From Alphaproteobacteria bacterium (lineage in GTDB: Bacteria > Pseudomonadota > Alphaproteobacteria > Rhizobiales > JAKIUO01), in the NCBI GenBank assembly GCA_024280895.1, contig JAJRPI010000054.1:1-64000 (forward strand): a stretch of DNA of 64,000 nt, written 5' to 3'. Position numbers and translations under genes: made by a program. The notes beneath the pieces were generated by a model that searched no databases, had not been told where the DNA came from, and worked only from the letters and a program-made list of their open reading frames with translations. This document shows positions 1 to 64,000 of this stretch, one piece after another. Each line of letters begins with the position of its first letter. Within the stretch, counting starts at the first letter, position 1.

Positions 1-1
1 T

Positions 2-148
2 ATGGTTGTGGCCTCTGTTCTGATGTCTATGGGTATGATGATGTTGCCGCCGGTGATGATCTCCCTGCCCTTCAAGCTGATATTTTTTGTCCTTGTAGAT
101 GGCTGGCATCTGGTGGCGGGCAGTCTCGTCAAAAGCTATGCCGGATAA
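2..148 (+). CDS. fliP: Flagellar biosynthesis protein FliP, C-terminal end (partial)
   Basis: Only the last 48 codons are in the window; the 5' part lies before position 1. The frame reads [17 protein letters not shown], then ISLPFKL, then FVLVDGW, and ends LVKSYAG before TAA. These are the hallmark residues of the last membrane segment of FliP, a core pore-forming component of the flagellar type III export gate in the inner membrane. The [10 protein letters not shown] string is close to invariant in FliP and its injectisome homologues (SctR). The alternative, an SctR protein, is less likely because SctR tails differ and no injectisome genes follow. It probably closes a flagellar cluster lying to the left. 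Confidence 0.9.
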
Positions 149-185
149 ACCTCATCACGCATTATTGAAATGATGAAGATTGCGA

Positions 186-758
186 ATGGACTTGCCAATG
201 GATCTCCCAAAAAAACTTTATGAAAACAGACCAGATAGCGCAACCACGCAAGTGCAAATGCTGACCCGCTACAAAGCATGGGCAAATGCACTGACGTTTA
301 AAACCGTCATGCAACTGCCAATGGACGAAGTCATCAAAGAGCGGCAAACCAATTTCAAGTCAATCATACAAACGCTCAACCATGTCTATGTCATCGATGA
401 TATTTTCAAAGCCCATCTAACAGGCAACACCCATTCCTATACAAGCCGCAATACGGATCATCCCCCGACCCTTGACACTCTATGGCGAGCAACAGTTTTG
501 ATGGACGATTGGTATATTGAATTGTCCGACAGGCTAAGCGCCGATGAACTGCAAGAGACAATCTTGTTCACATTCGTTGGTGGGGGCGATGGCGCCATGA
601 CCCGCGAGCAAATCTTGCTTCATATTGTCAATCATGGCACCTATCATCGGGGATTTGTCTCCGACATGTTGCATCAAACTACTGCCCGATTTGAGACAAA
701 TGATTTACCAGTATTCTTGCGCGATGTCTGGACCAAAAATATCAAAACAAACGCTTGA
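186..758 (+). CDS. DinB-fold (DUF664-like) four-helix-bundle protein
   Basis: About 190 aa. The N-terminal part has the DinB signature RYKAWAN (about residues 29-35), and the C-terminal part has HIVNHGTYHRGF, which carries the third metal-binding His and the typical H-x3-H-R pattern. In the family three histidines bind a divalent metal; members act as thiol-dependent metalloenzymes or are uncharacterised. I chose ATG 186, with GAAG about 7 nt upstream; TTG 180, ATG 198 and ATG 258 are possible, and most DinB proteins begin close to the RYKAWAN motif. The stop overlaps the first possible (TTG 755) start of the channel gene by 4 nt, so co-transcription is possible. The substrate cannot be told from sequence. 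Confidence 0.8.
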   Translation: MDLPMDLPKKLYENRPDSATTQVQMLTRYKAWANALTFKTVMQLPMDEVIKERQTNFKSIIQTLNHVYVIDDIFKAHLTGNTHSYTSRNTDHPPTLDTLWRATVLMDDWYIELSDRLSADELQETILFTFVGGGDGAMTREQILLHIVNHGTYHRGFVSDMLHQTTARFETNDLPVFLRDVWTKNIKTNA

Positions 759-817
759 ACCGTCCTTGGCTCAACTGTAGAAATCTTGATCGAACCCCCT
801 TACCGATGCGGAATGTA

Positions 818-3280
818 ATGACGATGAAACCACACCTTCCCGGCTTGAGCCTGCTGCTTGCGACCTTGATGTCGTTGATGCTTTTAAGCTCACCCTTGCG
901 CGCACAAGCACCTGATGCGCTTGAGCTGACGCGCCAGACGACGATCTGGAAAAAACTGCTGGATAGTGTCGATATCAAATTAAAAAAAGCCACCTATACC
1001 GATATTCAACTGTCAGAAATGACAAGCAAACTGGAAAAAACCAGTCTGGAGATCAAGCAGTTTATTGCTCAAAATGAGCCGTTTTCCAAAGATGCAAAAA
1101 TCCTGTTGGACAAATTGGGCAAACCGCCAAAAGTGGGGGAACCCGCCGAGGCGCCCGAGGTCGCCAAGCAGCGCAAGGAGCTATTGAAGCGTTTCACGCA
1201 GACAGATGGTGCGACTCGATCCGCCACCTCTTTGCTTGAGCGATCAGAGCAAATTAGAAAGATTGTTCACGATCTACGGCGCAACCTGTTCAGCAGCCAG
1301 ATCCTTGAAAAAGGCCGCTCTCCTTTCACCTTGTCCCTGTGGCAAGAAGGGGTGTTTGAATTATCGAAGATCAGCAATAAAATCAGCAAGATTGCCCATG
1401 GCTGGTCGCGCCAGCATTCAAACGGCTATCTAGCATTTCTTGCCCTCGCGGCCCTGGCGATCTGGTTCATACTATTTGCCCTGATGCGTAAAGGGATCGA
1501 GTTTTACCGGGCCTATCCTGTTGGTCCTCCCCCACCGTTTTTCAAACAGGCTGCATCCGCTGGAGCCGTATCGATCATACGCTCCCTGCCACCGATTATG
1601 GCCGCCACCTTCTTCTATGGTGGGCTCTATTACCTTGGAATGCTGACCTACCCCTTTGACCTTTTGGCCCCAGTTGCGTTGGGGGCGTTTTGCGCCATCG
1701 CCGCGATTAGAGCCATGTCGACAACTCTGCTAGCCCCCACACGTCGTTTGTGGCGCATTTTTCCTGTCGCCAGTTCGGTCGCGCGGCGTCTTAATGCTTT
1801 GATCTTCGCTATTGCCCTCGTTTATGGCGTCGATCTGTTTTTGAACGCGCTCAATAAAACATTGCTAATGCCCCTGTCCTTGACCATCTTGCAAAGCGCC
1901 ATCGCCTCGGTAATGTTCGCTGGCCTGTTGGTAGCCATTTTGCGCACTCCCTTTCGGGCCCACAAGCTGGCAGGTGGAAAACGTCACAGAAGCATTTCAA
2001 GACTATTGAAAATACCGCTCTGGCTGGTTGTCTTTGCCGTGCTTGTAGCAACCGCGCTAGGCTATATTTCGCTTGCCCGCTTTTTGACACAGCAAACCGT
2101 CGTCACCGGATCAATCCTCATTATTCTCTACCTCGCTCATCTGACGATTGGCGAGTTTACTGACAGTTTTGGGGAGCCCGAAAAACCCACCAGTCAGTTT
2201 TTATCTGACACGTTTGGCTTTAGTCAGCAGCGCCGTGAACAGTTGGGCGCCGTGTCCATGCTGGCGCTCAATGCCATATTGTTTCTTGCCGCCTTGCCAT
2301 TCATCGCCCTGCAATGGGGATTTAGCTGGAATGATGTGCTCAGCTGGTCGCGGCAAGCTCTGTTTGGTTTCGAATTTGGCGGCCTGACAATCTCGCTGGT
2401 GTCCATACTCATCGCTCTGGCAGTGTTCTTTTTTGGCGTTCTTTTTACCAAAATATTCCAGCGCTGGCTTGATCAAAAAATACTCTCCAAAAATCAGTCG
2501 AAAACAGGTGCGGAAGACAGCATCAAAACGGCCGTGGGCTATCTTGGCTTCATCATCTCGGCGCTCATCGCCCTTAGCTATACTGGTATCGGTCTTGGCA
2601 ATCTGGCGATTGTTGCTGGTGCCCTCTCCCTTGGTATCGGCTTTGGCCTGCAAAGCATCGTCAATAACTTCGTCTCGGGCCTGATTTTATTGGCGGAGCG
2701 CCCCATCAAGGTGGGTGACTGGATCGCCGTTGCGGGCGAAGAGGGAAATGTGCGCCGTATTTCTGTGCGCTCCACCGAAATCGAAACCTTTGATCGCACC
2801 CATATCATCGTCCCCAATTCGGAACTCATATCAGGTACGGTCAAGAACTGGACCCTGCGCAGCCCGCTTGGCCGCGTGGAAATTAGTATCGGGGTGTCCT
2901 ATGAGGCCGACCCTGACGAGGTTCACGATCTGCTGCTTGGCGTCGCAAAGGCGCATCCAGCCATTCTTGAATATCCAGAACCGCAGGTGATGTTTGTAGA
3001 TTTTGGCGCCAATTCACTGGATTTTTCACTGCGCGCCTTTCTCAGCGATATTACCAATTCCATGAGCGTGCGCTCACAGCTGCGCTTTGAGATTTTACGG
3101 GCGCTGCGCGAGGCAGATATCTCAATTCCGTTTCCTCAAACTGATTTGCATCTCGCCGATATTGACCGACTGGAAGCAGCTCTTGGCGCCCCGCGCGTCA
3201 ATGCAAACCGATCGCAAAGCAAGCGATCGCGCAAAAGCCCTCCTTCGCGCGCGCCTTCAAAACCGCCACAAAAAACTTGA
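818..3280 (+). CDS. Large MscS-family mechanosensitive channel (DUF3772 type)
   Basis: About 820 aa from ATG 818 (a weak GGA precedes it; ATG 806 and TTG 755 are alternatives). A signal peptide ends near the first LRAQA. A periplasmic helical region (about residues 30-190) rich in Lys and Glu resembles the DUF3772 domain of alphaproteobacterial channels. A series of hydrophobic segments follows (about 200-590). The MscS core starts near residue 590 with GALSLGIGFGLQ, the Gly/Ala-rich pore helix, then VSGLILL and the beta domain starting at RPIKVGDW. It is expected in the inner membrane, releasing solutes on hypo-osmotic shock. The tail is basic and Ser/Pro/Lys-rich. The size is like MscK/YbiO rather than the 286-aa MscS. 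Confidence 0.9.
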   Translation: MTMKPHLPGLSLLLATLMSLMLLSSPLRAQAPDALELTRQTTIWKKLLDSVDIKLKKATYTDIQLSEMTSKLEKTSLEIKQFIAQNEPFSKDAKILLDKLGKPPKVGEPAEAPEVAKQRKELLKRFTQTDGATRSATSLLERSEQIRKIVHDLRRNLFSSQILEKGRSPFTLSLWQEGVFELSKISNKISKIAHGWSRQHSNGYLAFLALAALAIWFILFALMRKGIEFYRAYPVGPPPPFFKQAASAGAVSIIRSLPPIMAATFFYGGLYYLGMLTYPFDLLAPVALGAFCAIAAIRAMSTTLLAPTRRLWRIFPVASSVARRLNALIFAIALVYGVDLFLNALNKTLLMPLSLTILQSAIASVMFAGLLVAILRTPFRAHKLAGGKRHRSISRLLKIPLWLVVFAVLVATALGYISLARFLTQQTVVTGSILIILYLAHLTIGEFTDSFGEPEKPTSQFLSDTFGFSQQRREQLGAVSMLALNAILFLAALPFIALQWGFSWNDVLSWSRQALFGFEFGGLTISLVSILIALAVFFFGVLFTKIFQRWLDQKILSKNQSKTGAEDSIKTAVGYLGFIISALIALSYTGIGLGNLAIVAGALSLGIGFGLQSIVNNFVSGLILLAERPIKVGDWIAVAGEEGNVRRISVRSTEIETFDRTHIIVPNSELISGTVKNWTLRSPLGRVEISIGVSYEADPDEVHDLLLGVAKAHPAILEYPEPQVMFVDFGANSLDFSLRAFLSDITNSMSVRSQLRFEILRALREADISIPFPQTDLHLADIDRLEAALGAPRVNANRSQSKRSRKSPPSRAPSKPPQKT

Positions 3281-3515
3281 ACGAGCGGCTAAAAAGTCCC
3301 AACCTTGTCGAACTGGCCTTTGGATGTCAAAGTTAGGGGCTAAGCTAGTCCTACATTTCTGAACAGTTTGGCAGCGGAGCTAAGGTGTCAATTTTCTTGT
3401 AAGTTTCAGGTAATCCCATTTTCCTCATCAGCGCTTGTATTACCAAAGGCAAAAACTGAAGCATCTTCTTCTTCAACATTAAATTCAACACGGCTTTGTA
3501 AAATAATCTCTTCTA

Positions 3516-4580
3516 TTACAGGCGCAATTTTTTCTCAGAAACGATTCTTTCAAAGTACTCTATCAACGTTGGAACATTTATAATTTCTTCAATACACTCA
3601 ATGTATCTAGTGACTATTTTTTCAACGCTGTATTTTTGTTCGGCCTGCGATCTGATCTTCTCAACGAGAGCTTCCGATGTTTCCTCAGACTTCACAACAA
3701 AGGTAATTGGATATCTCTGAACTTTATCAATATCTAGAAAATACTTCCCCGCATCGACTGTTTCGGTTACCTGGAAAAACCGCCCTAGTGGCTTCATGAC
3801 GAAATCGATACCACCGTCATTTGCGTTAGTTCTGCCAGTTTTATTATATAGGACGAGCATTTCTTCGTTTAACTCTTCAGGCGACCAACCCCAGTAAAGT
3901 ATTTTCTCGGCATAATGTTGTTTGAGAACTGCATAACTGACAATTTCAAATACCCTAGCATCAACATTTGGTCTCAAGAGTTGTTTGATAAAATCAATAG
4001 CAGACTTTGTATTCTTATCTTTGATTTCCAAGAGCTGAGCGCACTCGTCCATAAATGAATTAAATGAAGCCATTCTTGCTTTGACGTAAGCTTCAATTAT
4101 ATGGAGCACTGCCAGTGCAATATTAAATTGTTGGTTTGCAACATCTATTTTTATTAGCTTTTCATTTATCCAATACCTATTCGAGGACACGTCTCGGATG
4201 AGGGGTAACAAATCTTCTGTTGGGAAGTATTTACGAAACTCTTCATTAAGCCGGTGATTTAGCGCATGGTTTTGTAATTTACTACCAAAAGGCAATTCTC
4301 GTTGGCGTTTATAAAGGTCTGAAAACTAAGCACCATCATAGTGTCGATATTCATCGTTGGCGCAAAATCCATTCTTTCGATAATCCTCAACTAGAACATA
4401 AATAGCGTAGTGATTTGCGATTCCTGCACGCGCTTTAGAACCTCTATTTGCGGCTTTCGTTTTGATGTTGAGATATTGAAGAAGCGGGCTTTTATCTAAT
4501 GCCTCCTCCCCATGTCCAGTCGTATGCTCGTCCAAAATAGCTATGATTTTTTCTGTAAAACAGTGCTTGCTAACTGACAC
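3516..4580 (-). pseudogene. Type II restriction endonuclease gene with an in-frame TAG stop
   Basis: One reading frame runs from a GTG at 4580 (GGAG about 9 nt upstream, inside the end of the methylase gene) to the stop at 3516. It is broken only by TAG at 4326-4328. The first part ends NDEYRHYDGA; after the stop the frame continues FSDLYKRQRELPFGSK and runs 259 codons from a possible TTG at 4295. The two parts read as one protein of about 353 residues. The C-terminal half has NDGGID, then GRFFQVTET, which could be a PD-(D/E)xK-like core with a variant Lys position. The gene follows a methylase that it overlaps by 11 nt, so restriction endonuclease is the natural call. It is visibly AT-rich. 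A single substitution in an AAG, CAG or GAG codon would explain the stop. Readthrough or two split polypeptides are other possibilities. Confidence 0.65.
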
Positions 4581-5514
4581 TAAATAAATCTCCGTCTTTA
4601 GGTGCTGGTGTAGCCGAGCCCTTAACACCATTCGCATTGCGGCGTTTTGTGCTCTTCTCTGGCTTCTTGAGTATCCGACCGTCTATTTCTTTCAGCTCGA
4701 GTACCCGTCGAAGCCCGATATCGACGAATTCCTGTTCTCTTTCAATACCAATACTTTTGCGACCTAGCCGTTTAGCAACAGCACTCGTAGTAAACGAGCC
4801 TGAGAAAGGGTCTAGAACTGTATCTTCAGGGTTGGAGCTGGCCAAAATTATACGCTCCAGTAGTGCTTCAGGTTTTTGAGTTGGATGGTTCTCGTATTCG
4901 TGCATACGATATCTAACACGAGGAAATTCCCAAACATTGCCTGGGATTTTTTTTGTATTGTATGGCGTTGGAACTGCTTTTCTGTAGTCCATTAGTTTAC
5001 GTTTGGCACCAGTTTTGGCTTCTACGGCCACAGCATCAGCGTTGAACGTGTAATTTTTGGCAGCTTTTGAACAGAAAATAATCGGTTCGTACATTGACCC
5101 ATAATAGCTTTTAGCTTGAACACCCGAACTGTCGTATGACCAAATAATGCGACTTAGAACGGTTAGCTTCGTTCTCAAGAAGAGGTCTAGATAGGGCATC
5201 GCTTGTGTGCTTGTCATGATGTACATTGTGCCCTGTGGCGATAGCTTTTGAATGCATAGGGTTAGCCATTCATAACACCATTCCGCATACGCCTCGTCAG
5301 AAGGCCACTTGTCGTGAAACTTACCAAATTTCTTGCCAATATTATACGGGGGATCGGCAAATATTAATTCTACAGATTCATCTGGAACATGCTCGATAAG
5401 AGCGTCTACAGCATCGCCAGAAAGTATGACGTGATCGCCAACCTGGTGCTTTTTTGCGGCGCCGATCATATCCACGGGCTGAATATTCAAACCCACATTT
5501 GTTGATTTGTTCAT
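4570..5514 (-). CDS. Adenine-specific DNA methyltransferase, YhdJ/ATGCAT type
   Basis: 314 aa, beta-class amino-methyltransferase. The catalytic DPPYN is at residues 54-58 and the SAM-binding DPFSGSFT at 235-242, the order expected for this class. Strings such as WSYDSSGVQAK, YGSMYEP and ENHPTQKPEALL match E. coli YhdJ closely from memory; YhdJ methylates ATGCAT (the NsiI/AvaIII site). Here the enzyme presumably protects against the adjoining endonuclease, whose frame starts inside the last codons of this gene. Since the nuclease frame is broken, it may now act as an orphan methylase. Codon and base use are AT-richer than in flanking genes, which suggests transfer. The specificity is inferred by resemblance only. 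Confidence 0.9.
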   Translation of the reverse strand: MNKSTNVGLNIQPVDMIGAAKKHQVGDHVILSGDAVDALIEHVPDESVELIFADPPYNIGKKFGKFHDKWPSDEAYAEWCYEWLTLCIQKLSPQGTMYIMTSTQAMPYLDLFLRTKLTVLSRIIWSYDSSGVQAKSYYGSMYEPIIFCSKAAKNYTFNADAVAVEAKTGAKRKLMDYRKAVPTPYNTKKIPGNVWEFPRVRYRMHEYENHPTQKPEALLERIILASSNPEDTVLDPFSGSFTTSAVAKRLGRKSIGIEREQEFVDIGLRRVLELKEIDGRILKKPEKSTKRRNANGVKGSATPAPKDGDLFSVS

Positions 5515-5619
5515 TTGAGGTTTATCCCTGCTTTTTTCCTAGCTCTTTCGCGCGCAACTCAAATGGGGGTGATAATTTGCGAAATACAATTAATACCGCA
5601 GTAACTTACTTCGTTTCAA

Positions 5620-6027
5620 GTGAGTCCTTATATCATCCAGAAAACACCAATACCACCAAATGGCGCGCTGGCTCATGCCCTCAGCCATAATGATGGGGGT
5701 GTTTATGTCGTGCTGCAAGATATTAGTGGGCCTCGAGGCAGAAATCTGGAACATGGCATCCATTCAGAGTCCGAACGGGCGCTATCACAAGCCCGCCGCA
5801 ACCGTCAAAAGCTGCGAGCCATCATGGCGCGCTATGGCTTTGCCAATTACCGCAAGGAATGGTGGCATTACAGCTATAAAATACGCAAATATCCGCGGAC
5901 CTATCATGATTTTATCATTCGGCCACGACCGGTTCAAAAAGAGCCAAGCCCTGCCCACAACGAAAAACCGCTTCTGGCATCAAATGTGCCAAAAGCGGTT
6001 TTAAAAATTCTATTGAAAAAAAACTAG
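5620..6027 (+). pseudogene. Decayed D-Ala-D-Ala dipeptidase (VanX/M15D) fragment
   Basis: The 135-codon frame holds the C-terminal half of a VanX-like zinc peptidase: NRQKLRAIMARYGFANY followed by KEWWHYSY, the ExWH zinc/catalytic motif of peptidase family M15. Upstream, SHNDGGVYVVLQDISG looks like a damaged SxHxxGxAxD motif: the zinc-binding Asp is replaced (Tyr/Val) and one residue seems missing. The whole N-terminal domain is absent. The left side abuts the AT-rich restriction-modification cassette, which suggests that its arrival removed the 5' end. VanX enzymes hydrolyse D-Ala-D-Ala in cell-wall recycling. The last codons lie inside a hairpin that serves mucR. A functional short protein is unlikely. 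Confidence 0.6.
5963..6002 (-). terminator. Rho-independent terminator of mucR (possibly bidirectional)
   Basis: A near-perfect 16-bp stem (one mismatch) with arms AAAACCGCTTCTGGCA and TGCCAAAAGCGGTTTT and a 7-nt loop. Read on the minus strand the stem ends in TTTTTC, about 20 nt after the mucR stop. It also lies inside the end of the vanX-like frame on the plus strand. Confidence 0.7.
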
Positions 6028-6428
6028 CGCTTGTGGCCCAGCTTCATTTTCTTGGCCAGTGAGCGGCGCTTTTCCGAATAGTTTGGGGCAACCATTGGAT
6101 AGTCATGCGGCAAGGACCATTTTTCACGATATTCTTCTGGAGACATATCATAATGGGTTTTCAAATGCCGTTTTAATGATTTGAACTTTTGTCCATCTTC
6201 CAGACAGATGAGATAATCTGGCTGAATGGATTTTTTGATCGATACTGCTGGCTTATATTCTTCTTGTGGAGGCGTAGCAGCCTTCACAGCAGCAGTATTG
6301 AGAGCATCATAAACTTCGCTAATGATGTGCGGTAGTTCAGCGGCTCCAACTGTATTGTGTGAGACATAAGCAGCAACGACGTCTGCTGCCAGATGTACCA
6401 ACTCTGTCTGTTCGAGATATTCTTCCAT
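6024..6428 (-). CDS. mucR: MucR/Ros-family zinc-finger transcriptional regulator
   Basis: 134 aa. The N-terminal helical part (VHLAADVVAAYVSHN) and the C-terminal finger match MucR/Ros proteins. The finger is CLEDGQKFKSLKRHLKTH, with Cys75, Asp78, His88 and His92 as probable zinc ligands. Asp in the second position is the variant known from Mesorhizobium Ml proteins and Brucella MucR. SPEEYREKW and YPMVAPNYS follow, as usual. MucR proteins bind AT-rich DNA with little specificity, often repress many genes (exopolysaccharide, motility, cell cycle) and act on their own promoter. The 12-bp inverted repeat about 210-255 nt upstream and the AT-rich leader fit autoregulation. Its stop overlaps the plus-strand vanX remnant by 4 nt. 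Confidence 0.93.
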   Translation of the reverse strand: MEEYLEQTELVHLAADVVAAYVSHNTVGAAELPHIISEVYDALNTAAVKAATPPQEEYKPAVSIKKSIQPDYLICLEDGQKFKSLKRHLKTHYDMSPEEYREKWSLPHDYPMVAPNYSEKRRSLAKKMKLGHKR

Positions 6429-7169
6429 TTTTACTCTGCTTTCTTATTCATCAGATGTCCCCGAAGTCAGCCATTATTATTATTTTGGCTAACCGATCCC
6501 GTTGATCCGTGACTGCCAAATTAAAGTCTTTATCAACACCGTTCAGGCGATATATAACAAAAACCGACAAAACCATAATGGATTTGCTTCTATTCGTAAC
6601 GAAACAAATCAAACGGGCTGCACATAATTACACAATATAAAATATCAAATCAAGAGATACTATCATTAGTCTTGATATTTTATCCACATCTACCTGTATT
6701 CGCCGTTTCAACAAGGTTATGAGCGACAAATATAAAGCATTACACTTCATATCGGCACATCCAGACCAAATATTAGCAAATGCGAATTTAAAGTAAGTTG
6801 CACAGATCGGCACCCAAGAGCAATGTATTAAAACACTGTTGCGGCCTCTTTTGATGCGACATATCGACCAAAACTGTCATCTAGTATAAAAATACCCCCC
6901 CAAAGGCATGTTAGTTAGAGTTTTTGATGGTCTGTGCTTGGTTGTATTTGAAAAAGACTATGATCGCGCAATAGTCTGCAACCCCCGATATAGACTTTGA
7001 TCTGAACAAATAAACTATCTTGCGCCCTCACGGTCAGGCAATCCGTACAAGGGCCTTGTATTTTGATTGAATCTGCGCACAATTCAGGCTCAAACACACC
7101 AATACTGATATCCCTACAAACTCTTTGCCTTCTGGCCAGATAACCCCAACAGAATTTGAGAGCCCATAT
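6429..7169. other. AT-rich intergenic region between mucR and ptrB
   Basis: 740 bases without a credible gene. It holds the divergent control regions of mucR (minus) and the oligopeptidase (plus) and a 12-bp inverted repeat at 6637-6683. Frames present in 6628-6813 and 6915-7222 are short, lack ribosome sites and resemble nothing I know. Confidence 0.6.
6637..6683. promoter_or_regulatory. Perfect 12-bp inverted repeat upstream of mucR
   Basis: Arms ATAAAATATCAA (6637-6648) and TTGATATTTTAT (6672-6683) are exact reverse complements, separated by 23 nt. The sequence is AT-rich, has no T-run role, and lies in the mucR 5' region. A regulator-binding site, including MucR itself, is a reasonable inference. 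Confidence 0.45.
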
Positions 7170-9275
7170 ATGAGCAAAATGCCCGCAAATCCGCCGATCG
7201 CCCCAAAGCACCGCGAAACCACAACTGTTCATGGTCACCAGCTCAGCGATGACTATGGCTGGTTGCGCGCCGATAACTGGCAAGATGTGCTCAAAGATCC
7301 CAGCGTTCTCGCCAGCGACATCCGCACCCATCTGGAAGCGGAAAACGCCTATACGGGCGCAATCATGGCGAAAACGCAAGACCTTCAGGAAACGCTCTAT
7401 GAAGAGATGAAGGGGCGGATCAAGGAAGATGACAGCTCTGTGCCCAGCCCCGATGGTCCCTATGATTATTATTCGCGGGTCATCGAAGGCGAGCAATATC
7501 CACTTTTTTGCCGGCGACCGATTGAGGGCGGAGAGGAGCAAATTTATCTGGATGGCAACAAACAGGCTTCAGGCCACGCTTTTCACCAGATCCATGCCGT
7601 TTCGCACAGCCCCGATCACAAGCTTCTGGCCTGGTCGTATGACACGCAAGGATCTGGCTATTGCACTTTGGTTATCGAAGAAATCGACACAGGCAAACGC
7701 CTCGATACCGTTATTGAGAACACAGGTGGCGGTCTTTTCTGGTCGAGCGATACAAACTATCTGTTTTACGCCAAATATGACGACCACAACCGCATCCGTT
7801 GGATCTATCGCCACAAGCTTGGCACCCCGATCAGCGATGATGTGATGATCTATGAAGAAGAAGATACCGGCTTTTTTCTAGGGCTCGGCGAAACTCAAAG
7901 TGGTCGCTTTATCCTGATTGATGCCCATGATCACGAAACCCATGAAGTGCGGCTGATTGATGCGCAAACCCCCCTTGAAGCGCCAAAGCTCATCGCGGTT
8001 CGTGAAAAAGAACATGAATATTCGGTAGAGCATGATGAAAGCAATGATCGCCTGATTATCCATACCAATTGTCAAGAGGCGCAAGACTTCAAGGTCATGG
8101 CCGCACCACTCAGCGACCCAAGCCGTGAAAACTGGCACGATATTGTGCCCCACCAGCAAGGCCGTCTGATCCTTGACGTCGTCGCCATGAAGCGCCACTT
8201 AGTGCGCCTTGAGCGCGAGAACGCCCTGCCGCGCATTGTCATCACATCACTCAAAGACGGCATCGAGCATACTATTTCATTTGAGGAAGAGGCCTATAGC
8301 CTTGGCATGTCGCCAGGCTATGAATATGACACGGATCTGATCCGTTTCTCCTATTCCTCCCCGACAACTCCCTCGCAAGTCTTTGACTATGATATGCAAT
8401 CAAAAGAGCGCATCTTGCGAAAAACCCAGGAAGTGCCGTCTGGTCATGACCCCAAGGACTATATCACGCGCCGCATTATGGCCCCTGCCCGTGACGGTGA
8501 GCAAATCCCCGTCACCCTGCTTTATCACGCCAGTACGAAAATAGATGGCTCAGCCCCCATGCTGCTCTATGGCTATGGCTCCTATGGTATTTCTATCCCG
8601 GCAGGCTTTTCGACGACCCGCCTTTCTCTCGTTGATCGTGGCTTTGTCTATGCCATCGCCCATATCAGAGGCGGCGAAGAAAAAGGCCGCGCCTGGTATC
8701 TGGACGGCAAGCGCTCGAACAAGAAAAACACTTTTCATGATTTCATCGATAGTGCCCAGCATTTGATCGATGAAAAATTCACCAGCAAAGGCCAGATCAT
8801 CGCCCAAGGGGGATCTGCTGGCGGCATGTTGATGGGGGTGATCGCTAACTGGGCGGGGGAGCTGTTTGGCGGTATCATCGCGGAAGTGCCCTTTGTTGAT
8901 GTGCTCAACACCATGCTGGACGACACCTTACCGCTCACACCGCCCGAATGGCTGCAATGGGGAAACCCTATCAAAAGCCGCGAAGAATATGAATATATCG
9001 CCTCCTATTCCCCTTATGACAATGTAGAGGCCAAGGCCTATCCACCGCTCCTCGTACTGTCAGGAATAGCTGATAGCGCCGTGACCTACTGGGAGCCAGC
9101 TAAATGGGTGGCCAAATTGCGCGATATGAAAACCAATGACGAGCCCTTGTTGCTCAAGCTCAATATGGAGGCCGGTCATGGCGGCGCATCCGGTCGCTTT
9201 GATTATCTCAAAGAAATCGCCGTTGCGCAGGCCTTTGCGATTGAGGTGAAAAATCTCCAAAACACTGGCAGCTAG
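7170..9275 (+). CDS. ptrB: Oligopeptidase B-like serine peptidase (S9A)
   Basis: 701 aa from ATG 7170 (GAGAG about 8 nt upstream; a TTG at 7125 is less likely). The N-terminal beta-propeller starts at PKHRETTTVHG with YGWLRA, the opening signature of oligopeptidase B. The C-terminal alpha/beta hydrolase domain has the nucleophile elbow GGSAGG (Ser549), Asp635 in SGIADSAV and His670 in EAGHGG. The length is normal for PtrB. These cytoplasmic enzymes cut peptides under about 30 residues after Arg or Lys. Motifs such as GSYGISIPAGFS and RGFVYAIAHIRGGEEKG are typical. It seems to be a single-gene unit. Prolyl oligopeptidase is the other S9A option but fits less well. Confidence 0.9.
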   Translation: MSKMPANPPIAPKHRETTTVHGHQLSDDYGWLRADNWQDVLKDPSVLASDIRTHLEAENAYTGAIMAKTQDLQETLYEEMKGRIKEDDSSVPSPDGPYDYYSRVIEGEQYPLFCRRPIEGGEEQIYLDGNKQASGHAFHQIHAVSHSPDHKLLAWSYDTQGSGYCTLVIEEIDTGKRLDTVIENTGGGLFWSSDTNYLFYAKYDDHNRIRWIYRHKLGTPISDDVMIYEEEDTGFFLGLGETQSGRFILIDAHDHETHEVRLIDAQTPLEAPKLIAVREKEHEYSVEHDESNDRLIIHTNCQEAQDFKVMAAPLSDPSRENWHDIVPHQQGRLILDVVAMKRHLVRLERENALPRIVITSLKDGIEHTISFEEEAYSLGMSPGYEYDTDLIRFSYSSPTTPSQVFDYDMQSKERILRKTQEVPSGHDPKDYITRRIMAPARDGEQIPVTLLYHASTKIDGSAPMLLYGYGSYGISIPAGFSTTRLSLVDRGFVYAIAHIRGGEEKGRAWYLDGKRSNKKNTFHDFIDSAQHLIDEKFTSKGQIIAQGGSAGGMLMGVIANWAGELFGGIIAEVPFVDVLNTMLDDTLPLTPPEWLQWGNPIKSREEYEYIASYSPYDNVEAKAYPPLLVLSGIADSAVTYWEPAKWVAKLRDMKTNDEPLLLKLNMEAGHGGASGRFDYLKEIAVAQAFAIEVKNLQNTGS

Positions 9276-9419
9276 TGCGCAACTATAGTAACTATGGCGC
9301 AAATGTTTGGCGACAAGCCTCTGACAAATAGGTAGAATATGGATCATTGGGCGGATTTTCCGCAACAACTCGCCCAAGTCCGGTTTATTGGTGCTTAAAT
9401 TTGTAAGGTTTTGAAACAC

Positions 9420-10658
9420 ATGAGTGACAAGGATTTCGTAGAAAAAGCTGCGCTGAAAGGGCTTTCTCTCAAAAGCGGCGACAAAGCCAACAGTGCAAAA
9501 AAATCAACACTGCCAGAAAAAGGTAGCGCCGAAGCCGAAATTCACAGGCAAGCAGCAAAAGCTGCCAATATTCGCTTATCTGAACCAGATTTGCCACAAA
9601 AGGGCGGAGCAGAAGCAGCCGTTCACAAACTGGCCGCGCAAGGGGCAAAAGCTGAGCAAGGCGCCGGCCTTGGCTTTCTCGCCCTCGTACTGCTGGTGCC
9701 GCTAGCCGTTGTTGGTGTGCTTTATGCCTATAATGGCTTGCAACAAGGTGATGCAAAATCTGCGGATCAAACTGCCAATGCCAAGCCCACACCAGAAAAA
9801 TCTGCATCAAAACCGTCGACTGTCGCAAGTGCTAAAATGATGGACAAGAGCACAAAAACCATAAATCCCGCTAAGACACCACAAAACGCAGCTGTGACGC
9901 CCCCGACGGCCGCCGCAAAATCTGCGCTAATACCTGCGAAAACAACACCCGTGTTGGCGGCAAAAACAGCATCCAAAACCGACAAACCTCACTGGGGCTA
10001 CAAAGAGACCAATTGGGCTTCGCTCGATCCTTCCTTCAAAACCTGCGGCACGGGCAAAAGCCAGTCCCCCATTGACATCAATCCCAGCAATCTGCGGCCT
10101 GGCCCAGGTTTCGCCTTCAACTACGTCCCCTCAAGCGGCAAAGTGCATAATAACGGCCATAGTATTCAGGTCGATCTGGGCAAGCCCGCTAAAGCCTCTG
10201 GCAATCAGCTACTGGTCAATGGCAAAGCCTATGATCTCAAGCAGTTCCACTTCCATACCCCTAGCGAACACACCATCAATGGCCGCCGCGCCCCGATGGA
10301 AGCGCATCTCGTGCATAAAAATGCCCAGGGTCAACTGGCGGTCGTTGCTGTGATGATCTTTGCCGGTGGAAAGAATCAGCTGGTTGACCGGATGCCTATC
10401 CCACCCAAAAAAGGCGATTACAGCACCAGCGGTGGCCCAAATATCAACCCCGCTTTGCTGCTACCGCGTAACCGGCGCGCTTTTACCTTCACGGGATCCC
10501 TGACCACCCCGCCCTGCACGCAAAATGTTGGCTGGATTGTCATGCAAACACCCTTGATAATTGCCCCACGCACCCTCGCAAAATTTAAGAAAACCATGGG
10601 GAAAAACGCACGCCCCATGCAGCCCGCAAATGGTCGTGGCATATACGCCTCTCAATGA
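9420..10658 (+). CDS. Membrane-anchored alpha-type carbonic anhydrase
   Basis: 412 aa from ATG 9420. Three parts are visible. Residues 1-80 are a charged N-terminus with two similar units built on LPxKGxAEAxxHxxAA. Residues 83-104 form one transmembrane helix (FLALVLLVPLAVVGVLYAY), followed by an Ala/Lys/Pro/Thr-rich linker to about 185. Residues 186-412 are the alpha carbonic anhydrase domain: SQSPIDI, the zinc histidines His277 and His279 in FHFHTPSEH, His296 in AHLVH, and the late GSLTTPPC motif. It should hydrate CO2 in the periplasm with the N-terminus in the cytoplasm. Alpha enzymes in bacteria normally carry a cleaved signal peptide, so the anchor and the repeat-bearing cytoplasmic tail are unusual. 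Confidence 0.93.
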   Translation: MSDKDFVEKAALKGLSLKSGDKANSAKKSTLPEKGSAEAEIHRQAAKAANIRLSEPDLPQKGGAEAAVHKLAAQGAKAEQGAGLGFLALVLLVPLAVVGVLYAYNGLQQGDAKSADQTANAKPTPEKSASKPSTVASAKMMDKSTKTINPAKTPQNAAVTPPTAAAKSALIPAKTTPVLAAKTASKTDKPHWGYKETNWASLDPSFKTCGTGKSQSPIDINPSNLRPGPGFAFNYVPSSGKVHNNGHSIQVDLGKPAKASGNQLLVNGKAYDLKQFHFHTPSEHTINGRRAPMEAHLVHKNAQGQLAVVAVMIFAGGKNQLVDRMPIPPKKGDYSTSGGPNINPALLLPRNRRAFTFTGSLTTPPCTQNVGWIVMQTPLIIAPRTLAKFKKTMGKNARPMQPANGRGIYASQ

Positions 10659-10736
10659 TACAGGTTGGAATTGACCCGTGCGATTTGAGCCGATAGAGAT
10701 GAACCTAATCGAGCCTAAATCAATTGAAAGACAAAC

Positions 10737-11825
10737 ATGTCCCACAACAGCTTTGGTCATCTTTTTCGTATCACCACATGGGGAGAAAGCCACGGCCCGG
10801 CTATTGGCTGCGTGATTGATGGCTGCCCTCCCGGCATTAATATCACGCCCGAAGAAATTCAGTCCTTTCTCGACAAGCGCCGTCCCGGCCAGTCGCGCCA
10901 CACCACCCAGCGCCGCGAACCAGATCAGGTGAAAATCCTTTCAGGCGTGTTTGAAGATGAATACACAGATGGGCTGCGCACCACCGGTACACCCATTTCG
11001 TTGCTCATCGATAATGTCGATCAACGCTCCAAAGACTATAGTAATATCAAGGAAAGTTTCCGCCCGGGACACGCCGACTATACCTATACAAAAAAATACG
11101 GATTGCGCGATTATCGCGGTGGCGGCCGCTCCTCGGCGCGCGAAACCGCTATGCGCGTTGCCGCTGGTGCCATCGCTCGCAAGGTCATTCCAGGACTAAA
11201 AATCACCGGTGCCCTCGTGCAGATTGGCGAACATAAAATCAATCGCGATAACTGGGACGATGAGCAGATCAACCAAAATGATTTCTTTTGCCCCGATGCC
11301 GATGCCGCCAATGAATGGGCGACCATCCTCGACAAGGTGCGTAAAGACGGATCATCACTTGGCGCGGTGATCGAGCTGACCGCCACCGGTGTGCCGCTTG
11401 GTCTTGGCGCCCCGGTCTATGGCAAGCTTGATCAAGATCTGGCCTCGGGCCTCATGAGCATCAATGCCGTTAAAGCTGTGGAAATTGGTGCAGGCTTTGA
11501 CGCCGCCGCCCTCTCAGGCGAACAAAATGCCGACGAGATCCGCGCTGGCGATAAGGGACCGGACTTTCTCTCCAATAATGCGGGAGGCATATTGGGCGGT
11601 ATCTCCACCGGCCAGCCGGTTATCGCCCGCTTCGCCGTCAAACCCACCTCCTCCATTCGCACGCCGCGCAAAACCATCAACCGTGATGGCTCGGAAACAG
11701 AAGTTTCCACCAAGGGGCGTCACGATCCTTGCGTTGGTATCCGCGCCGTGCCTGTTGGTGAAGCCATGATGGCGCTGGTGCTGGCCGATCATTATTTGCG
11801 GCATCGTGGGCAGGTGGGTAGTTGA
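10737..11825 (+). CDS. aroC: Chorismate synthase
   Basis: 362 aa, the full usual length. The start [23 protein letters not shown] and the later [11 protein letters not shown] and [13 protein letters not shown] are the three signature regions of chorismate synthase. The enzyme converts 5-enolpyruvylshikimate 3-phosphate to chorismate with reduced FMN, the last step of the shikimate pathway, in the cytoplasm. The ATG at 10737 is preceded by GAAAG. The next plus-strand gene is far away, and a block of palindromic repeats follows the stop. Confidence 0.98.
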
Positions 11826-11902
11826 ATGTCCTGCGCGGACAGCGCTGGGGACTAGCCCCCAGACCCCACTATTTAAATCAGATGGGAAAGCATGAAATGA
11901 AC

Positions 11903-12015
11903 GTAGGGTGTCAATAGCGACAGCTCTCAAACAGCGAAGCGGTAGAGCAATTGATAAGCGTATTGCACCTTGCGGACTCAAATCGGTGCAATACGCTGCG
12001 CTATTGACACCCTAC
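11903..12015. repeat. Nested palindromic repeat element (REP-like), copy 1
   Basis: Outer arms GTAGGGTGTCAATAGCG (11903-11919) and CGCTATTGACACCCTAC (11999-12015) are perfect reverse complements. Inside them GCGTATTGCACC (11958-11969) pairs with GGTGCAATACGC (11985-11996). The left half is split by about 38 nt not matched on the right. The related element at 43313-43399 shares GTAGGGTG and GGTGCAAT. Confidence 0.75.
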
Positions 12016-12126
12016 AATGCCTACACCCCCCAAATCGGGTTCCAAGGGCTCGCCCTTGGTGCCCGCTGCATAAGCGGCCCGACCGGCGAGGTCATTCTTG
12101 GCTGTCCTACCGCTTCGCTTTTTGAG
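11926..12126. repeat. Second inverted repeat interleaved with the palindromic element
   Basis: A 20-bp segment at 11926-11945 (CTCAAACAGCGAAGCGGTAG) recurs in reverse complement at 12107-12126 with one mismatch. Between them lies a perfect 8-bp hairpin, CCAAGGGC/GCCCTTGG, at 12042-12059. The first arm sits exactly inside the interruption of the 11903-12015 element, which suggests one mobile repeat inserted into another. Confidence 0.6.
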
Positions 12127-12130
12127 GACG

Positions 12131-13384
12131 TCATTTTCCTTTCACGAACTCGCCAACAAGCTCCACATGAGTTGAATATAAAAACTGATCAAACGGCGTC
12201 AGGGATTTAAGCTCATAGCCGCCATCAATTAAAATACGGGCATCGCGGGCAAAACTTGCGGGACTGCACGAAATGGCAATGAGCTGGGGAATATCGGATT
12301 TGGCAAGCTCAGCCACTTGTGATCTTGCCCCAGAGCGCGGTGGATCAAACAAAACCACATCATAGCCTCGCAGCTCAAGAGCGCTTAACGGCATGATAGC
12401 GAGATCGCGCTCCAGAATTTCAACGGGTTTCAGCCCTTTGGACAGGCCGATCGCATGTTGCAGGGCTTGCAGCGCTGGCTTGTCATATTCCACCGCCAGA
12501 ACCTTGAAATTGCGGGCCAGTGGCAAGGAGAAGGTTCCCATACCACTATAAAGGTCAAGAGCCCGACCTTTAGGGCGTTTGCCCGCACTGACAAGCTTTA
12601 GGATATGCGCAATCATCTTGTCCTGAATGATTTGGCTGGCTTGCAAAAACCCGCCCGGCGGTGAGATGGCTTTGAGGCCATCAAATGAAATATAGGGCCG
12701 GTCTTTTTCGATAATCATCTCACCAGCAACGGTCAACCGCGCCAGAGCCAGCCCCATGGAAAGCTCCACGAGCTTGATACGCATGCTAGCCTTCGCCACC
12801 GGTTCCACGTCATCAATCACCACATCCAGACCGCCTTGGGTCGATAAAATGGACACCCGTGCAACATTCTTGCGCGATAATAGAGGGCGCACCAGCTTAC
12901 GCAAAGCGGGCAGCGCTTCGACAATATCAGGACTTAAAACCGGGCATTGATGAATATCGACAAGCTCATGACTACCGCGTTTGAAATAGCCGATCATGAC
13001 GTTCTTTTTGGTGCGCGTAGCGCTCAAAACGGCGCGTCTACGCATGCCGATTGTTCCAGCGACGAGCGGCTCGACCTTTGTTTCAAGACCACGCGCCGCC
13101 AGGGTCAGGGCAAGCTGTTCTCGCTTCCAGCTTTCATATACAGGAGCGCGCAAATGCTGCAGGGCACATCCCCCACATTGCGCGAAATGAGTGCAAACCG
13201 GTTTGATACGATCGCTAGATGGTTCGACAATGCGCATAAGCTTGCCGCGGCCATCGCTAATCTCGACCGCCACAGCTTCACCGGGCAGTGCCAAAGGCAC
13301 AAATACGGGCATGCCTTCGGGGCCGATCGCAACGCCATCGCCACCAGCACCAAGAGACTCTATTTTAAGGTTTAATTCAGCCAT
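12131..13384 (-). CDS. TrmA/RumA-family (COG2265) RNA uracil C5-methyltransferase
   Basis: 417 aa from ATG 13384 (TTG 13405 is an alternative). The N-terminal beta-rich TRAM-like part is followed by an iron-sulfur cysteine set (CTHFAQCGGC and a later HQCP). The SAM-binding motif LYSGMGTFSLPLA, FDPPRSGA and the nucleophile region ISCSPASFARD lie in the C-terminal half. Family members methylate C5 of uridine in 23S rRNA or tRNA through a covalent Cys adduct. Which base is modified cannot be decided: alphaproteobacteria usually have a single paralogue annotated as RlmD-like. It stands apart from its neighbours; the small gene upstream on the same strand ends about 20 nt before it and may be co-transcribed. 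Confidence 0.88.
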   Translation of the reverse strand: MAELNLKIESLGAGGDGVAIGPEGMPVFVPLALPGEAVAVEISDGRGKLMRIVEPSSDRIKPVCTHFAQCGGCALQHLRAPVYESWKREQLALTLAARGLETKVEPLVAGTIGMRRRAVLSATRTKKNVMIGYFKRGSHELVDIHQCPVLSPDIVEALPALRKLVRPLLSRKNVARVSILSTQGGLDVVIDDVEPVAKASMRIKLVELSMGLALARLTVAGEMIIEKDRPYISFDGLKAISPPGGFLQASQIIQDKMIAHILKLVSAGKRPKGRALDLYSGMGTFSLPLARNFKVLAVEYDKPALQALQHAIGLSKGLKPVEILERDLAIMPLSALELRGYDVVLFDPPRSGARSQVAELAKSDIPQLIAISCSPASFARDARILIDGGYELKSLTPFDQFLYSTHVELVGEFVKGK

Positions 13385-13405
13385 CGGGGTTGATAGCACA
13401 CCCAA

Positions 13406-13888
13406 TCAGACTTCGTATAGCTCGCTGGTGACAAATTCCTCATGATCGACATAATGCGTCCCGTCACAAGAGAAGTTGAGCCCAAGGCAACCGTTCATAA
13501 CATTGATCGAACCAGAACGCAGATAGACCGTATCGTCCCCAAAGCGCAGCTTGCGAAAGCGATCCAGCAAAGGTCGGATCTGTTTGGCGTTAATGCTGGC
13601 ATCTTCTGGATAAGACAGATTTGGGGTGCGTTGATAGTTTTCTGGTGAAAAAATCTCTTCCCCAGCCAAAACGCGGTAATTATAGGGATCATCATACAGC
13701 CAGACGGTCACCTGACAGGTCGACATATGAATCTGCACGTGAAAAACGCCATAAAACAGAAATAGCTCTTCGACCCGATCCATCAGCTCGTCATAGCGCT
13801 GATCAAACAGGCTTTCGGCGCGCGTCTGCGAAAACACAAAGCGCCGGATTGAGGGATCACCCTTTAATTGCAGCAATTGCCGTGACAT
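13406..13888 (-). CDS. Conserved-looking hypothetical protein, 160 aa
   Basis: The start ATG 13888 is chosen because GAGGGGAG lies about 9 nt upstream, which is a strong ribosome site. I do not recognise the family. The protein is soluble, with no signal or membrane segment. It is rich in aromatic and acidic residues: LFLFYGVFHVQIHMS, TVWLYDDPYNYRV, then FGDDTVYLRSGSINVMNG and FSCDGTHYVDHEEFV near the end. The stop lies 21 nt before the RNA methyltransferase start on the same strand, so the two may form an operon. No catalytic motif stands out. Confidence 0.7.
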   Translation of the reverse strand: MSRQLLQLKGDPSIRRFVFSQTRAESLFDQRYDELMDRVEELFLFYGVFHVQIHMSTCQVTVWLYDDPYNYRVLAGEEIFSPENYQRTPNLSYPEDASINAKQIRPLLDRFRKLRFGDDTVYLRSGSINVMNGCLGLNFSCDGTHYVDHEEFVTSELYEV

Positions 13889-14031
13889 AAACTTAACTCC
13901 CCTCACTTTAAAACTATTCATTGGGAAGCAATGTCGCTGATTCGCGTTAAAATGTGTAGGTGCGACAAAACATGCCAGCCATACAGGACACGCATGACTG
14001 AACCATTGCCAGAGGGGATGATTGTACCAGC

Positions 14032-15963
14032 TCAGGCCAGATCAAGATGGCCGCTTGGCTCTTTCATTTCGCGGCCAAGAGCGGAGAATACCGTGCGCAC
14101 AACACTATCCACATCGAGTCCCGCTTTCTCATACATGACGTCAGGAGCGTCATGATCGATAAAGGTATCGGGCAATGCCAATGGTCTCACTTTGAGCCCG
14201 CTGGTTTTACCATTACTGTCCAGTAGCCCCTCATGCGCGAGGAAATTCAGGACTTGCGATCCAAAACCACCAATTGCCCCCTCTTCAAGGGTCAACAAAA
14301 CCTCATGATGACGCGCCAGCTGGGTGATCAATTGTGTATCAAGAGGTTTGGCAAAACGAGCATCCACCACCGTCGTCGAGAGACCAAAACCATCCAGTTT
14401 TGCTGCCGCCGCGAGGGCGACTTCGAGACGCCCGCCAAGCGACAATAGCGCCACCTTGCTGCCCTCCTTGAGAACGCGCCCTTTACCAATCTCCAGAGCT
14501 TTTGGTTGATCTGGGATGATCAGACCATCGCCACTGCCACGGGGATAGCGAAAGGCTATCGGCCCGGCATCATGCGCGGCGCTGGTCACAACCATGCGCG
14601 CCAGCTCCACCTCGTCGCTCGCCGCCATCACCACCATATTTGGTAAATTGGACAAAAAGGCCAGATCAAACGATCCCGCATGGGTTGGGCCATCAGCCCC
14701 GACCAGCCCGGCGCGATCAATAGCAAAACGCACCGGCAGATTCTGGATCGCCACATCATGCACCACCTGATCGAAAGCTCGCTGCAAGAAGGTCGAATAG
14801 ATAGCCGCAAAAGGCTTCATCCCATCAGCCGCCTGCCCCGCCGCAAAAGTTACGGCATGTTGCTCGGCGATCCCCACGTCAAAACATCTGTCGGGAAATT
14901 TTTGAGCAAATTTTTTCAAACCAGTGCCATCGGGCATAGCGGCAGTGATCGCCGTAATACGCTTGTCGCTGGAAGCTTCCTTGATCAGCTGATCGGCAAA
15001 CACGCTGGTATAGCTGCGCGCCGTCGATTTCTCCTGCTTTCCCGTCACCACATTGAACCGGCTAACGCCATGAAACTTGTCGGCACTTTTTTCGGCGTGC
15101 CCATAGCCCTTGCCTTTTTGGGTACGCACATGCAGCAGGATCGGCCCTTGCTCGGCGTCCCTGATATTGCGCAATACCGGCATTAAATGCTCGAAATTAT
15201 GGCCATCAATCGGACCGACATAATAAAAACCCAGCTCTTCGAAAAAGGTGCCGCCAGCCCAAAGGGTTCGCGTATGCTCTTCGACACGCCGCGCCCGCTC
15301 TTCCCACTTTTGCGGCAGGATTTTTGCCAATTGTTTGGCAATATCGCGAAGATAAAGATAGGTGCCACCAGAGGAAATGCGCGCAAAGTAAGCGGCCATC
15401 GCTCCAACGGGGGGAGCAATCGACATATCATTATCGTTGAGAATGACTATCATGCGGCTATCCATGGCGCCCGCATTATTCATCGCTTCATATGCCATGC
15501 CGGCACTCATGGCCCCGTCACCAATCACCGAAATGATTTTATTGGAGCCCCCTTGCTGATCACGCGCCACCGCCATGCCAAGTCCAGCCGATATCGAGGT
15601 CGAGCTATGGCCAGCGCCAAAAGGATCATATGCGCTCTCTTTGCGCTTTGTGAAACCAGACAGCCCGCCGCCCTGACGCTGAGTGCGCATCTGGCTGCGT
15701 CTTCCCGTGAGAATTTTATGAGGATAGGTCTGATGACCGACGTCCCAGATCAGCCGATCGTTTGGCGTATCAAATATCTTGTGCAGGGCTATTGTCAGCT
15801 CAACCACACCCAGCCCGGCACCAAGATGGCCGCCGGTCAGCGAGACAATATCAATCATCTCGTCGCGCAATTCGCGCGCCAATTGCGGCAATTGATCATC
15901 TTCAAGCTTACGCAGCTCTTCAGGGGTGTCGACCGTGTCCAGCAAGGGTGTCTTGGGTGGCAT
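14032..15963 (-). CDS. dxs: 1-deoxy-D-xylulose-5-phosphate synthase
   Basis: 643 aa, full length. [28 protein letters not shown] and [26 protein letters not shown] open the protein, and [19 protein letters not shown] is the thiamine-diphosphate site. [12 protein letters not shown] carries the catalytic Glu region. The enzyme joins pyruvate and glyceraldehyde-3-phosphate to give DXP, the first step of the non-mevalonate isoprenoid route and a precursor of thiamine and pyridoxal phosphate. GGA lies about 8 nt before the ATG. It appears to be monocistronic; the 338-nt upstream stretch carries its promoter region. Confidence 0.98.
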
Positions 15964-16301
15964 CAGTGTTCCAACTCTTTAAATCTGCAACGATTCACAA
16001 GAAAGCCCCTCCCCAGCATACTTCCTCATGATTTTAGATCTCTGATTTTAGCCTACACCCATCATCATGACTCCGTGAAGTCAAAATTGTGCAATATTTG
16101 AGCAAATTCAGTGGTGATTGGTCGCACATCTGCACACCAACCCCAATAGCTGGGCCGTTTTGCTTGCCCATATCGACAAGCAACCTCTATCGAAATGGGC
16201 TATTACTTAGTCAAACAGGCTGGTGATGCTCTTCCAAAGGCTCATGCCCCCAGCACCAGCGCTCGCGACTTTCACAGTATCGGTCTCTTCCTGTTCATTA
16301 A
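15964..16301. other. Intergenic region between dxs and the HerA-like gene
   Basis: 338 bases upstream of dxs and downstream of the ATPase gene (both minus strand). No coding frame, tRNA or strong hairpin was recognised. Confidence 0.5.
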
Positions 16302-17780
16302 TTATCGTCCACCAAACAATGATTTTACAATGATGCGCGAGATCTGGCGACCAAATGAGCGCAACATGCTCTTGCCAAATGCTTCCATGGGACCCTGACG
16401 CCTTGATTTACGACCAGCCGCCTTTTGCTCTGCTTTATCGGCTGCCAGCTGTTCGGCTGTTTTCGCCCTCTGGACTTCGCGCTCTGCCCAGCGTTTTTCA
16501 AGAATTTCATAGGCTGACTCGCGATCAATCGCTTCGTCATAGAGCCCCACCACAGGGCTTTTTGCCATTAAGGCTGCACGTTCAGCATCTTCCAATGGAC
16601 CAAGCCGCGACGAGGGAGGCCGGATCAAGGTGCGCTGGACAATGGATGGTTCACCCTTTTTCATCAAGGTTGAGACCAGCGCCTCGCCAACCCCCAGTTC
16701 CATGATGACCTTTGCGGTATCGAGATCGGGGTTCTGGCGAAAAGTGCTGGCCGCCGCCCGCACTGCTTTTTGCTCACGTGGGGTAAAGGCCCGCAAAGCA
16801 TGCTGAATGCGATTGCCAAGCTGGCTGGACACACTATCTGGCACATCCAGCGGGTTTTGCGTGACGAAATAAACCCCCACCCCTTTGGAGCGAATAAGAC
16901 GCACGACCTGCTCGACTTTTTGCAGCAGAGCCTTTGGCGCTTCATCGAACAAAAGATGAGCCTCATCAAAAAAGAACACCATCTTTGGTTTATCTGGATC
17001 ACCCACTTCTGGCATTTCGTCGAACAGCTCAGACAATAGCCAAAGCAAAAACGTCGCGTAAAGACGAGGCGTTTTCATCAACTCGTCGGCTGCCAGCACA
17101 TTGATAAAGCCCTGACCATCATAGGTGGTGCGCATAAATTCACTGATTTTCAAAGCAGGTTCGCCGAAAAATTCCTCGGCTCCCTGCTCTTCCAGCACCA
17201 GCAATCGGCGCTGGATCGCCCCGACAGAAGATTTCGAGACATTGCCATATTCGCTTGAGAGCTCCTTGGCGCGATTAGAGACCTCAATCATCAGCTTGCG
17301 CAGGTCTTTCAGATCGAGCAAAGGCAGCTTTTCATCTTCGGCCAGACGAAAGGCAATATTGATCACCCCTTCCTGGGTGTCGTTGATATCAAGCATGCGC
17401 GACAGTAAAAGCGGCCCCATCTCTTGCACCGTGGTGCGGATGGGATGGCCTTTATTGCCAAACAGGTCCCAAAAAACGGTTGGATAAGCGCGATATTTAT
17501 AACCATCAAAGCCGATTTTTTCGGCTCGCCCCTCCAAAAAGTCCTTCTCGACGCCGGTTGCGCCAATCCCCGAGAGATCGCCTTTCACATCGGCGCAAAA
17601 AACCGGCACTCCTGCCTCTGAAAAGCCTTCAGCAAGAATTTGCAGTGACACGGTTTTACCAGTGCCCGTCGCCCCTGTGATCAAACCATGCCGGTTGGCA
17701 AGTTTAAGCAACAGGTGTTCTTTTTGCGGCTCGCTCTCCACATTGCTGGTGCCAATATAGATTGTTCCCTCATCGCTCAT
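16302..17780 (-). CDS. HerA-like ATPase of the DUF853 (YjgR) family
   Basis: 492 aa from ATG 17780, with AAGGAGCTG about 7 nt upstream. Walker A is GATGTGKT near the N-terminus, followed by CADVKGDLSG. Walker B is MVFFFDEAHLLF, and a later FVTQNPLDVPDSVSSQLGNRIQHALRAF is the sensor/arginine-finger region. These mark the DUF853 branch of the FtsK/HerA ATPase class. In E. coli YjgR is uncharacterised; a role in DNA or nucleoprotein handling is inferred from the fold. The C-terminus is basic (KAAGRKSRRQG). It has no NurA-type nuclease partner nearby. Confidence 0.9.
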   Translation of the reverse strand: MSDEGTIYIGTSNVESEPQKEHLLLKLANRHGLITGATGTGKTVSLQILAEGFSEAGVPVFCADVKGDLSGIGATGVEKDFLEGRAEKIGFDGYKYRAYPTVFWDLFGNKGHPIRTTVQEMGPLLLSRMLDINDTQEGVINIAFRLAEDEKLPLLDLKDLRKLMIEVSNRAKELSSEYGNVSKSSVGAIQRRLLVLEEQGAEEFFGEPALKISEFMRTTYDGQGFINVLAADELMKTPRLYATFLLWLLSELFDEMPEVGDPDKPKMVFFFDEAHLLFDEAPKALLQKVEQVVRLIRSKGVGVYFVTQNPLDVPDSVSSQLGNRIQHALRAFTPREQKAVRAAASTFRQNPDLDTAKVIMELGVGEALVSTLMKKGEPSIVQRTLIRPPSSRLGPLEDAERAALMAKSPVVGLYDEAIDRESAYEILEKRWAEREVQRAKTAEQLAADKAEQKAAGRKSRRQGPMEAFGKSMLRSFGRQISRIIVKSLFGGR

Positions 17781-18072
17781 TGCGAACAGCTCCTTGTTTT
17801 GCTTGCTCAAATTCGTTTTTTATACGTACCCGGCAGATTATCAATGATAAAAACGCAAGATACCAAGAATCACTTCAGGTCGACTTTAGGAGATTTTATA
17901 GCATTATCAACGCCCTTTGTCGGGGAGATTTATGAAGACCAGACAATCACAACCCGCTGCGTATGTGAAATGTGCCCCCTTGCCACAAACCCGGCAGGCT
18001 TTTATATGAAGTGTGCAGCCAATGCGAAATTATGTATTATGACCCCTTACCCCCCTCTCACAGGAGATTAAA

Positions 18073-18489
18073 ATGGAAGAACTTATCCAACGTATCGTTT
18101 CAAGTGTCGGCATTGACGAAGGTCTTGCCAAAACGGCCATCGGCATCATTCTCAACATGTTTCAAAAAGAAGGGGACGCCGGAGCGGTCGCCTCTTTGAT
18201 GAACGCTATGCCAGGAGCCGGTGATCTGGCCAGCGCCGCTGCAAGTGCGGTCAGCGATGGTGGTGACAGTGGTGGCGGTTTGGGCGGCCTGATGGGCGCA
18301 GCAGCCAGCATGCTGGGCGGTGACAGTCCTGTCATGGGCATGGTCGGCGATCTCACGGGCGCTGGTCTTTCCATCGACCAGGCCAAAGGCGTTGGCACCG
18401 AGCTGATGAATTTTGCCACCGAAAAAGCCGGCGGCGATGTTATCGCACAAGTTGCCAGCTCCATTCCCGGCCTCGACCAGCTATTGTAG
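18073..18489 (+). CDS. Small Gly/Ala-rich protein resembling DUF2780/DUF2267-type proteins
   Basis: 138 aa from ATG 18073, with AGGAG 8 nt upstream. The N-terminal helix pair (LIQRIVSSVGIDEGLAKTAI) resembles the start of DUF937/DUF2780-like small proteins. A low-complexity Gly/Ala/Met/Ser middle (about residues 50-85) follows, then a second helical part, LSIDQAKGVGTELMNFATEKAG, ending in SSIPGLDQLL. There is no signal peptide or membrane helix. The function of such proteins is unknown. A clear terminator follows 22 nt after the stop, so this is an independent transcription unit. Confidence 0.85.
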   Translation: MEELIQRIVSSVGIDEGLAKTAIGIILNMFQKEGDAGAVASLMNAMPGAGDLASAAASAVSDGGDSGGGLGGLMGAAASMLGGDSPVMGMVGDLTGAGLSIDQAKGVGTELMNFATEKAGGDVIAQVASSIPGLDQLL

Positions 18490-18511
18490 AGCTACAAGCT
18501 TTACCTATACT

Positions 18512-18550
18512 AAAGCCCGGAAACACCTATGTGCTTCCGGGCTTTTTGTT
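18512..18550 (+). terminator. Rho-independent terminator
   Basis: A perfect 11-bp stem AAAGCCCGGAA / TTCCGGGCTTT (18512-18522 and 18535-18545) with a 12-nt loop and a T-rich tail, directly after the 138-aa gene. Its symmetric ends could also stop transcripts from the convergent redoxin gene. Confidence 0.9.
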
Positions 18551-18581
18551 TTGGAAATAATCTGCTGGGCTATGCTGGCAC

Positions 18582-19133
18582 CTAAGCCGCTTTCCATTTG
18601 ATCGAGCAACCCATTGAGGGGATCTGCTCTTGCGGCCCCTTGCCAGTTTTGGCGACTGTACTCATAGCCTCGAACAAATCGCGCTTGGCGTTTGGCACCG
18701 CATCTTTGCGGCTGGCATCGAGACGACCGCGATATTGCAGGCCCAGATCCTTGTCAAATCCAAAAAAATCTGGCGTACAAACGGCGTTATATGCCTTAGC
18801 GATGCTTTGGCTGTCATCATGCAAGTAAGGAAAATTGAACCCGTGTTGCTTTGCGAACACAGCCATGTTTTCAAAACTGTCTTCAGGATAATCACTGGCG
18901 TCATTGGCACAAATAGCCACCGTATTGATGCCCATGCCTTGCAACTCAACCGCGTCACGAACAATCCGGTCGATCACTGATTTTACATAGGGGCAATGAT
19001 TGCAGATGAACATAATGAGTAAACCGTTTTCTCCCTTAAGATCTTCCAGCATATAGTTTTTTCCATCCGTTGCCGGCAATGAAAATTTGGGGGCACTCCA
19101 GCCAAAATCACAGATCGGGGTCTCTACAGCCAT
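18582..19133 (-). CDS. Thioredoxin-fold (AhpC/TSA-like) protein
   Basis: 183 aa from ATG 19133, with GGAAGAG about 8 nt upstream. The thioredoxin-type site is FICNHCPYVK, with Cys44 and Cys47. Then come ICANDASDYPEDSFENM and AVCTPDFFGFD, typical of the small redoxin family that is widespread in bacteria and often named thioredoxin family protein. It is cytoplasmic (no signal) and probably reduces disulfides or peroxides; the substrate is unknown. The preceding in-frame sequence up to 19472 lacks a plausible start and is not part of the gene. Confidence 0.9.
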   Translation of the reverse strand: MAVETPICDFGWSAPKFSLPATDGKNYMLEDLKGENGLLIMFICNHCPYVKSVIDRIVRDAVELQGMGINTVAICANDASDYPEDSFENMAVFAKQHGFNFPYLHDDSQSIAKAYNAVCTPDFFGFDKDLGLQYRGRLDASRKDAVPNAKRDLFEAMSTVAKTGKGPQEQIPSMGCSIKWKAA

Positions 19134-19367
19134 AGTCATCTCTTCCTTGAGGAAATTTGTTGTTTGCCTGAGCGCTTTGCTGCGTCTGCCAAAAGCGCGA
19201 GACGGCAATGCTATTTGAAGCGCGCGAAAAACTATGACTATCGCTTCAAGACCCTTGTTGCAAGGCGGTTTGTTATCCACGTTTCGCCGTTTCAAAGGAA
19301 ATTCTTGTTGACGCTCCACAGTTCTATCCCTACACTTTAAGTATAAGTTGAAAAGGAGGTTAATATA

Positions 19368-19406
19368 ATGACTCCGCCTGATAGTATCTGGCCACACATT
19401 GCTTAG
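19368..19406 (+). CDS. Possible 12-residue leader-type peptide
   Basis: The sequence AAAAGGAGG sits 8-9 nt before ATG 19368, the best ribosome site in this part of the window, yet the frame closes after MTPPDSIWPHIA. The stop overlaps the beginning of a 153-codon frame (TTG 19399). It could be a leader peptide, the head of a frameshifted gene, or chance. No attenuator is obvious. Confidence 0.25.
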   Translation: MTPPDSIWPHIA

Positions 19407-19900
19407 TATTAAAACACTGAAAACCTGTGTGGCATTCACAAAACACATAAATATACATAAAAATACGATCATTCACTGCAAGATATCAGTGACGTCTGGT
19501 GCAATTTGTACTGTACCTGAATACTATTTACTGCAATCTTTTCGTGATCATCGCATATATCTCCAATTCATTTGGGGAAGGTCTAACAGGCAGATAAGTC
19601 TGGAACGATTTAGCCGACCTTATGACAATGTGGAATTTGCGCAATATCGAACGCTGACCTTGATTAGAGAACCGGCGTTTTGTAACAAGCAAAAAGCGGA
19701 ATTGAGTATCGCTTTGCAAGCACTCCGTATGAGGAAACTTTTATGGATATCTGGCGAATTGATAATAAAACAAATTCCCCATAACACGCTGCAAGTGCTC
19801 ATCAATATGAGCGTCGCGCACGACATATATTGCTATAAGATCATGGAAAAAGCGCTCTGAACGCTGCATACTAAAACAAGACCTCATCGGGAAACCGATC

Positions 19901-19937
19901 AAACCCTTGTCCGGTATAAAAAACCGGCCAGGGGTTT
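19901..19937. repeat. Long hairpin with G-U pairs
   Basis: Fifteen-base arms at 19901-19915 and 19923-19937 (AAACCCTTGTCCGGT and ACCGGCCAGGGGTTT) pair fully as RNA if two G-U pairs are allowed, with a 7-nt A-rich loop. No T-run follows on the plus strand; on the minus strand the loop is T-rich. It could be a terminator or a processed RNA element. Confidence 0.4.
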
Positions 19938-20020
19938 ACTTGCAGTCCCAAAGATTTTTCCAAGGCCTAAATTCCAAGACAAGGTGCCAAGTTTTAGCAC
20001 TTAGGTCATTCGAGCGAGAG

Positions 20021-20965
20021 CTAGCCGCCACCAAAAGCGTCTTTTAACCAGTTCGCATTACTGGCCGCTGATTGACCAGGGCTTGCTTGACTTGGAGCTT
20101 TTGCAGCACTGCGATAGGTATCAGCTGCCTGCTGATGGCGCTGTTTGTCAGTGGCCTGTGCCGGGGCACTTGCTGCGCTTGACCTAGAGCTTGCACGCGA
20201 CCGATCATCACGCACCTTATGCGTATCTCCCCACACACCAATCGATCCAGCTCCACCAGTACCTGAAGCTGGACCGCCAAAATCTTCACTCATCGACCCC
20301 ATAATGCCAAAATCAAAGGCACCATACTGCGTCTGCCTAACCCCGGTGCCACTACCGCCGGTATGACTTTTGATCAAAATATTATGCACTTCAGAAAGCG
20401 AGCGTGGCTTACCACCGCTATAGAAAATTGATTTGTTTGACCTTGCAGCCCTTGGAAAATGCCTGCTGGCAGGACTGTCGGGCTGGCGCTCAGCAAGATT
20501 GATCATCTTTGCGGCGCTGCCTGGCCCAAGGAAATGCGCGAGATAAAGTTCGCCATCTGACGGCGTGCGACCAATACGGCCACGCACATAGCGCTCATTA
20601 TGTTCGGTATAAGCGGCAGCCATCAGAGCCGATGTTTCCGCATCATGGCGCATCGCAAGGATCTGTTTCCGTTGCCCTTTGTTGGGCACGTAATATTTTC
20701 CTGAACTGGATCTGCGAATGTTTTTGGCCATATCAGACAGACCCAACCGAGGGCCATCTTCCTTGACCACTTTAAGCCACGTACCTTCAACAAACTGAAA
20801 AAGCCCAGCAGCCGAAGAAGACGAAGATTTGGCGTTGGTTTTGAAGCTGCTTTCACGTTGCGCGGTGTTGACAAGATAGTCAAAACTGGCACCCGTCCGG
20901 CGAGAGGCCACAGTAATAGCATTTTGCACCGTCACAGGGATCGATGAGGTTCTTTGGATGGGCAT
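20021..20965 (-). CDS. Lytic transglycosylase-like (SLT fold) protein
   Basis: 314 aa from ATG 20965, with GGAG 6 nt upstream. The N-terminal half is an SLT domain: AQRESSFKTNAKSSSSSAAG with the presumed catalytic Glu in ESSF, and GLFQFVEGTW, the GLMQ-like motif. MAAAYTEHN and LAHFLGPG follow. The C-terminal third is low-complexity, Ser/Ala/Gln-rich with many Arg. Such enzymes cleave peptidoglycan with formation of 1,6-anhydromuramic acid. No clear signal peptide is present, as in SLT proteins exported by flagellar or other secretion systems or found in phage; localisation is therefore open. It stands alone on the minus strand. Confidence 0.82.
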   Translation of the reverse strand: MPIQRTSSIPVTVQNAITVASRRTGASFDYLVNTAQRESSFKTNAKSSSSSAAGLFQFVEGTWLKVVKEDGPRLGLSDMAKNIRRSSSGKYYVPNKGQRKQILAMRHDAETSALMAAAYTEHNERYVRGRIGRTPSDGELYLAHFLGPGSAAKMINLAERQPDSPASRHFPRAARSNKSIFYSGGKPRSLSEVHNILIKSHTGGSGTGVRQTQYGAFDFGIMGSMSEDFGGPASGTGGAGSIGVWGDTHKVRDDRSRASSRSSAASAPAQATDKQRHQQAADTYRSAAKAPSQASPGQSAASNANWLKDAFGGG

Positions 20966-21115
20966 ACCAACTCCAGGCGAGGGTTTAAACAAGTTCAAGA
21001 CTAATTCAAAACAACGCCGAAAACGGAATTCGTTACCTCTCCAACATAATGAATAAAACCTTAACAATACGTTGATGAATTGCCATCAATCAGCACTTAG
21101 TACCCCAATCGCCTC

Positions 21116-21715
21116 CTATGAGGGAGTATCCGTAATGGCAAGAGCCCCAGCAACTGTATAATCGAAATATCCAAGCCGCCCCAGTGCCTTCACCATGTCA
21201 GCACTATAGCGCCCGTCTTTTAGTACCTTATCATCAATATATACCCCAACCACCTCGCCGATCACCATCAAATAGGGATCAGCCTGCGCATCCGCTACCG
21301 GCAATTCGACAGTCTGATGATACCGACATTCCAGCGAGGCGGGAGATTTGGCGACGCGCGGCGGCTTGACGAATTGTGAAGGTTTTGATTCGAGATTGGC
21401 CAGTTGCATCTCATCGACATCAGAGGCAACTGATGCACCCGTCTTATTGACCTCGTCAAACAGATGTAATGTGGCGACCGAACAGACAAACTCTCCCTCG
21501 CGCTCGGCATTGCGCAAACTGTCCTTTCTGCCATGCGACGAGAACATCACATAATGGGGGCGATAGGACACCAGATTAAAGAAACTATAGGGGGCAAGAT
21601 TGACACCACCTCCCTCATTGAGCGTAGAAATCCAGCCAATCGGCCTTGGTGCCACGATGGCTTTCATCGGGTCATATTGCAGCCCGTGATCATTTTTTCT
21701 GGCGTCATAATACAT
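21116..21715 (-). CDS. Flavin reductase-like FMN-binding split-barrel protein
   Basis: 199 aa. KAIVAPRPIGWIST and VNLAPYSFFNLVSYRPHYVMF are the diagnostic N-terminal motifs of the flavin reductase / DIM6-NTAB family; EFVCSVATLHLFDEVNKTG and SPASLECRYHQTVELP follow. FMN binding in a split beta-barrel dimer is expected, using NAD(P)H to reduce flavin or reducing another substrate. It starts 26 nt after the nitroreductase stop on the same strand, so the two flavin enzymes probably form one operon. Confidence 0.9.
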   Translation of the reverse strand: MYYDARKNDHGLQYDPMKAIVAPRPIGWISTLNEGGGVNLAPYSFFNLVSYRPHYVMFSSHGRKDSLRNAEREGEFVCSVATLHLFDEVNKTGASVASDVDEMQLANLESKPSQFVKPPRVAKSPASLECRYHQTVELPVADAQADPYLMVIGEVVGVYIDDKVLKDGRYSADMVKALGRLGYFDYTVAGALAITDTPS

Positions 21716-21741
21716 CAGTTCACTCCAGACAATCAGCTTGT

Positions 21742-22308
21742 CTAACTTTTCCAGTAGCTCATCAGCTCGTTGGGCTCAACCCTCAAACGCTCTTTGGGAG
21801 CTGCTACAGCGGTGCCGATATAAATAAAACCAGCGACAGATTCGCTTTCTTCAAGGCGCAGTAAACTCGCAATCTGCGGGTCATAGGCAATCCACTCGGT
21901 GATCCACTGACCGCTAAAGCCAAGGGCACTGGCTGCATGCAAAATGTTCTGACACGAGGCCCCGGCAGATAATAACTGCTCACTGGCGGGCACTTTTTCA
22001 CTTTCCACCGGCGAAGAGATCACGCCAATCACCACCGGCGCACGCAAAAAGCGAGTGCGCTCGGCCACGAGATGGCGCGGCAGATACTCTCCCTTATGCG
22101 CCTTTTCATATATATCGGCGCTCGCCTCGCCAAACTGTGCCCGCGCGTCCCCTGTGAACACGAGAAAGCGCCACGGGGTCAATGCCTTGTGGTCAGGCAC
22201 GCGAATAGCGGCACGGATCAGCTCCTTGATCTGCGTTTTATCTGGCCCCGGCTCTTGTAGCTGTGAGGCTACAACCGAGCGGCGCTTCAATAGAAATTGA
22301 AGAGGCAT
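21742..22308 (-). CDS. Nitroreductase-family protein (YdjA-like)
   Basis: 188 aa. FLLKRRSVVASQL is the FMN-binding RxS motif; APIRVPDHKALTPWRF is represented here as AAIRVPDHKALTPWRFLVF, and SAGASCQNILHAASALGFSGQWIT is the second conserved block. The short length and PDH-ALTPWRF are like E. coli YdjA. It is probably an FMN-dependent NAD(P)H oxidoreductase of unknown natural substrate, in the cytoplasm. It is the first gene of a two-gene operon with the flavin reductase-like protein. Confidence 0.9.
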   Translation of the reverse strand: MPLQFLLKRRSVVASQLQEPGPDKTQIKELIRAAIRVPDHKALTPWRFLVFTGDARAQFGEASADIYEKAHKGEYLPRHLVAERTRFLRAPVVIGVISSPVESEKVPASEQLLSAGASCQNILHAASALGFSGQWITEWIAYDPQIASLLRLEESESVAGFIYIGTAVAAPKERLRVEPNELMSYWKS

Positions 22309-22440
22309 ATTTCTGTCAACCTTCCCCTGTAATCCTTTTGTTCCTTGAACACCTATAGGACAGTTGGTGCCGGGTTACGATATTTTCTTGAGACTTGCAC
22401 GCTCTAACTTGATAGATTGTCGCCATAAGCATCCCAAAAA

Positions 22441-24471
22441 ATGCGGAAAAATATCATGTCTAAATATGAAATATTCTCTGTGCATCTGTTCACCGCCCTG
22501 TTTGCGGTGTTTCTTTTGCTGCCGCAAAAAGCATTGAGTGCCGACAAGCTTCCTCCCGCCGTCCTGATCATTGATGGCTCTGGCAGCATGTGGGGACGGA
22601 TAAACGACCGCGAGAAAATCGTCATCGCCCGACAGGAGCTGGCTCGTCAGATCGATTTTCTGCGCACCAGGGTTGACCTTGGGTTGATGTCATACGGCCA
22701 TCGCCGCCGCCGCGATTGCCGCGATATCGAGATGATTGTGCCTATTAGCCCCCTCGACCCAAAAGCTCATGGTGAGGCGATCAAGCGCCTGCTACCACGC
22801 GGAAAAACCCCTATTTCGAGCGCTTTGGAGATGGCGGCGCAAGCACTCAAATCCTCCAGGACAAGCCAGGCCAGCGGTCAGCGCACCCATATTGTTCTGG
22901 TCGCTGACGGCATCGAAAATTGCCGCCGCGATCCCTGCAAAACCGCGACCGATCTATCCGCCCAATATCCTGACCTGACGATTGACGTCATCGGCTTTGG
23001 CCTGCCCGACTCCGAGCTGCCACAACTTGCGTGCATTGCCCAAAACGCCAAGGGCCGCTTCCACCGGGCCAATAATAAAGCCGAATTGCAAATCGCCATC
23101 AAGCAGGTTTTCAGCTCCCTTGGCACTACCAGCAAGCCCGCGATCATTACCAAGAAAAAACAAATCAAGAAAAAGCCCTCGGGGCTATATCTTAGCGCTG
23201 GCTTATCCTCAAAGGGAGCCGGGCTTGATAAAGATATCAGCTGGCGCATTTATCCAGCCGGGCAAAGTTCAAAAACCGGTGCCACTCCCTTGCAGCGCCA
23301 TGCCTTGGCCGCTCCTTTTTTACCGCTACCAAGCGGTAAATATCATATTGAAGCGCGCCATCAGACATTACTTGCTGAGCGCGATGTCACCTTGCGCGCC
23401 AATACCGCTCTCAAACTGCACTTAAGTTTCAATGTCGGAATTTTCACCGCCAGCGCCAAACTAGGGGAAAGTGCTGCTCTGTCAGATAATATCATTTTCT
23501 CCCTTTATGACGCCTCAAAAGGGAAAGACGGTGCAGGCGAGATTATCACCCATAAACAACAATCCAAAGCCGTGTTCTACCTCCCTCCTGGCAAGTACAG
23601 TCTCAAAGCAAGAGCTAACGGAACACAGGCCCGCCATGACTTCACTTTAAAAGCTGGAGAACGAAAAACTCATATTTCGCTACTGGATGCCGGTGAAATC
23701 AGCTTTATCGCCCGCCTCGCCGAAAATCTGCCCGCGCTGCGCGACGTGCAATATGCGATCTATCAACGCCGCGCTAAAAAAGATGTGGAATTTATTCGCA
23801 CCCTTGACCCCAACCCCAGGCTGATCCTCCCCAAGGGCAACTATTTCGTCTTGGCCCGTCAAGGAGCCGCCTCCAGCTATACAAGGCTTTTCGTTGAAGC
23901 AGGTGATACCAAAATAGTTTCCCTCACGCTTAATGCAGGCATATTGAAACTGTCATCCAATCTGGATAATCGCGCCAGCGATCAATCCGCCCAGATCGCC
24001 TATACGATCGAGCCGGTGGATCGCAACAATTCCGAAACCGTCCAATTATCCGCCAATAGTACCTTAGTTGAAACGGCCCAGTCTTTGCCCACCCGCAGTT
24101 TTCGCAATCGATTTGTGCTGCGGGCCGGAGACTATGTAATCAAGGCTATTTACGGCAATTCAAATGCCCGGGCGAGCGCCCGTGTCCACGTCACCGCTGG
24201 TCAAGAAACGGAGCATAAAATCAAAATGAGCGCCGGCAGAGTGAAGTTTTCTCTCGCTTTAGCGCTCGGCAACCCACCGCTACCAGGCGTGTTTTGGAGT
24301 ATTCTTGATGCCTCCAACAAGCAGATCGCCAGTGCCAGTTCCATCACGCCAAGATTGACACTGGCGCAGGGCAATTATCAAGTGGTGGCTGACTATCTGG
24401 GCGAAAGCTACCGCAAGAGCTTTGTCGTTAATAATGGTGACAGTAAAAATATTCAACTGGAGCTGCAATAA
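22441..24471 (+). CDS. Exported von Willebrand A protein with five beta-domain repeats
   Basis: 676 aa. A signal peptide covers about residues 1-34 (LFTALFAVFLLLPQKALSA). A vWA domain follows at about 38-230 with an intact MIDAS motif DGSGSM (Asp45), then LLPRGKTPISSAL and VLVADGIENC. After a Lys-rich linker come about five units of roughly 85 residues. Each opens with xAGxxxF(A/S)xxxL and ends with PxGxYxxxAxxxG plus a xxAGxxxxxxL strand, like small periplasmic beta-sandwich domains. It should be periplasmic or secreted; metal-dependent ligand binding is likely, the partner unknown. ATG 22456 (GGA upstream) is an alternative start. A close paralogue follows directly, so the two form a tandem pair. 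Confidence 0.85.
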   Translation: MRKNIMSKYEIFSVHLFTALFAVFLLLPQKALSADKLPPAVLIIDGSGSMWGRINDREKIVIARQELARQIDFLRTRVDLGLMSYGHRRRRDCRDIEMIVPISPLDPKAHGEAIKRLLPRGKTPISSALEMAAQALKSSRTSQASGQRTHIVLVADGIENCRRDPCKTATDLSAQYPDLTIDVIGFGLPDSELPQLACIAQNAKGRFHRANNKAELQIAIKQVFSSLGTTSKPAIITKKKQIKKKPSGLYLSAGLSSKGAGLDKDISWRIYPAGQSSKTGATPLQRHALAAPFLPLPSGKYHIEARHQTLLAERDVTLRANTALKLHLSFNVGIFTASAKLGESAALSDNIIFSLYDASKGKDGAGEIITHKQQSKAVFYLPPGKYSLKARANGTQARHDFTLKAGERKTHISLLDAGEISFIARLAENLPALRDVQYAIYQRRAKKDVEFIRTLDPNPRLILPKGNYFVLARQGAASSYTRLFVEAGDTKIVSLTLNAGILKLSSNLDNRASDQSAQIAYTIEPVDRNNSETVQLSANSTLVETAQSLPTRSFRNRFVLRAGDYVIKAIYGNSNARASARVHVTAGQETEHKIKMSAGRVKFSLALALGNPPLPGVFWSILDASNKQIASASSITPRLTLAQGNYQVVADYLGESYRKSFVVNNGDSKNIQLELQ

Positions 24472-24583
24472 GCGCAAGGGCGAAGGGGTCTACTTGTTAA
24501 TATGGAGGGCAAGACCCTTAACAATCTTTCATAGTTATGCCTTATTTTTTCGTCTATGGTCAGGCATAGCGGGGAACCACAAT

Positions 24584-26524
24584 ATGAATGAATTTGCACT
24601 GCGCGGATCAGCTCTTCGACGCACCGCTCGATGCGCATTTGGGGGCGCGGTGCTAACTGCTGCCCTGTTAAACGCGCATGCCCCGGCCAACGCCACCCCC
24701 CCACAACTGGTAATCATTCTCGATGCCTCGGCATCGATGGAAGACAAGCTGGTCAATGAACTAAAATACAAGCTGGTGCGCAAAGCTATGAGCACAGCTC
24801 TTCCGGCCTATGGCGGCAAACTGGTGGCCGGCCTCATCACATTTGGCCGCAACACACAGCAATCTTGCAAGGATATTTCCCGACTGGTTAGCCTCAAACA
24901 GCTAGAACCAAAAGCCTTTACCAATGTCATCAACAATATCAAGCCAAAAGGCAAAAGTCCCATCGGCGCTTCACTGGCAGCAGGTGCAGATCTCGCCAAT
25001 ATTGCTTCCAGACCTTCTGATATGCTGTTGATTGCCGATGGCAGCGATAATTGCGGCGCTAATGTTTGCGCCACAGCCAATCTCATAGCAAAACGCTCCC
25101 CGCAAACGAAAATCCACGTCATCGGACTTGGTAAAACATCAGCGGTCAATCGCCTGTCTTGTGTAGCCAACGCTACAAATGGCATTTTCACAGCGGTTGA
25201 TAGTAGCAATGAAATGGCCACCGTCCTCAAAGTTATATTGCAGACCGTGGTGATTGGCGAAGAACCCGCCAAGCCGACTCTGGCCGTACTGGCGCGCCCT
25301 CCCTTGCCTAATCCCCGCCCATTGGACGAAGCAGCTGCCTTAGCTGCCGCAAAACACACGATCAAATTCCCCAGCACAGTGCCCCTCCCCGTGCGATCTC
25401 CAGCGCGAAAAAAAGCGTCCCAAGCTCTTGCACGAACGCCTAGTGAGCCACAGACAACGGCTGCACTAACTCAAAAAGAAGTTCAGCTGCCCGTTACTCA
25501 GACAGACGCGCAAAAAGCACCCGTTCCTGTTGAAGTGCAAGCACAAGAGCCGGTTATCTGGCAAAAAATCACCGAGAAACCAACAATCATCGCAGAGGTG
25601 GTGCCATCTGCAACGCCTGCACCAACTCCAGATAAAAATATAGCCCCAGCCCCAGCGCCTGTCCCAGCGCCTGCCAAACCTGTTTTCAAACCGGTCACCA
25701 CTCTCCCCAACACAACCTTTCTAGGGGACAAACCATCGATCGAGGTCACCCTCCCCAAGACATCTGCCAAGGTGACATTTGGTGCGCTGATCACCGAGCA
25801 AGGCAAAGCCATTAAGAGCGGGCTGTTCTGGCGTATATATAAATCACGTAAAGACAATGAAGGGCGCTACCAGCTCGTAAAATCAATTGAGGCACCTTCG
25901 TTTGACGATCGCCTACCACTTGGTGTTTATCTGGTCAATCTGTCCTGGGGGCGCTCGCACCTCACCGAAAAACTGGATATTTTATCCTCCAAACCCTTTG
26001 TCCATAATTTTATCTTGAACGCTGGCGGATTGCGACTTGGAGCGCGTCACCTTGATGGGTCGGTGTTACCTGCATCAAAGGTCATCTATCGGATTTATTC
26101 GGACGAACGTGACCAGTTCGGCAAGCGCCGGTTAATTCTCGACAACGCCAAACCGGCCCGCACCATCCGCCTCAATGCCGGCATCTATCATGTCGCCAGC
26201 CTTTATGGCACCGCCAATGCTCTTGTTGAAACCGATATCACCATTGAAGCTGGCAAACTGACTGACGCCGTGATCAATCATAGCGCCAGCAAAGTGACCT
26301 TCAAGCTCGTCAATAAATCCGGCGGTGAAGCGCTAGCTGGAGCGATCTGGCGTATCTCTTCCCCAGATGGCAAGCTCATCAAGAACGCAGCTGGCGCTTT
26401 ACCAAGCCTTATTCTGGCGGCCGGCGACTATAAGATTAATGCAAAATATTCTGGCCGGACATTCACCCGCAAAGTGACCATTGAACCTGGCGCCCCGGTC
26501 TATGTTGAACTTGTGATTGAATAA
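24584..26524 (+). CDS. Second exported von Willebrand A protein, paralogue of the preceding gene
   Basis: 646 aa from ATG 24584, with GGGGA about 9 nt upstream. A signal peptide ends at APANA (residue 37). The vWA domain (about 38-230) has MIDAS DASAS (Asp47), IKPKGKSPIGASLAAG and LLIADGSDNC, matching the first protein block by block. A Pro/Ala/Thr-rich linker (about 245-385) contains runs of PAPAP. Three C-terminal units follow of the same repeat as in the upstream gene, each with GxxWRIY or YRIY and LxxGxYxV. The gap to the upstream gene is 112 nt and a terminator follows, so the pair probably forms one transcription unit. Its job is unknown; two similar sensors or adhesins with different spacing is an inference. 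Confidence 0.85.
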   Translation: MNEFALRGSALRRTARCAFGGAVLTAALLNAHAPANATPPQLVIILDASASMEDKLVNELKYKLVRKAMSTALPAYGGKLVAGLITFGRNTQQSCKDISRLVSLKQLEPKAFTNVINNIKPKGKSPIGASLAAGADLANIASRPSDMLLIADGSDNCGANVCATANLIAKRSPQTKIHVIGLGKTSAVNRLSCVANATNGIFTAVDSSNEMATVLKVILQTVVIGEEPAKPTLAVLARPPLPNPRPLDEAAALAAAKHTIKFPSTVPLPVRSPARKKASQALARTPSEPQTTAALTQKEVQLPVTQTDAQKAPVPVEVQAQEPVIWQKITEKPTIIAEVVPSATPAPTPDKNIAPAPAPVPAPAKPVFKPVTTLPNTTFLGDKPSIEVTLPKTSAKVTFGALITEQGKAIKSGLFWRIYKSRKDNEGRYQLVKSIEAPSFDDRLPLGVYLVNLSWGRSHLTEKLDILSSKPFVHNFILNAGGLRLGARHLDGSVLPASKVIYRIYSDERDQFGKRRLILDNAKPARTIRLNAGIYHVASLYGTANALVETDITIEAGKLTDAVINHSASKVTFKLVNKSGGEALAGAIWRISSPDGKLIKNAAGALPSLILAAGDYKINAKYSGRTFTRKVTIEPGAPVYVELVIE

Positions 26525-26627
26525 ACACCCAACTGACCATCGCTCACACTATTCCTCCCCCTACCCCAAATCTCTTTAATGCAGGCACAAAAATGAAGGG
26601 CCGGGGAATTACTCACCCGACCCCTCG

Positions 26628-26693
26628 AAGGGCATCAACTTGGAAGGGTATGGGAACAAGTTTTTAGGAGGTATGTTCCGTGATGCCCTTTTT
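26628..26693 (+). terminator. Terminator-like compound hairpin after the vWA pair
   Basis: Outer arms AAGGGCATCA (26628-26637) and TGATGCCCTT (26681-26690) pair perfectly and are followed by T's. An inner 6-bp stem GGAACA/TGTTCC (26653-26658 and 26674-26679) extends the structure. Confidence 0.65.
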
Positions 26694-26760
26694 GGGATAT
26701 AGCAAGGTTGCCCGGCGCGCCTGGCGAGACAATGAAAACCATTGGCGCCGGGCATCCTTA

Positions 26761-27390
26761 CTAATAGCGTCGACCATTCCCTAGAGTGATTGAAAAACCA
26801 GGACCGTCATAGCGAAGGCCGTCACGATTGCGCGAACCATTATGGTTGCCACGATAATGTCTGCCATAACCACACCATCCACGACGATCACGATCTATGA
26901 TACGTCCCCAGCGATTCAACCGCAGCGCATATCTTCTGCCATTTCTACAAACTTTTGCGCCATAACCTGGCAAATGTCTGTCGGTAAATCTAATACGGTG
27001 ATAGCCACGATCACGCAGTCTGGCGCGAATTTGAGGCAAGCTCAAACCGGCATAACCACCGCGATGACGCCCACAGCGACCTATGCGAACGCGTCGATTG
27101 ACATCCCCCCAGCGGTTGATGCGCATTCTGTATTTTTGGCCATTGCGACAGGCCCGTACTTTGTAAACGGGAAGACGGCGGTCGGTGAAGTGAATATTGC
27201 GATATCCACGTTCGCGCAAACTACGGCGAATATCTCTGGGTGATAAAGCCACCGTTTTCGCCAGTGATTTGATCGGGACATACATATGAGCACGGGCGCT
27301 TGCGCCGGCACCAGCAGCAAAGGCCGATGAACTGGCGGCAACAGCACTGGCTGCCACAACGCCCAATCCGATTAACATTTTATGGGTCAT
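26761..27390 (-). CDS. Exported basic protein with an internal tandem duplication
   Basis: 209 aa; AAAGGAA lies 8 nt before ATG 27390. A signal peptide ends around AFAAGAGASA. Two copies of a unit of roughly 55-60 residues follow. Each copy reads I(R)xxLRxRGYxxIxFTDRxLPxY, then xACRNGxxYxxRxNRWG, then a Cys-Gly pair near its end (about residues 50-105 and 116-175). Paired cysteines in each copy suggest disulfides in the periplasm. The tail is rich in Gly, Arg, Asn and Tyr. Similar proteins occur in related alphaproteobacteria, but I know no function. Confidence 0.8.
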   Translation of the reverse strand: MTHKMLIGLGVVAASAVAASSSAFAAGAGASARAHMYVPIKSLAKTVALSPRDIRRSLRERGYRNIHFTDRRLPVYKVRACRNGQKYRMRINRWGDVNRRVRIGRCGRHRGGYAGLSLPQIRARLRDRGYHRIRFTDRHLPGYGAKVCRNGRRYALRLNRWGRIIDRDRRGWCGYGRHYRGNHNGSRNRDGLRYDGPGFSITLGNGRRY

Positions 27391-27581
27391 TATTCCATTC
27401 CTTTCGTTTCATCTACTCGGCCATTACCAAGCTTGACACCAGTTATAAAAGAAGCCGCCTGAACCAAACTGGAAAGCTCCATTCATCTAACGTTCATAAT
27501 TGCGGTTTTTTTCAACAAAGATGACAATGCACCCCCGCAAGGGCATAGTGCAAGCTTATTTGGACATGAGGGAGAAAACCA

Positions 27582-27842
27582 ATGGTACATAAATGTGCTG
27601 CGTGTAAATGCGAGATCGAAGACGCAGTTGAAGCTCAGCCGACAAGCTGGTTCACGCGCTGCATCGACAACACAGACTATATCTTGTGCGATGTTTGTGG
27701 CCATCAAAGCCATTTTCGCGGTGGCATCTCTCCCTATCTAAAGGATAGGCTTGAGCTGGATGAATGGGCGGTTTGTGACCTTTCGGCAGAAGCCGCCGCT
27801 CTTGGCGTTGAGCGCCGGCGCTTTCGCAAATCATCCTCATAG
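27582..27842 (+). CDS. Small Cys4 putative zinc-binding protein, 86 aa
   Basis: ATG 27582 has AGGGAG about 9 nt upstream, a strong start. Two CxxC pairs, CAAC near the N-terminus and CDVC in the middle, would form a zinc ribbon-like site, with a further Cys between them. The rest is polar, with a basic tail (ERRRFRKSSS). There is no signal or membrane segment. It is convergent with the hydrolase gene, whose stop is 4 nt away. I do not recognise the family. Confidence 0.75.
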   Translation: MVHKCAACKCEIEDAVEAQPTSWFTRCIDNTDYILCDVCGHQSHFRGGISPYLKDRLELDEWAVCDLSAEAAALGVERRRFRKSSS

Positions 27843-27845
27843 CCC

Positions 27846-28757
27846 TTAGCGCAAAGAGCGACCCTCGTGCGGCAAGGCTACAAGGCGCCTCAGCACCTCT
27901 TCGAAATGCTCAAAAATCCAGAAATGCCCCTGCCCCGGCAACCCAATGATTTCAACATTCTCAAAACTGCCCACCAGCTTGTACGCCGCTTTTTCCGGCA
28001 CCATATAATCCTTTGACCCTTGCCATAAAATCACCGGCATATCGATCTTTGCCAGCGAAAACTGCCAAGGTTTTGCAAACAGGCGCAGATCTTCCAGAAC
28101 GCCGTTAATCCCGGACTGCAGACCGTCATAAAAAGCAGCCAGCAATGCTTCTTGATGGCGGGAATCCCCTAAAATCAATCGATCCGCCCTCGAAAGGCTA
28201 AAGCTGAACATCTTCAAAAATGGATAAGGGGCAAGCATGAGCAAGCGCCGCGCAATAGTGAGAGCCGGTTTCGCGAGAGCGGGGTAACGAGGCAGTAAGC
28301 TAGAAAACAAACGGTGGCGCCAAGACCAGCTTTGGCGCACCTGTTGATCAAATATCCCGACGGGGCTGACCAGAGCCAAACCAATCACCCGTTGCGGCAT
28401 CACCGCAGCAATAGCGGTGGCAAACGGCCCCCCTCCAGAAACCCCAAGCACCCAGAACTGGTCCACGTTCATTAAGTCAAGAAGCACCGCAATATCATCC
28501 ACCCATTGCCTGAAAGACGTGTCAGGGGAAATGCTGGAAAGTCCGTATCCGTGCCTGTCGGGGGCAATCAAGAAAATGCCATTCTGGTTAGCAAAGCGGT
28601 CGGCTGGTTGCATCATGATGCGCGAGCCTGGCGTGCCGTGGATCGCCAGCACAGCTCGTCCACTAGCATCGCCATATTGCGCATATCCCATCAATCGCCC
28701 GTCGGGTAAACGCAATTTATTGTCACTGACATTTGTTATTTTTTGACCGTGTCCCAT
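27846..28757 (-). CDS. Alpha/beta hydrolase
   Basis: 303 aa. LPDGRLMGYAQYGD and IHGTPGSR form the N-terminal oxyanion region; APDRHGYGLS precedes the nucleophile elbow LGVSGGGPFA (GxSxG). WQGSKDYMVPEKAAYKL carries the acid residue and GQGHFWIFEHFEE the catalytic His. This is a standard hydrolase/esterase domain with a cytoplasmic location. The first 22 nt overlap the end of a small gene upstream on the same strand, so translational coupling is likely. The substrate is unknown. Confidence 0.88.
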   Translation of the reverse strand: MGHGQKITNVSDNKLRLPDGRLMGYAQYGDASGRAVLAIHGTPGSRIMMQPADRFANQNGIFLIAPDRHGYGLSSISPDTSFRQWVDDIAVLLDLMNVDQFWVLGVSGGGPFATAIAAVMPQRVIGLALVSPVGIFDQQVRQSWSWRHRLFSSLLPRYPALAKPALTIARRLLMLAPYPFLKMFSFSLSRADRLILGDSRHQEALLAAFYDGLQSGINGVLEDLRLFAKPWQFSLAKIDMPVILWQGSKDYMVPEKAAYKLVGSFENVEIIGLPGQGHFWIFEHFEEVLRRLVALPHEGRSLR

Positions 28758-29029
28758 TCAATTTCAAAATCCTCTGAAACGGGCTCATTTATTTTGTCAA
28801 GGCAGATGGTCGGCGGATCATGCTCAACGATACAGTGGATACATTTTTGAGCATCTGTATTCATCTCTGCGCAAAAGGAGGGTAGCACATAATTGGAGCG
28901 GGCCGCTTCAATGATTTTTTTGACACAGGTTTGCTTGTGATCACTTGCTGTGGCGCCAAATAATGACGAGGACTGCTTCAATAAGGCGGCAATCAGATCG
29001 ATCGCGATATTCAAATTTTCTTTACTCAT
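28736..29029 (-). CDS. Small hypothetical protein, 97 aa, coupled to the hydrolase gene
   Basis: ATG 29029 has AGGAG 6 nt upstream. The protein is helical at the N-terminus (NIAIDLIAALLKQSS) and has five cysteines, including CIHCIVEHDPPTICLD, which might bind a metal. No known family came to mind. Its stop lies inside the first codons of the hydrolase gene, so the two genes are probably co-expressed. Confidence 0.65.
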   Translation of the reverse strand: MSKENLNIAIDLIAALLKQSSSLFGATASDHKQTCVKKIIEAARSNYVLPSFCAEMNTDAQKCIHCIVEHDPPTICLDKINEPVSEDFEIEWDTVKK

Positions 29030-29173
29030 CACCGACTCCTTTTCTTGTATTTTCAATCAGCATGCAGACTTAAATCAAATGACTATTTCCTATCCATTAA
29101 ATATATGTTAAACAGCGAAACAAAACACTCAATGGCGCTGCAGCTTTTCACCTACCCTTGGTCAGATGAAACT

Positions 29174-29599
29174 CTAGTCTTCCGACTGCTCTGGTCGCCG
29201 GCGCATTTTTTTAACGCCGGACCGCTTGGTCTTGCGTTCGAGGCGGCGTCTTTTTTGCGCCCTGCTGGGCTTCGTGGCGATACGCTTTTTGGGTTCAATA
29301 CAGGCGTTCTTTACCAGCTCGACAAGGCGTTCGATGGCGTCTTTGCGATTTGCATCCTGAGTGCGATGCTTGTTGGCAGTGATGACGATCACCCCTTGCT
29401 TGGTCAAGCGGCGCCCTGCCAGTTTTTCAAGCCGCAAACGCACACGCAAAGATAGCGCATTGGGCCCACGCACGTCAAAGCGCAATTGTGCAGCGCTCGA
29501 GACCTTGTTGACATTTTGCCCGCCAGGACCGCTGGCCCGCATATAGGAGAGCACTATCTCATCGTCATCGATGGACACGCGATCATTAATAACAATCAT
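29174..29599 (-). CDS. arfB: Alternative ribosome-rescue factor B / peptidyl-tRNA hydrolase
   Basis: 141 aa. The GGQ motif (Gly26-Gly27-Gln28) sits in SGPGGQNVNKVSSA, the codon-independent hydrolase signature shared with class I release factors. The C-terminal tail is strongly basic (RAQKRRRLERKTKRS), the part that enters the empty mRNA channel of stalled ribosomes in ArfB/YaeJ. Length and layout are standard. It releases nascent chains from stalled ribosomes. The start overlaps the PP2C stop by 4 nt, so it is translated from the FHA-PP2C operon. Confidence 0.93.
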   Translation of the reverse strand: MIVINDRVSIDDDEIVLSYMRASGPGGQNVNKVSSAAQLRFDVRGPNALSLRVRLRLEKLAGRRLTKQGVIVITANKHRTQDANRKDAIERLVELVKNACIEPKKRIATKPSRAQKRRRLERKTKRSGVKKMRRRPEQSED

Positions 29600-30408
29600 T
29601 TAGGTGACTTCATCTTGTCAAAGCCAATCACTACAACTGTGATATTGTCCTGCTCGGGGGCCGCTTTCTTTTTCACCGCACCAATCAGCTCCTGGGCCAT
29701 TTGATCGGCGCTTTTCGAGCTGTTTTTGGAAACAATTTTGGAGATGCGGTCATAAGAAAGCGTCGCCAGTCCGTCACTGGCCATAATCAGCCAATCACCT
29801 TTGACCAAAGGGATCGCTTCGCGATTGAGATCAACCAGTGTGATCTCATCTCCGGTCACAGCTGAACGCAGCATATTGCGCTTGGGGTGATGCAAGGCTT
29901 CAACCGTGGTGATTTCGCCGCGATCCCGCAAATTGTTCAAAACCGGTGCCAACGAGTGATCCTCGTTTAGTTTTGAAAGCTTTTTATTGTGGTACAAATA
30001 AAGCAGGCTGTCGCCAACGCTGATCCAATGCACGCCCGACTGATCGACGCACACCCCCACCAGAGTACATCCCATGCCATCCAGCTGCGGGTCTTTTTCA
30101 ATGGCTTTGGAAACTGTTTTGTTGCTGGCGTCCAGGCTGAGCAAAAGGCGCCGATCAATTGATCCCTCAATCTCGGGATAAGTTGTCATAAAACTGCCGC
30201 AGGTGATCTTGCTGGCTTTTGCACCCCCGACATGACCACCCATACCATCAGCCAACACAGCAACCAGCTCCATGCAGCGGCGATTGCTCTGACCATTGCT
30301 GGTATTCTTGTCGAAGCGCTGAAAGACCTTGATGCCATAGGCATCTTCTTGGCGTTTGCGCTCACCAATATCGGATCGGCCTGCATGTTGAAAAGAGACA
30401 AATGTCAT
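29596..30408 (-). CDS. PP2C-type Ser/Thr protein phosphatase
   Basis: 270 aa. The metal-binding and structural motifs are complete: RQEDAYG, VLADGMGGH, DGMGCTLVG, SVGDSLLYLY, ASDGLATLS and EQDNITVVVIG. These coordinate two Mn/Mg ions in bacterial PP2C enzymes of the Stp/PppA kind. It is cytoplasmic, without a membrane segment. It lies between the FHA gene (58 nt upstream) and arfB (4-nt overlap), with the kinase-WD40 gene divergent on the other side, so the likely substrates are that kinase and its targets. Confidence 0.93.
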   Translation of the reverse strand: MTFVSFQHAGRSDIGERKRQEDAYGIKVFQRFDKNTSNGQSNRRCMELVAVLADGMGGHVGGAKASKITCGSFMTTYPEIEGSIDRRLLLSLDASNKTVSKAIEKDPQLDGMGCTLVGVCVDQSGVHWISVGDSLLYLYHNKKLSKLNEDHSLAPVLNNLRDRGEITTVEALHHPKRNMLRSAVTGDEITLVDLNREAIPLVKGDWLIMASDGLATLSYDRISKIVSKNSSKSADQMAQELIGAVKKKAAPEQDNITVVVIGFDKMKSPK

Positions 30409-30466
30409 CGCGCAAACATTCTGTGATCAAAACGGGGAGTCGAAATAGAAAAATACACGACCATCC

Positions 30467-31144
30467 TTATTTGGAGTGAACCGGAAGGTCGGACCAGTCA
30501 AATTCATCACCGCAAAACGGGATAAACACAAGCTGCGTATTACCCATCGAAATAATATCATATGGCATCAGGCGTACCGCTGATGTTGGCTTGACATTGT
30601 CAATAGAGACGACATTGGTCTTGGCCAGATTGGGAATGAACAAAAACTGGCGATCATCGGCATCATAGCGGATATAAGCCTGCTCACGTTTGGAGATATA
30701 TTCGTCTCCAAAATCGATCGGAATGCGCTGATCTGATACCGATCCAATCGTATTGGAGCCTGTAAAAATCGGCCGATGTGCGCCAATGCCCGGTCCACCG
30801 ACCACGACCAGCCAGCCAACCACCGGTTCTTGATAATATTTCAGCTCTTCATCGCTGCCACCAAAAACCTTGGTTTTAGGGCCTCCAGATTCTGTGACCG
30901 TTTCTGGCTGGGCCTCGCTTGGCACCTCGCTTGGTGCCTTGTTTGATGGCTGTACGTCCTTGTCATTCATAATGCTCTCCACACCAGAAGTCGCTTCGCC
31001 AGATGAAATTTCTTTGTCGTCGCCCTGCCCAATTGCGGCCAGCGCTTCCTTGAGGCTTGTTGAGCGTGTTTCAGGTGTCGCATGCGGACGACCAGAAGCC
31101 GAGCCATCCTTGGTTGGATCATTTGATCCGCCTTGACTTGTCAT
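30467..31144 (-). CDS. FHA-domain protein with a disordered N-terminus
   Basis: 225 aa. Residues 1-95 are Ser/Thr/Glu/Pro-rich and probably disordered, with several Thr that could be kinase sites (for example PETRST). An FHA-like domain follows (about 115-215): PIFTGSNTIGS, IPIDFGDEYISKREQAYIRYD and LMPYDIISMGNTQLVFIP. The canonical Arg after the Gly (GR) is Ser here, and the SxxH signature reads ISKREQA, so phosphothreonine binding may be altered. AAGGAA lies 12 nt before the ATG. It is first in an operon with PP2C and arfB. Confidence 0.8.
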   Translation of the reverse strand: MTSQGGSNDPTKDGSASGRPHATPETRSTSLKEALAAIGQGDDKEISSGEATSGVESIMNDKDVQPSNKAPSEVPSEAQPETVTESGGPKTKVFGGSDEELKYYQEPVVGWLVVVGGPGIGAHRPIFTGSNTIGSVSDQRIPIDFGDEYISKREQAYIRYDADDRQFLFIPNLAKTNVVSIDNVKPTSAVRLMPYDIISMGNTQLVFIPFCGDEFDWSDLPVHSK

Positions 31145-31345
31145 CGAATATCTATTCCTTTTATCGCCATGAACTCATTGACCAAAGCCCTCCGATATAA
31201 CTTGGCCAGAACATCATCAATCCAGCAGCCATGCAAGTCGTTTTTATGACCCTTTATACCAACCAAATAAATTGACCGTTTCGTCCTTGCCCTCAATTGA
31301 TGCTAAGTTATAAAAGAAAGCAAAAAATTTTGCCGTTGAGGACCC
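31145..31345. promoter_or_regulatory. Divergent promoter region between the FHA and kinase genes
   Basis: 201 bases separate the two start codons, which point outward. This must hold both promoters; no operator could be identified by eye. Confidence 0.45.
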
Positions 31346-33895
31346 GTGACGAAAAATAACCAACATCCCCTAGCCTTACCGGTAGGCACCGAACTTGTCG
31401 GTGATTATGTGATTACCAAAGTGCTCGGCGCGGGCGGTTTTGGCATTACCTATGAAGCCAATGAGCGCTCTCTCGACCGCACGGTCGCGATCAAGGAATA
31501 TTTTCCTGTCGACATTGTCGAGCGCGAAGGCTGGGCACTGGTCAAAGCACGCTCCAACACCCTCGATATGAAATATGCGCGCGGCCTGCGTCGCTTCATT
31601 GAAGAAGCCAAGGCCATCACGCAGTTTAACCACCCCAATATCGTGCGGGTCCTGCGCTATTTCAAAACCAATAATACCGCCTTCATGGTGCTGCACTATG
31701 AAGAAGGCCTCGATATGGGGGTCTGGCGCGACGGCCTTAGCAGCCCCCCCACACAAAACCAGCTGACGGCCATTCTCAAACCCTTGCTGAACGCGCTGGA
31801 GTTGATCCATAGCAATGATTTTCTGCATCGAGATGTGGCACCCGACAATATCATCATTCGTAAAGATGGCTCCCCCATCCTGATCGATTTTGGCTCAGCC
31901 CGCTCGGAACTCACCTTCAACTCGAAAACCGTCAGCGCGCTTGTTAAATCTGGCTATTCGCCTTTCGAGCAATATGCCAAAAACAGCAAAGAACAAGGCC
32001 CCTGGACAGATATCTATTCCTTTGGCGCAACGCTCTACCAAATGGTCACCGGGGAAGCGCCACCTGACAGTTTGTCCCGCCTTGCAGTCGATGAGATGAT
32101 ACCGGCAAAAAAGCGCGCCAAACGATATTATAGCCGCGACTTTCTTGCCGCCATCGACAACGCTCTTGCCATCCGCATAGAAGACCGTCCGCAATCAATC
32201 GATGAATGGCGCAGCTTGCTATTTCCCGCGGAGGCGCAAGAGACAAAAAAGAACGCAACACCCAAAAAGCCCAAGATGCCAATACTGTCTGGGCTGGCGG
32301 GGCTAAAAAATGTTAAAAAACCCAGCTTCCGCCTCCCTCGACGCAGCGACAAATTGAAAAAATCTGGCCAGGCTTCAGTCGCAGATCTGATGGAAAAAGC
32401 GGGCCTCAAGCCGGCAAAAATCTCCAGCAATGCCTCTAAGCTATGGGTATCTCTCTGGACCTGGTTGAGCAGACTTGTTCCCAAAAGAGATCCCAACGCG
32501 TCCCGTAGAAAAAAAAGCAAAATGCCGCGCCTGCATCGTAAAAAGGATGGTTCGCTTGCACGCAATGATGATGCGCCAAACCCTCGCTCCCTGCGTGCCC
32601 TTCTTCATGAGCTTGATGAAGAATACAAAGATATCGCCCATGAGCTAGTGATCGATGAAGGGGCCAGTCTACCGCCCACCCCCAAGATCAAAGAGCCTAA
32701 AAAACCGCGCAAACCTTTTGCGCCCGTGTTCTTTGCAAAGATACGCAAAATCTTGCAAACGCTCAAAAAAATTGTCATCAAGCTGTTTCGCTCTTTGTCA
32801 CTGCTGGTGCGCTTTACTGCGGGCCTGCTATTGCTCGGTAGCCTCGCATTATTGATCAATTATTACCGCCCAGACCTCACCCAAATCGCTAAGAAGGTCG
32901 GTGTGCCAGATGGTTTAAAGACCTCGGTGACCATTAAGCCAGTAAGCGCCAAAAAACCTACCCGCCAACCAAGGCCAAAACCAAAGCCCAAACCGATACT
33001 GGCACCGCCGTCCCACCTCCTCAAGACCTTGAACGCTCACAGCGGCGGGGTCATCAGCCTGCTTGTCTCCAGCAGCGGCAACCAGCTCATATCGAGCGGC
33101 GCGGACCGGACTATCAAGATTTGGAATTTGTCAAACGGGACCCTGGGCCAGAGTTTCGAACCCCATCAACAATCCATCACCGCTCTTGATGTTTTGGGTA
33201 ATCGACTGGTGCAAGGTGATGCCAGCGGCAATATTTTTCTGTTTGATTTGACCAGAACCGAGCAGCTCGCCACCTTCAAGGCTATTGATGGCCCCATCAG
33301 CACCATTGCTTTTGTCGGGCGCGGCAACGACCTGCTTACCGGCTCCAATCAAGGCGAGTTGGCTTATTGGGAATTTCGGGATGGTGAATATTTACGCGCT
33401 GAAATACGCGGTACCGGCCATAGCGATGCCATTCGCTCCATTGTCACCCACCGACGCTATTTCGTCACTGGCAGCGCCGACCATAGCGTCAAACTCTGGC
33501 GCCGCTCACGAAAACGCCTGATCCGCACATATCTCTCACACGGCGGGCCGGTCAATGCGGTGGCCCTGTCGCCAAAAGCCTATCGCATGGCCAGTGGCTC
33601 CAGCGATGACACCATTAAAATATGGTCTCCCAAAACCCGGCGCTTGCGCCGCACATTACAGGCCCAACAAGGCTCCGTAACCGCTCTGGCCTTTGCCCAA
33701 AATGGCAAATGGCTGGCGTCGGGTGGCCTGGATCACAGCATCAAAATATGGAATGCCCGCAATGGCAAGCTCGTACGCCTGTTCAAAGGGCATACGGGAA
33801 TGGTGCAAAAACTCGTGTTCAGCCCGGATAAAAACCAGCTAATTTCCGCCTCGACCGATGGCAGTATTCGCTTCTGGAAGTGGAATTCTCGATAG
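31346..33895 (+). CDS. Membrane Ser/Thr protein kinase with a seven-bladed WD40 domain
   Basis: 849 aa, GTG start with GAGG about 7 nt upstream. The kinase domain (about residues 20-295) is complete: glycine loop GAGGFG, VAIK Lys50, HRDVAPDN with Asp163, and DFGSAR with Asp181. A basic, Lys/Pro-rich region (about 300-480) precedes one transmembrane helix near 484-506. A Pro/Lys linker leads to seven WD40 repeats (about 555-849), each ending in a W/FxxxD-like strand (IKIWNL, VKLWRR, IRFWKW). The kinase is cytoplasmic and the WD40 propeller should be periplasmic, a receptor-like plan. It is divergent from the FHA and PP2C genes, forming a kinase-phosphatase-reader module. Confidence 0.93.
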   Translation: MTKNNQHPLALPVGTELVGDYVITKVLGAGGFGITYEANERSLDRTVAIKEYFPVDIVEREGWALVKARSNTLDMKYARGLRRFIEEAKAITQFNHPNIVRVLRYFKTNNTAFMVLHYEEGLDMGVWRDGLSSPPTQNQLTAILKPLLNALELIHSNDFLHRDVAPDNIIIRKDGSPILIDFGSARSELTFNSKTVSALVKSGYSPFEQYAKNSKEQGPWTDIYSFGATLYQMVTGEAPPDSLSRLAVDEMIPAKKRAKRYYSRDFLAAIDNALAIRIEDRPQSIDEWRSLLFPAEAQETKKNATPKKPKMPILSGLAGLKNVKKPSFRLPRRSDKLKKSGQASVADLMEKAGLKPAKISSNASKLWVSLWTWLSRLVPKRDPNASRRKKSKMPRLHRKKDGSLARNDDAPNPRSLRALLHELDEEYKDIAHELVIDEGASLPPTPKIKEPKKPRKPFAPVFFAKIRKILQTLKKIVIKLFRSLSLLVRFTAGLLLLGSLALLINYYRPDLTQIAKKVGVPDGLKTSVTIKPVSAKKPTRQPRPKPKPKPILAPPSHLLKTLNAHSGGVISLLVSSSGNQLISSGADRTIKIWNLSNGTLGQSFEPHQQSITALDVLGNRLVQGDASGNIFLFDLTRTEQLATFKAIDGPISTIAFVGRGNDLLTGSNQGELAYWEFRDGEYLRAEIRGTGHSDAIRSIVTHRRYFVTGSADHSVKLWRRSRKRLIRTYLSHGGPVNAVALSPKAYRMASGSSDDTIKIWSPKTRRLRRTLQAQQGSVTALAFAQNGKWLASGGLDHSIKIWNARNGKLVRLFKGHTGMVQKLVFSPDKNQLISASTDGSIRFWKWNSR

Positions 33896-34214
33896 ATAAC
33901 ATGATTTCTTGCCTTATGCCGACTTAGGTATATATACTTAACTTCAGCAATTGATGGTGTTTTTATAACTTTGGATTTAGTATGTGTAATTCGTTTTTCA
34001 GAGCGATTTTGACGCTCTTTTGTTGCAAATACACCTCCTTATTTCCCAAACGACCAACTCCCCCCACAAGACATCAACGAAATAAAAATCTGCATTTTCT
34101 TTCGGCAAACCTGAGCACGCGATGACAGTCCTCGTCGGCTCTGGCAAAACAAACAAGCGTTTACTAACGCAATAATCAAAATGCTGAGTAAACCACCAGC
34201 ATAAGGGGAGCAGT
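33896..34214. other. Intergenic region between the kinase and phosphoesterase genes
   Basis: 319 AT-rich bases with a weak terminator at 33999-34022. Nothing else is recognised. Confidence 0.45.
33999..34022 (+). terminator. Weak Rho-independent terminator after the kinase gene
   Basis: A 6-bp stem AGAGCG/CGCTCT with a 7-nt loop and a TTTTG tail, about 105 nt after the kinase stop. Confidence 0.4.
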
Positions 34215-36434
34215 ATGCCACGCAAAATTCTAAAGGCCCTTAAGGAGAAGAAACTCCCGCAGATGGTCGATTGGTATAATCCCGGGCTGCTCGCAAAAAT
34301 CGGTGTGCGTGAGGTGATCTCCTCGGTGATGGGACAATATGCTGATCAACGACTGCTGCAGGCGGCAACCGACCGCGCGTCGGAAGAAGAACTTTCCAGC
34401 AGATATGACTATTCCAATCCCGAAAATCCAGATGAACTCAAGCGCTTGCAAACCGATGGCAATGGCGCATTGTGGGTCGACTATATTGCTGATCTGGGAG
34501 ACGGGTTCGAGCCGACTTTTGCCATGGCCAGCCTGCTGGCTGCAGAAAGCCTTAACCTTGGTGACGTGGGTCACCTGCGACATGGCGAAGTGCTCATCAT
34601 GGGCGGTGATCAGGCCTACCCGCAAGCCTCGCGACAACAATATCAAGACCGGTTGCAAGACCCATATGATATGGCCTTTAGCGCTGATGACCAACCAGAG
34701 CGCAAACTGTTTGCCCTGCCTGGCAATCATGACTGGTATGATGGGTTGAATGCCTTTGACAATCTGTTTTGCTCGGCGCGAGATCGTAGCGCCCACGGCA
34801 AAGGCACCCGCATCGGTGGCTGGCAATGTATGCAGCATCGTAGTTATTTCGCCATTGAACTCCCCCATAATTGGTGGATCTGGGGAGCTGATATACAGTT
34901 TTCCAACAATCTTGATGATGGCCAGATCAACTATTTTGACCTCATCAGCGAGCAAATGGGACCAGAAGACAAAGTCATAATCTGTATTGCCGAACCTAGT
35001 TGGCTGGAAGCGGAAGCCAAGGGCTATGATGAGCACGAGAACCTTAACGCCATTTCCATGCTGGCCCGCAAGACCGGTGCGCAAATTTGCGCAGTGATGG
35101 CTGGCGACTGGCATCATTATAGCCGTTATCATTCTGAAGATCTGGGCATCCACTTTATCACTTGCGGCGGCGGCGGGGCCTTTGCTCATGCCACCCATCA
35201 ACTCAAAAACAAGCTCACCGTGCATTGGCCAGTGGCCACGAAAACGGGGGAAACCAGTGATGATAGTCTGGCATTTGACAAAGCTGAAAAACGGGTTTTG
35301 AAAGGCGATAATGAAATCGATTTCAAAGCGCAAGACTTTGAAATTTCGGTTGAAGATGATCCCAAGAAAGCTGATCAGCCACATAACAGACCGCGCCCAC
35401 CCAACGCCAAACGGCTGCTGGGCAAGGCCGAGCCATTTGATCATGAAAAGCCGTCTATTTACCCCTCACGCCTGACGAGTCGCCTGCTAAGCCTGCGCAA
35501 TTTTGCCCTGCCATTTCATAATTTCAGTTTCGCGCTGGGCCTTGGCATTATCTACTTTATCTATTCCTGGATGGCGTTTGGTATTAACGAAGAAATTCAA
35601 TATTTCCAGGGATCATCTGGCGCAAATTCCAAAGATGATCATAGTTTCATCTGGTTTGTATATCTGGCCAGTCAGCAATCGATCGCATTCTTTTTATTGG
35701 TCATTGGCTTATGGATCGGGCTGGTCAAATATGTTGATACCAGCGTCATCAAATTCAAGTTTTTAAGACCATGGATCGCAGCCACGTTTGGTACAGCGCA
35801 CTTTATGGCTCATCTATTGACGATTGCCATCATGACTATTCTCGTTAATGGCTTCATATACCAACTTTCCCAATTTCACAATAATTTCACTACACCGGAT
35901 ACAACAGCGGCATTAAAGAAGGAAATAGCCACCCTTGGCCATGATCAATATCTCTCTCTTCAATCGTTTATAGCCACGGGAAGCTATAAGAAAAATCCCG
36001 CAAAGCTAATGGAGTTAAAAACCGAAAAAGTCAGCCAGTTGCAAAAGGTCGAAACGCAACGCGAGAAAAATCTGTTCGCTGGTTACCGCATTCTTGGCGC
36101 TCTTTTGTTAATCCCGATTGGCGGCATATTAGGCGCATTGGTGTTTGGCACCTACTGGGTGTTCACATGCTCACTTTTTTCCATGCACTGCGGCGATGCC
36201 TTTGGGGCGCTGATGATCAAGGACTATAATCATTTCTTGCGCATGAAATTTGAGAAAGACAAGCTGACTATTTACCCTATTGGTCTCAACCGTGTACCAC
36301 GAGCGCGAGGCTGGGTAGAACCCTCGGCGGCTGGCAAGTTGCGGCCCAACAAACCAATGATTGTTCCTAAAAAACCCCTCAAAATCCACCTTATCGAGGA
36401 TCCTATCGTCATCCATGCAAAAAACACGGCGTAA
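34215..36434 (+). CDS. Calcineurin-like metallophosphoesterase with a C-terminal membrane domain
   Basis: 739 aa; GGGGAGC precedes the ATG. The phosphoesterase domain spans about residues 85-330: DLGDGFEPT, GGDQAYP, LPGNHDW and AGDWHHYSRYH give the full set of Asp/Asn/His ligands for two metals. An Asp/Glu/Lys-rich linker follows. About five to six hydrophobic segments then cover residues 435-660 (FSFALGLGIIYFIYSW, SIAFFLLVIGLWIGLV and others), and a basic cytoplasmic tail ends the protein. It should sit in the inner membrane with the catalytic domain cytoplasmic. The substrate is unknown: phosphodiester or lipid pyrophosphate are guesses. The next gene starts 14 nt after its stop. Confidence 0.88.
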   Translation: MPRKILKALKEKKLPQMVDWYNPGLLAKIGVREVISSVMGQYADQRLLQAATDRASEEELSSRYDYSNPENPDELKRLQTDGNGALWVDYIADLGDGFEPTFAMASLLAAESLNLGDVGHLRHGEVLIMGGDQAYPQASRQQYQDRLQDPYDMAFSADDQPERKLFALPGNHDWYDGLNAFDNLFCSARDRSAHGKGTRIGGWQCMQHRSYFAIELPHNWWIWGADIQFSNNLDDGQINYFDLISEQMGPEDKVIICIAEPSWLEAEAKGYDEHENLNAISMLARKTGAQICAVMAGDWHHYSRYHSEDLGIHFITCGGGGAFAHATHQLKNKLTVHWPVATKTGETSDDSLAFDKAEKRVLKGDNEIDFKAQDFEISVEDDPKKADQPHNRPRPPNAKRLLGKAEPFDHEKPSIYPSRLTSRLLSLRNFALPFHNFSFALGLGIIYFIYSWMAFGINEEIQYFQGSSGANSKDDHSFIWFVYLASQQSIAFFLLVIGLWIGLVKYVDTSVIKFKFLRPWIAATFGTAHFMAHLLTIAIMTILVNGFIYQLSQFHNNFTTPDTTAALKKEIATLGHDQYLSLQSFIATGSYKKNPAKLMELKTEKVSQLQKVETQREKNLFAGYRILGALLLIPIGGILGALVFGTYWVFTCSLFSMHCGDAFGALMIKDYNHFLRMKFEKDKLTIYPIGLNRVPRARGWVEPSAAGKLRPNKPMIVPKKPLKIHLIEDPIVIHAKNTA

Positions 36435-36448
36435 ATTATAAAACGGGA

Positions 36449-37657
36449 ATGGGTGCACTTATGGAAGAATTGCTTGAGCTGGAGAGAAAAAATGACCTGA
36501 TGGGCCTTATTACAAGGATCCAACAGCTCGCGGCGAAAGACAAAAGAATTTTCACCAATCCCTTTGTCAAACACTGGTGCGCGCGGCGCTGGCGCTATTT
36601 CTTCCTCAATGAAGCGATCAGCGACCTGACCGCCATCGACCATGCCAGCAAGCCTTTTTTTGATCGCCGGTCCTATCGACAAAGAGCAGCTGAATATTAT
36701 TTACTCGGCGAAGATCGAACCGGCTGGCTGGACGAAATGCCGGACCCACAAGTCACCAAAATAACAGAAACGACCTTGCTGTTTTGTCCCGGTATGCTCA
36801 ACGGTATGCGTCCCATGCGCGCCTTTGGCGATGCTATGCCCCGTATGAGCAAGCGGTTTTCCTTAAAAATATTGCGCTCAGATAATCACCCTTTGCGCTC
36901 GTGCGAAGCTAATATGGCCGATATTCTAGCGGCCCTTAACGAGGGCAAAGGCTTTGATGCTGTTGGCGCAACAATTCCAGCAAGTGAGCGAAAAGCCCCA
37001 GACGACGTATTCCTTGTCACCTATAGCAAAGGAGCTCCCGACACGCTGACCCTGCTCGCCAATCATCCAGACCTGGCTCCGCGCGTTCGTTGTCTTTTCA
37101 CTTGGGCTGGTGCTGTCGGCGGTTCTGAAACAGCCGATGAGATCTATAAAAAAATACAATATTGGGGCAACAAGCCACATGTCGCCTCCCTTGGCAGAAT
37201 GCTCAAGGGTCTGGTGCCTGGTAGAATGAAGACAGATCATTCCACATTCAGGCGCCTTGATGAATATGATACCACCGGCGCCGTGCGCGATTTGACCACC
37301 AAGGTCCGCGATGAATTTATGAAAAAACATGGCGGCAATCTCGATCGATTGAATATTCCCATATTTTATTTGCGCGGCGCTGCCTCAAAGGAAAACATCC
37401 CGCTGATCCAGCGCGCTGATTTTCGCAAGCTGCAAAAATTTGATCCTCAAAACGATATGCAGGTCACTGCAAAACGCGCCGCGGTGCCTCTACCAATGGC
37501 AACCGATCTTGGACTGCTCAATGCGCATCACTGGGATCTCTCCTATCCAGCCTTCTCAAAACGGCGCTATTTCAACAATCTGGCCAATCCCTTCCCCAAG
37601 GAAGCGGCGATTACCGCCATGTCTCTGCTGGCAGCCGAACTCGGTCTGGTTGAATAA
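36449..37657 (+). CDS. Alpha/beta-hydrolase-like protein of unknown function
   Basis: 402 aa from ATG 36449 (ATG 36461 is equally possible). The N-terminal 100 residues are helical. After that LLFCPGMLNG starts a hydrolase-like core; FLVTYSKGAPDTL looks like a nucleophile elbow (SxKGxxD rather than the usual GxSxG), and GLLNAHHWDLSY may carry the late His. FTWAGAVGGSE follows the elbow. No signal peptide is present. I do not recognise the family with certainty. The 14-nt spacing to the membrane phosphoesterase suggests co-transcription and perhaps a common lipid or phosphoester substrate, which is inference. Confidence 0.75.
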   Translation: MGALMEELLELERKNDLMGLITRIQQLAAKDKRIFTNPFVKHWCARRWRYFFLNEAISDLTAIDHASKPFFDRRSYRQRAAEYYLLGEDRTGWLDEMPDPQVTKITETTLLFCPGMLNGMRPMRAFGDAMPRMSKRFSLKILRSDNHPLRSCEANMADILAALNEGKGFDAVGATIPASERKAPDDVFLVTYSKGAPDTLTLLANHPDLAPRVRCLFTWAGAVGGSETADEIYKKIQYWGNKPHVASLGRMLKGLVPGRMKTDHSTFRRLDEYDTTGAVRDLTTKVRDEFMKKHGGNLDRLNIPIFYLRGAASKENIPLIQRADFRKLQKFDPQNDMQVTAKRAAVPLPMATDLGLLNAHHWDLSYPAFSKRRYFNNLANPFPKEAAITAMSLLAAELGLVE

Positions 37658-37765
37658 GTCTCTAAGAACTGATTGGCTCTATTGATCGTTAAAATAGGGT
37701 GTTGGCCGTTGGGATTTTCTGTTAGGCTCCGATGACTTTTTCAACCTAGCTGGCAGAAATTTCAT

Positions 37766-38392
37766 ATGCACTATTTTCTCACTGGAACAGATACCGATGT
37801 CGGTAAAACCATCGCGGCCGCATGGCTGATGCTGAAGCTTGACGCGGCTTATTGGAAGCCGGTGCAGGTGGGGCGGCATGAGGAAAGCGACGAGCAGGTG
37901 GTGCGCCGCCTGACGGGCTTTCCAGATGAAGCCTTTGCGCGCTCCAGCTATGTGTTCCCTGACCCCCTCTCCCCCCACTATGCGGCCGAACGCTGCGGGG
38001 CTCACATCGATATGGATCAGATCAAGCTGCCCTCTTATGAGGAACCCTTGATCGTCGAGGGCGCGGGCGGGGTGCTGGTGCCGCTTAATGAGAACGCCTT
38101 GATGGTGGATCTAATGGTGCAGCTGGCCCTCCCTGTCATTCTTGTGGCACGCACTGGCCTTGGCACCATCAACCACACCTTGATGTCGTTGGAAGCCCTG
38201 CGCTCGCGTGACCTTGTCATTACCGGCGTGATACTGAACGGCGATGAGATGCCTCACAACCGCACCGCCATTGAAACCTATGGCAAGACCAGAATATTGG
38301 GGCAGATCCCGCCCCTTACGTCCTTGACGGGCGCAAGCTTGATGGATATTCCTCCCTTGTTCGAGCTTGAAGCCGATGGATCCATTAAATAA
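37766..38392 (+). CDS. bioD: Dethiobiotin synthetase
   Basis: 208 aa. TGTDTDVGKTIAAAWLM is the P-loop and start signature; WKPVQVG, VEGAGGVLVPL and LVARTGLGTINHTLM are further BioD motifs. It closes the ureido ring of dethiobiotin from 7,8-diaminopelargonate, CO2 and ATP. The stop is 12 nt before the bioA start, so bioD-bioA form an operon. The ATG lacks a clear ribosome site. Confidence 0.96.
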   Translation: MHYFLTGTDTDVGKTIAAAWLMLKLDAAYWKPVQVGRHEESDEQVVRRLTGFPDEAFARSSYVFPDPLSPHYAAERCGAHIDMDQIKLPSYEEPLIVEGAGGVLVPLNENALMVDLMVQLALPVILVARTGLGTINHTLMSLEALRSRDLVITGVILNGDEMPHNRTAIETYGKTRILGQIPPLTSLTGASLMDIPPLFELEADGSIK

Positions 38393-38404
38393 GGCGCTAT
38401 TCCT

Positions 38405-39730
38405 TTGCAAACCCCTGACAAACAGGACCTGATCGCGCGGGACGCGCTTCATGTCTGGCACCCCTATACCCAGCACGGTACCGAGAGCGATCCGGTCGCC
38501 ATTGTGCGCGCCAGCGGTGCCTCTTTATTCGATGCCGATGGGCACGAAATGCTCGACCTCATTTCGTCCTGGTGGACCTGTATTCATGGCCACGCCCACC
38601 CCGCTATCAATAAAGCCCTATGCGATCAGGCCAACCAGCTGGAACATGTGATGTTCGCAGGCTTCACCCACCAAGGCGCAGTTGACCTCGCGCAGCAGGT
38701 CACCAAGGTGCTGGGAGCGGGGCTGTCTCGGGTTTTTTATTCCGACAATGGCTCCACTGCCAATGAGGTAGCGCTGAAAATGGCCTATCAATATTGCCGC
38801 AACAAGGGCGATGACAAGCGCACCATATTCCTGTCCTTCAAGGGCGATTATCACGGTGATACCATGGGTGCCATGGCCGTATCGCGCGGCTCTGGTTTCT
38901 TCAAGCTGTTTGAAGGTTTGATGTGTGAAGCGCGCACCATCCCCTTTGCGGCGACGTTTAGCGGAGATCGCCAGCGCGAGGAGAAGGAGAATAAGGCAAT
39001 TACCGCCTTCGCGCAGATCCTTGACCAGTGCGGTGATCAAACCGCTGCTCTTATCCTTGAACCCTTGATGCAGGGAGCCGCTGGCATGCAATTTTGCACG
39101 CCCGATTTTTTGCGCCGCGTGGTGGAGATGGCGCAAGCGCGCGGTATCATTGTCATCCTTGACGAGGTGGCAACAGGTTTTGGGCGCACGGGCAGTTTTT
39201 TCGCCTTTCAACAAAGCGGCATCCGCCCCGACATTGTTTGCCTGTCAAAGGGCTTGACGGCTGGTTATATGGCCCTGTCCATGACCGTTGTTCGCGAAGA
39301 TTTCTTTCAAGAGTTTGCCGGTGACACCTTTAACAAGGCGCTCGCCCATGGCCATTCTTTTACTGGCAATCCCCTTGCTTGCGCGGTGGCCTTAAAGTCC
39401 TTGGCCTTGTTTGAAGAAGAAAACACTTTTGCGCGTATCGCCATGATCGAACAAAGGCACAAACAGCTCTTGCCTACATTGCAAGAGCATCCACTGATCG
39501 AAAAACCAAGGGTCCTTGGTACCGTACTGGCCTTTGATTTGCGCGAGGGCGCGGCTGGCTATAAATCCAATGAAAGCATCTTTTTGCGCGACTGGTATTT
39601 GCAGCAAGGGCTGAATATCCGGCCCTACGGCAAAACCGTCTATCTCATGCCCCCTTACTGCATATCCAAAGAGCAGATCGACACCGCCTATGACGGCATG
39701 CTCAACGGCCTCTCTCAACTTAGAAAATAG
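38405..39730 (+). CDS. bioA: Adenosylmethionine-8-amino-7-oxononanoate aminotransferase
   Basis: 441 aa with a TTG start (no ATG exists in frame for 57 codons, and the N-terminus LIARDALHVWHPYTQHG is conserved). SSWWTCIHGHAHP, YSDNGSTANEVALKM, YHGDTMGAMAVS and LDEVATGFGRTG are class III PLP aminotransferase motifs, and LSKGLTAGYM carries the PLP Lys. It transfers the amino group of SAM to KAPA, giving 7,8-diaminopelargonate. It is convergent with bioC, 40 nt away. Confidence 0.96.
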   Translation: MQTPDKQDLIARDALHVWHPYTQHGTESDPVAIVRASGASLFDADGHEMLDLISSWWTCIHGHAHPAINKALCDQANQLEHVMFAGFTHQGAVDLAQQVTKVLGAGLSRVFYSDNGSTANEVALKMAYQYCRNKGDDKRTIFLSFKGDYHGDTMGAMAVSRGSGFFKLFEGLMCEARTIPFAATFSGDRQREEKENKAITAFAQILDQCGDQTAALILEPLMQGAAGMQFCTPDFLRRVVEMAQARGIIVILDEVATGFGRTGSFFAFQQSGIRPDIVCLSKGLTAGYMALSMTVVREDFFQEFAGDTFNKALAHGHSFTGNPLACAVALKSLALFEEENTFARIAMIEQRHKQLLPTLQEHPLIEKPRVLGTVLAFDLREGAAGYKSNESIFLRDWYLQQGLNIRPYGKTVYLMPPYCISKEQIDTAYDGMLNGLSQLRK

Positions 39731-39770
39731 GCGCAATTGAACCGCGAATAGTCAGCCGCCCGAAATCATC

Positions 39771-40502
39771 TCAAGCGTCTAACTGGCCATAAAGAATATG
39801 CCAATCGGCACGCGCCTGCTTTTTTGTCTCAAACAAACGGATCGCACTGCGCAATTCGCCAGCCGATAGAGCACGATAGCCGGGTCGCGGCATTGAAGCG
39901 CCCGTCACTTTCAGATTTTGCAAAAACTGCACGCCGCTCTCAAAGTGCATTTGGTGAATTTCTTCATCAATCACACCGGGCAAATCACCTGGCTCCACAA
40001 GACCACAAGGCAGTCCCAGCTCGCGCAACACGGACCGCCATTGCGGAAAAAGATCAGGACCAATCGTCGAATAGAGTAAAACTCCGCGCGGCTTCAACAG
40101 GCCGCGTAACCGCTCCAGGCTTTTGGCCGGTTGTGTGAACCACTGGGGGGTCATGCTGGTGGCAATCAGATCATAGCGTTTGCCAAGGTCGGGGTGCTCG
40201 CCATCCATCAAACCAAACTGCAGCTGTTTATGATCGCGAAAATTTTGCGCGCACTCATCAAGCATCGCTTGCGACAGATCGGTGATCTCGCAAACCGCCC
40301 CTGGATAATGCGCCAGCAAATGCGCAGTCAAATAACCGGTGCCGCAGCCTATTTCCAATATATGGGGGTGCTCAAATTTGGGAAAAAAACTGGCCAAACG
40401 TGCCGCCACGAGTTTTTGCAGCTGTGCATGGCGCTCATAATCCAAAGCTGTCAGGCTGAAGCGCTCAACCACTTCGCGTTTATGAAAATCTATTTTATTC
40501 AT
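39771..40502 (-). CDS. bioC: Malonyl-ACP O-methyltransferase
   Basis: 243 aa from ATG 40502. LEIGCGTGYLTAHL is the SAM-binding motif I, followed by ITDLSQAMLDEC and DLIATSMTPQWF, typical of BioC. It methylates the omega-carboxyl of malonyl-ACP to disguise it for fatty-acid elongation towards pimelate. The start overlaps the preceding esterase gene by 8 nt, so the two are translationally coupled. Confidence 0.93.
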   Translation of the reverse strand: MNKIDFHKREVVERFSLTALDYERHAQLQKLVAARLASFFPKFEHPHILEIGCGTGYLTAHLLAHYPGAVCEITDLSQAMLDECAQNFRDHKQLQFGLMDGEHPDLGKRYDLIATSMTPQWFTQPAKSLERLRGLLKPRGVLLYSTIGPDLFPQWRSVLRELGLPCGLVEPGDLPGVIDEEIHQMHFESGVQFLQNLKVTGASMPRPGYRALSAGELRSAIRLFETKKQARADWHILYGQLDA

Positions 40503-41124
40503 GACATTCAACAAACTGTTTGATTTGATCGGCGCACCATTGCGGACGCGTCAGCGGCAAACCATGCCCCCCGCTTTTCGACCAGATAATTTTTTCCTCA
40601 CCCCAAATATCGCAGCTCATGCGCTTTGAGACAATCTCATCATCCAAGGCGGCCAGTACATGCACGGGACATGACAGGTCTGCAAGCTGTTTGCTTGCGT
40701 CCCAGTTCATCAGCCCGTCCAGCCCCTCGACCAATGCCGATTGATTGAGTTGCTCTGCTTGCGCAAACGGGTCAACACCACAAGCGCGCCAGAAATGGCT
40801 CATTTGCGCCATCTGGTTGTTTTTTAAACCGCGCTTCATGATCAACAGATCACCGCGCGGTACTGGCGGCGAAAAACGATCAAATCCGCAAATACTAACA
40901 AGACCCGCTGGTTGTTTTGGCAAATGCTGCAACGCCCATAACACGCCCAATGAGTGCGCGACAATAATTGCATTGTCAGGAATTAGCTGCGGTCCGCTGA
41001 CCTCCCCCCCGACAAAACCAAGCTCAATGCTTGATGTGTTCATATCGGGCAGGTACGTGGATATATCGCGCCAGATCGATCCATTAAATCCCCAGCCATG
41101 AATAAAGACAATTACTGCTTTCAT
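40495..41124 (-). CDS. Pimeloyl-ACP methyl ester esterase, BioH/BioG type
   Basis: 209 aa, compact alpha/beta hydrolase. FIHGWGFNGSIWRD at the N-terminus, nucleophile elbow VAHSLGVLWA, acid region AALDDEIVS and SGGHGLPLTRP with the late His. WGFNGSIW is BioH-like; the small size and place in the operon also fit BioG. In this pathway it removes the methyl ester from pimeloyl-ACP and ends the elongation phase. It overlaps bioF by 4 nt and bioC by 8 nt, giving a tight bioF-esterase-bioC operon. Confidence 0.82.
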   Translation of the reverse strand: MKAVIVFIHGWGFNGSIWRDISTYLPDMNTSSIELGFVGGEVSGPQLIPDNAIIVAHSLGVLWALQHLPKQPAGLVSICGFDRFSPPVPRGDLLIMKRGLKNNQMAQMSHFWRACGVDPFAQAEQLNQSALVEGLDGLMNWDASKQLADLSCPVHVLAALDDEIVSKRMSCDIWGEEKIIWSKSGGHGLPLTRPQWCADQIKQFVECHE

Positions 41125-42287
41125 ATCTGCTTAATCGCTTTATCAAGAGCAAAAATCAATTGATCGAGATCGCTTTCCCGATGCGCCGCGTTAAAGGTGA
41201 TGCGCAATCTGGCCGCGCCCACTGGCACGGTCGGGGGACGTATGGGGGTCGCCCATATGCCCGCTGCGCGCAATTGATCAGCGACCTTCAAGACGCGTTC
41301 AGCCGATCCCAGAATAACAGGCACGATTTGCGTTTTTGATGCCCCAAAATCAAGCCCGCGTGTCCCCAGCTCATCACGAAAGGTCTGCGCCATTTGTGCG
41401 ACATGCTTGCGCTCGCTATCCAGCTGCGGAAGGAGTTCAAGTGCCGCGTCCATTGCCCCAAGTACAGATGGCGGCGGGGCGGTTGAATAGATAAATCCGG
41501 CACAGCGATTAATCAGATAATCACGCATCAGCTCAGAACCCACCGCAAAAGCGCCAAACCCGCCAAGCGCCTTGGAAAAAGTGCCAATAGTTAAATCAGC
41601 TGGACCGCACAACCCGGCCCCCCCTTCCCCCCAAATACCAGTGGCATGGGCATCATCGCAGATCAAAAACGCATTATGCTGCTTGGCCAGCCCCGCCAGT
41701 TTCGGCAAATCGGCGACATCGCCATCCATACTGAAAACGCTTTCCGTGAGGATAAATTTTGGCTGATCACTGCCCTCGTGCTTTGTCAGCAATTGCGCCA
41801 AATGATCCACATCTAAATGGCGGTAACGAATTTGCCGGACCCCCGCTGCATTGCATCCAAAATACATGCTGGCATGGTTAAGCCGGTCGCTAAAAACCAG
41901 AGGTTCCTCTTTGAGGATTTTTTTATCAAACAAGGCCTGCAAAATACTGGCATTGGCCTGAAAGCCGCTGGCGAACAAGAGCGCTGCCTCTTTATTTTTC
42001 AAAACCGCCAGTTTACGCTCGATCTCATCAAATTGCTCACTATTGCCCGTCACCAGCCTTGAGGCCCCATTGCCTGCCCCATAGCGCGTCGCATATAAGC
42101 TGGCGCGCTCCTTAATGAGCGGATGCTGACTCAAACCTAGATAGTCATTGCTGGAGAAATTAAGGTAATCACGCCCCTCAACCTGGATTGACCGCGCGTC
42201 GGGGTGGCTACAAACGGTGAGTTTACGAAATAACTCATCATCTTTTTGGCTTTCCAGATAGTTGATATATGCTAGGAGGTTAGACAT
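41121..42287 (-). CDS. bioF: 8-amino-7-oxononanoate synthase
   Basis: 388 aa from ATG 42287; the open frame continues upstream but no typical residues lie there. [44 protein letters not shown] and [16 protein letters not shown] (PLP Lys in FSKALG) are BioF motifs. It joins pimeloyl-ACP and L-alanine with loss of CO2. Divergent bioB starts only 31 nt away, so the promoters must overlap. Confidence 0.95.
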
Positions 42288-42318
42288 AGGCTTAGCTAAA
42301 ACATATTCGGAGCGCGAT
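42288..42318. promoter_or_regulatory. Very short divergent bioF/bioB control region
   Basis: Only 31 bases separate the two start codons if bioB starts at GTG 42319. At least one promoter must lie within the opposite gene's coding sequence. No BioR-type TTATMKATAA box was seen in this interval. Confidence 0.4.
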
Positions 42319-43299
42319 GTGAACGAAATTAGTGTCGATAGTGAACTCAACGAACTACGCTCAAACTGGACTGCCAGCGAGATTGAGGGAATTTTGAGCT
42401 CACCGCTCATTGATCTCATCTATCGGGCTCAGACCATCCATCGGAAATATCACCCCGGCGGCAAGGTGCAGCTTTCCAGCCTGTTGTCGATCAAAACCGG
42501 CGGTTGCAAGGAAGATTGCAAATATTGCTCCCAATCTGCTTTCCACGCCAAAAAGACCGGCCTCAAATTTGAACCCTTGATGGATGTGGATCTGGTGCTT
42601 GAAAAAGCCCGCGAGGCCAAAGATGCTGGTGCCTCGCGATTTTGCATGGGTGCTGCCTGGCGCGAAATTAAAGAAGGCAAAGATTTTGACGCGGTGCTTG
42701 ATATGATCCGCGGCGTTAAAAAGCTTGAAATGGATGCCTGCGTGACCCTTGGCATGGTCAACAGCGATCAGGCTGCCAGGTTGGCCGATGCGGGGCTTGA
42801 CTATTACAATCATAATCTTGATACCTCACCCGAATTTTACAGCGAGGTCATCACCACACGCAGCTATGAAGATCGCCTTGATACTTTAAGTGAAGTGCGA
42901 GAAGCTGGCATATCCGTTTGTAGCGGCGGCATTGTTGGTATGGGCGAAAGCCTGCATGATCGCGCCCGTATGCTGCAAATACTAGCCAATATGTCTCCGC
43001 ATCCGCAAAGTGTGCCGATCAATGCGCTCGTGCCCATCGAGGGAACACCGCTTGGTCATCTGGAGCCCGTGGATCCCATGGAAATCGTCCGCATGATCGC
43101 CACTGCGCGGATCGTGCTGCCAACCTCTGACGTGCGCCTGTCGGCGGGGCGTCATAATATGTCGCGCGAGGTGCAGATGTTCTGCCTAATGGCTGGCGCT
43201 AATTCGATTTTTTATGGCGAACGATTGCTGACCACCGGCAATACGCAAACCAATGCCGATATGCAGCTCATTACGGATGCTGGCCTCAGCGTAGAGTAA
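42319..43299 (+). CDS. bioB: Biotin synthase
   Basis: 326 aa from GTG 42319, with CGGAG 7 nt upstream. Radical SAM cysteines Cys63, Cys67 and Cys70 lie in [32 protein letters not shown] and LSAGRHNMS are BioB signatures. It inserts sulfur into dethiobiotin using a second, sacrificed [2Fe-2S] cluster. It is the last step of the pathway and lies apart from the other bio operons but next to bioF. A palindromic element and a terminator follow. Confidence 0.96.
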
Positions 43300-43312
43300 T
43301 AAATCAGGACCC

Positions 43313-43399
43313 GTAGGGTGCAATGTATTGCACCGAGCGGTCATGAGTTAAACTTCGAGTAAATTGACAGGCCAATTGGTGCAATTTATTGCACCCTAC
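43313..43399. repeat. REP-like palindromic element, copy 2
   Basis: Arms GTAGGGTGCAATGTATTGCACC (43313-43334) and its near reverse complement at 43378-43399 (two mismatches in 22) enclose 43 nt. Each arm is also a hairpin by itself (GGTGCAAT/ATTGCACC with a 2-nt loop). It shares the arm sequence with the element at 11903-12015. Confidence 0.75.
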
Positions 43400-43426
43400 A
43401 GATCGTATATTGAAAACTGCTAAACA

Positions 43427-43466
43427 AAAAACACCGCAGATGCGCTCGCATCTACGGTGTTTTTTT
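43427..43466. terminator. Rho-independent terminator between bioB and the convergent gene
   Basis: A 15-bp stem with one mismatch (AACACCGCAGATGCG against CGCATCTACGGTGTT), a 2-nt loop, a preceding A-run and a following T-run. The shape fits termination in both directions. Confidence 0.88.
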
Positions 43467-43487
43467 GGTCAAATTCCAACCGCCAGA

Positions 43488-44033
43488 TCAGCGCTTGAGG
43501 GACAAGAGACCCACCAGATGGCGCTTGCCATTCTTGGTTTGATAAAGCTTCACTTTATGCCTTTTTCCAGAAACTGTCGCGCTCATGGCCCCGCGAGAGC
43601 CATCTTTTGAAGCAATGCCTACAAACAGCCGAGAAGAGGTCGTCGTACCAGAAACGCCGCCACTTTTACGTCCTGTGTGATTATTATAGGAGGTCCAACT
43701 TCCCGACACGCGGTTTCTTTTCTTCAATCTAATCTTTGCATTGGCGGTCATTTTGATGCTGCCACGGCAATTGATTGACTGCCTGATGCTTTTGCCACCT
43801 TTACCAACCCGGTATTTAACCCGGCAACCAACACGCTCTTTGGAGCCGCTGACAGGTCTGATCCAGCAGCCGCCGCGCACACATTTCCAGCTGCCTTTGA
43901 GTTTTGGAAACGGGTTTCCCTTGCTCGCAGCACTCGCACCAGTTGCACCTGCACCGACCATTACCAACGCCGCAAAAGCAGCTGCGATCAGACCAAAACT
44001 ACTAACTCTCACTATTCCGCTCATTGTTATCAT
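43488..44033 (-). CDS. Exported basic hypothetical protein, 181 aa
   Basis: The start ATG 44033 overlaps the stop of the upstream transporter gene as TGATG; ATG 44024 and GTG 44036 are alternatives. A signal peptide ends near ATGASAAS. The mature part is rich in Gly, Ser, Lys and Arg, has four cysteines (CVRGGCW, GCRVKYR and NCRGS) and ends with a beta-rich KRHKVKLYQTKNGKRHLVGLL. Cysteines may form disulfides in the periplasm. I know no function. The coupling to the MMPL-type exporter suggests a shared role. Confidence 0.8.
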   Translation of the reverse strand: MITMSGIVRVSSFGLIAAAFAALVMVGAGATGASAASKGNPFPKLKGSWKCVRGGCWIRPVSGSKERVGCRVKYRVGKGGKSIRQSINCRGSIKMTANAKIRLKKRNRVSGSWTSYNNHTGRKSGGVSGTTTSSRLFVGIASKDGSRGAMSATVSGKRHKVKLYQTKNGKRHLVGLLSLKR

Positions 44034-46396
44034 CACTTTCTTTTCTTCACGCGGGCCTTTTGCAGCTTCTGGCTCGTCTTGTTGACAAGCGAGAAGTCAT
44101 GGCCAAACGGTTTTACTTTTCGTGCTGCCAGTATAATAGCTGGTAATATCAGCAAATCGGCCACCAATGCCGAGGCAAGTGTCGCCATGCTTAATTGCCC
44201 AAACAAGCGGGTGACCGGCAAATCACTTAGACTTGTCACGGATAAACCGCAGAGCAGTACGAGAGTCGTCAAAATCAATACCGGGCCAATATGGGCTATA
44301 GTATTGCGCACATGGCTTTCAACGGACCCGGTTTTACGTTGTTCCAGTTCATAACGATTGAGAAAATGGATGGTATCATCAACCGCGAGGCCAAACGCAA
44401 CCGTCAATCCCATGACGCTGGCAAATTGCAACCCCTCTCCAAACAGATAGAGAATGGCCCCCACACTTACAATAGGGAAAAGATTGGGAACAATGCTCAA
44501 AAGTGCCGCATCCAGGGAGCGAAATGCCACACCCAGCAAAATGATAACAATAATGATCGCCAGCATCAGGCCCTGATTAAGGGTATTTATCATATTGGTA
44601 CTCTGTAGTGCAGAGACCACAGCAAGGCCCGCCGTTGTGAACTCAAGCCCTGGAAATTCCTGGCGAAGCACATCCAAAACAGGCTCAATTTTGTGCAAGA
44701 TCGGTGCGACTTGCGCCGCTTCAAGGTTTTTGATCTGCCCTGAAACAAGCGCTGTGCGCTCTTCATGGTTAAGATAACGGGCGCTCAAGTGATCAGGAAG
44801 CTTATCGACATACTCCTTGAAGGCTGTGGGGTTTTCTTGTCCCAGCTCTCTTTTGAGATAAAGGCGCATGGTTTCAAGTGATGAAACATTGTTGATTTTG
44901 CTCTGATGCTCCAGCAGGCGGTGCGTTTTGCCTATCGCCTCTATGACCTTTGGCGAATGATAACTCATGCTATCAGGCCATTTCACCAGAATATTGATTT
45001 TCTGCGCTCCCGAAAGCTTGGTGTCTATCAAATCCATCGCAAGCAAGGTGTCATCTGCGTCGGGCACCTGATCAGACAGCCGGTAACGCGCATCCAACTG
45101 CGTATGCAGAATAGTGAAAATAACACCAACCGAAATGCCAATAATCGCCAGCTGACGCCATCTGGGGATGACAAAACCGGTCAGCTTGATGCAAAGTTTC
45201 TCAAGCCACAATAACGGGTTAAAGCCGGTGTCTTTTTCTTCGAGAAATGATTTTTCATCCTTGATCAGCAACATACTCAATGTGGGCACCAGCGTTATCA
45301 CCGCGAAAAATGCCATCATCGTACCACCCGCTGCTGCCAGGGCAAAAGCCTTGATATCGGCGCTATCGGTCAGCGCCATCGACAAAAGAGCAATGGTCGT
45401 GGTGAGGGAGGTCAAAACGCAAGCGGGGCCAACACTTAAAATGCTCTCCTTGACCGCATCATATTTGCTCTTACCTGCCCGCATGCCCTTCAAAATCGAA
45501 AATACCATGTGCATGGCGTCCGACAGGGTGATGACCATTATGAGCGGCGGCAATACATTGATGAATGTGTTGATCGGCTGCCCGACATGACCAAGAAGCC
45601 CCATGATCCATAAAACGGCGAAGGCCGGGCAAATGGAGCTGATAAAAACCAGGGTCGGGCGGCGAAAGAAATATAGCGAGATAAAGACGCCAAAGGTGAA
45701 GCCGATCACGTTAAAGGTGATGCGATCATGCTTGATGCTCTTACGAATTTCCAGCTGCATGACTGGCGAGCCAGTCATCAAATATTGTAATTTTGCTGGC
45801 TCTGCGTTGTCCTTAATGGTTTCATGAAGCCCGTCGATGACCTTGGAGAGAACGCCTGTTGTGGTTGATCCCTCTTTGAGAGAGACCACCATCAAAGCCA
45901 CCTGCTCCCCATCTTTCTCAGCTTTTGAAAGGAATTTATCTTTGATGTGAGGATGCTCACCAATCTGCTTTTTGAGCTTGTCGAACTCAATGCCAGTGGG
46001 AATATCAGCCGCAAACAGAGGAGGCGCATAGCCTGTCTTATCGGGCTTTCCCCGCATGGTGAACATGGAAACCACGTTCTCCACACCATCAGCAAATTCC
46101 AGCTCAAGCTGAATATTGCGAATATCGTCCAATGTTTGCGGGCGCATAAGATCCTTGCCCTTGATCAGCACCATAACGTCATATTCAGTGGTCGGGAACA
46201 GCTTGTTGAGCTTTTGATAATTGGCAAATTCAGTGGAACCAGAACGAAATAACTCACCAAGACTGCCAGCGGGCTTGAGCTTGAGCAAACCAAGTGCCGC
46301 GACCAGAGAAACCAGCAAAATCACGATTATCGATGTCTTGGGATTGCGCAGTGACGGCAGGCCGACGCGCTCGATACCAAAGCCTAACGAGGCCAT
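44033..46396 (-). CDS. RND/MMPL-superfamily exporter
   Basis: 787 aa from ATG 46396 (GGAG 6-7 nt upstream). The layout is doubled: one N-terminal helix, a large periplasmic loop (about 50-225), five or six helices, a second loop (about 430-600) and a final helix bundle. VITLSDAMHMVFSI and LAVDDTIHFLNRYEL are the GxxxD-type motifs of helices IV and X, typical of MMPL/RND lipid exporters of the HpnN kind. It should move lipids or hydrophobic molecules out of the inner membrane by proton motive force. The next gene is coupled to it by TGATG. Confidence 0.88.
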   Translation of the reverse strand: MASLGFGIERVGLPSLRNPKTSIIVILLVSLVAALGLLKLKPAGSLGELFRSGSTEFANYQKLNKLFPTTEYDVMVLIKGKDLMRPQTLDDIRNIQLELEFADGVENVVSMFTMRGKPDKTGYAPPLFAADIPTGIEFDKLKKQIGEHPHIKDKFLSKAEKDGEQVALMVVSLKEGSTTTGVLSKVIDGLHETIKDNAEPAKLQYLMTGSPVMQLEIRKSIKHDRITFNVIGFTFGVFISLYFFRRPTLVFISSICPAFAVLWIMGLLGHVGQPINTFINVLPPLIMVITLSDAMHMVFSILKGMRAGKSKYDAVKESILSVGPACVLTSLTTTIALLSMALTDSADIKAFALAAAGGTMMAFFAVITLVPTLSMLLIKDEKSFLEEKDTGFNPLLWLEKLCIKLTGFVIPRWRQLAIIGISVGVIFTILHTQLDARYRLSDQVPDADDTLLAMDLIDTKLSGAQKINILVKWPDSMSYHSPKVIEAIGKTHRLLEHQSKINNVSSLETMRLYLKRELGQENPTAFKEYVDKLPDHLSARYLNHEERTALVSGQIKNLEAAQVAPILHKIEPVLDVLRQEFPGLEFTTAGLAVVSALQSTNMINTLNQGLMLAIIIVIILLGVAFRSLDAALLSIVPNLFPIVSVGAILYLFGEGLQFASVMGLTVAFGLAVDDTIHFLNRYELEQRKTGSVESHVRNTIAHIGPVLILTTLVLLCGLSVTSLSDLPVTRLFGQLSMATLASALVADLLILPAIILAARKVKPFGHDFSLVNKTSQKLQKARVKKRK

Positions 46397-46555
46397 AGGA
46401 CACTCCATCTTCAAGGTTCAAAGACCGGTTAGGTTCGTAGCAAACCGGAAATATTTAGTTCAGATCAATAAAAGCATGGCCGCGAGGGTCGCTCTCGCTT
46501 CCCCTGGCAACCAGACACTGGCAATAAGAATAGCAAGGATCATACCAGCTCGATG

Positions 46556-47377
46556 CTAATTTTCAGATTTATTGTCTGATATGAACATATGATCGAGAGA
46601 CCTTGCCGCACCGCTGATATTGAGTTGATGTTCATGCGCCAAAAGGCCCTGTAGATAGGCCCGCGCCAGATCCACAGCTTTGCTTGCAACATGTCCTTTG
46701 GCAAGATTTGCTGTAATGGCCGAGGTCAGAGTGCAACCAGTACCATGAACATCAGCAACAGCCAGCTTCTTGGCGTAAAGCGTGGCGCAACCACTGGCAT
46801 GGGCCAGAACATCAACGCAGTCAGACCCCGCCAGATGCCCCCCGGACAGCAAAACACACTCGCAGCCAAATTTTAGTAATCTTGCGGCCTGCTCGCTCAT
46901 TTGCTGGGGGTTTTGGGCTATCGGTTCGCCAAGCAAATGCGCGGCTTCTGCGATATTTGGTTTGATGAGGTTAACCAAAGGGAATAGCTCATAGCGCAAA
47001 AGCTCCATGCCGCCTTCATCAAGCGCCACACCATTATTGCTGGCACGTAAAATGGGATCGAGGACGACCATGACCGATCGCTCCGCGTTATGGCGCTGCA
47101 GTGCCTCGATAACAGCCTGAACAGTCTGTTTGTCTTTGAGCATGCCAATTTTGATGGCCTGCACGTTAAATTCTTCAAACACCGCATCGATCTGGGCGGC
47201 AATGAAATCTGGAGAGACCGGGTAAAGGTCGAAACGGTGCTCATTCTGGGCTGTGAGCGCAGTGATGGCGCTCACCCCATGCACCCCGTGGGCAGCAAAT
47301 GTTTTGAGATCTGCCTGCATACCGGCTCCGCCCGATGGGTCGGAGCCAGCAATGGTGAGGGCAACTGGTTTAGTCAT
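46556..47377 (-). CDS. thiD: Hydroxymethylpyrimidine/phosphomethylpyrimidine kinase
   Basis: 273 aa. The start [41 protein letters not shown] matches ThiD in short blocks ([16 protein letters not shown]), and [25 protein letters not shown] and [12 protein letters not shown] with the GxGD-like catalytic loop are all present. It phosphorylates HMP and HMP-P for thiamine pyrophosphate synthesis. It is the likely downstream partner of ccdA on the same strand, with a gap of 24 nt. Confidence 0.96.
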
Positions 47378-47401
47378 GAATTTACGCTTTTATCTGTAAA
47401 A

Positions 47402-48163
47402 TCAACCAAGCGTCGCAAGGGCTGGGAACATATCAAGGATCCACACGCCGATGGAGTTAATGCCGAAATAGCCAAACGATCCGGTAATGAACAACACACC
47501 AGTGATGATCAGCAACAGACCCATAACCTTTTCAACCTTGGCCATATGTTTGCGGAACTTGCCCATGAAGCCCATGAACGGCGTAATCGCAACGGCGGCA
47601 AGTACAAAGGGAATGCCCAACCCCATGGAATAGATAAACAACAGACCCACACCTTGTGAGATCGTCTCACTATTACCAGCAAGCGTCAAAATCGGCGCGA
47701 GAACCGGCCCAACGCACGGGGTCCAGCCAAAGGCGAAGGCCATGCCCATCAAAAAGGCCCCGGCCAACGAGGCGCTTTCCACCTGCACATCAACCTTGGC
47801 GGAGCGATAAAGCAGCGGAATTTTCAAGATGCCCAGGAAATGCAGGCCAAAAATGATGATAAAGACACCCGCCGCCATGCCGAGCTCGTTTTTGTAAATG
47901 GCTATAAACCCGCCAATAAAAGATGCTGCAGCGCCTAACGATACGAACACCGCTGTCAATCCGAGCACGAAAAATAGCGACGCGAAAATAACCTGGCGCT
48001 TGGCACCGGCATCGACTTCATTGCCATCTTCGCCGGTCAGCTGGTCAATGGTGGTGCCGCCAAGAAACCCCAAATAAGCTGGCACAAGCGGCAAAACGCA
48101 TGGCGACAAAAAACTGATAAGGCCCGCAATCAACGCACCCCAGATCGTAATATCAAACATCAT
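47402..48163 (-). CDS. ccdA: CcdA-type cytochrome c biogenesis / thiol-transfer membrane protein
   Basis: 253 aa, six transmembrane helices. LISFLSPCVLPLVPAYLGFLGG holds the first conserved Cys (Cys22) and FGWTPCVGPVLAPIL the second, as in the CcdA/DsbD transmembrane domain. It carries reducing power from cytoplasmic thioredoxin to the periplasm for cytochrome c maturation or other thiol proteins. A decayed copy of its first codons and its upstream region lies at about 50914-51043. Confidence 0.93.
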   Translation of the reverse strand: MMFDITIWGALIAGLISFLSPCVLPLVPAYLGFLGGTTIDQLTGEDGNEVDAGAKRQVIFASLFFVLGLTAVFVSLGAAASFIGGFIAIYKNELGMAAGVFIIIFGLHFLGILKIPLLYRSAKVDVQVESASLAGAFLMGMAFAFGWTPCVGPVLAPILTLAGNSETISQGVGLLFIYSMGLGIPFVLAAVAITPFMGFMGKFRKHMAKVEKVMGLLLIITGVLFITGSFGYFGINSIGVWILDMFPALATLG

Positions 48164-48259
48164 TATAAATTCTTCGCTCTTCGTATCTTTGTTTGTTCTT
48201 GTAAGTTACCCTCGTTTTACATGAATTCGCCCCCGCCGTATATCAATTTCATGTGAGGG
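48131..48259. repeat. Direct repeat copy A (head and upstream region of ccdA)
   Basis: About 104 nt (48156-48259) match 50941-51043 with roughly 10 differences and one gap (about 90%); a weaker match continues into the first ccdA codons, back to about 48131. Confidence 0.75.
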
Positions 48260-48482
48260 AGAGCAAGCAAGAGCCACAGATGTGCGATGAACGCTGAATA
48301 AATTTGCTTTCAACAATTGTGAGGCCACCTGCAGTCGCTATTTCATTGGCCTGTTAATGACCCTGAGCAGGTGCGAGGGAACATTTATCGCAATTGCCAG
48401 CACTTCGGCGATTTTCCCCATATGGGAGTGATCATCACCAAAAAATCGAATTGCAGATAGGCGCTACGCGATCTCAGCTCAC
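48260..48482. other. Intergenic stretch between ccdA and lysR
   Basis: 223 bases downstream of the lysR stop and beyond the repeat. No gene or clear hairpin is seen. Confidence 0.4.
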
Positions 48483-49406
48483 CTATTTGGCATAGAGCGC
48501 TCCTGTGAAGAGGCTTTTATCTGCACGAAAGGCAGATGCAAAAAATTTAAAAAAGGACATGACTGCTGGCCTCTTTTTGTTGGCGGCAGCCGTTATCAAC
48601 CATATGTCGATCGGCACTCCATCTCCAACTGGCATGACAGCTTTCAGCGACGAAATACTATCGCCGACAAAACAGGGTAGCAGCCCTAAACCTACTCCCT
48701 TTGCGACAGCGTGCGTCATAGTGCTGGTGCAATCAAAGCGAGCGACGATCGCATCCTGGTTGACGTGATCTGCCAACCACTGTGCAGCCGTGTAATCCTT
48801 CAGCGCATCCCCATATCCACAAATGTCATACTCTTCCAATTCAGCGAGCGAAGACAAAATGCCCATGCGCCTGGCCTTCGCATTTGAAGCATAAATGGCG
48901 TGTCTCATGCGGCAAACACGGCGCCCCACAAGAATGTCTCCGGGGTCCATATGCGGCCTGATCGCCACGTCTGCATCCCCCTGCACGAGATCTGTAAAAT
49001 TGTTGCTAATGATAAGTTCGGGGCGAATATCATCATTCGAGCGGATAAAATCGCGCAGCAGAGGCACAATATAATGATTGGCCAAATCTTCCGATATGGC
49101 GATCTTTAGACGATGCGAACGGACTTTTGCAACATCGCGGATCTCGCCAGATGCCTGCCTTAACAGCCTTTCAATTTCCCTGCCCACCGTGAGTAAAGGC
49201 AAAGCGTCCTTGCATATCGTCCATCCCTTGTGGTGGCGATTAAAAATTTGCACGCCCAACGAACCCTCAAGCGCCTCCAGATGACGGTAGACCGTGGTCA
49301 CACTGACCCCCAATTGTTTCGCACCGTGCACAGGCGATCCGGCCGCTGCCACAGCCAGGACTGTTTGCATCAAATGATAGTCCAGCCGCCCAGCGTCTTT
49401 TCCCAT
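48483..49406 (-). CDS. LysR-family transcriptional regulator
   Basis: 307 aa from ATG 49406. The N-terminal winged helix reads DYHLMQTVLAVAAAGSPVHGAKQLGVSVTTVYRHLEALE, close to the LysR HTH pattern. The effector domain follows, with LKIAISEDLANHYIVPLL and GDADVAIRPH. The ligand cannot be predicted. It is divergent from the heme-binding protein gene, 94 nt between starts, so it probably controls that gene. Confidence 0.9.
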   Translation of the reverse strand: MGKDAGRLDYHLMQTVLAVAAAGSPVHGAKQLGVSVTTVYRHLEALEGSLGVQIFNRHHKGWTICKDALPLLTVGREIERLLRQASGEIRDVAKVRSHRLKIAISEDLANHYIVPLLRDFIRSNDDIRPELIISNNFTDLVQGDADVAIRPHMDPGDILVGRRVCRMRHAIYASNAKARRMGILSSLAELEEYDICGYGDALKDYTAAQWLADHVNQDAIVARFDCTSTMTHAVAKGVGLGLLPCFVGDSISSLKAVMPVGDGVPIDIWLITAAANKKRPAVMSFFKFFASAFRADKSLFTGALYAK

Positions 49407-49500
49407 AATAGTTAATCTTTGTTGCAAAAATGTTTATTCTAATCATACCGGTTTTGTGGTGACAATCAATGTGAGAGCAATAATTCAAAGGAGAGCTGAA
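49407..49500. promoter_or_regulatory. Divergent promoter of lysR and the heme-binding protein gene
   Basis: 94 bases between the divergent starts, AT-rich, with the ribosome site AAAGGAGAG of the plus-strand gene at its right end. A LysR T-N11-A site is expected here but not securely placed. Confidence 0.4.
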
Positions 49501-50013
49501 ATGAAAAAGCGGATAGCCAAAGAAACTATAAGTGCTGGTGTATTAGGCGCTTTTTTATTGGCCACTTCACCAACAATTGCCGCTGAGTTGCCAACTGCTG
49601 CTTATTTGCCGCTAAAAATGGCGCAAAAAGCTGCCAATGCCGCTATGGCGAAATGTATAGCGGATGGATACCGCGTCAGTGTTGCCGTTGTTGCGCGTTC
49701 GGGCTCGACTAAAGTATTGATACGAGGCGATGGTGCCGGTCCCCATACTGTTGGCAGCAGCACGGGCAAGGCGTTTACGTCTGCCAGCATGGGGCAACCG
49801 ACGGCCAAACTTGCTGGATTGATAAAAGACAAGCCATTTTTGGATGGTCTGAGAGACATGGACCCACGTCTGGTTATTCTTGGTGGCGCGTTGCCAATCA
49901 AGATTTCGGGCAAGCTGGTCGGTGGCATCGGTGTTGGTGGCGCGCCCGGCGGACATCTCGATGAAGCCTGTGCCAAGGCCGGCATTGAAGCAATTGGCGC
50001 AAATGCCAAATAG
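49501..50013 (+). CDS. Exported GlcG/HbpS-like heme-binding protein
   Basis: 170 aa from ATG 49501 with GGAGAG 6 nt upstream. A signal peptide ends near TIAAEL. The DUF336 (GlcG/HbpS) fold is recognised from LKMAQKAANAAMAKC, GYRVSVAVVARSG, GKAFTSASMGQPTAKLA, LGGALPIKISGKLVGGIGVGGAPGG and DEACAKAGI. Family members bind heme or act as accessory proteins of oxidative catabolism. It should be periplasmic. The neighbouring lysR gene likely regulates it. Confidence 0.9.
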   Translation: MKKRIAKETISAGVLGAFLLATSPTIAAELPTAAYLPLKMAQKAANAAMAKCIADGYRVSVAVVARSGSTKVLIRGDGAGPHTVGSSTGKAFTSASMGQPTAKLAGLIKDKPFLDGLRDMDPRLVILGGALPIKISGKLVGGIGVGGAPGGHLDEACAKAGIEAIGANAK

Positions 50014-50191
50014 TCCAGCTGTCATCTCGCTGTGATTGAAAAGATAGCTTGGCACGTCTCATGGCTCGGTTAGCAGCCACTATTGCAAACAGAGCAGCAT
50101 GGAGAGAGCGAACCAAACCTGCCCCCCTTGCCCTTTGAGGCGTGTAGCTTGGCACCCTGGAACTTCGAAAAACTCAAAAAGGCCCTGTAGA

Positions 50192-50914
50192 ATGCGAATT
50201 GCAATGCCAGTTACAGTGCAAATAACGAGGCAAATTTGGTATATTGCTTGTTTCCTCACCAGCTTCGCCATGGCGACTTGGTTGCTCAGCGTTGCCGCCA
50301 TTTCTCAAACTGCCCCAAGCTCATTCGAGGCGAAGAAATATCGAGGCCTCCATGCAGCTGCATGGAAGGGAGACGCCGCTGAAATTCTTCGGTTAAGCAA
50401 AACCGGAGTAAAACCCGATACTCGCGATAGCAAAGGGCGAACGCCGCTTCATGTTGCGGCCTTTGCCTCTCACAAAAGTGCCCTCATAGCTCTCATTCAA
50501 ATCGGAGCAGATCCCAATCTGTTGGAATATGAAAAATACGACATCGTCACGATCGCCGCCGTTGCCGATGATATGGAAATATTGAAACTGGCGGTTCGTT
50601 TAGGATGCAAGGCTGGCAACATTACCAGTATCTATGATGGCACAGCACTTATCGCCGCGGCCCACCTTGGTCATGCGGACATTGTTCGCTTCTTGCTAAC
50701 AAAAGAAGCAAAGGTCGATCACGTCAATAATCTGGGATGGACAGCTTTGCTGGAAGCGATCATCCTTGGTGATGGCGGAGAACGTCACATAAACACGCTC
50801 AAGGCGCTCGTCGATGCTGGGGCTGACAAATCAATTGCCGACCGCAACGGCGTCACACCTCTTCAACATGCACAATCTCTTGGTTACAATAAAATGATTG
50901 ATATATTGAGGTGA
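50192..50914 (+). CDS. Exported ankyrin-repeat protein
   Basis: 240 aa from ATG 50192 (AAGG about 11 nt upstream; the in-frame sequence before it looks non-coding). A long hydrophobic signal (IWYIACFLTSFAMATWLLSVAA) suggests export. About six ankyrin repeats follow: GLHAAAWKGDAAEI, RTPLHVAAFASHKSALIALIQIGADPN, a degenerate third, TALIAAAHLGHADIVRFLLTKEAKVD, a fifth starting WTALLEAI, and VTPLQHAQSLGY. Ankyrin repeats bind proteins; periplasmic ones often pair with catalases or inhibitors, but no such partner is clear here. The gap to the heme-binding gene is 178 nt. Confidence 0.85.
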   Translation: MRIAMPVTVQITRQIWYIACFLTSFAMATWLLSVAAISQTAPSSFEAKKYRGLHAAAWKGDAAEILRLSKTGVKPDTRDSKGRTPLHVAAFASHKSALIALIQIGADPNLLEYEKYDIVTIAAVADDMEILKLAVRLGCKAGNITSIYDGTALIAAAHLGHADIVRFLLTKEAKVDHVNNLGWTALLEAIILGDGGERHINTLKALVDAGADKSIADRNGVTPLQHAQSLGYNKMIDILR

Positions 50915-51043
50915 GCGCTGCGCCTCAGACCATTATATCCAACATCAGTATAAATTCTTCGTTCTTCGTATCTTTGTTTGTTCTCGTAAGTTACCCCGTA
51001 TTACATAAACTCGCCCTCGTCATATATCAATTTCATGTGACGG
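50914..51043. repeat. Direct repeat copy B: decayed duplicate of the ccdA head
   Basis: 103 nt (50941-51043) match the ccdA upstream region at about 90%. On the minus strand the match continues into codons reading M-L-D-I-M-V-stop-G-A, compared with M-F-D-I-T-I-W-G-A in ccdA. The remainder of a second ccdA is absent. Confidence 0.7.
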
Positions 51044-51240
51044 CGTACGGGTGAGACGGGGGATTTGTCTGCTTTGAATTTATGCGGATAGCAGCGGTCG
51101 TGCTTGCACTGGTGCGCTTTTGACCTTAACCGGCTGTCGAGTATTTTGGGTGCGCCCCTATCCGTCTTGTCTGAAATGCAGAAGCAGTAAATCATATATT
51201 ACCGCTGAAACGAATGTTTCGGATATTCACAATCTTGATA
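51044..51240. other. Intergenic stretch before the caspase-like gene end
   Basis: 197 bases with no recognised gene; together with copy B this fills the interval from the ankyrin gene to the caspase-like gene. Confidence 0.4.
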
Positions 51241-53031
51241 TCAATTCTTGCAACTTCCGAATGTCCTCGGAAATCCAGAAATGCCCTTCCGAATTCTGCA
51301 TATAGCGCCATCACTTCTCCTGCATGGATCTCCGACCTTCACGTAATGGTCCTTTTCAGCATGGCAAGACACTATTTTCGAAAGCTTGCGTCTTTGCTTC
51401 TTTTTCAAATTGCTTTTTACGGGCTTTATGCTCGTCGGTGTAGGTTTCTTAATGATGGTTTTAATACATCTACCCCGTTTGTTTAGAGACCACCTATTTC
51501 TACAGGTTTTCTTTACACATATATCACCTCCCACGCGGAATTGTGGACCGCAAGTTAGCGGACAGACACGCTCCTTCTGCTTCCTCACGATATTTATTGC
51601 CTCCATTGAAGGTTGTTTGGTCGGAATTTTGAGCTTTACCAATCTGATAAAGCGGGAAAGAGCCTTTTTGCCTTTATTCCCCCATTTTCCATCAACCTTA
51701 CCGGGATCACAACCAACACGTCTTAGTTCGTTTTGCAGGACGAGAGTCATGGCTTTTAAGTCAAGCGTTGGTGTTGTTTGAGCATTTGCTTCGGTTTTTG
51801 CTTGCTCAGGATTTAGAGCAGCCAATTTAATTTTCTGAGCTTCTTTTGCTTCAGCGTGCTTTTTTGCCGCCTCCTCCATTACCTCTAGACGCCTGGCCAG
51901 TGCGTTACGTTCTCGTGCCAACTTATTCCGTTCAGCCATTTGTTCTAGCCGAAGATCATCCAGTTCTTTTTTCCGAAATACAACCTCTGCCTTTCGCTTT
52001 TTAACTTCAGCTTCATTTTGCCTTTTACGTGCTGCTTTCAGCTCTGCCTTTTGTTTGGCCTTGATCTCGCTGGTAAGTCTGAACTCCTCAATTTTCATAA
52101 GAGCCAGAGGAGTGAAAGTACCTTTTGGGAACTTCTTGACATAGGCTTCATAAGCACGGCGCGACCCTTGATCCTTTGCTGCTTGCCAAAAAGCCAATTC
52201 AATAGCAGGAAAGAAGAGTGGTTGCGCGCCCGATTTAACAGCTGGAATTGGTTTTGAAGTAGCTTTCTTGTTGGCTCCAGCCGGATAAAAATCACCGAGC
52301 AGAGATGAGTTGATCCACGGGAGCTGCTTCTTTCTGGAGCGTTCATAGACTTTTCGCCGGGTTTCTTTGAAAACACGCTCAATAGTCAAACCGGATGTCT
52401 GCATTAACTTGGCAAGTTCCAATGTAAAGGGACTGTTTTTGCCGACGCCATCTGCGGCCACATCACCGGGGCTTGTCGAATAGGCAATGAGCGAACCCAT
52501 AGGTGCATTCATCTGCCGCAGGCCTCGATTGACCGAGCGGAACAGGCTGCGATAGGGATTATTGCGGCAGGCATCCAGAACGATAATGTTGAGGCGGTTG
52601 CGAGCTTCGCGAACACCGAACAGAAGCGATGAGGCACTGATCGCTTCGATGTCAACATCACCTTCTTTCTCGATTTCTGCGGCCACTGGTATCAGATAAT
52701 TGGTTCCCTGAACTTGTAAACCGTGTCCCGCATAAAAGATAAACCCGATGGTGTCGCGTCCATTGCTTTGTAGCTTCGAGGTGTAACGCCTGATTGCCCT
52801 TTTCATGGCCCGGTATTTCAGGTCAAGGCCGAGGATAACTTCAAACCCTTGGCCTTCGAGCACATTTGCTATGAGCTTTGCGTCATTGGCTGGATTATCC
52901 AAAGCTGGGATGTTTTTGTAGGCCGAATTGCCGATAACAAGAGCAACGCGCTTCTCAGCCAATGCACTCTGCGACACCGAGACAATAAAAAATAAGCAAA
53001 TGAAGAATTTAATCCAGCGCTTTTTTTTCAT
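51241..53031 (-). CDS. Exported caspase-like (C14/metacaspase) protein with Cys-rich tail
   Basis: 596 aa; AGGGGC lies 5 nt before the ATG. A signal peptide ends at ALAEKR. The p20-like domain covers about 26-260: RVALVIGNSAYKN, the catalytic His103 in FYAGHGLQ and Cys155 in VLDACRNNPY. A charged coiled coil (about 320-410, KAKQKAELKAARKRQNEA-like) follows. Then a short helical unit, LQNELRRVGCDPGKVDGKWGN, resembles a peptidoglycan-binding domain. The last 110 residues carry ten cysteines in two clusters. Such proteins are common in Hyphomicrobiales, expected periplasmic, with unknown substrate. Confidence 0.9.
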   Translation of the reverse strand: MKKKRWIKFFICLFFIVSVSQSALAEKRVALVIGNSAYKNIPALDNPANDAKLIANVLEGQGFEVILGLDLKYRAMKRAIRRYTSKLQSNGRDTIGFIFYAGHGLQVQGTNYLIPVAAEIEKEGDVDIEAISASSLLFGVREARNRLNIIVLDACRNNPYRSLFRSVNRGLRQMNAPMGSLIAYSTSPGDVAADGVGKNSPFTLELAKLMQTSGLTIERVFKETRRKVYERSRKKQLPWINSSLLGDFYPAGANKKATSKPIPAVKSGAQPLFFPAIELAFWQAAKDQGSRRAYEAYVKKFPKGTFTPLALMKIEEFRLTSEIKAKQKAELKAARKRQNEAEVKKRKAEVVFRKKELDDLRLEQMAERNKLARERNALARRLEVMEEAAKKHAEAKEAQKIKLAALNPEQAKTEANAQTTPTLDLKAMTLVLQNELRRVGCDPGKVDGKWGNKGKKALSRFIRLVKLKIPTKQPSMEAINIVRKQKERVCPLTCGPQFRVGGDICVKKTCRNRWSLNKRGRCIKTIIKKPTPTSIKPVKSNLKKKQRRKLSKIVSCHAEKDHYVKVGDPCRRSDGAICRIRKGISGFPRTFGSCKN

Positions 53032-53249
53032 TCAAAGCCCCTTAAGAATAGAAAAGAACATCCTAACCATATCAGACAGAAGTAATTTCGCAATCAACTA
53101 GCGCAGATTTCGCATGTGGCTGACGTCGGCTATTGCCACTTAGCTGACAATCTTAATATCATCAAAATATATCATAAATTTGCGACATGCCCGACGGCAT
53201 CGTAGACAACATCTACCACCTTAACATTATCCAAAATACTCATAGAGCC

Positions 53250-53282
53250 GCCCCTCCTCCCATTTTAAAAGGAAGAAGGGGC
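53250..53282 (-). terminator. Hairpin downstream of the HiPIP gene
   Basis: Arms GCCCCTCCTCCC and GGAAGAAGGGGC pair as RNA with G-U pairs and lie just after the HiPIP stop on the minus strand. There is no T-run, so a role as terminator is uncertain. Confidence 0.35.
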
Positions 53283-53291
53283 GTGCATGCT

Positions 53292-53600
53292 TTAATAGCT
53301 ATAGCCGGATTTTTTTGAATAATAGTTGCAATAGCCATTACCGCTTATTTTACCCGACACCAACGCGCATTTTCCGCTGCCTCTATAATGTTTACAGCCA
53401 CTGCATTTTTTGCCGTATTTAGGAGAATTGCGATATTTGGCAGTCATTTTTGCGACTTTAGCATCAGCATGGGTTGTACCAGCAATGATCAATGCGGCAC
53501 CGCCTGCTGCGGTCAACATAATACGATCGAGAAAGCCGCGCCTTGTCAGCTCAGCTGATTTTCCCGATCTTTGTGCGGTCTTGTCATTTATCTTTGTCAT
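53292..53600 (-). CDS. High-potential iron-sulfur protein (HiPIP), Tat-exported
   Basis: 102 aa; AAGGAAA lies 9 nt before the ATG. A twin-arginine signal (LTRRGFLDR) leads to an export site near THADA. Four cysteines, Cys66, Cys69, Cys78 and Cys91, have the C-x2-C-x8-C-x12-C spacing of HiPIPs, with YCNYY near the last one. A [4Fe-4S] cluster is inserted before Tat export. It is a periplasmic one-electron carrier, perhaps for a reductase or oxidase; the histidine-bearing membrane protein divergent from it is a possible partner. Confidence 0.9.
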   Translation of the reverse strand: MTKINDKTAQRSGKSAELTRRGFLDRIMLTAAGGAALIIAGTTHADAKVAKMTAKYRNSPKYGKKCSGCKHYRGSGKCALVSGKISGNGYCNYYSKKSGYSY

Positions 53601-53946
53601 CGCTTGGTTTCCTTATACGTGTATTGCGGTTGAATTCATTGCGCGGATCACTCCGCTTCGTCTGTTCTCGATCAACTTTTACAGCTCAACCTGTCGCAGA
53701 TATATTGATAACAACCGGGCTTTTAAATTTATTCGAATTATTTTTCAAAAAACGTCTCATAACAATATTTAGCATATTCCGCACGATCTGTGTCTTCAAT
53801 AATTCACTCATGGCATAAATATCAGAGCGCTTACCGTGCGGCCATAATCTTGCCGACTTCAAGTTGAAGCTGATGATTGAGGGGATGTAAATTTCGGGGG
53901 GAGAATTTTACAAATTCACTTTATGTGAAGTCTGGTGTTCTTTGCT
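53601..53946. other. Divergent intergenic region, HiPIP and membrane protein
   Basis: 346 AT-rich bases with the promoters of both genes. No further gene is recognised. Confidence 0.4.
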
Positions 53947-54960
53947 ATGAATTATCGTCATGCGTTTACCCCCTCTATCACCCCGCCGCCCAAGACCATG
54001 CAAGCGGTCTCATTCTATCACCCCGCAGAACGAACGGTGCTGCCTCCAAGCGCTCAAAACGGCCCACCGCGGCGACCAAAGACGCATATATTTACGCAGA
54101 CACGCCGCCTTGAACGCACCAGTTATTTCCCCAGTTTCAAAGCCATCATATTCGCCCTGTTGATCACAGCGTTTGCAATCATTGGGTGGCTCAAAAAAGA
54201 ACAAGGATGGATCAGCCCGCAAACTGGTCCAGGCTATTGGCTGGGCATTGTGGGGGGCGGATTGATGCTCTTATTACTGGTTTATCCTTTGCGCAGACGA
54301 CTACATCTAATGCGCCATATCGGCCCCGTAACCTTCTGGTTCCGACTGCACCTGATTGCCGGCATCATCGGCCCTATGCTGATTATTTATCACGCCAATT
54401 TCGCTTTTGGCTCAATCTCCAGCACCATCGCCCTCATGGCCATGCTGATGGTGGCCTCAAGCGGTCTCATTGGGCGATATCTATATGGAAAATTATATAA
54501 GGGGCTACATGGGCAGCGCGTCGAGGTGCGCGACATTATCAATGATGCCAGCACCTTCAAACGGGTGTTTGGGGCCGATCTGCAAGGCATGCCGCAGATC
54601 GCCTCGCAGATGCAGAAATATGAGTTGCTACAATCAAAGCCCGTACACGGGCTTGCATCCAGCCTATGGGCGATCTTGTTGAGGCGCTCGCAAACAAAGC
54701 ACGCACAATCGCGACTAAAGCGCCATGCCAGAAAGATCATTGCGGCCCGTGCCAGCCATTGTGGCTGGAGCCGCACCGAAAAACGGGCCCGCATAAAATA
54801 TGCGCAAGATTATCTGGGCTCCTATTTCTCAGCGCTCGACAAAGCGTCTTCTTACCGGATTTATCTGCGAATGTTCTCCCTGTGGCACACCATTCATCTG
54901 CCTTTGTTTCTCTTTTTGATCATAACCGTGACGATCCATATCATCACGGCCCACAGCTAG
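53947..54960 (+). CDS. Multi-helix membrane protein with paired histidines (ferric-reductase-like)
   Basis: 337 aa from ATG 53947 (GTG 53935 is also possible). About five hydrophobic segments: IIFALLITAFAIIGWL, YWLGIVGGGLMLLLLVYPL, then FRLHLIAGIIGPMLIIYHANF, STIALMAMLMVASSGLIG, and at the end LWHTIHLPLFLFLIITVTIHIITAH. Histidines spaced about 13-14 apart in two helices (RLH...YH and TIH...TIH) resemble heme b ligands of cytochrome b or FRD-type reductases. The middle is a basic cytoplasmic domain (about 205-290). Heme binding and electron transfer to the divergent HiPIP are inferences. Confidence 0.72.
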   Translation: MNYRHAFTPSITPPPKTMQAVSFYHPAERTVLPPSAQNGPPRRPKTHIFTQTRRLERTSYFPSFKAIIFALLITAFAIIGWLKKEQGWISPQTGPGYWLGIVGGGLMLLLLVYPLRRRLHLMRHIGPVTFWFRLHLIAGIIGPMLIIYHANFAFGSISSTIALMAMLMVASSGLIGRYLYGKLYKGLHGQRVEVRDIINDASTFKRVFGADLQGMPQIASQMQKYELLQSKPVHGLASSLWAILLRRSQTKHAQSRLKRHARKIIAARASHCGWSRTEKRARIKYAQDYLGSYFSALDKASSYRIYLRMFSLWHTIHLPLFLFLIITVTIHIITAHS

Positions 54961-54978
54961 ATAAAACAGCGGCGATCC

Positions 54979-55482
54979 CTAGCCTTGTGCCTGCATCTCT
55001 TTGAGCAGATCATCCATGATCGCGTAACCGGCACCCCAGCCTTTACCCATACCAGCCATAGAGGCTGTAAATCCGGCGATCTGCTCATCTGTGGCATCGA
55101 TAGGTATTTGTGACAGACGCACATTTGTCTGCTCGCCTGCTTGCGTAAAAGTCACCGTTGTTAAAAGCAGCGCTGGCCATGAGGGCATCATCGGATTAGG
55201 GGCGTCTTGCCAATCGGCATCTGTCGAAGAATGATGATGCCAGATGAGTTTGGACGGGGGCGTAACTTCCTTGAAAACAACTTTTTGAAAATGGGATTTT
55301 TCCCCCCATTTCATCTCGTTGAGCCACAAACCGCCGGGCTCCAGATCGAATTTGTGAATGATCGTATCAGCGCCAGGTCCATACCACTTTTGCAAAATAT
55401 CGGGATCCGTCCAGGCCCGCCAAACCAGTTCGCGCGGCGCATCAAACAAACGATCTAAAATATATTCTTGTTGATTAGTCAT
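54979..55482 (-). CDS. SRPBCC/AHSA1-domain protein
   Basis: 167 aa, AGGAAC upstream. The N-terminal LDRLFDAPRELVWRAWTDPDILQKWYGP is the AHSA1 (START-like) signature; LEPGGLWLNEMKW and the late TVTFTQAGEQTNVRLSQ follow. These helix-grip folds bind hydrophobic ligands; the function is unknown. The start overlaps the stop of the ArsR gene by 8 nt, the usual ArsR-SRPBCC operon in alphaproteobacteria. Confidence 0.92.
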   Translation of the reverse strand: MTNQQEYILDRLFDAPRELVWRAWTDPDILQKWYGPGADTIIHKFDLEPGGLWLNEMKWGEKSHFQKVVFKEVTPPSKLIWHHHSSTDADWQDAPNPMMPSWPALLLTTVTFTQAGEQTNVRLSQIPIDATDEQIAGFTASMAGMGKGWGAGYAIMDDLLKEMQAQG

Positions 55483-55846
55483 GGCCCTGTTCCTTTTTAT
55501 TGGCTTGTTTCAATGCAATGAGGACGTCATCCAGCTGGTCAAAGCTTGCCCCCCAAAAAACCCGAAATTCCTCAAGCCAGTTGACGGCGAGCGCCATATT
55601 CTCGGCTTTCAGTCTGGCTGGCCGGCGCTGTTCATCCACGCCGCGCGAAATCAATCCCGCCCGCTCCAGCACTTTCAAATGCCGCGAAACCGCTGGCTGG
55701 CTCATCTCAAATGGCTCCGCGATGTCCTTGACCGATGCCTCGCCATCGCACAAACGCGACAGGATAGCGCGGCGCGTTGGATCCGCCAGCGCCGCAAAGA
55801 TTGCATCCAGATTTGAGGGAGTTCTTATATAACTATTTTGTTCCAT
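55475..55846 (-). CDS. ArsR-family transcriptional regulator
   Basis: 123 aa. IFAALADPTRRAILSRLCDGEASVKDIAEPFEMSQPAVSRHLKVLERAGLI is the winged-helix ArsR domain in the usual blocks; no Cys metal site is seen in the DNA-binding helix. It probably controls itself and the SRPBCC gene that it overlaps, and it may respond to a small organic ligand rather than a metal. No clear ribosome site precedes the ATG, so leaderless translation is possible. Confidence 0.93.
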   Translation of the reverse strand: MEQNSYIRTPSNLDAIFAALADPTRRAILSRLCDGEASVKDIAEPFEMSQPAVSRHLKVLERAGLISRGVDEQRRPARLKAENMALAVNWLEEFRVFWGASFDQLDDVLIALKQANKKEQGHD

Positions 55847-55983
55847 AACAATATGGTTATATTAAAAGCCTGTCCTGTCAAGAACTTTTATAAACCGCCA
55901 ACCCGCTGATACACGAGGCAAAAGGCGCTTTACTTTATTTTTCAAATGATTGAAGCTGTTTTGAAAATTCTCTGGAGCTAAAA

Positions 55984-57405
55984 ATGGCCAAGGCTGCAAA
56001 ACATATCCCCAGTGATCGCGAACGCGCCTTTATCGCGCAGGTCGAAAACGCCAAATATGATCGCCAGATCATCACTGGTCTCAAAAAATTCATGGAGGGC
56101 ACCGTTCCTCAAGACATGCAGGGCTTTTATACCAGCGATGAGCTGCAAGCCATTACGGATCTTGATGGAACGTTGCGCGATATTCAGGCCCGCATGCCCG
56201 TAAAAATCACCCGTCATTATTTCGAGCAGGCGCAATCCAGTCCGGCCATGCAGACCTTGATCAAAGCAACGCCCAATGAAACCTTTGATCTTGATGGGGC
56301 GCAGGACCCCGGCAAACAAATGACCTATAGCCCGGTGGAAGGCCTCATACACAAATATGAGCTGGGCCTGATCTATGTGGCCTCGACCTGCTCCGCCCAT
56401 TGCCGCTTTTGCTATCGCGAAGAACTGATCGCCAAAAAGGAGATCGAGCGAGAGGATGGCACATCAGCCCCCAAAGGGCTCGCGCAGATCAGCGAGATCG
56501 TTGCCTATATTGTTGAGCATAACCGGCTGGTTGCGCAAAATGACGGGCGTCATCCGCAAACGGGGCGCGAGAGATTGCGCGAAATACTCATGTCGGGCGG
56601 TGATCCAATGGTGCTTGGCAATAAAAACCTTGCGCAATGGCTTGGAGCGCTTGCGCAAGCAGGCATCGAAGCTATTCGCATTGGCACCAAAGAGCTGGCA
56701 TTTTTCCCGCAGCGTTTTGATGCCTCTTTTTTTGACATGCTGGACCATTTTCACAGCGCCTATCCCCAAGTCAATTTGCGCATGATGGTGCACTTCAATC
56801 ACCCGGATGAATTTTTAAAGAAAATGCCCGATGGCTCCTATGTGGATCATCCCGAAGGGGGGCTTGAATGGATCGAGAGCACGCGAGAAGCGGTTAAACA
56901 ATTGGGATCGCGCAGCTGGATCAATATCGATAATCAGTCCCCCATTATCAAGGGTATTAACAATGACCCGGATGCCCTGCGCATTATGCAGCGCGAGTTA
57001 AAGCGCAATGGCATCGAAAATCATTACTTCTTTTGCGGTCGCGATATTGTTGGCCACAAGGCCTTTAACGTGCCCATCGAAGAGGCCTGGCATGTCTTGA
57101 ACGAAAGCCAGAAAGGTCTGTCCGGAGTTGAGGCCCATGCTCGCCTGTCGATCACTCATTACAAGGGTAAAACCGAAGTCGCTGCTGTCACCAATGAACC
57201 CATGCTTGGGGTGCCGGGCGGCGAAAACGGTGTGGTGATTTTCAAGCTTTTACGCTCGGCCGCCGATGCGCCAGATCGCTGCAAAGTCACCATCGTAGGC
57301 CGCAACCCCAACGCCATCTGGTTCAGCGGCTATGATGACCGAGTGATCTATGATGAGGCGGAGCTGTTTTCAATGTATGGCATCAAGCTCGCTGCAGCTG
57401 AATAA
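55984..57405 (+). CDS. KamA-family radical SAM 2,3-aminomutase
   Basis: 473 aa; GGAG lies 7 nt before the ATG. Radical SAM cysteines Cys136, Cys140 and Cys143 lie in CSAHCRFCYRE. LREILMSGGDPMVLGN and MVHFNHPDE are KamA motifs. PLP Lys is probably Lys396 in HYKGKTEV. The family moves an alpha-amino group to the beta position with SAM, PLP and an iron-sulfur cluster. In lysine 2,3-aminomutase two Asp bind the side-chain amine; here the first is Arg353 (in FCGRDIVGH) and the second is not acidic. An anionic substrate such as 2-aminoadipate or glutamate is therefore more likely than lysine. It is first in a five-gene operon, 19 nt before the CoA-transferase. Confidence 0.9.
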   Translation: MAKAAKHIPSDRERAFIAQVENAKYDRQIITGLKKFMEGTVPQDMQGFYTSDELQAITDLDGTLRDIQARMPVKITRHYFEQAQSSPAMQTLIKATPNETFDLDGAQDPGKQMTYSPVEGLIHKYELGLIYVASTCSAHCRFCYREELIAKKEIEREDGTSAPKGLAQISEIVAYIVEHNRLVAQNDGRHPQTGRERLREILMSGGDPMVLGNKNLAQWLGALAQAGIEAIRIGTKELAFFPQRFDASFFDMLDHFHSAYPQVNLRMMVHFNHPDEFLKKMPDGSYVDHPEGGLEWIESTREAVKQLGSRSWINIDNQSPIIKGINNDPDALRIMQRELKRNGIENHYFFCGRDIVGHKAFNVPIEEAWHVLNESQKGLSGVEAHARLSITHYKGKTEVAAVTNEPMLGVPGGENGVVIFKLLRSAADAPDRCKVTIVGRNPNAIWFSGYDDRVIYDEAELFSMYGIKLAAAE

Positions 57406-57424
57406 AGATCCAAAAGGCGCTTAG

Positions 57425-58135
57425 ATGATCGATAAACAAGTCAAATCGACAGCTCAAGCAGTAGCTGATATTTGCGATGGCGCTCATGTCATGATCGGCG
57501 GGTTCGGGGAAGCTGGCAGCCCCACAGAACTTATTCACGCCCTGATCGACCAAGGGGCCAAAGATCTCACCATCATCAATAATAATACAGGCAATGGAGA
57601 GATCGGACTTGCGGCATTGATCGGCAATGGTCAGGTCAAAAAAATGATCTGCTCCTATCCCCGCTTCAGCCACTCGAAGATTTTTCCAAAGCTTTATCGA
57701 GCTGGCAAAATTGAACTGGAGCTGGTTCCCCAAGGCACACTGGCTGAACGTATTCGCGCTGGTGGTGCCGGAATACCCGCCTTTTATACAGCCACGACGG
57801 TCGGGACCCAACTGGCGACCGGCAAAGAAACCCGCACGATTGAGGGGCGCGACTATGTGCTAGAATATGGGCTCAAAGCTGATTTTGCGCTGATCAAATG
57901 CGAGCACGCAGATCCAACTGGCAACCTCACCTACAATAAAACGGCTCGCAATTTCAATCCGTTGATGTGCATGGCAGCAAAACTCACCATTGTGCAAGCA
58001 AGGAACATGGTTGAGGTCGGTGCGATTGATCCAGAACATGTGATTACCCCAAACATCTTTGTTGACCTGATCGTTGAAGTTAGCGATCCACTGATCGAGG
58101 CACAAATGATCGCACAAAACGAGCATTATCCATGA
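57425..58135 (+). CDS. pcaI: 3-oxoadipate CoA-transferase-type subunit A
   Basis: 236 aa. VMIGGFGEAGSPTELIHALI and LTIINNNTGNGEIGLAALI hold the glycine-rich CoA-binding region, and ELVPQGTLAERIRAGGAGIPAFYT follows. The match with PcaI from aromatic degraders is strong by memory, including KADFALIK and ARNFNPLMCMAAK. With PcaJ it transfers CoA from succinyl-CoA to a 3-oxoacid. The overlap with the next gene is 4 nt. The cluster has no ring-cleavage genes, so its substrate must come from elsewhere. Confidence 0.93.
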   Translation: MIDKQVKSTAQAVADICDGAHVMIGGFGEAGSPTELIHALIDQGAKDLTIINNNTGNGEIGLAALIGNGQVKKMICSYPRFSHSKIFPKLYRAGKIELELVPQGTLAERIRAGGAGIPAFYTATTVGTQLATGKETRTIEGRDYVLEYGLKADFALIKCEHADPTGNLTYNKTARNFNPLMCMAAKLTIVQARNMVEVGAIDPEHVITPNIFVDLIVEVSDPLIEAQMIAQNEHYP

Positions 58136-58797
58136 GCAACCCGCAATTGACAGGCTGGAGCCGCGAGCAGATGGCGCAACTGGCCGCCAGCGATATTCCC
58201 GATCGCTCCTATGTCAATCTGGGCATTGGCATGCCGGAACTGGTGGCCAAATATGTGCCCAAGGGGCGCGAATTTATCTATCACACGGAAAACGGTCTGC
58301 TGGGGATGGGGCCAGCGCCAGAGCTTGGCGACGAAGATCCAGAATTGATCAATGCAGGCAAAAAACCCGTGACCACAAATCCTGGCGCCAGCTTCTTCCA
58401 TCATGGCGACAGCTTCGCGATGATCCGCGGTGGCCATATTGATATCTGTGTTTTGGGTGCCATGCAGGTATCGCAACATGGCGATCTGGCCAACTGGTCG
58501 ACCGGGGCGCCAGATGCCATTCCAGCTGTGGGCGGTGCGATGGATCTCATCGCCGGTGTCAAAACCATTTTCGTCATTACCCAGCACACGACAAAAGATG
58601 GCACCCCAAAACTTGTCGAGCAATGTACCTATCCCCTTACCGGCAAGCAGGTTGTAACGAAAATCTATAGCAATCTGGCGATTATTGATGTGACATCCAA
58701 AGGGTTTCAACTAAGCCAACTGGCCCCCGGCATCACCTTTCAACAAGTCGCGGATCGCACCGATGCGCCCCTTATGCCACAAAAGCTGGAGCAGTGA
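58132..58797 (+). CDS. pcaJ: 3-oxoadipate CoA-transferase-type subunit B
   Basis: 221 aa. YVNLGIGMPELVAKY and the catalytic Glu53 in HTENGLLGMGP are the class I CoA-transferase signatures. FFHHGDSFAMIRGGHIDICVLGAMQVS and LTGKQVV follow. It forms a heterodimer or heterotetramer with subunit A. ATGA overlap with pcaI, and the stop is one base before the aminotransferase ATG. Confidence 0.93.
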   Translation: MSNPQLTGWSREQMAQLAASDIPDRSYVNLGIGMPELVAKYVPKGREFIYHTENGLLGMGPAPELGDEDPELINAGKKPVTTNPGASFFHHGDSFAMIRGGHIDICVLGAMQVSQHGDLANWSTGAPDAIPAVGGAMDLIAGVKTIFVITQHTTKDGTPKLVEQCTYPLTGKQVVTKIYSNLAIIDVTSKGFQLSQLAPGITFQQVADRTDAPLMPQKLEQ

Positions 58798-58798
58798 G

Positions 58799-60133
58799 AT
58801 GACCAAGCCAACTAGCCCCATAAGTGCCGCCTTGTTCGAGCGGGCCAAGATCGTCATGCCAGGCGGGGTCAGCCGCAATACCTTGTTGCGGAAAGGTCAT
58901 CCCCTTTATGTCAGCCACGGAAAAGGGTGTGTGGTCACCGATGTCGATGGCGTGGAGCGGCTCGATTTCGCCAATAATATGGCCTCTCATATTCATGGCC
59001 ATGCCTATGCGCCCATCGTCGAAGCCATCGGCGAACAATTGCAACGGGGCACCGCCTTCACCATGACCAGTGAAGTCGAGTTGCAATACGCCGAACATTT
59101 GTGTGGCCGTTCAAAAAACTTCGATCAGATCCGCTTTGTCAATTCGGGTACAGAAGCCGTGATGGCGGGCATGAAAGCCGCCAGAGCTTATACTGGGCGC
59201 ACCCGCATCGCCAAAGTTGAGGGCTGTTATCACGGGGCATATGACTATGCCGAGGTTTCGCAGGCACCCGCCCCCCAAAACTGGGGCACTATCGAGCAGC
59301 CAAATGCCGTCCCTCTCGCCAAGGGCACTCCCCAAAGTGTCACCGATGATATGGTCATCCTGCCCTTCAACGACCCGGAAAACGCCATCGCCATTCTTGA
59401 TAAACATGGCGATGAGATCGCCTGTATTCTCATCGACCCGATCCCGCACCGGGTCGGCATGGTTGGCGTCCATGCTGATTTTGTGCAAGCGCTTGGCAAA
59501 TGGGCGCAGGCCAATGGTGCCCTGTTGATGTTTGACGAGGTCATCACCTTTCGCAGCCAGGTTGGCGGCATGCAAGAGCGGTTTGATACCGAGCCTGACC
59601 TCACCTCGATGGGCAAAATGATCGGTGGCGGCTTTCCTGTTGGCGCGCTGGCGGGTCGGCGCGAGATCATGCAGGTGTTCACCAATAGTGAGCAAGGAGT
59701 GCGTCTCCCTCATTCGGGAACTTTTTCCGCCAATCCCGTGACCATGACCGCCGGTCTTGTCGCCATGCGCCATTTTGATGAGCAAGCGGTGATCAAGCTG
59801 AACCTATTGGGCGACACGCTGCGAGAAGCACTCACTCAAGTCATCAAGCTGGCGGATGTCCCCGCCAGCGTCACGGGGACAGGTTCGCTGGCACGCCTGC
59901 ATCTCAAACCCCAAGCCCCGCGAAACTACCGCGAGTCGCATCTATTACCAGCTGAGCTTGAGATAATGAGGACGCTCATTGAGCTGCTTTATGAGCGGGG
60001 CATCATGATGATCCATACCGGCGCTATGGCCCTGTCCACGCCCATGGGGCAAGCACAAATCGATCAGCTATGCGAGACCATGCACACCTGCCTTTTGTCG
60101 ATCAAACCAATGCTACTGGAGCCACACTCATGA
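58799..60133 (+). CDS. Class III PLP aminotransferase (glutamate-1-semialdehyde-like)
   Basis: 444 aa from ATG 58799, with GGAG 9 nt upstream. IVMPGGVSRNTL and FANNMASHIHGHAYAPI open the protein, NSGTEAVMAGMKAARAYTGR binds the cofactor phosphate, LMFDEVITFR holds the PLP-ring Asp and SMGKMIGGGFPVG carries the PLP Lys273. It is like aminotransferases of beta-amino acids that share the GSA-aminomutase fold. Within this operon it may remove the beta-amino group of the KamA product to give a 3-oxoacid. An aminomutase is an alternative. It is coupled on both sides (1-nt gap and 4-nt overlap). Confidence 0.9.
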   Translation: MTKPTSPISAALFERAKIVMPGGVSRNTLLRKGHPLYVSHGKGCVVTDVDGVERLDFANNMASHIHGHAYAPIVEAIGEQLQRGTAFTMTSEVELQYAEHLCGRSKNFDQIRFVNSGTEAVMAGMKAARAYTGRTRIAKVEGCYHGAYDYAEVSQAPAPQNWGTIEQPNAVPLAKGTPQSVTDDMVILPFNDPENAIAILDKHGDEIACILIDPIPHRVGMVGVHADFVQALGKWAQANGALLMFDEVITFRSQVGGMQERFDTEPDLTSMGKMIGGGFPVGALAGRREIMQVFTNSEQGVRLPHSGTFSANPVTMTAGLVAMRHFDEQAVIKLNLLGDTLREALTQVIKLADVPASVTGTGSLARLHLKPQAPRNYRESHLLPAELEIMRTLIELLYERGIMMIHTGAMALSTPMGQAQIDQLCETMHTCLLSIKPMLLEPHS

Positions 60134-61335
60134 CACAGGCCTTCATATGTGATGCCATCCGCACCCCCATCGGGCGCTATGGCGGCTCCTTGTCCACCAT
60201 TCGCACCGATGATCTTGGCGCACTTCCCATGAAAGCCCTGATGACGCGCAATCCAACCATTGACTGGTCGCAGATTGATGATGTGATATATGGCTGCACC
60301 AACCAGGCGGGAGAGGACAATCGCAATGTGGCGCGCATGTCATTGCTGTTGGCGGGCCTGCCAATGAGCACACCGGGCATGACCATCAATCGCTTGTGCG
60401 GATCTGGTATGGATGCGGTGGGGTCCGGCGCCCGCGCGATCAAAACGGGTGAAGCTGAATTGATCATTGCCGGCGGCGTCGAGAATATGTCGCGCGCCCC
60501 CTTTGTCATGCCAAAAGCTGCGCAAGCTTTTAGTCGCTCGGCTGAAATTTATGACACCACCATGGGATGGCGCTTTATCAATCCATTGATGAAGGAACAA
60601 TTTGGCACGCACAGCATGCCTGAAACAGCCGAAAATATCGCGCAAGATTTCAACATCTCACGCGCCGATCAAGACGCCTTTGCCGCCCGTTCGCAGACCC
60701 GCACGAATGATGCTCAAAAAGCCAACCGGTTTGCAGATGAAATCACATCGGTGACGATCCCGCGGCGCAAAGGCGATGACGTTATTTTTGATAGGGACGA
60801 ACATCCCCGCGCAGGCACAACGCTCGAAAAACTTGCCAAATTAAAAACCCCCTTTCGCGAGGATGGCACTGTCACCGCTGGCAATGCCTCTGGCATTAAT
60901 GATGGGGCCTGCGCCTTGCTCATCGCCTCCAATGATGCCGTCCAAAAATATGAACTCACACCAATGGCCCGCATTGTCACAATGGCCTGCACCGGCGTTG
61001 AGCCTCGCATCATGGGCATGGGACCAGCCCCCGCCACGCGCAAGGCTTTGAAACTTGCAGGGCTGACGCTCAACGATATGGATGTGATTGAGCTAAACGA
61101 AGCCTTTGCCGTGCAAGCGCTGGGCGTCTTGCGCGATCTGGGACTGCCAGATGATGCCGCTCATGTGAACCCCAATGGCGGCGCCATAGCTCTTGGCCAT
61201 CCGCTAGGCATGAGCGGTGCCCGCCTCATCACCACCGCCAGCTATCAGTTGCAACGCACCAAAGGGCGCTATGCTTTATGCACTATGTGTATCGGCGTTG
61301 GACAAGGCATTGCCATCATATTGGAGCGCGTGTAA
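60130..61335 (+). CDS. pcaF: 3-oxoadipyl-CoA thiolase-type acyltransferase
   Basis: 401 aa from ATG 60130 (ATGA overlap with the preceding stop). AFICDAIRTPIGRYGGS, CTNQAGEDNRNVARM and TINRLCGSGMDAVG with nucleophile Cys90, GHPLGMSGAR with His357 and CTMCIGVGQG with Cys387 complete the thiolase triad. Strings such as VMPKA-FSRS, TTMGWRFINPLMK and NVAxDF strongly resemble PcaF. It cleaves 3-oxoadipyl-CoA to succinyl-CoA and acetyl-CoA. It is the last gene of the operon. Confidence 0.93.
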   Translation: MTQAFICDAIRTPIGRYGGSLSTIRTDDLGALPMKALMTRNPTIDWSQIDDVIYGCTNQAGEDNRNVARMSLLLAGLPMSTPGMTINRLCGSGMDAVGSGARAIKTGEAELIIAGGVENMSRAPFVMPKAAQAFSRSAEIYDTTMGWRFINPLMKEQFGTHSMPETAENIAQDFNISRADQDAFAARSQTRTNDAQKANRFADEITSVTIPRRKGDDVIFDRDEHPRAGTTLEKLAKLKTPFREDGTVTAGNASGINDGACALLIASNDAVQKYELTPMARIVTMACTGVEPRIMGMGPAPATRKALKLAGLTLNDMDVIELNEAFAVQALGVLRDLGLPDDAAHVNPNGGAIALGHPLGMSGARLITTASYQLQRTKGRYALCTMCIGVGQGIAIILERV

Positions 61336-61359
61336 ACGCCGCTACATTTCGCCCAAAAC

Positions 61360-61791
61360 TCAATATCGCGATAGGAATGATCTGGGTTGAGCCCATGAAA
61401 GCAATTGAGCAATCATCGAGCTAATCGAAAAAGGCCGCTCTCCGCCGATCAGACTATGGGATCCAAAGCTGAAAAACACGAACAGCTCATATAATGCCAG
61501 TCCGATGACCACGGTATTACAGGCGCAAAGACAAATATGAGCCAGCTTCTCATCGTGGAGCCAAACGGCGGCATATTCTCCCATCAAAGAGACCAGAAAG
61601 ATGAAAACGAAGGCTAGGAAATAAATCGGTATCTGCTGCGAATACATGCCCTCAATGGAGGAGCTTATCGGATATCCGATAACGATCAACGCAGACACGA
61701 AGACCGTCAAAAACGACAGAGTTTTTAATTTTTCCGAGTTGCGAACTGAAAAATCCGTCATCTCAAAAACAAGTTGGTTACGCACACTCAC
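61360..61791 (-). CDS. Hypothetical four-helix membrane protein
   Basis: 143 aa with a GTG start and GGGGGGAG 4-5 nt upstream. Hydrophobic segments: LSFLTVFVSALIVIGYPI, IPIYFLAFVFIFLVSLMGEYAAVWL, ICLCACNTVVIGLALYELFVFF and a shorter last one. No known family is recognised. It is convergent with the pcaF-type gene, 24 nt between stops, so it is not part of that operon. Confidence 0.7.
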   Translation of the reverse strand: MSVRNQLVFEMTDFSVRNSEKLKTLSFLTVFVSALIVIGYPISSSIEGMYSQQIPIYFLAFVFIFLVSLMGEYAAVWLHDEKLAHICLCACNTVVIGLALYELFVFFSFGSHSLIGGERPFSISSMIAQLLSWAQPRSFLSRY

Positions 61792-61989
61792 AGGCTCCCC
61801 CCAAAAGAAGTTAGTCTATAGTTCCCATATGTCAAAAGACATTGGTCCACGCAGGAAACCAGTTTATCATTTGAGTATCATCGCAACGAGGATCTAGCGC
61901 AAGCTCTGGTGCAGAGTTCGGGGCTTGTCACAGTGAAAGAGAGCCTGTCTTGCCGCAAACTGATCAGATTGACAATGAAGGGATGCAAA

Positions 61990-62682
61990 TCAGCCACATA
62001 ATTGTTTTGGCGGAAATGCGATAGGAGACTGCCCCTGTTCCCATTTTTGATATTTGCTCATGATGGATTTAAACTGCTCACCGTTTAAAAAACCATCAAG
62101 CCAACGGGTTACATGTTCAACAGGCTGGGCGCGAAACCATGCAATATCAATATGGGCGAACTGGCGCACAAATGGCAAAATAGCCATATCGGCGAGATTG
62201 AGCGAAGAGCCACCAAGAAAAGATTGTCCTGACAATATCTGATCAAGCTTATCTATAAAACTCATGGCTCCCATACGCTCAGCATCGATGTCCACTTGCT
62301 CGCCAATAGCCAGAAAGCGATTGGCATATTTGGTCCGATCGAGATGGCTTTTAAACGCCCCATCATTCTCTTCAATCAGGATCTTGACACCAGCCGCGTC
62401 GCGCGTTTCGGGTAGCCAATGACAAGGGTCATGCTTGCCCAGCACATGGGCAATGATTTCAAGACTCTCCTCGAGCACACGGCCATCTGGCAACACCAGC
62501 ACGGGCACCGTTCCCTTGGGAGAGACTGCCAATAATTCTGGGGCCTTGTCACGCAGCACAATTTCGCGCAATTCGCAGTGGAAACCAGATGCCTGTATCG
62601 CGAGGCGCGCCCTCATCGCATAGGGGCAGCGGCGAAAAGAATATAGCACCGCAGGAGATCCGTTTTGGTTTTCGTCAGGCAT
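61990..62682 (-). CDS. Glutathione S-transferase
   Basis: 230 aa. The thioredoxin-like N-terminal domain has SFRRCPYAMRARLAIQASG (Cys19), SPKGTVPVLVLPDG and LEESLEIIAHVL, the glutathione-binding part with cis-Pro and Glu-Ser. The helical C-terminal domain has SLNLADMAILPFVRQF. The Cys at the active site suggests the omega or lambda class with deglutathionylation or reductase activity. Substrate unknown. Confidence 0.93.
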   Translation of the reverse strand: MPDENQNGSPAVLYSFRRCPYAMRARLAIQASGFHCELREIVLRDKAPELLAVSPKGTVPVLVLPDGRVLEESLEIIAHVLGKHDPCHWLPETRDAAGVKILIEENDGAFKSHLDRTKYANRFLAIGEQVDIDAERMGAMSFIDKLDQILSGQSFLGGSSLNLADMAILPFVRQFAHIDIAWFRAQPVEHVTRWLDGFLNGEQFKSIMSKYQKWEQGQSPIAFPPKQLCG

Positions 62683-62734
62683 GAAACAGCTCTATTTTAT
62701 GGTTGCGGGCATGAGGTTTTCGGACCGCCCGCTC

Positions 62735-63191
<457 letters not shown>

Positions 63192-63429
63192 ACTTTTTCC
63201 AGCCCGCCCAAAGCAATGTTTTCATTTTACCAAACAAGCTGCCTACTAATCCAGAGGCTTTGCACGGTTTCTTGAAATCAAAGCTCGAACTGCCCCGACC
63301 GCATCAAGATCTTTAATGCAAACACATCCCTTCCAGCACCCATATCCAAGGCATGGCTAGGAGCACCTCGCTATTGCGAACGAGATGTTAGTCCCTAGAG
63401 ATAGCGCCCCCCCTTTAGTGGGAGGTGCC
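63192..63429. other. Intergenic stretch with a G/C-rich hairpin
   Basis: 238 bases without a gene. Near 63400-63427 a GCACCTCCC/GGGGGGGCGC-like hairpin lies just after the stop of the propeller gene and might end its transcript. Confidence 0.35.
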
Positions 63430-64000
63430 TTATTCAAAATTTATCTTGTTGTGAACATTATATTTGCCAGATGGTTTTGACATTTTGAGGCGCTTGACCT
63501 CTTTCAGTGTCTTGGCATCATAGACAATGACCGCGCCATCCATGTCCCAGATGCTCAACACGGCATGCGCGCCTGTTTTGTCAAACTCCACATGTGCTGC
63601 CGTCTTGCCGGGCACTGGTCTGAGCGTTTTGACAATCTCCAGTGTTTTCTTGTCGATGATGTGTACAAGATCACGATTGGGTCCAAAAAACACCCCGGCC
63701 CAGGCATAGGGAGAATTTTTGTGACTGCGCATAAAAAATCCCGGCCCCTTGGTGTCGATTGTTTTGATGACTTTCCAGCTGCTCATATCAATGACACTGA
63801 TTTTTCCCTCGCGCAGATGGGGGGTCGCCATGACGCGTTTGCCTTTATAATCAAAGGTAATCCCCGATCCCATATGCGGCAGGCTCGGCAAGGAAATACC
63901 GGCGATGGTCTGCTTGGTATCAAGATGCACGACGCTGGCGTGCTTGCCATCGCGCGATGAACCAAGCAGGTGGCGATATGATTGATCAAAGAAAAAATCA
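63430..64000 (-). CDS. Heme d1-type beta-propeller protein (NirF/NirS/NirN-like), partial
   Basis: The frame is open to the window edge and lacks its 5' end; about 189 codons are visible. Blocks typical of the cytochrome cd1 nitrite reductase propeller and NirF: HMGSGITFDYKGKRVMATPHL, VIKTIDTKGPGFFMRSHKNSPYAW, KTAAHVEFDKTGAHAVLSIWD and the end SGKYNVHNKINFE. The ending resembles NirF more than NirS from memory. NirF is needed for heme d1 synthesis, NirS reduces nitrite. Which one applies depends on the missing N-terminus (a cytochrome c domain would mean NirS or NirN). Confidence 0.72.
   Translation of the reverse strand, partial: DFFFDQSYRHLLGSSRDGKHASVVHLDTKQTIAGISLPSLPHMGSGITFDYKGKRVMATPHLREGKISVIDMSSWKVIKTIDTKGPGFFMRSHKNSPYAWAGVFFGPNRDLVHIIDKKTLEIVKTLRPVPGKTAAHVEFDKTGAHAVLSIWDMDGAVIVYDAKTLKEVKRLKMSKPSGKYNVHNKINFE

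Follow-up and report, generated by a model that had tools for sequence, protein, structure and literature searches.

In the bacterial family that includes Hyphomicrobium, genes for a membrane Ser/Thr kinase, an FHA-like adaptor and a PP2C-type phosphatase form a near-core set, which is patchily distributed elsewhere. We consider it probable (roughly 60%) that the three proteins constitute a self-contained membrane phospho-switch that operates without a T6SS, in which a PpkA-type kinase would modify a tail threonine of the FHA protein, a modification that the PP2C enzyme would reverse. PpkA/PP2C/FHA trios are known chiefly as T6SS regulators, and the family of Hyphomicrobium consists of stalked, budding bacteria; a near-universal, T6SS-free trio in one family would provide a defined kinase-substrate-phosphatase set, testable in culturable Hyphomicrobium, that combines a conserved candidate phosphosite with a swappable outer sensor. 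The loci also offer a natural series in which the FHA domain loses a phosphothreonine (pThr)-binding residue while the gene set persists.

The locus under study lies in a 64,000-nucleotide stretch of an alphaproteobacterial contig (‘the window’, meaning the whole stretch of DNA that was analysed), and its features are collected in Table 1. Coordinates and Pfam matches (protein kinase, 104 bits; WD40, 165 bits; PP2C_2, 37.7 bits against a cut-off of 24; RF-1, 78 bits) bear out the genes, the divergent gap and the 4-nt overlap given in a preliminary description of this DNA. The identity of arfB is indicated by NCBIfam model NF006718 (172 bits, cut-off 100) and by a GGQ motif in the form GPGGQNVNK. 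A promoter consensus scan was uninformative (7 sites vs. 4.9 in shuffled sequences, with 0 inside the divergent gap), and Rfam and tRNA scans of the whole window gave no match.

Table 1. Positions, strands and supporting evidence for the features of the locus within the 64,000-nt window.
Feature	Position	Strand	Size	Evidence or comment
Membrane Ser/Thr kinase with C-terminal WD40 propeller	31346..33895	+	849 aa, GTG start	Pfam, catalytic motifs
Kinase domain (GAGGFG, VAIK, HRDVAPDN, DFG)	31406..32230	+		Pfam, motifs, PDB match
Single predicted transmembrane segment LLVRFTAGLLLLGSLALLI, N-terminal side basic	32801..32857	+		Hydropathy 2.24; net charge +6 before, +1 after
Seven-bladed WD40 propeller, predicted periplasmic, no Cys	32978..33892	+		AlphaFold2 model, pLDDT 93, 28 strands
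Divergent intergenic region, FHA to kinase start codons	31145..31345	.	201 bp	
FHA-like adaptor: tail without predicted structure and divergent FHA domain, C-terminal PFCGxEFDWS	30467..31144	-	225 aa	Alignments A1 and A2, AlphaFold2 model, fold matches
T-K-V-F-G motif conserved in the tail, candidate phosphosite of the kinase	30860..30874	-		Thr in 63/66; enrichment vs. shuffles
pThr-site codon, Ser in window	30740..30742	-		Arg (GR) in 60/66 homologues
PP2C-type Ser/Thr phosphatase	29596..30408	-	270 aa	PF13672 above cut-off, motifs, nearest PDB chains 1txo and PstP 2cm1
arfB, 4-nt overlap with PP2C gene	29174..29599	-	141 aa	NF006718 above cut-off; neighbour in window genus only

The grouping of kinase, FHA and PP2C into one set, proposed in the preliminary description, is conserved: when co-occurrence was checked in relatives, the three genes did travel together. 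Across 75 loci (the window and L063-L136), the PP2C gene follows the FHA gene in 74, the sole miss (L070) being a sequence that ends 60 bp past the FHA gene. Within 4 kb of the FHA gene, 63/75 loci have a divergent kinase; among the 63 loci whose upstream sequence extends to 3 kb or more, 58 have one. The miss in L075 is a counting artefact, as the kinase frame there overlaps the FHA frame, and in L079, L085, L093 and L124 the kinase is not adjacent to the FHA gene. Five genomes in which the kinase is absent or cut off at the locus were checked for a close kinase elsewhere, which was present in three and not found in G480 (best match 39 bits) or G482 (169 bits). Maps of the relatives’ stretches place the kinase and FHA-PP2C genes back to back in several families. 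The FHA protein is present in 12 of 41 genomes (the window’s own and 40 relatives). In the Hyphomicrobium-containing family, 97/103 genomes have the FHA gene (74 of the 76 high-quality ones), as against 44/397 across the order, so that the set approaches core status in this family and is scattered elsewhere. A scan of named genomes yielded 80 loci, mostly from Hyphomicrobium, Filomicrobium and other Hyphomicrobiaceae, some of them on contigs shared with the set of relatives.

Among the largest clusters listed for the 7,099 open reading frames of L063-L136, the recurrent neighbours are the kinase, FHA and PP2C genes and a second FHA gene. Many of the other clusters listed were judged, from their coordinates, to be the same four genes read antisense or out of frame. 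No description of the kinase/FHA/PP2C/WD40 set was found in the titles and abstract openings of the open-licence papers listed by literature searches.

Catalytic features are fully conserved in both enzymes, with HRD and glycine-loop motifs in 62/62 kinase orthologues (32 of 56 kinases being included in alignment A3), and RxxQED and GDS motifs each in 73/73 phosphatases. The nearest PDB relative of the kinase domain is PpkA (5hnv; 217.6 bits, E 1.8e-63, residues 10-292), with the next match at 74.9 bits; for the phosphatase, PppA (48 bits) ranks below the nearest chains given in Table 1. The topology table covers 62 kinases, some of them incomplete; 54 have one hydrophobic segment (≥1.6) after the kinase domain. 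The flanks of the segment are mostly basic on the N-terminal side and near-neutral on the C-terminal side, and Cys is absent after the segment in 58 kinases and present in four. With a cytoplasmic kinase domain and one membrane segment, the propeller would lie in the periplasm; this placement, predicted from hydropathy, charge and Cys content only, agrees with the earlier proposal that the propeller is outside the membrane. The C-terminal ends of more distant kinases vary, with ankyrin repeats in L137, a weak PQQ-like match in L179 and nothing after the segment in L127, as expected of an exchangeable sensor in a system where kinase, FHA and PP2C are kept.

The window FHA protein has no match to Pfam FHA (PF00498) even at E 1, and no Pfam-detectable FHA domain was found anywhere in its own genome; nine homologues scanned alongside fall on both sides of the 20.7-bit cut-off, at 17-36 bits. 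The structural matches of an AlphaFold2 model (pLDDT 81, built from 66 sequences) are FHA domains, headed by GarA and OdhI (Foldseek E 5.6e-7, Z 14.4), and on the strength of this model the adaptor carries an FHA fold. In sequence profiles the protein is nearest to mycobacterial FhaA (E 5e-4), not GarA, with weak NCBIfam matches to FhaB/FipA, and the NCBIfam OdhI model NF041660 does not match it at E 0.01.

Directly before the FHA domain stands the motif T-x-[LMV]-[VIF]-[RG] (TRVFR or TQLVR in homologues, TKVFG in the window), the Thr of which is kept in 63 of the 66 sequences of alignment A2. This alignment holds 66/81 FHA frames, seven having been left out for a mismatch to the N-terminal pattern (L093, L126, L130, L138-L141) and eight because they are close to others (L109, L111, L115, L119, L120, L128, L133, L134). 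The pattern occurs 120 times in 74 tails vs. 4.0 expected from shuffles, with two or more occurrences in 46 tails, an enrichment that represents conservation, not 74 independent events, since the tails come from related sequences; a near-identical pattern shows no enrichment over chance in the kinase domain, linker, WD40 region, PP2C and second FHA protein. The AlphaFold2 model leaves the tail unplaced (pLDDT 43-47). We infer that the Thr motif is a candidate phosphorylation site of the kinase.

A different role for the FHA protein, possible though unlikely, is that of a classical pThr reader or scaffold, which would bind the autophosphorylated kinase and recruit PP2C, the tail Thr being incidental or serving for docking only. 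The adjoining FHA and PP2C genes (74/75 loci) would fit such a role, as would the retention of the pThr-site residues in A2, where Ser and Asn are each present in 66/66 sequences and the Arg of GR in 60/66. However, Gln takes the place of the pThr-site His in 64/66 homologues, the tail Thr is conserved as strongly as the FHA domain, and the Arg is replaced by Trp in L087 and by Ser throughout the window genus (5/5 members). The window protein thus departs from the canonical site at the Arg, while keeping its Ser and Asn. In Agrobacterium, Fha binds phosphorylated TssL via R30 and S46, and changing both to Ala abolishes pThr binding (PMC3953482); the equivalent of this Arg is the residue lost in the window genus.

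At least 47/75 loci contain the second FHA gene between kinase and adaptor, a lower bound because frames that overlap others (e.g. in L128) did not enter the count. Nearly all of the encoded proteins have a hydrophobic segment and a terminal FHA domain (Pfam FHA, 59 bits in L111), and more distant clusters additionally encode VWA-FHA and trypsin-FHA proteins. The gene is absent from the locus in the window genus, where only 201 bp separate kinase and adaptor. The preliminary description had seen in kinase, phosphatase and FHA ‘reader’ a complete phospho-signalling switch. Of this, the conserved gene set and, by the model, the FHA fold stand; in the window genus, where the pThr-binding Arg is lost in 5/5 members and the second FHA gene is missing, the FHA protein is doubtful as a reader.

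For the phospho-switch that we favour, we infer the topology, the kinase-substrate relation and dephosphorylation by the adjacent PP2C. The PpkA-type kinase would reside in the inner membrane, with the periplasmic WD40 propeller as its sensor, and its cytoplasmic domain would phosphorylate the FHA protein at the conserved tail Thr motif, from which the PP2C encoded by the adjacent gene would take off the phosphate. The phosphorylation state of the FHA protein would then decide its binding partner, in the manner of GarA and OdhI. In most of the family, the second, membrane-anchored FHA protein would be available as a reader of the phospho-mark; in the window genus, given the absence of that gene and the loss of the adaptor Arg, classical pThr reading is less likely as the output than a tail change gated by phosphorylation. 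More speculatively, and in our estimation improbably, the set could be a core T6SS-free PpkA-type system of the Hyphomicrobiaceae that senses through the periplasmic WD40 propeller and acts by way of a GarA-like FHA switch on a family-wide trait (e.g. envelope or polar budding growth), the window genus having a phospho-blind FHA site and relying on the tail alone.

The proposed switch has counterparts among known systems. The T6SS PpkA/PppA/Fha pathway has the same three activities, with PP2C and FHA partners encoded nearby, and PpkA is by a wide margin the closest of the solved structures to the kinase domain; in contrast, the sensor here is a WD40 propeller, and the FHA protein is short with a C-terminal domain. 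T6SS control was rejected, as neither TssK nor VipB has a match in the window’s own genome and VipB is found in 1/103 genomes of the family. GarA and OdhI, the best structural matches of the window adaptor, are likewise short proteins with an N-terminal tail followed by one FHA domain, and their tails bear a conserved Thr motif to which the one described here may correspond, but domain identity is ∼24% and the pThr-site Arg is lost in the window protein. In GarA, the phosphorylated tail peptide ends in VETTSVFR and is then bound by the protein’s own FHA domain (PMC5448819); the tail motif described here resembles the ETTS of GarA without being identical to it. GarA is stated to be unique to Actinobacteria in one abstract (PMC12321487). 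With a kinase nearest to PpkA, yet neither T6SS marker in the window’s own genome, we call the set a putative T6SS-free variant of the PpkA/PP2C/FHA kind with an adaptor that may act as GarA and OdhI do, and claim membership in neither group.

PkwA of Thermomonospora curvata is likewise a single chain comprising a kinase and WD40 repeats, and the PDB matches include a structure of its WD40 part; we know of no FHA/PP2C partnership for this protein. The genes for PknB, PstP and FhaA/FhaB are grouped in mycobacteria, and that system shares with the present one a sensor kinase with an external domain, a PP2C (PstP being nearest here) and an FHA protein (FhaA being nearest), while its sensor domain is another. 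Cell-wall genes are not recurrent beside the set among the largest neighbour clusters listed. WD40 genes often have kinase neighbours or fusions in Cyanobacteria and Planctomycetes (PMC5587647).

Very unlikely is an anti-phage system of kinase type: the kinase domain does hit PADLOC kinase profiles (mad6, 147 bits; PD-T4-6, 129 bits), and a kinase-kinase-phosphatase antiphage module has been published (PMC11341870), but such kinase profiles match Hanks kinases generally, no PADLOC profile matches FHA or PP2C at E 1e-5, and the presence of the FHA gene in 97/103 genomes of the family is unlike the patchy occurrence of defence genes. With PADLOC matches to generic kinase profiles only, a defence system was rejected.

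Finally, arfB adjoins the set in 5/75 loci, all from the window genus, and lies on a separate contig from the FHA gene in G005, G021 and G024, each of which has both genes. Its placement in the operon, as first described, is made plausible in that genus by the overlap with the PP2C gene; the accompanying claim that ribosome rescue is linked to the switch is narrowed to a putative local link, given adjacency in a single genus. As a component of the switch beyond the window genus, arfB was rejected on the same counts. It is hardly credible that arfB is the true output, with the switch tuning ribosome rescue as part of a translational or stress module: the overlap and the retention of arfB in G003, where the genes past it differ from those in the window, would suit this, but the adjacency confined to one genus and the three unlinked genomes argue against it. 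We read arfB instead as a local operon extension in the window genus, where co-translation with PP2C is plausible because the ATGA overlap (29596-29599) is kept in 5/5 members.

The kinase gene is adjoined by a pair of genes that keeps the same placement in a member of the genus (locus L050), one encoding a membrane protein with weak likeness to calcineurin phosphoesterases and the other a second protein for which a family match was not found. Synteny is likewise kept in congeners for two adjacent genes encoding VWA-domain proteins, which appear to be secreted. The only remaining strong kinase and PP2C matches in the genome from which the window derives fall in a single fusion protein, encoded beside a transporter gene whose product we take to be NarK-like.

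Features in the window and elsewhere in the same genome
Feature	Location	Detail
VWA-domain pair	window 22441-26524	
Pair adjoining kinase	window 34215-37657	
Caspase-like protein	window 51241-53031	PADLOC caspase, 35 bits
PP2C-kinase fusion	L062:5289-6989 (contig C64)	567 aa

Genome G256 carries the main FHA gene and an additional kinase/PP2C/FHA-type cluster (locus L173, contig C30). In Thiomicrospira microaerophila, one cluster (locus L140) has seven or more kinase frames together with two for PP2C proteins; it also encodes several proteins in which FHA is fused to trypsin, RDD or Lcl, and one that is MotA/ExbB-like.
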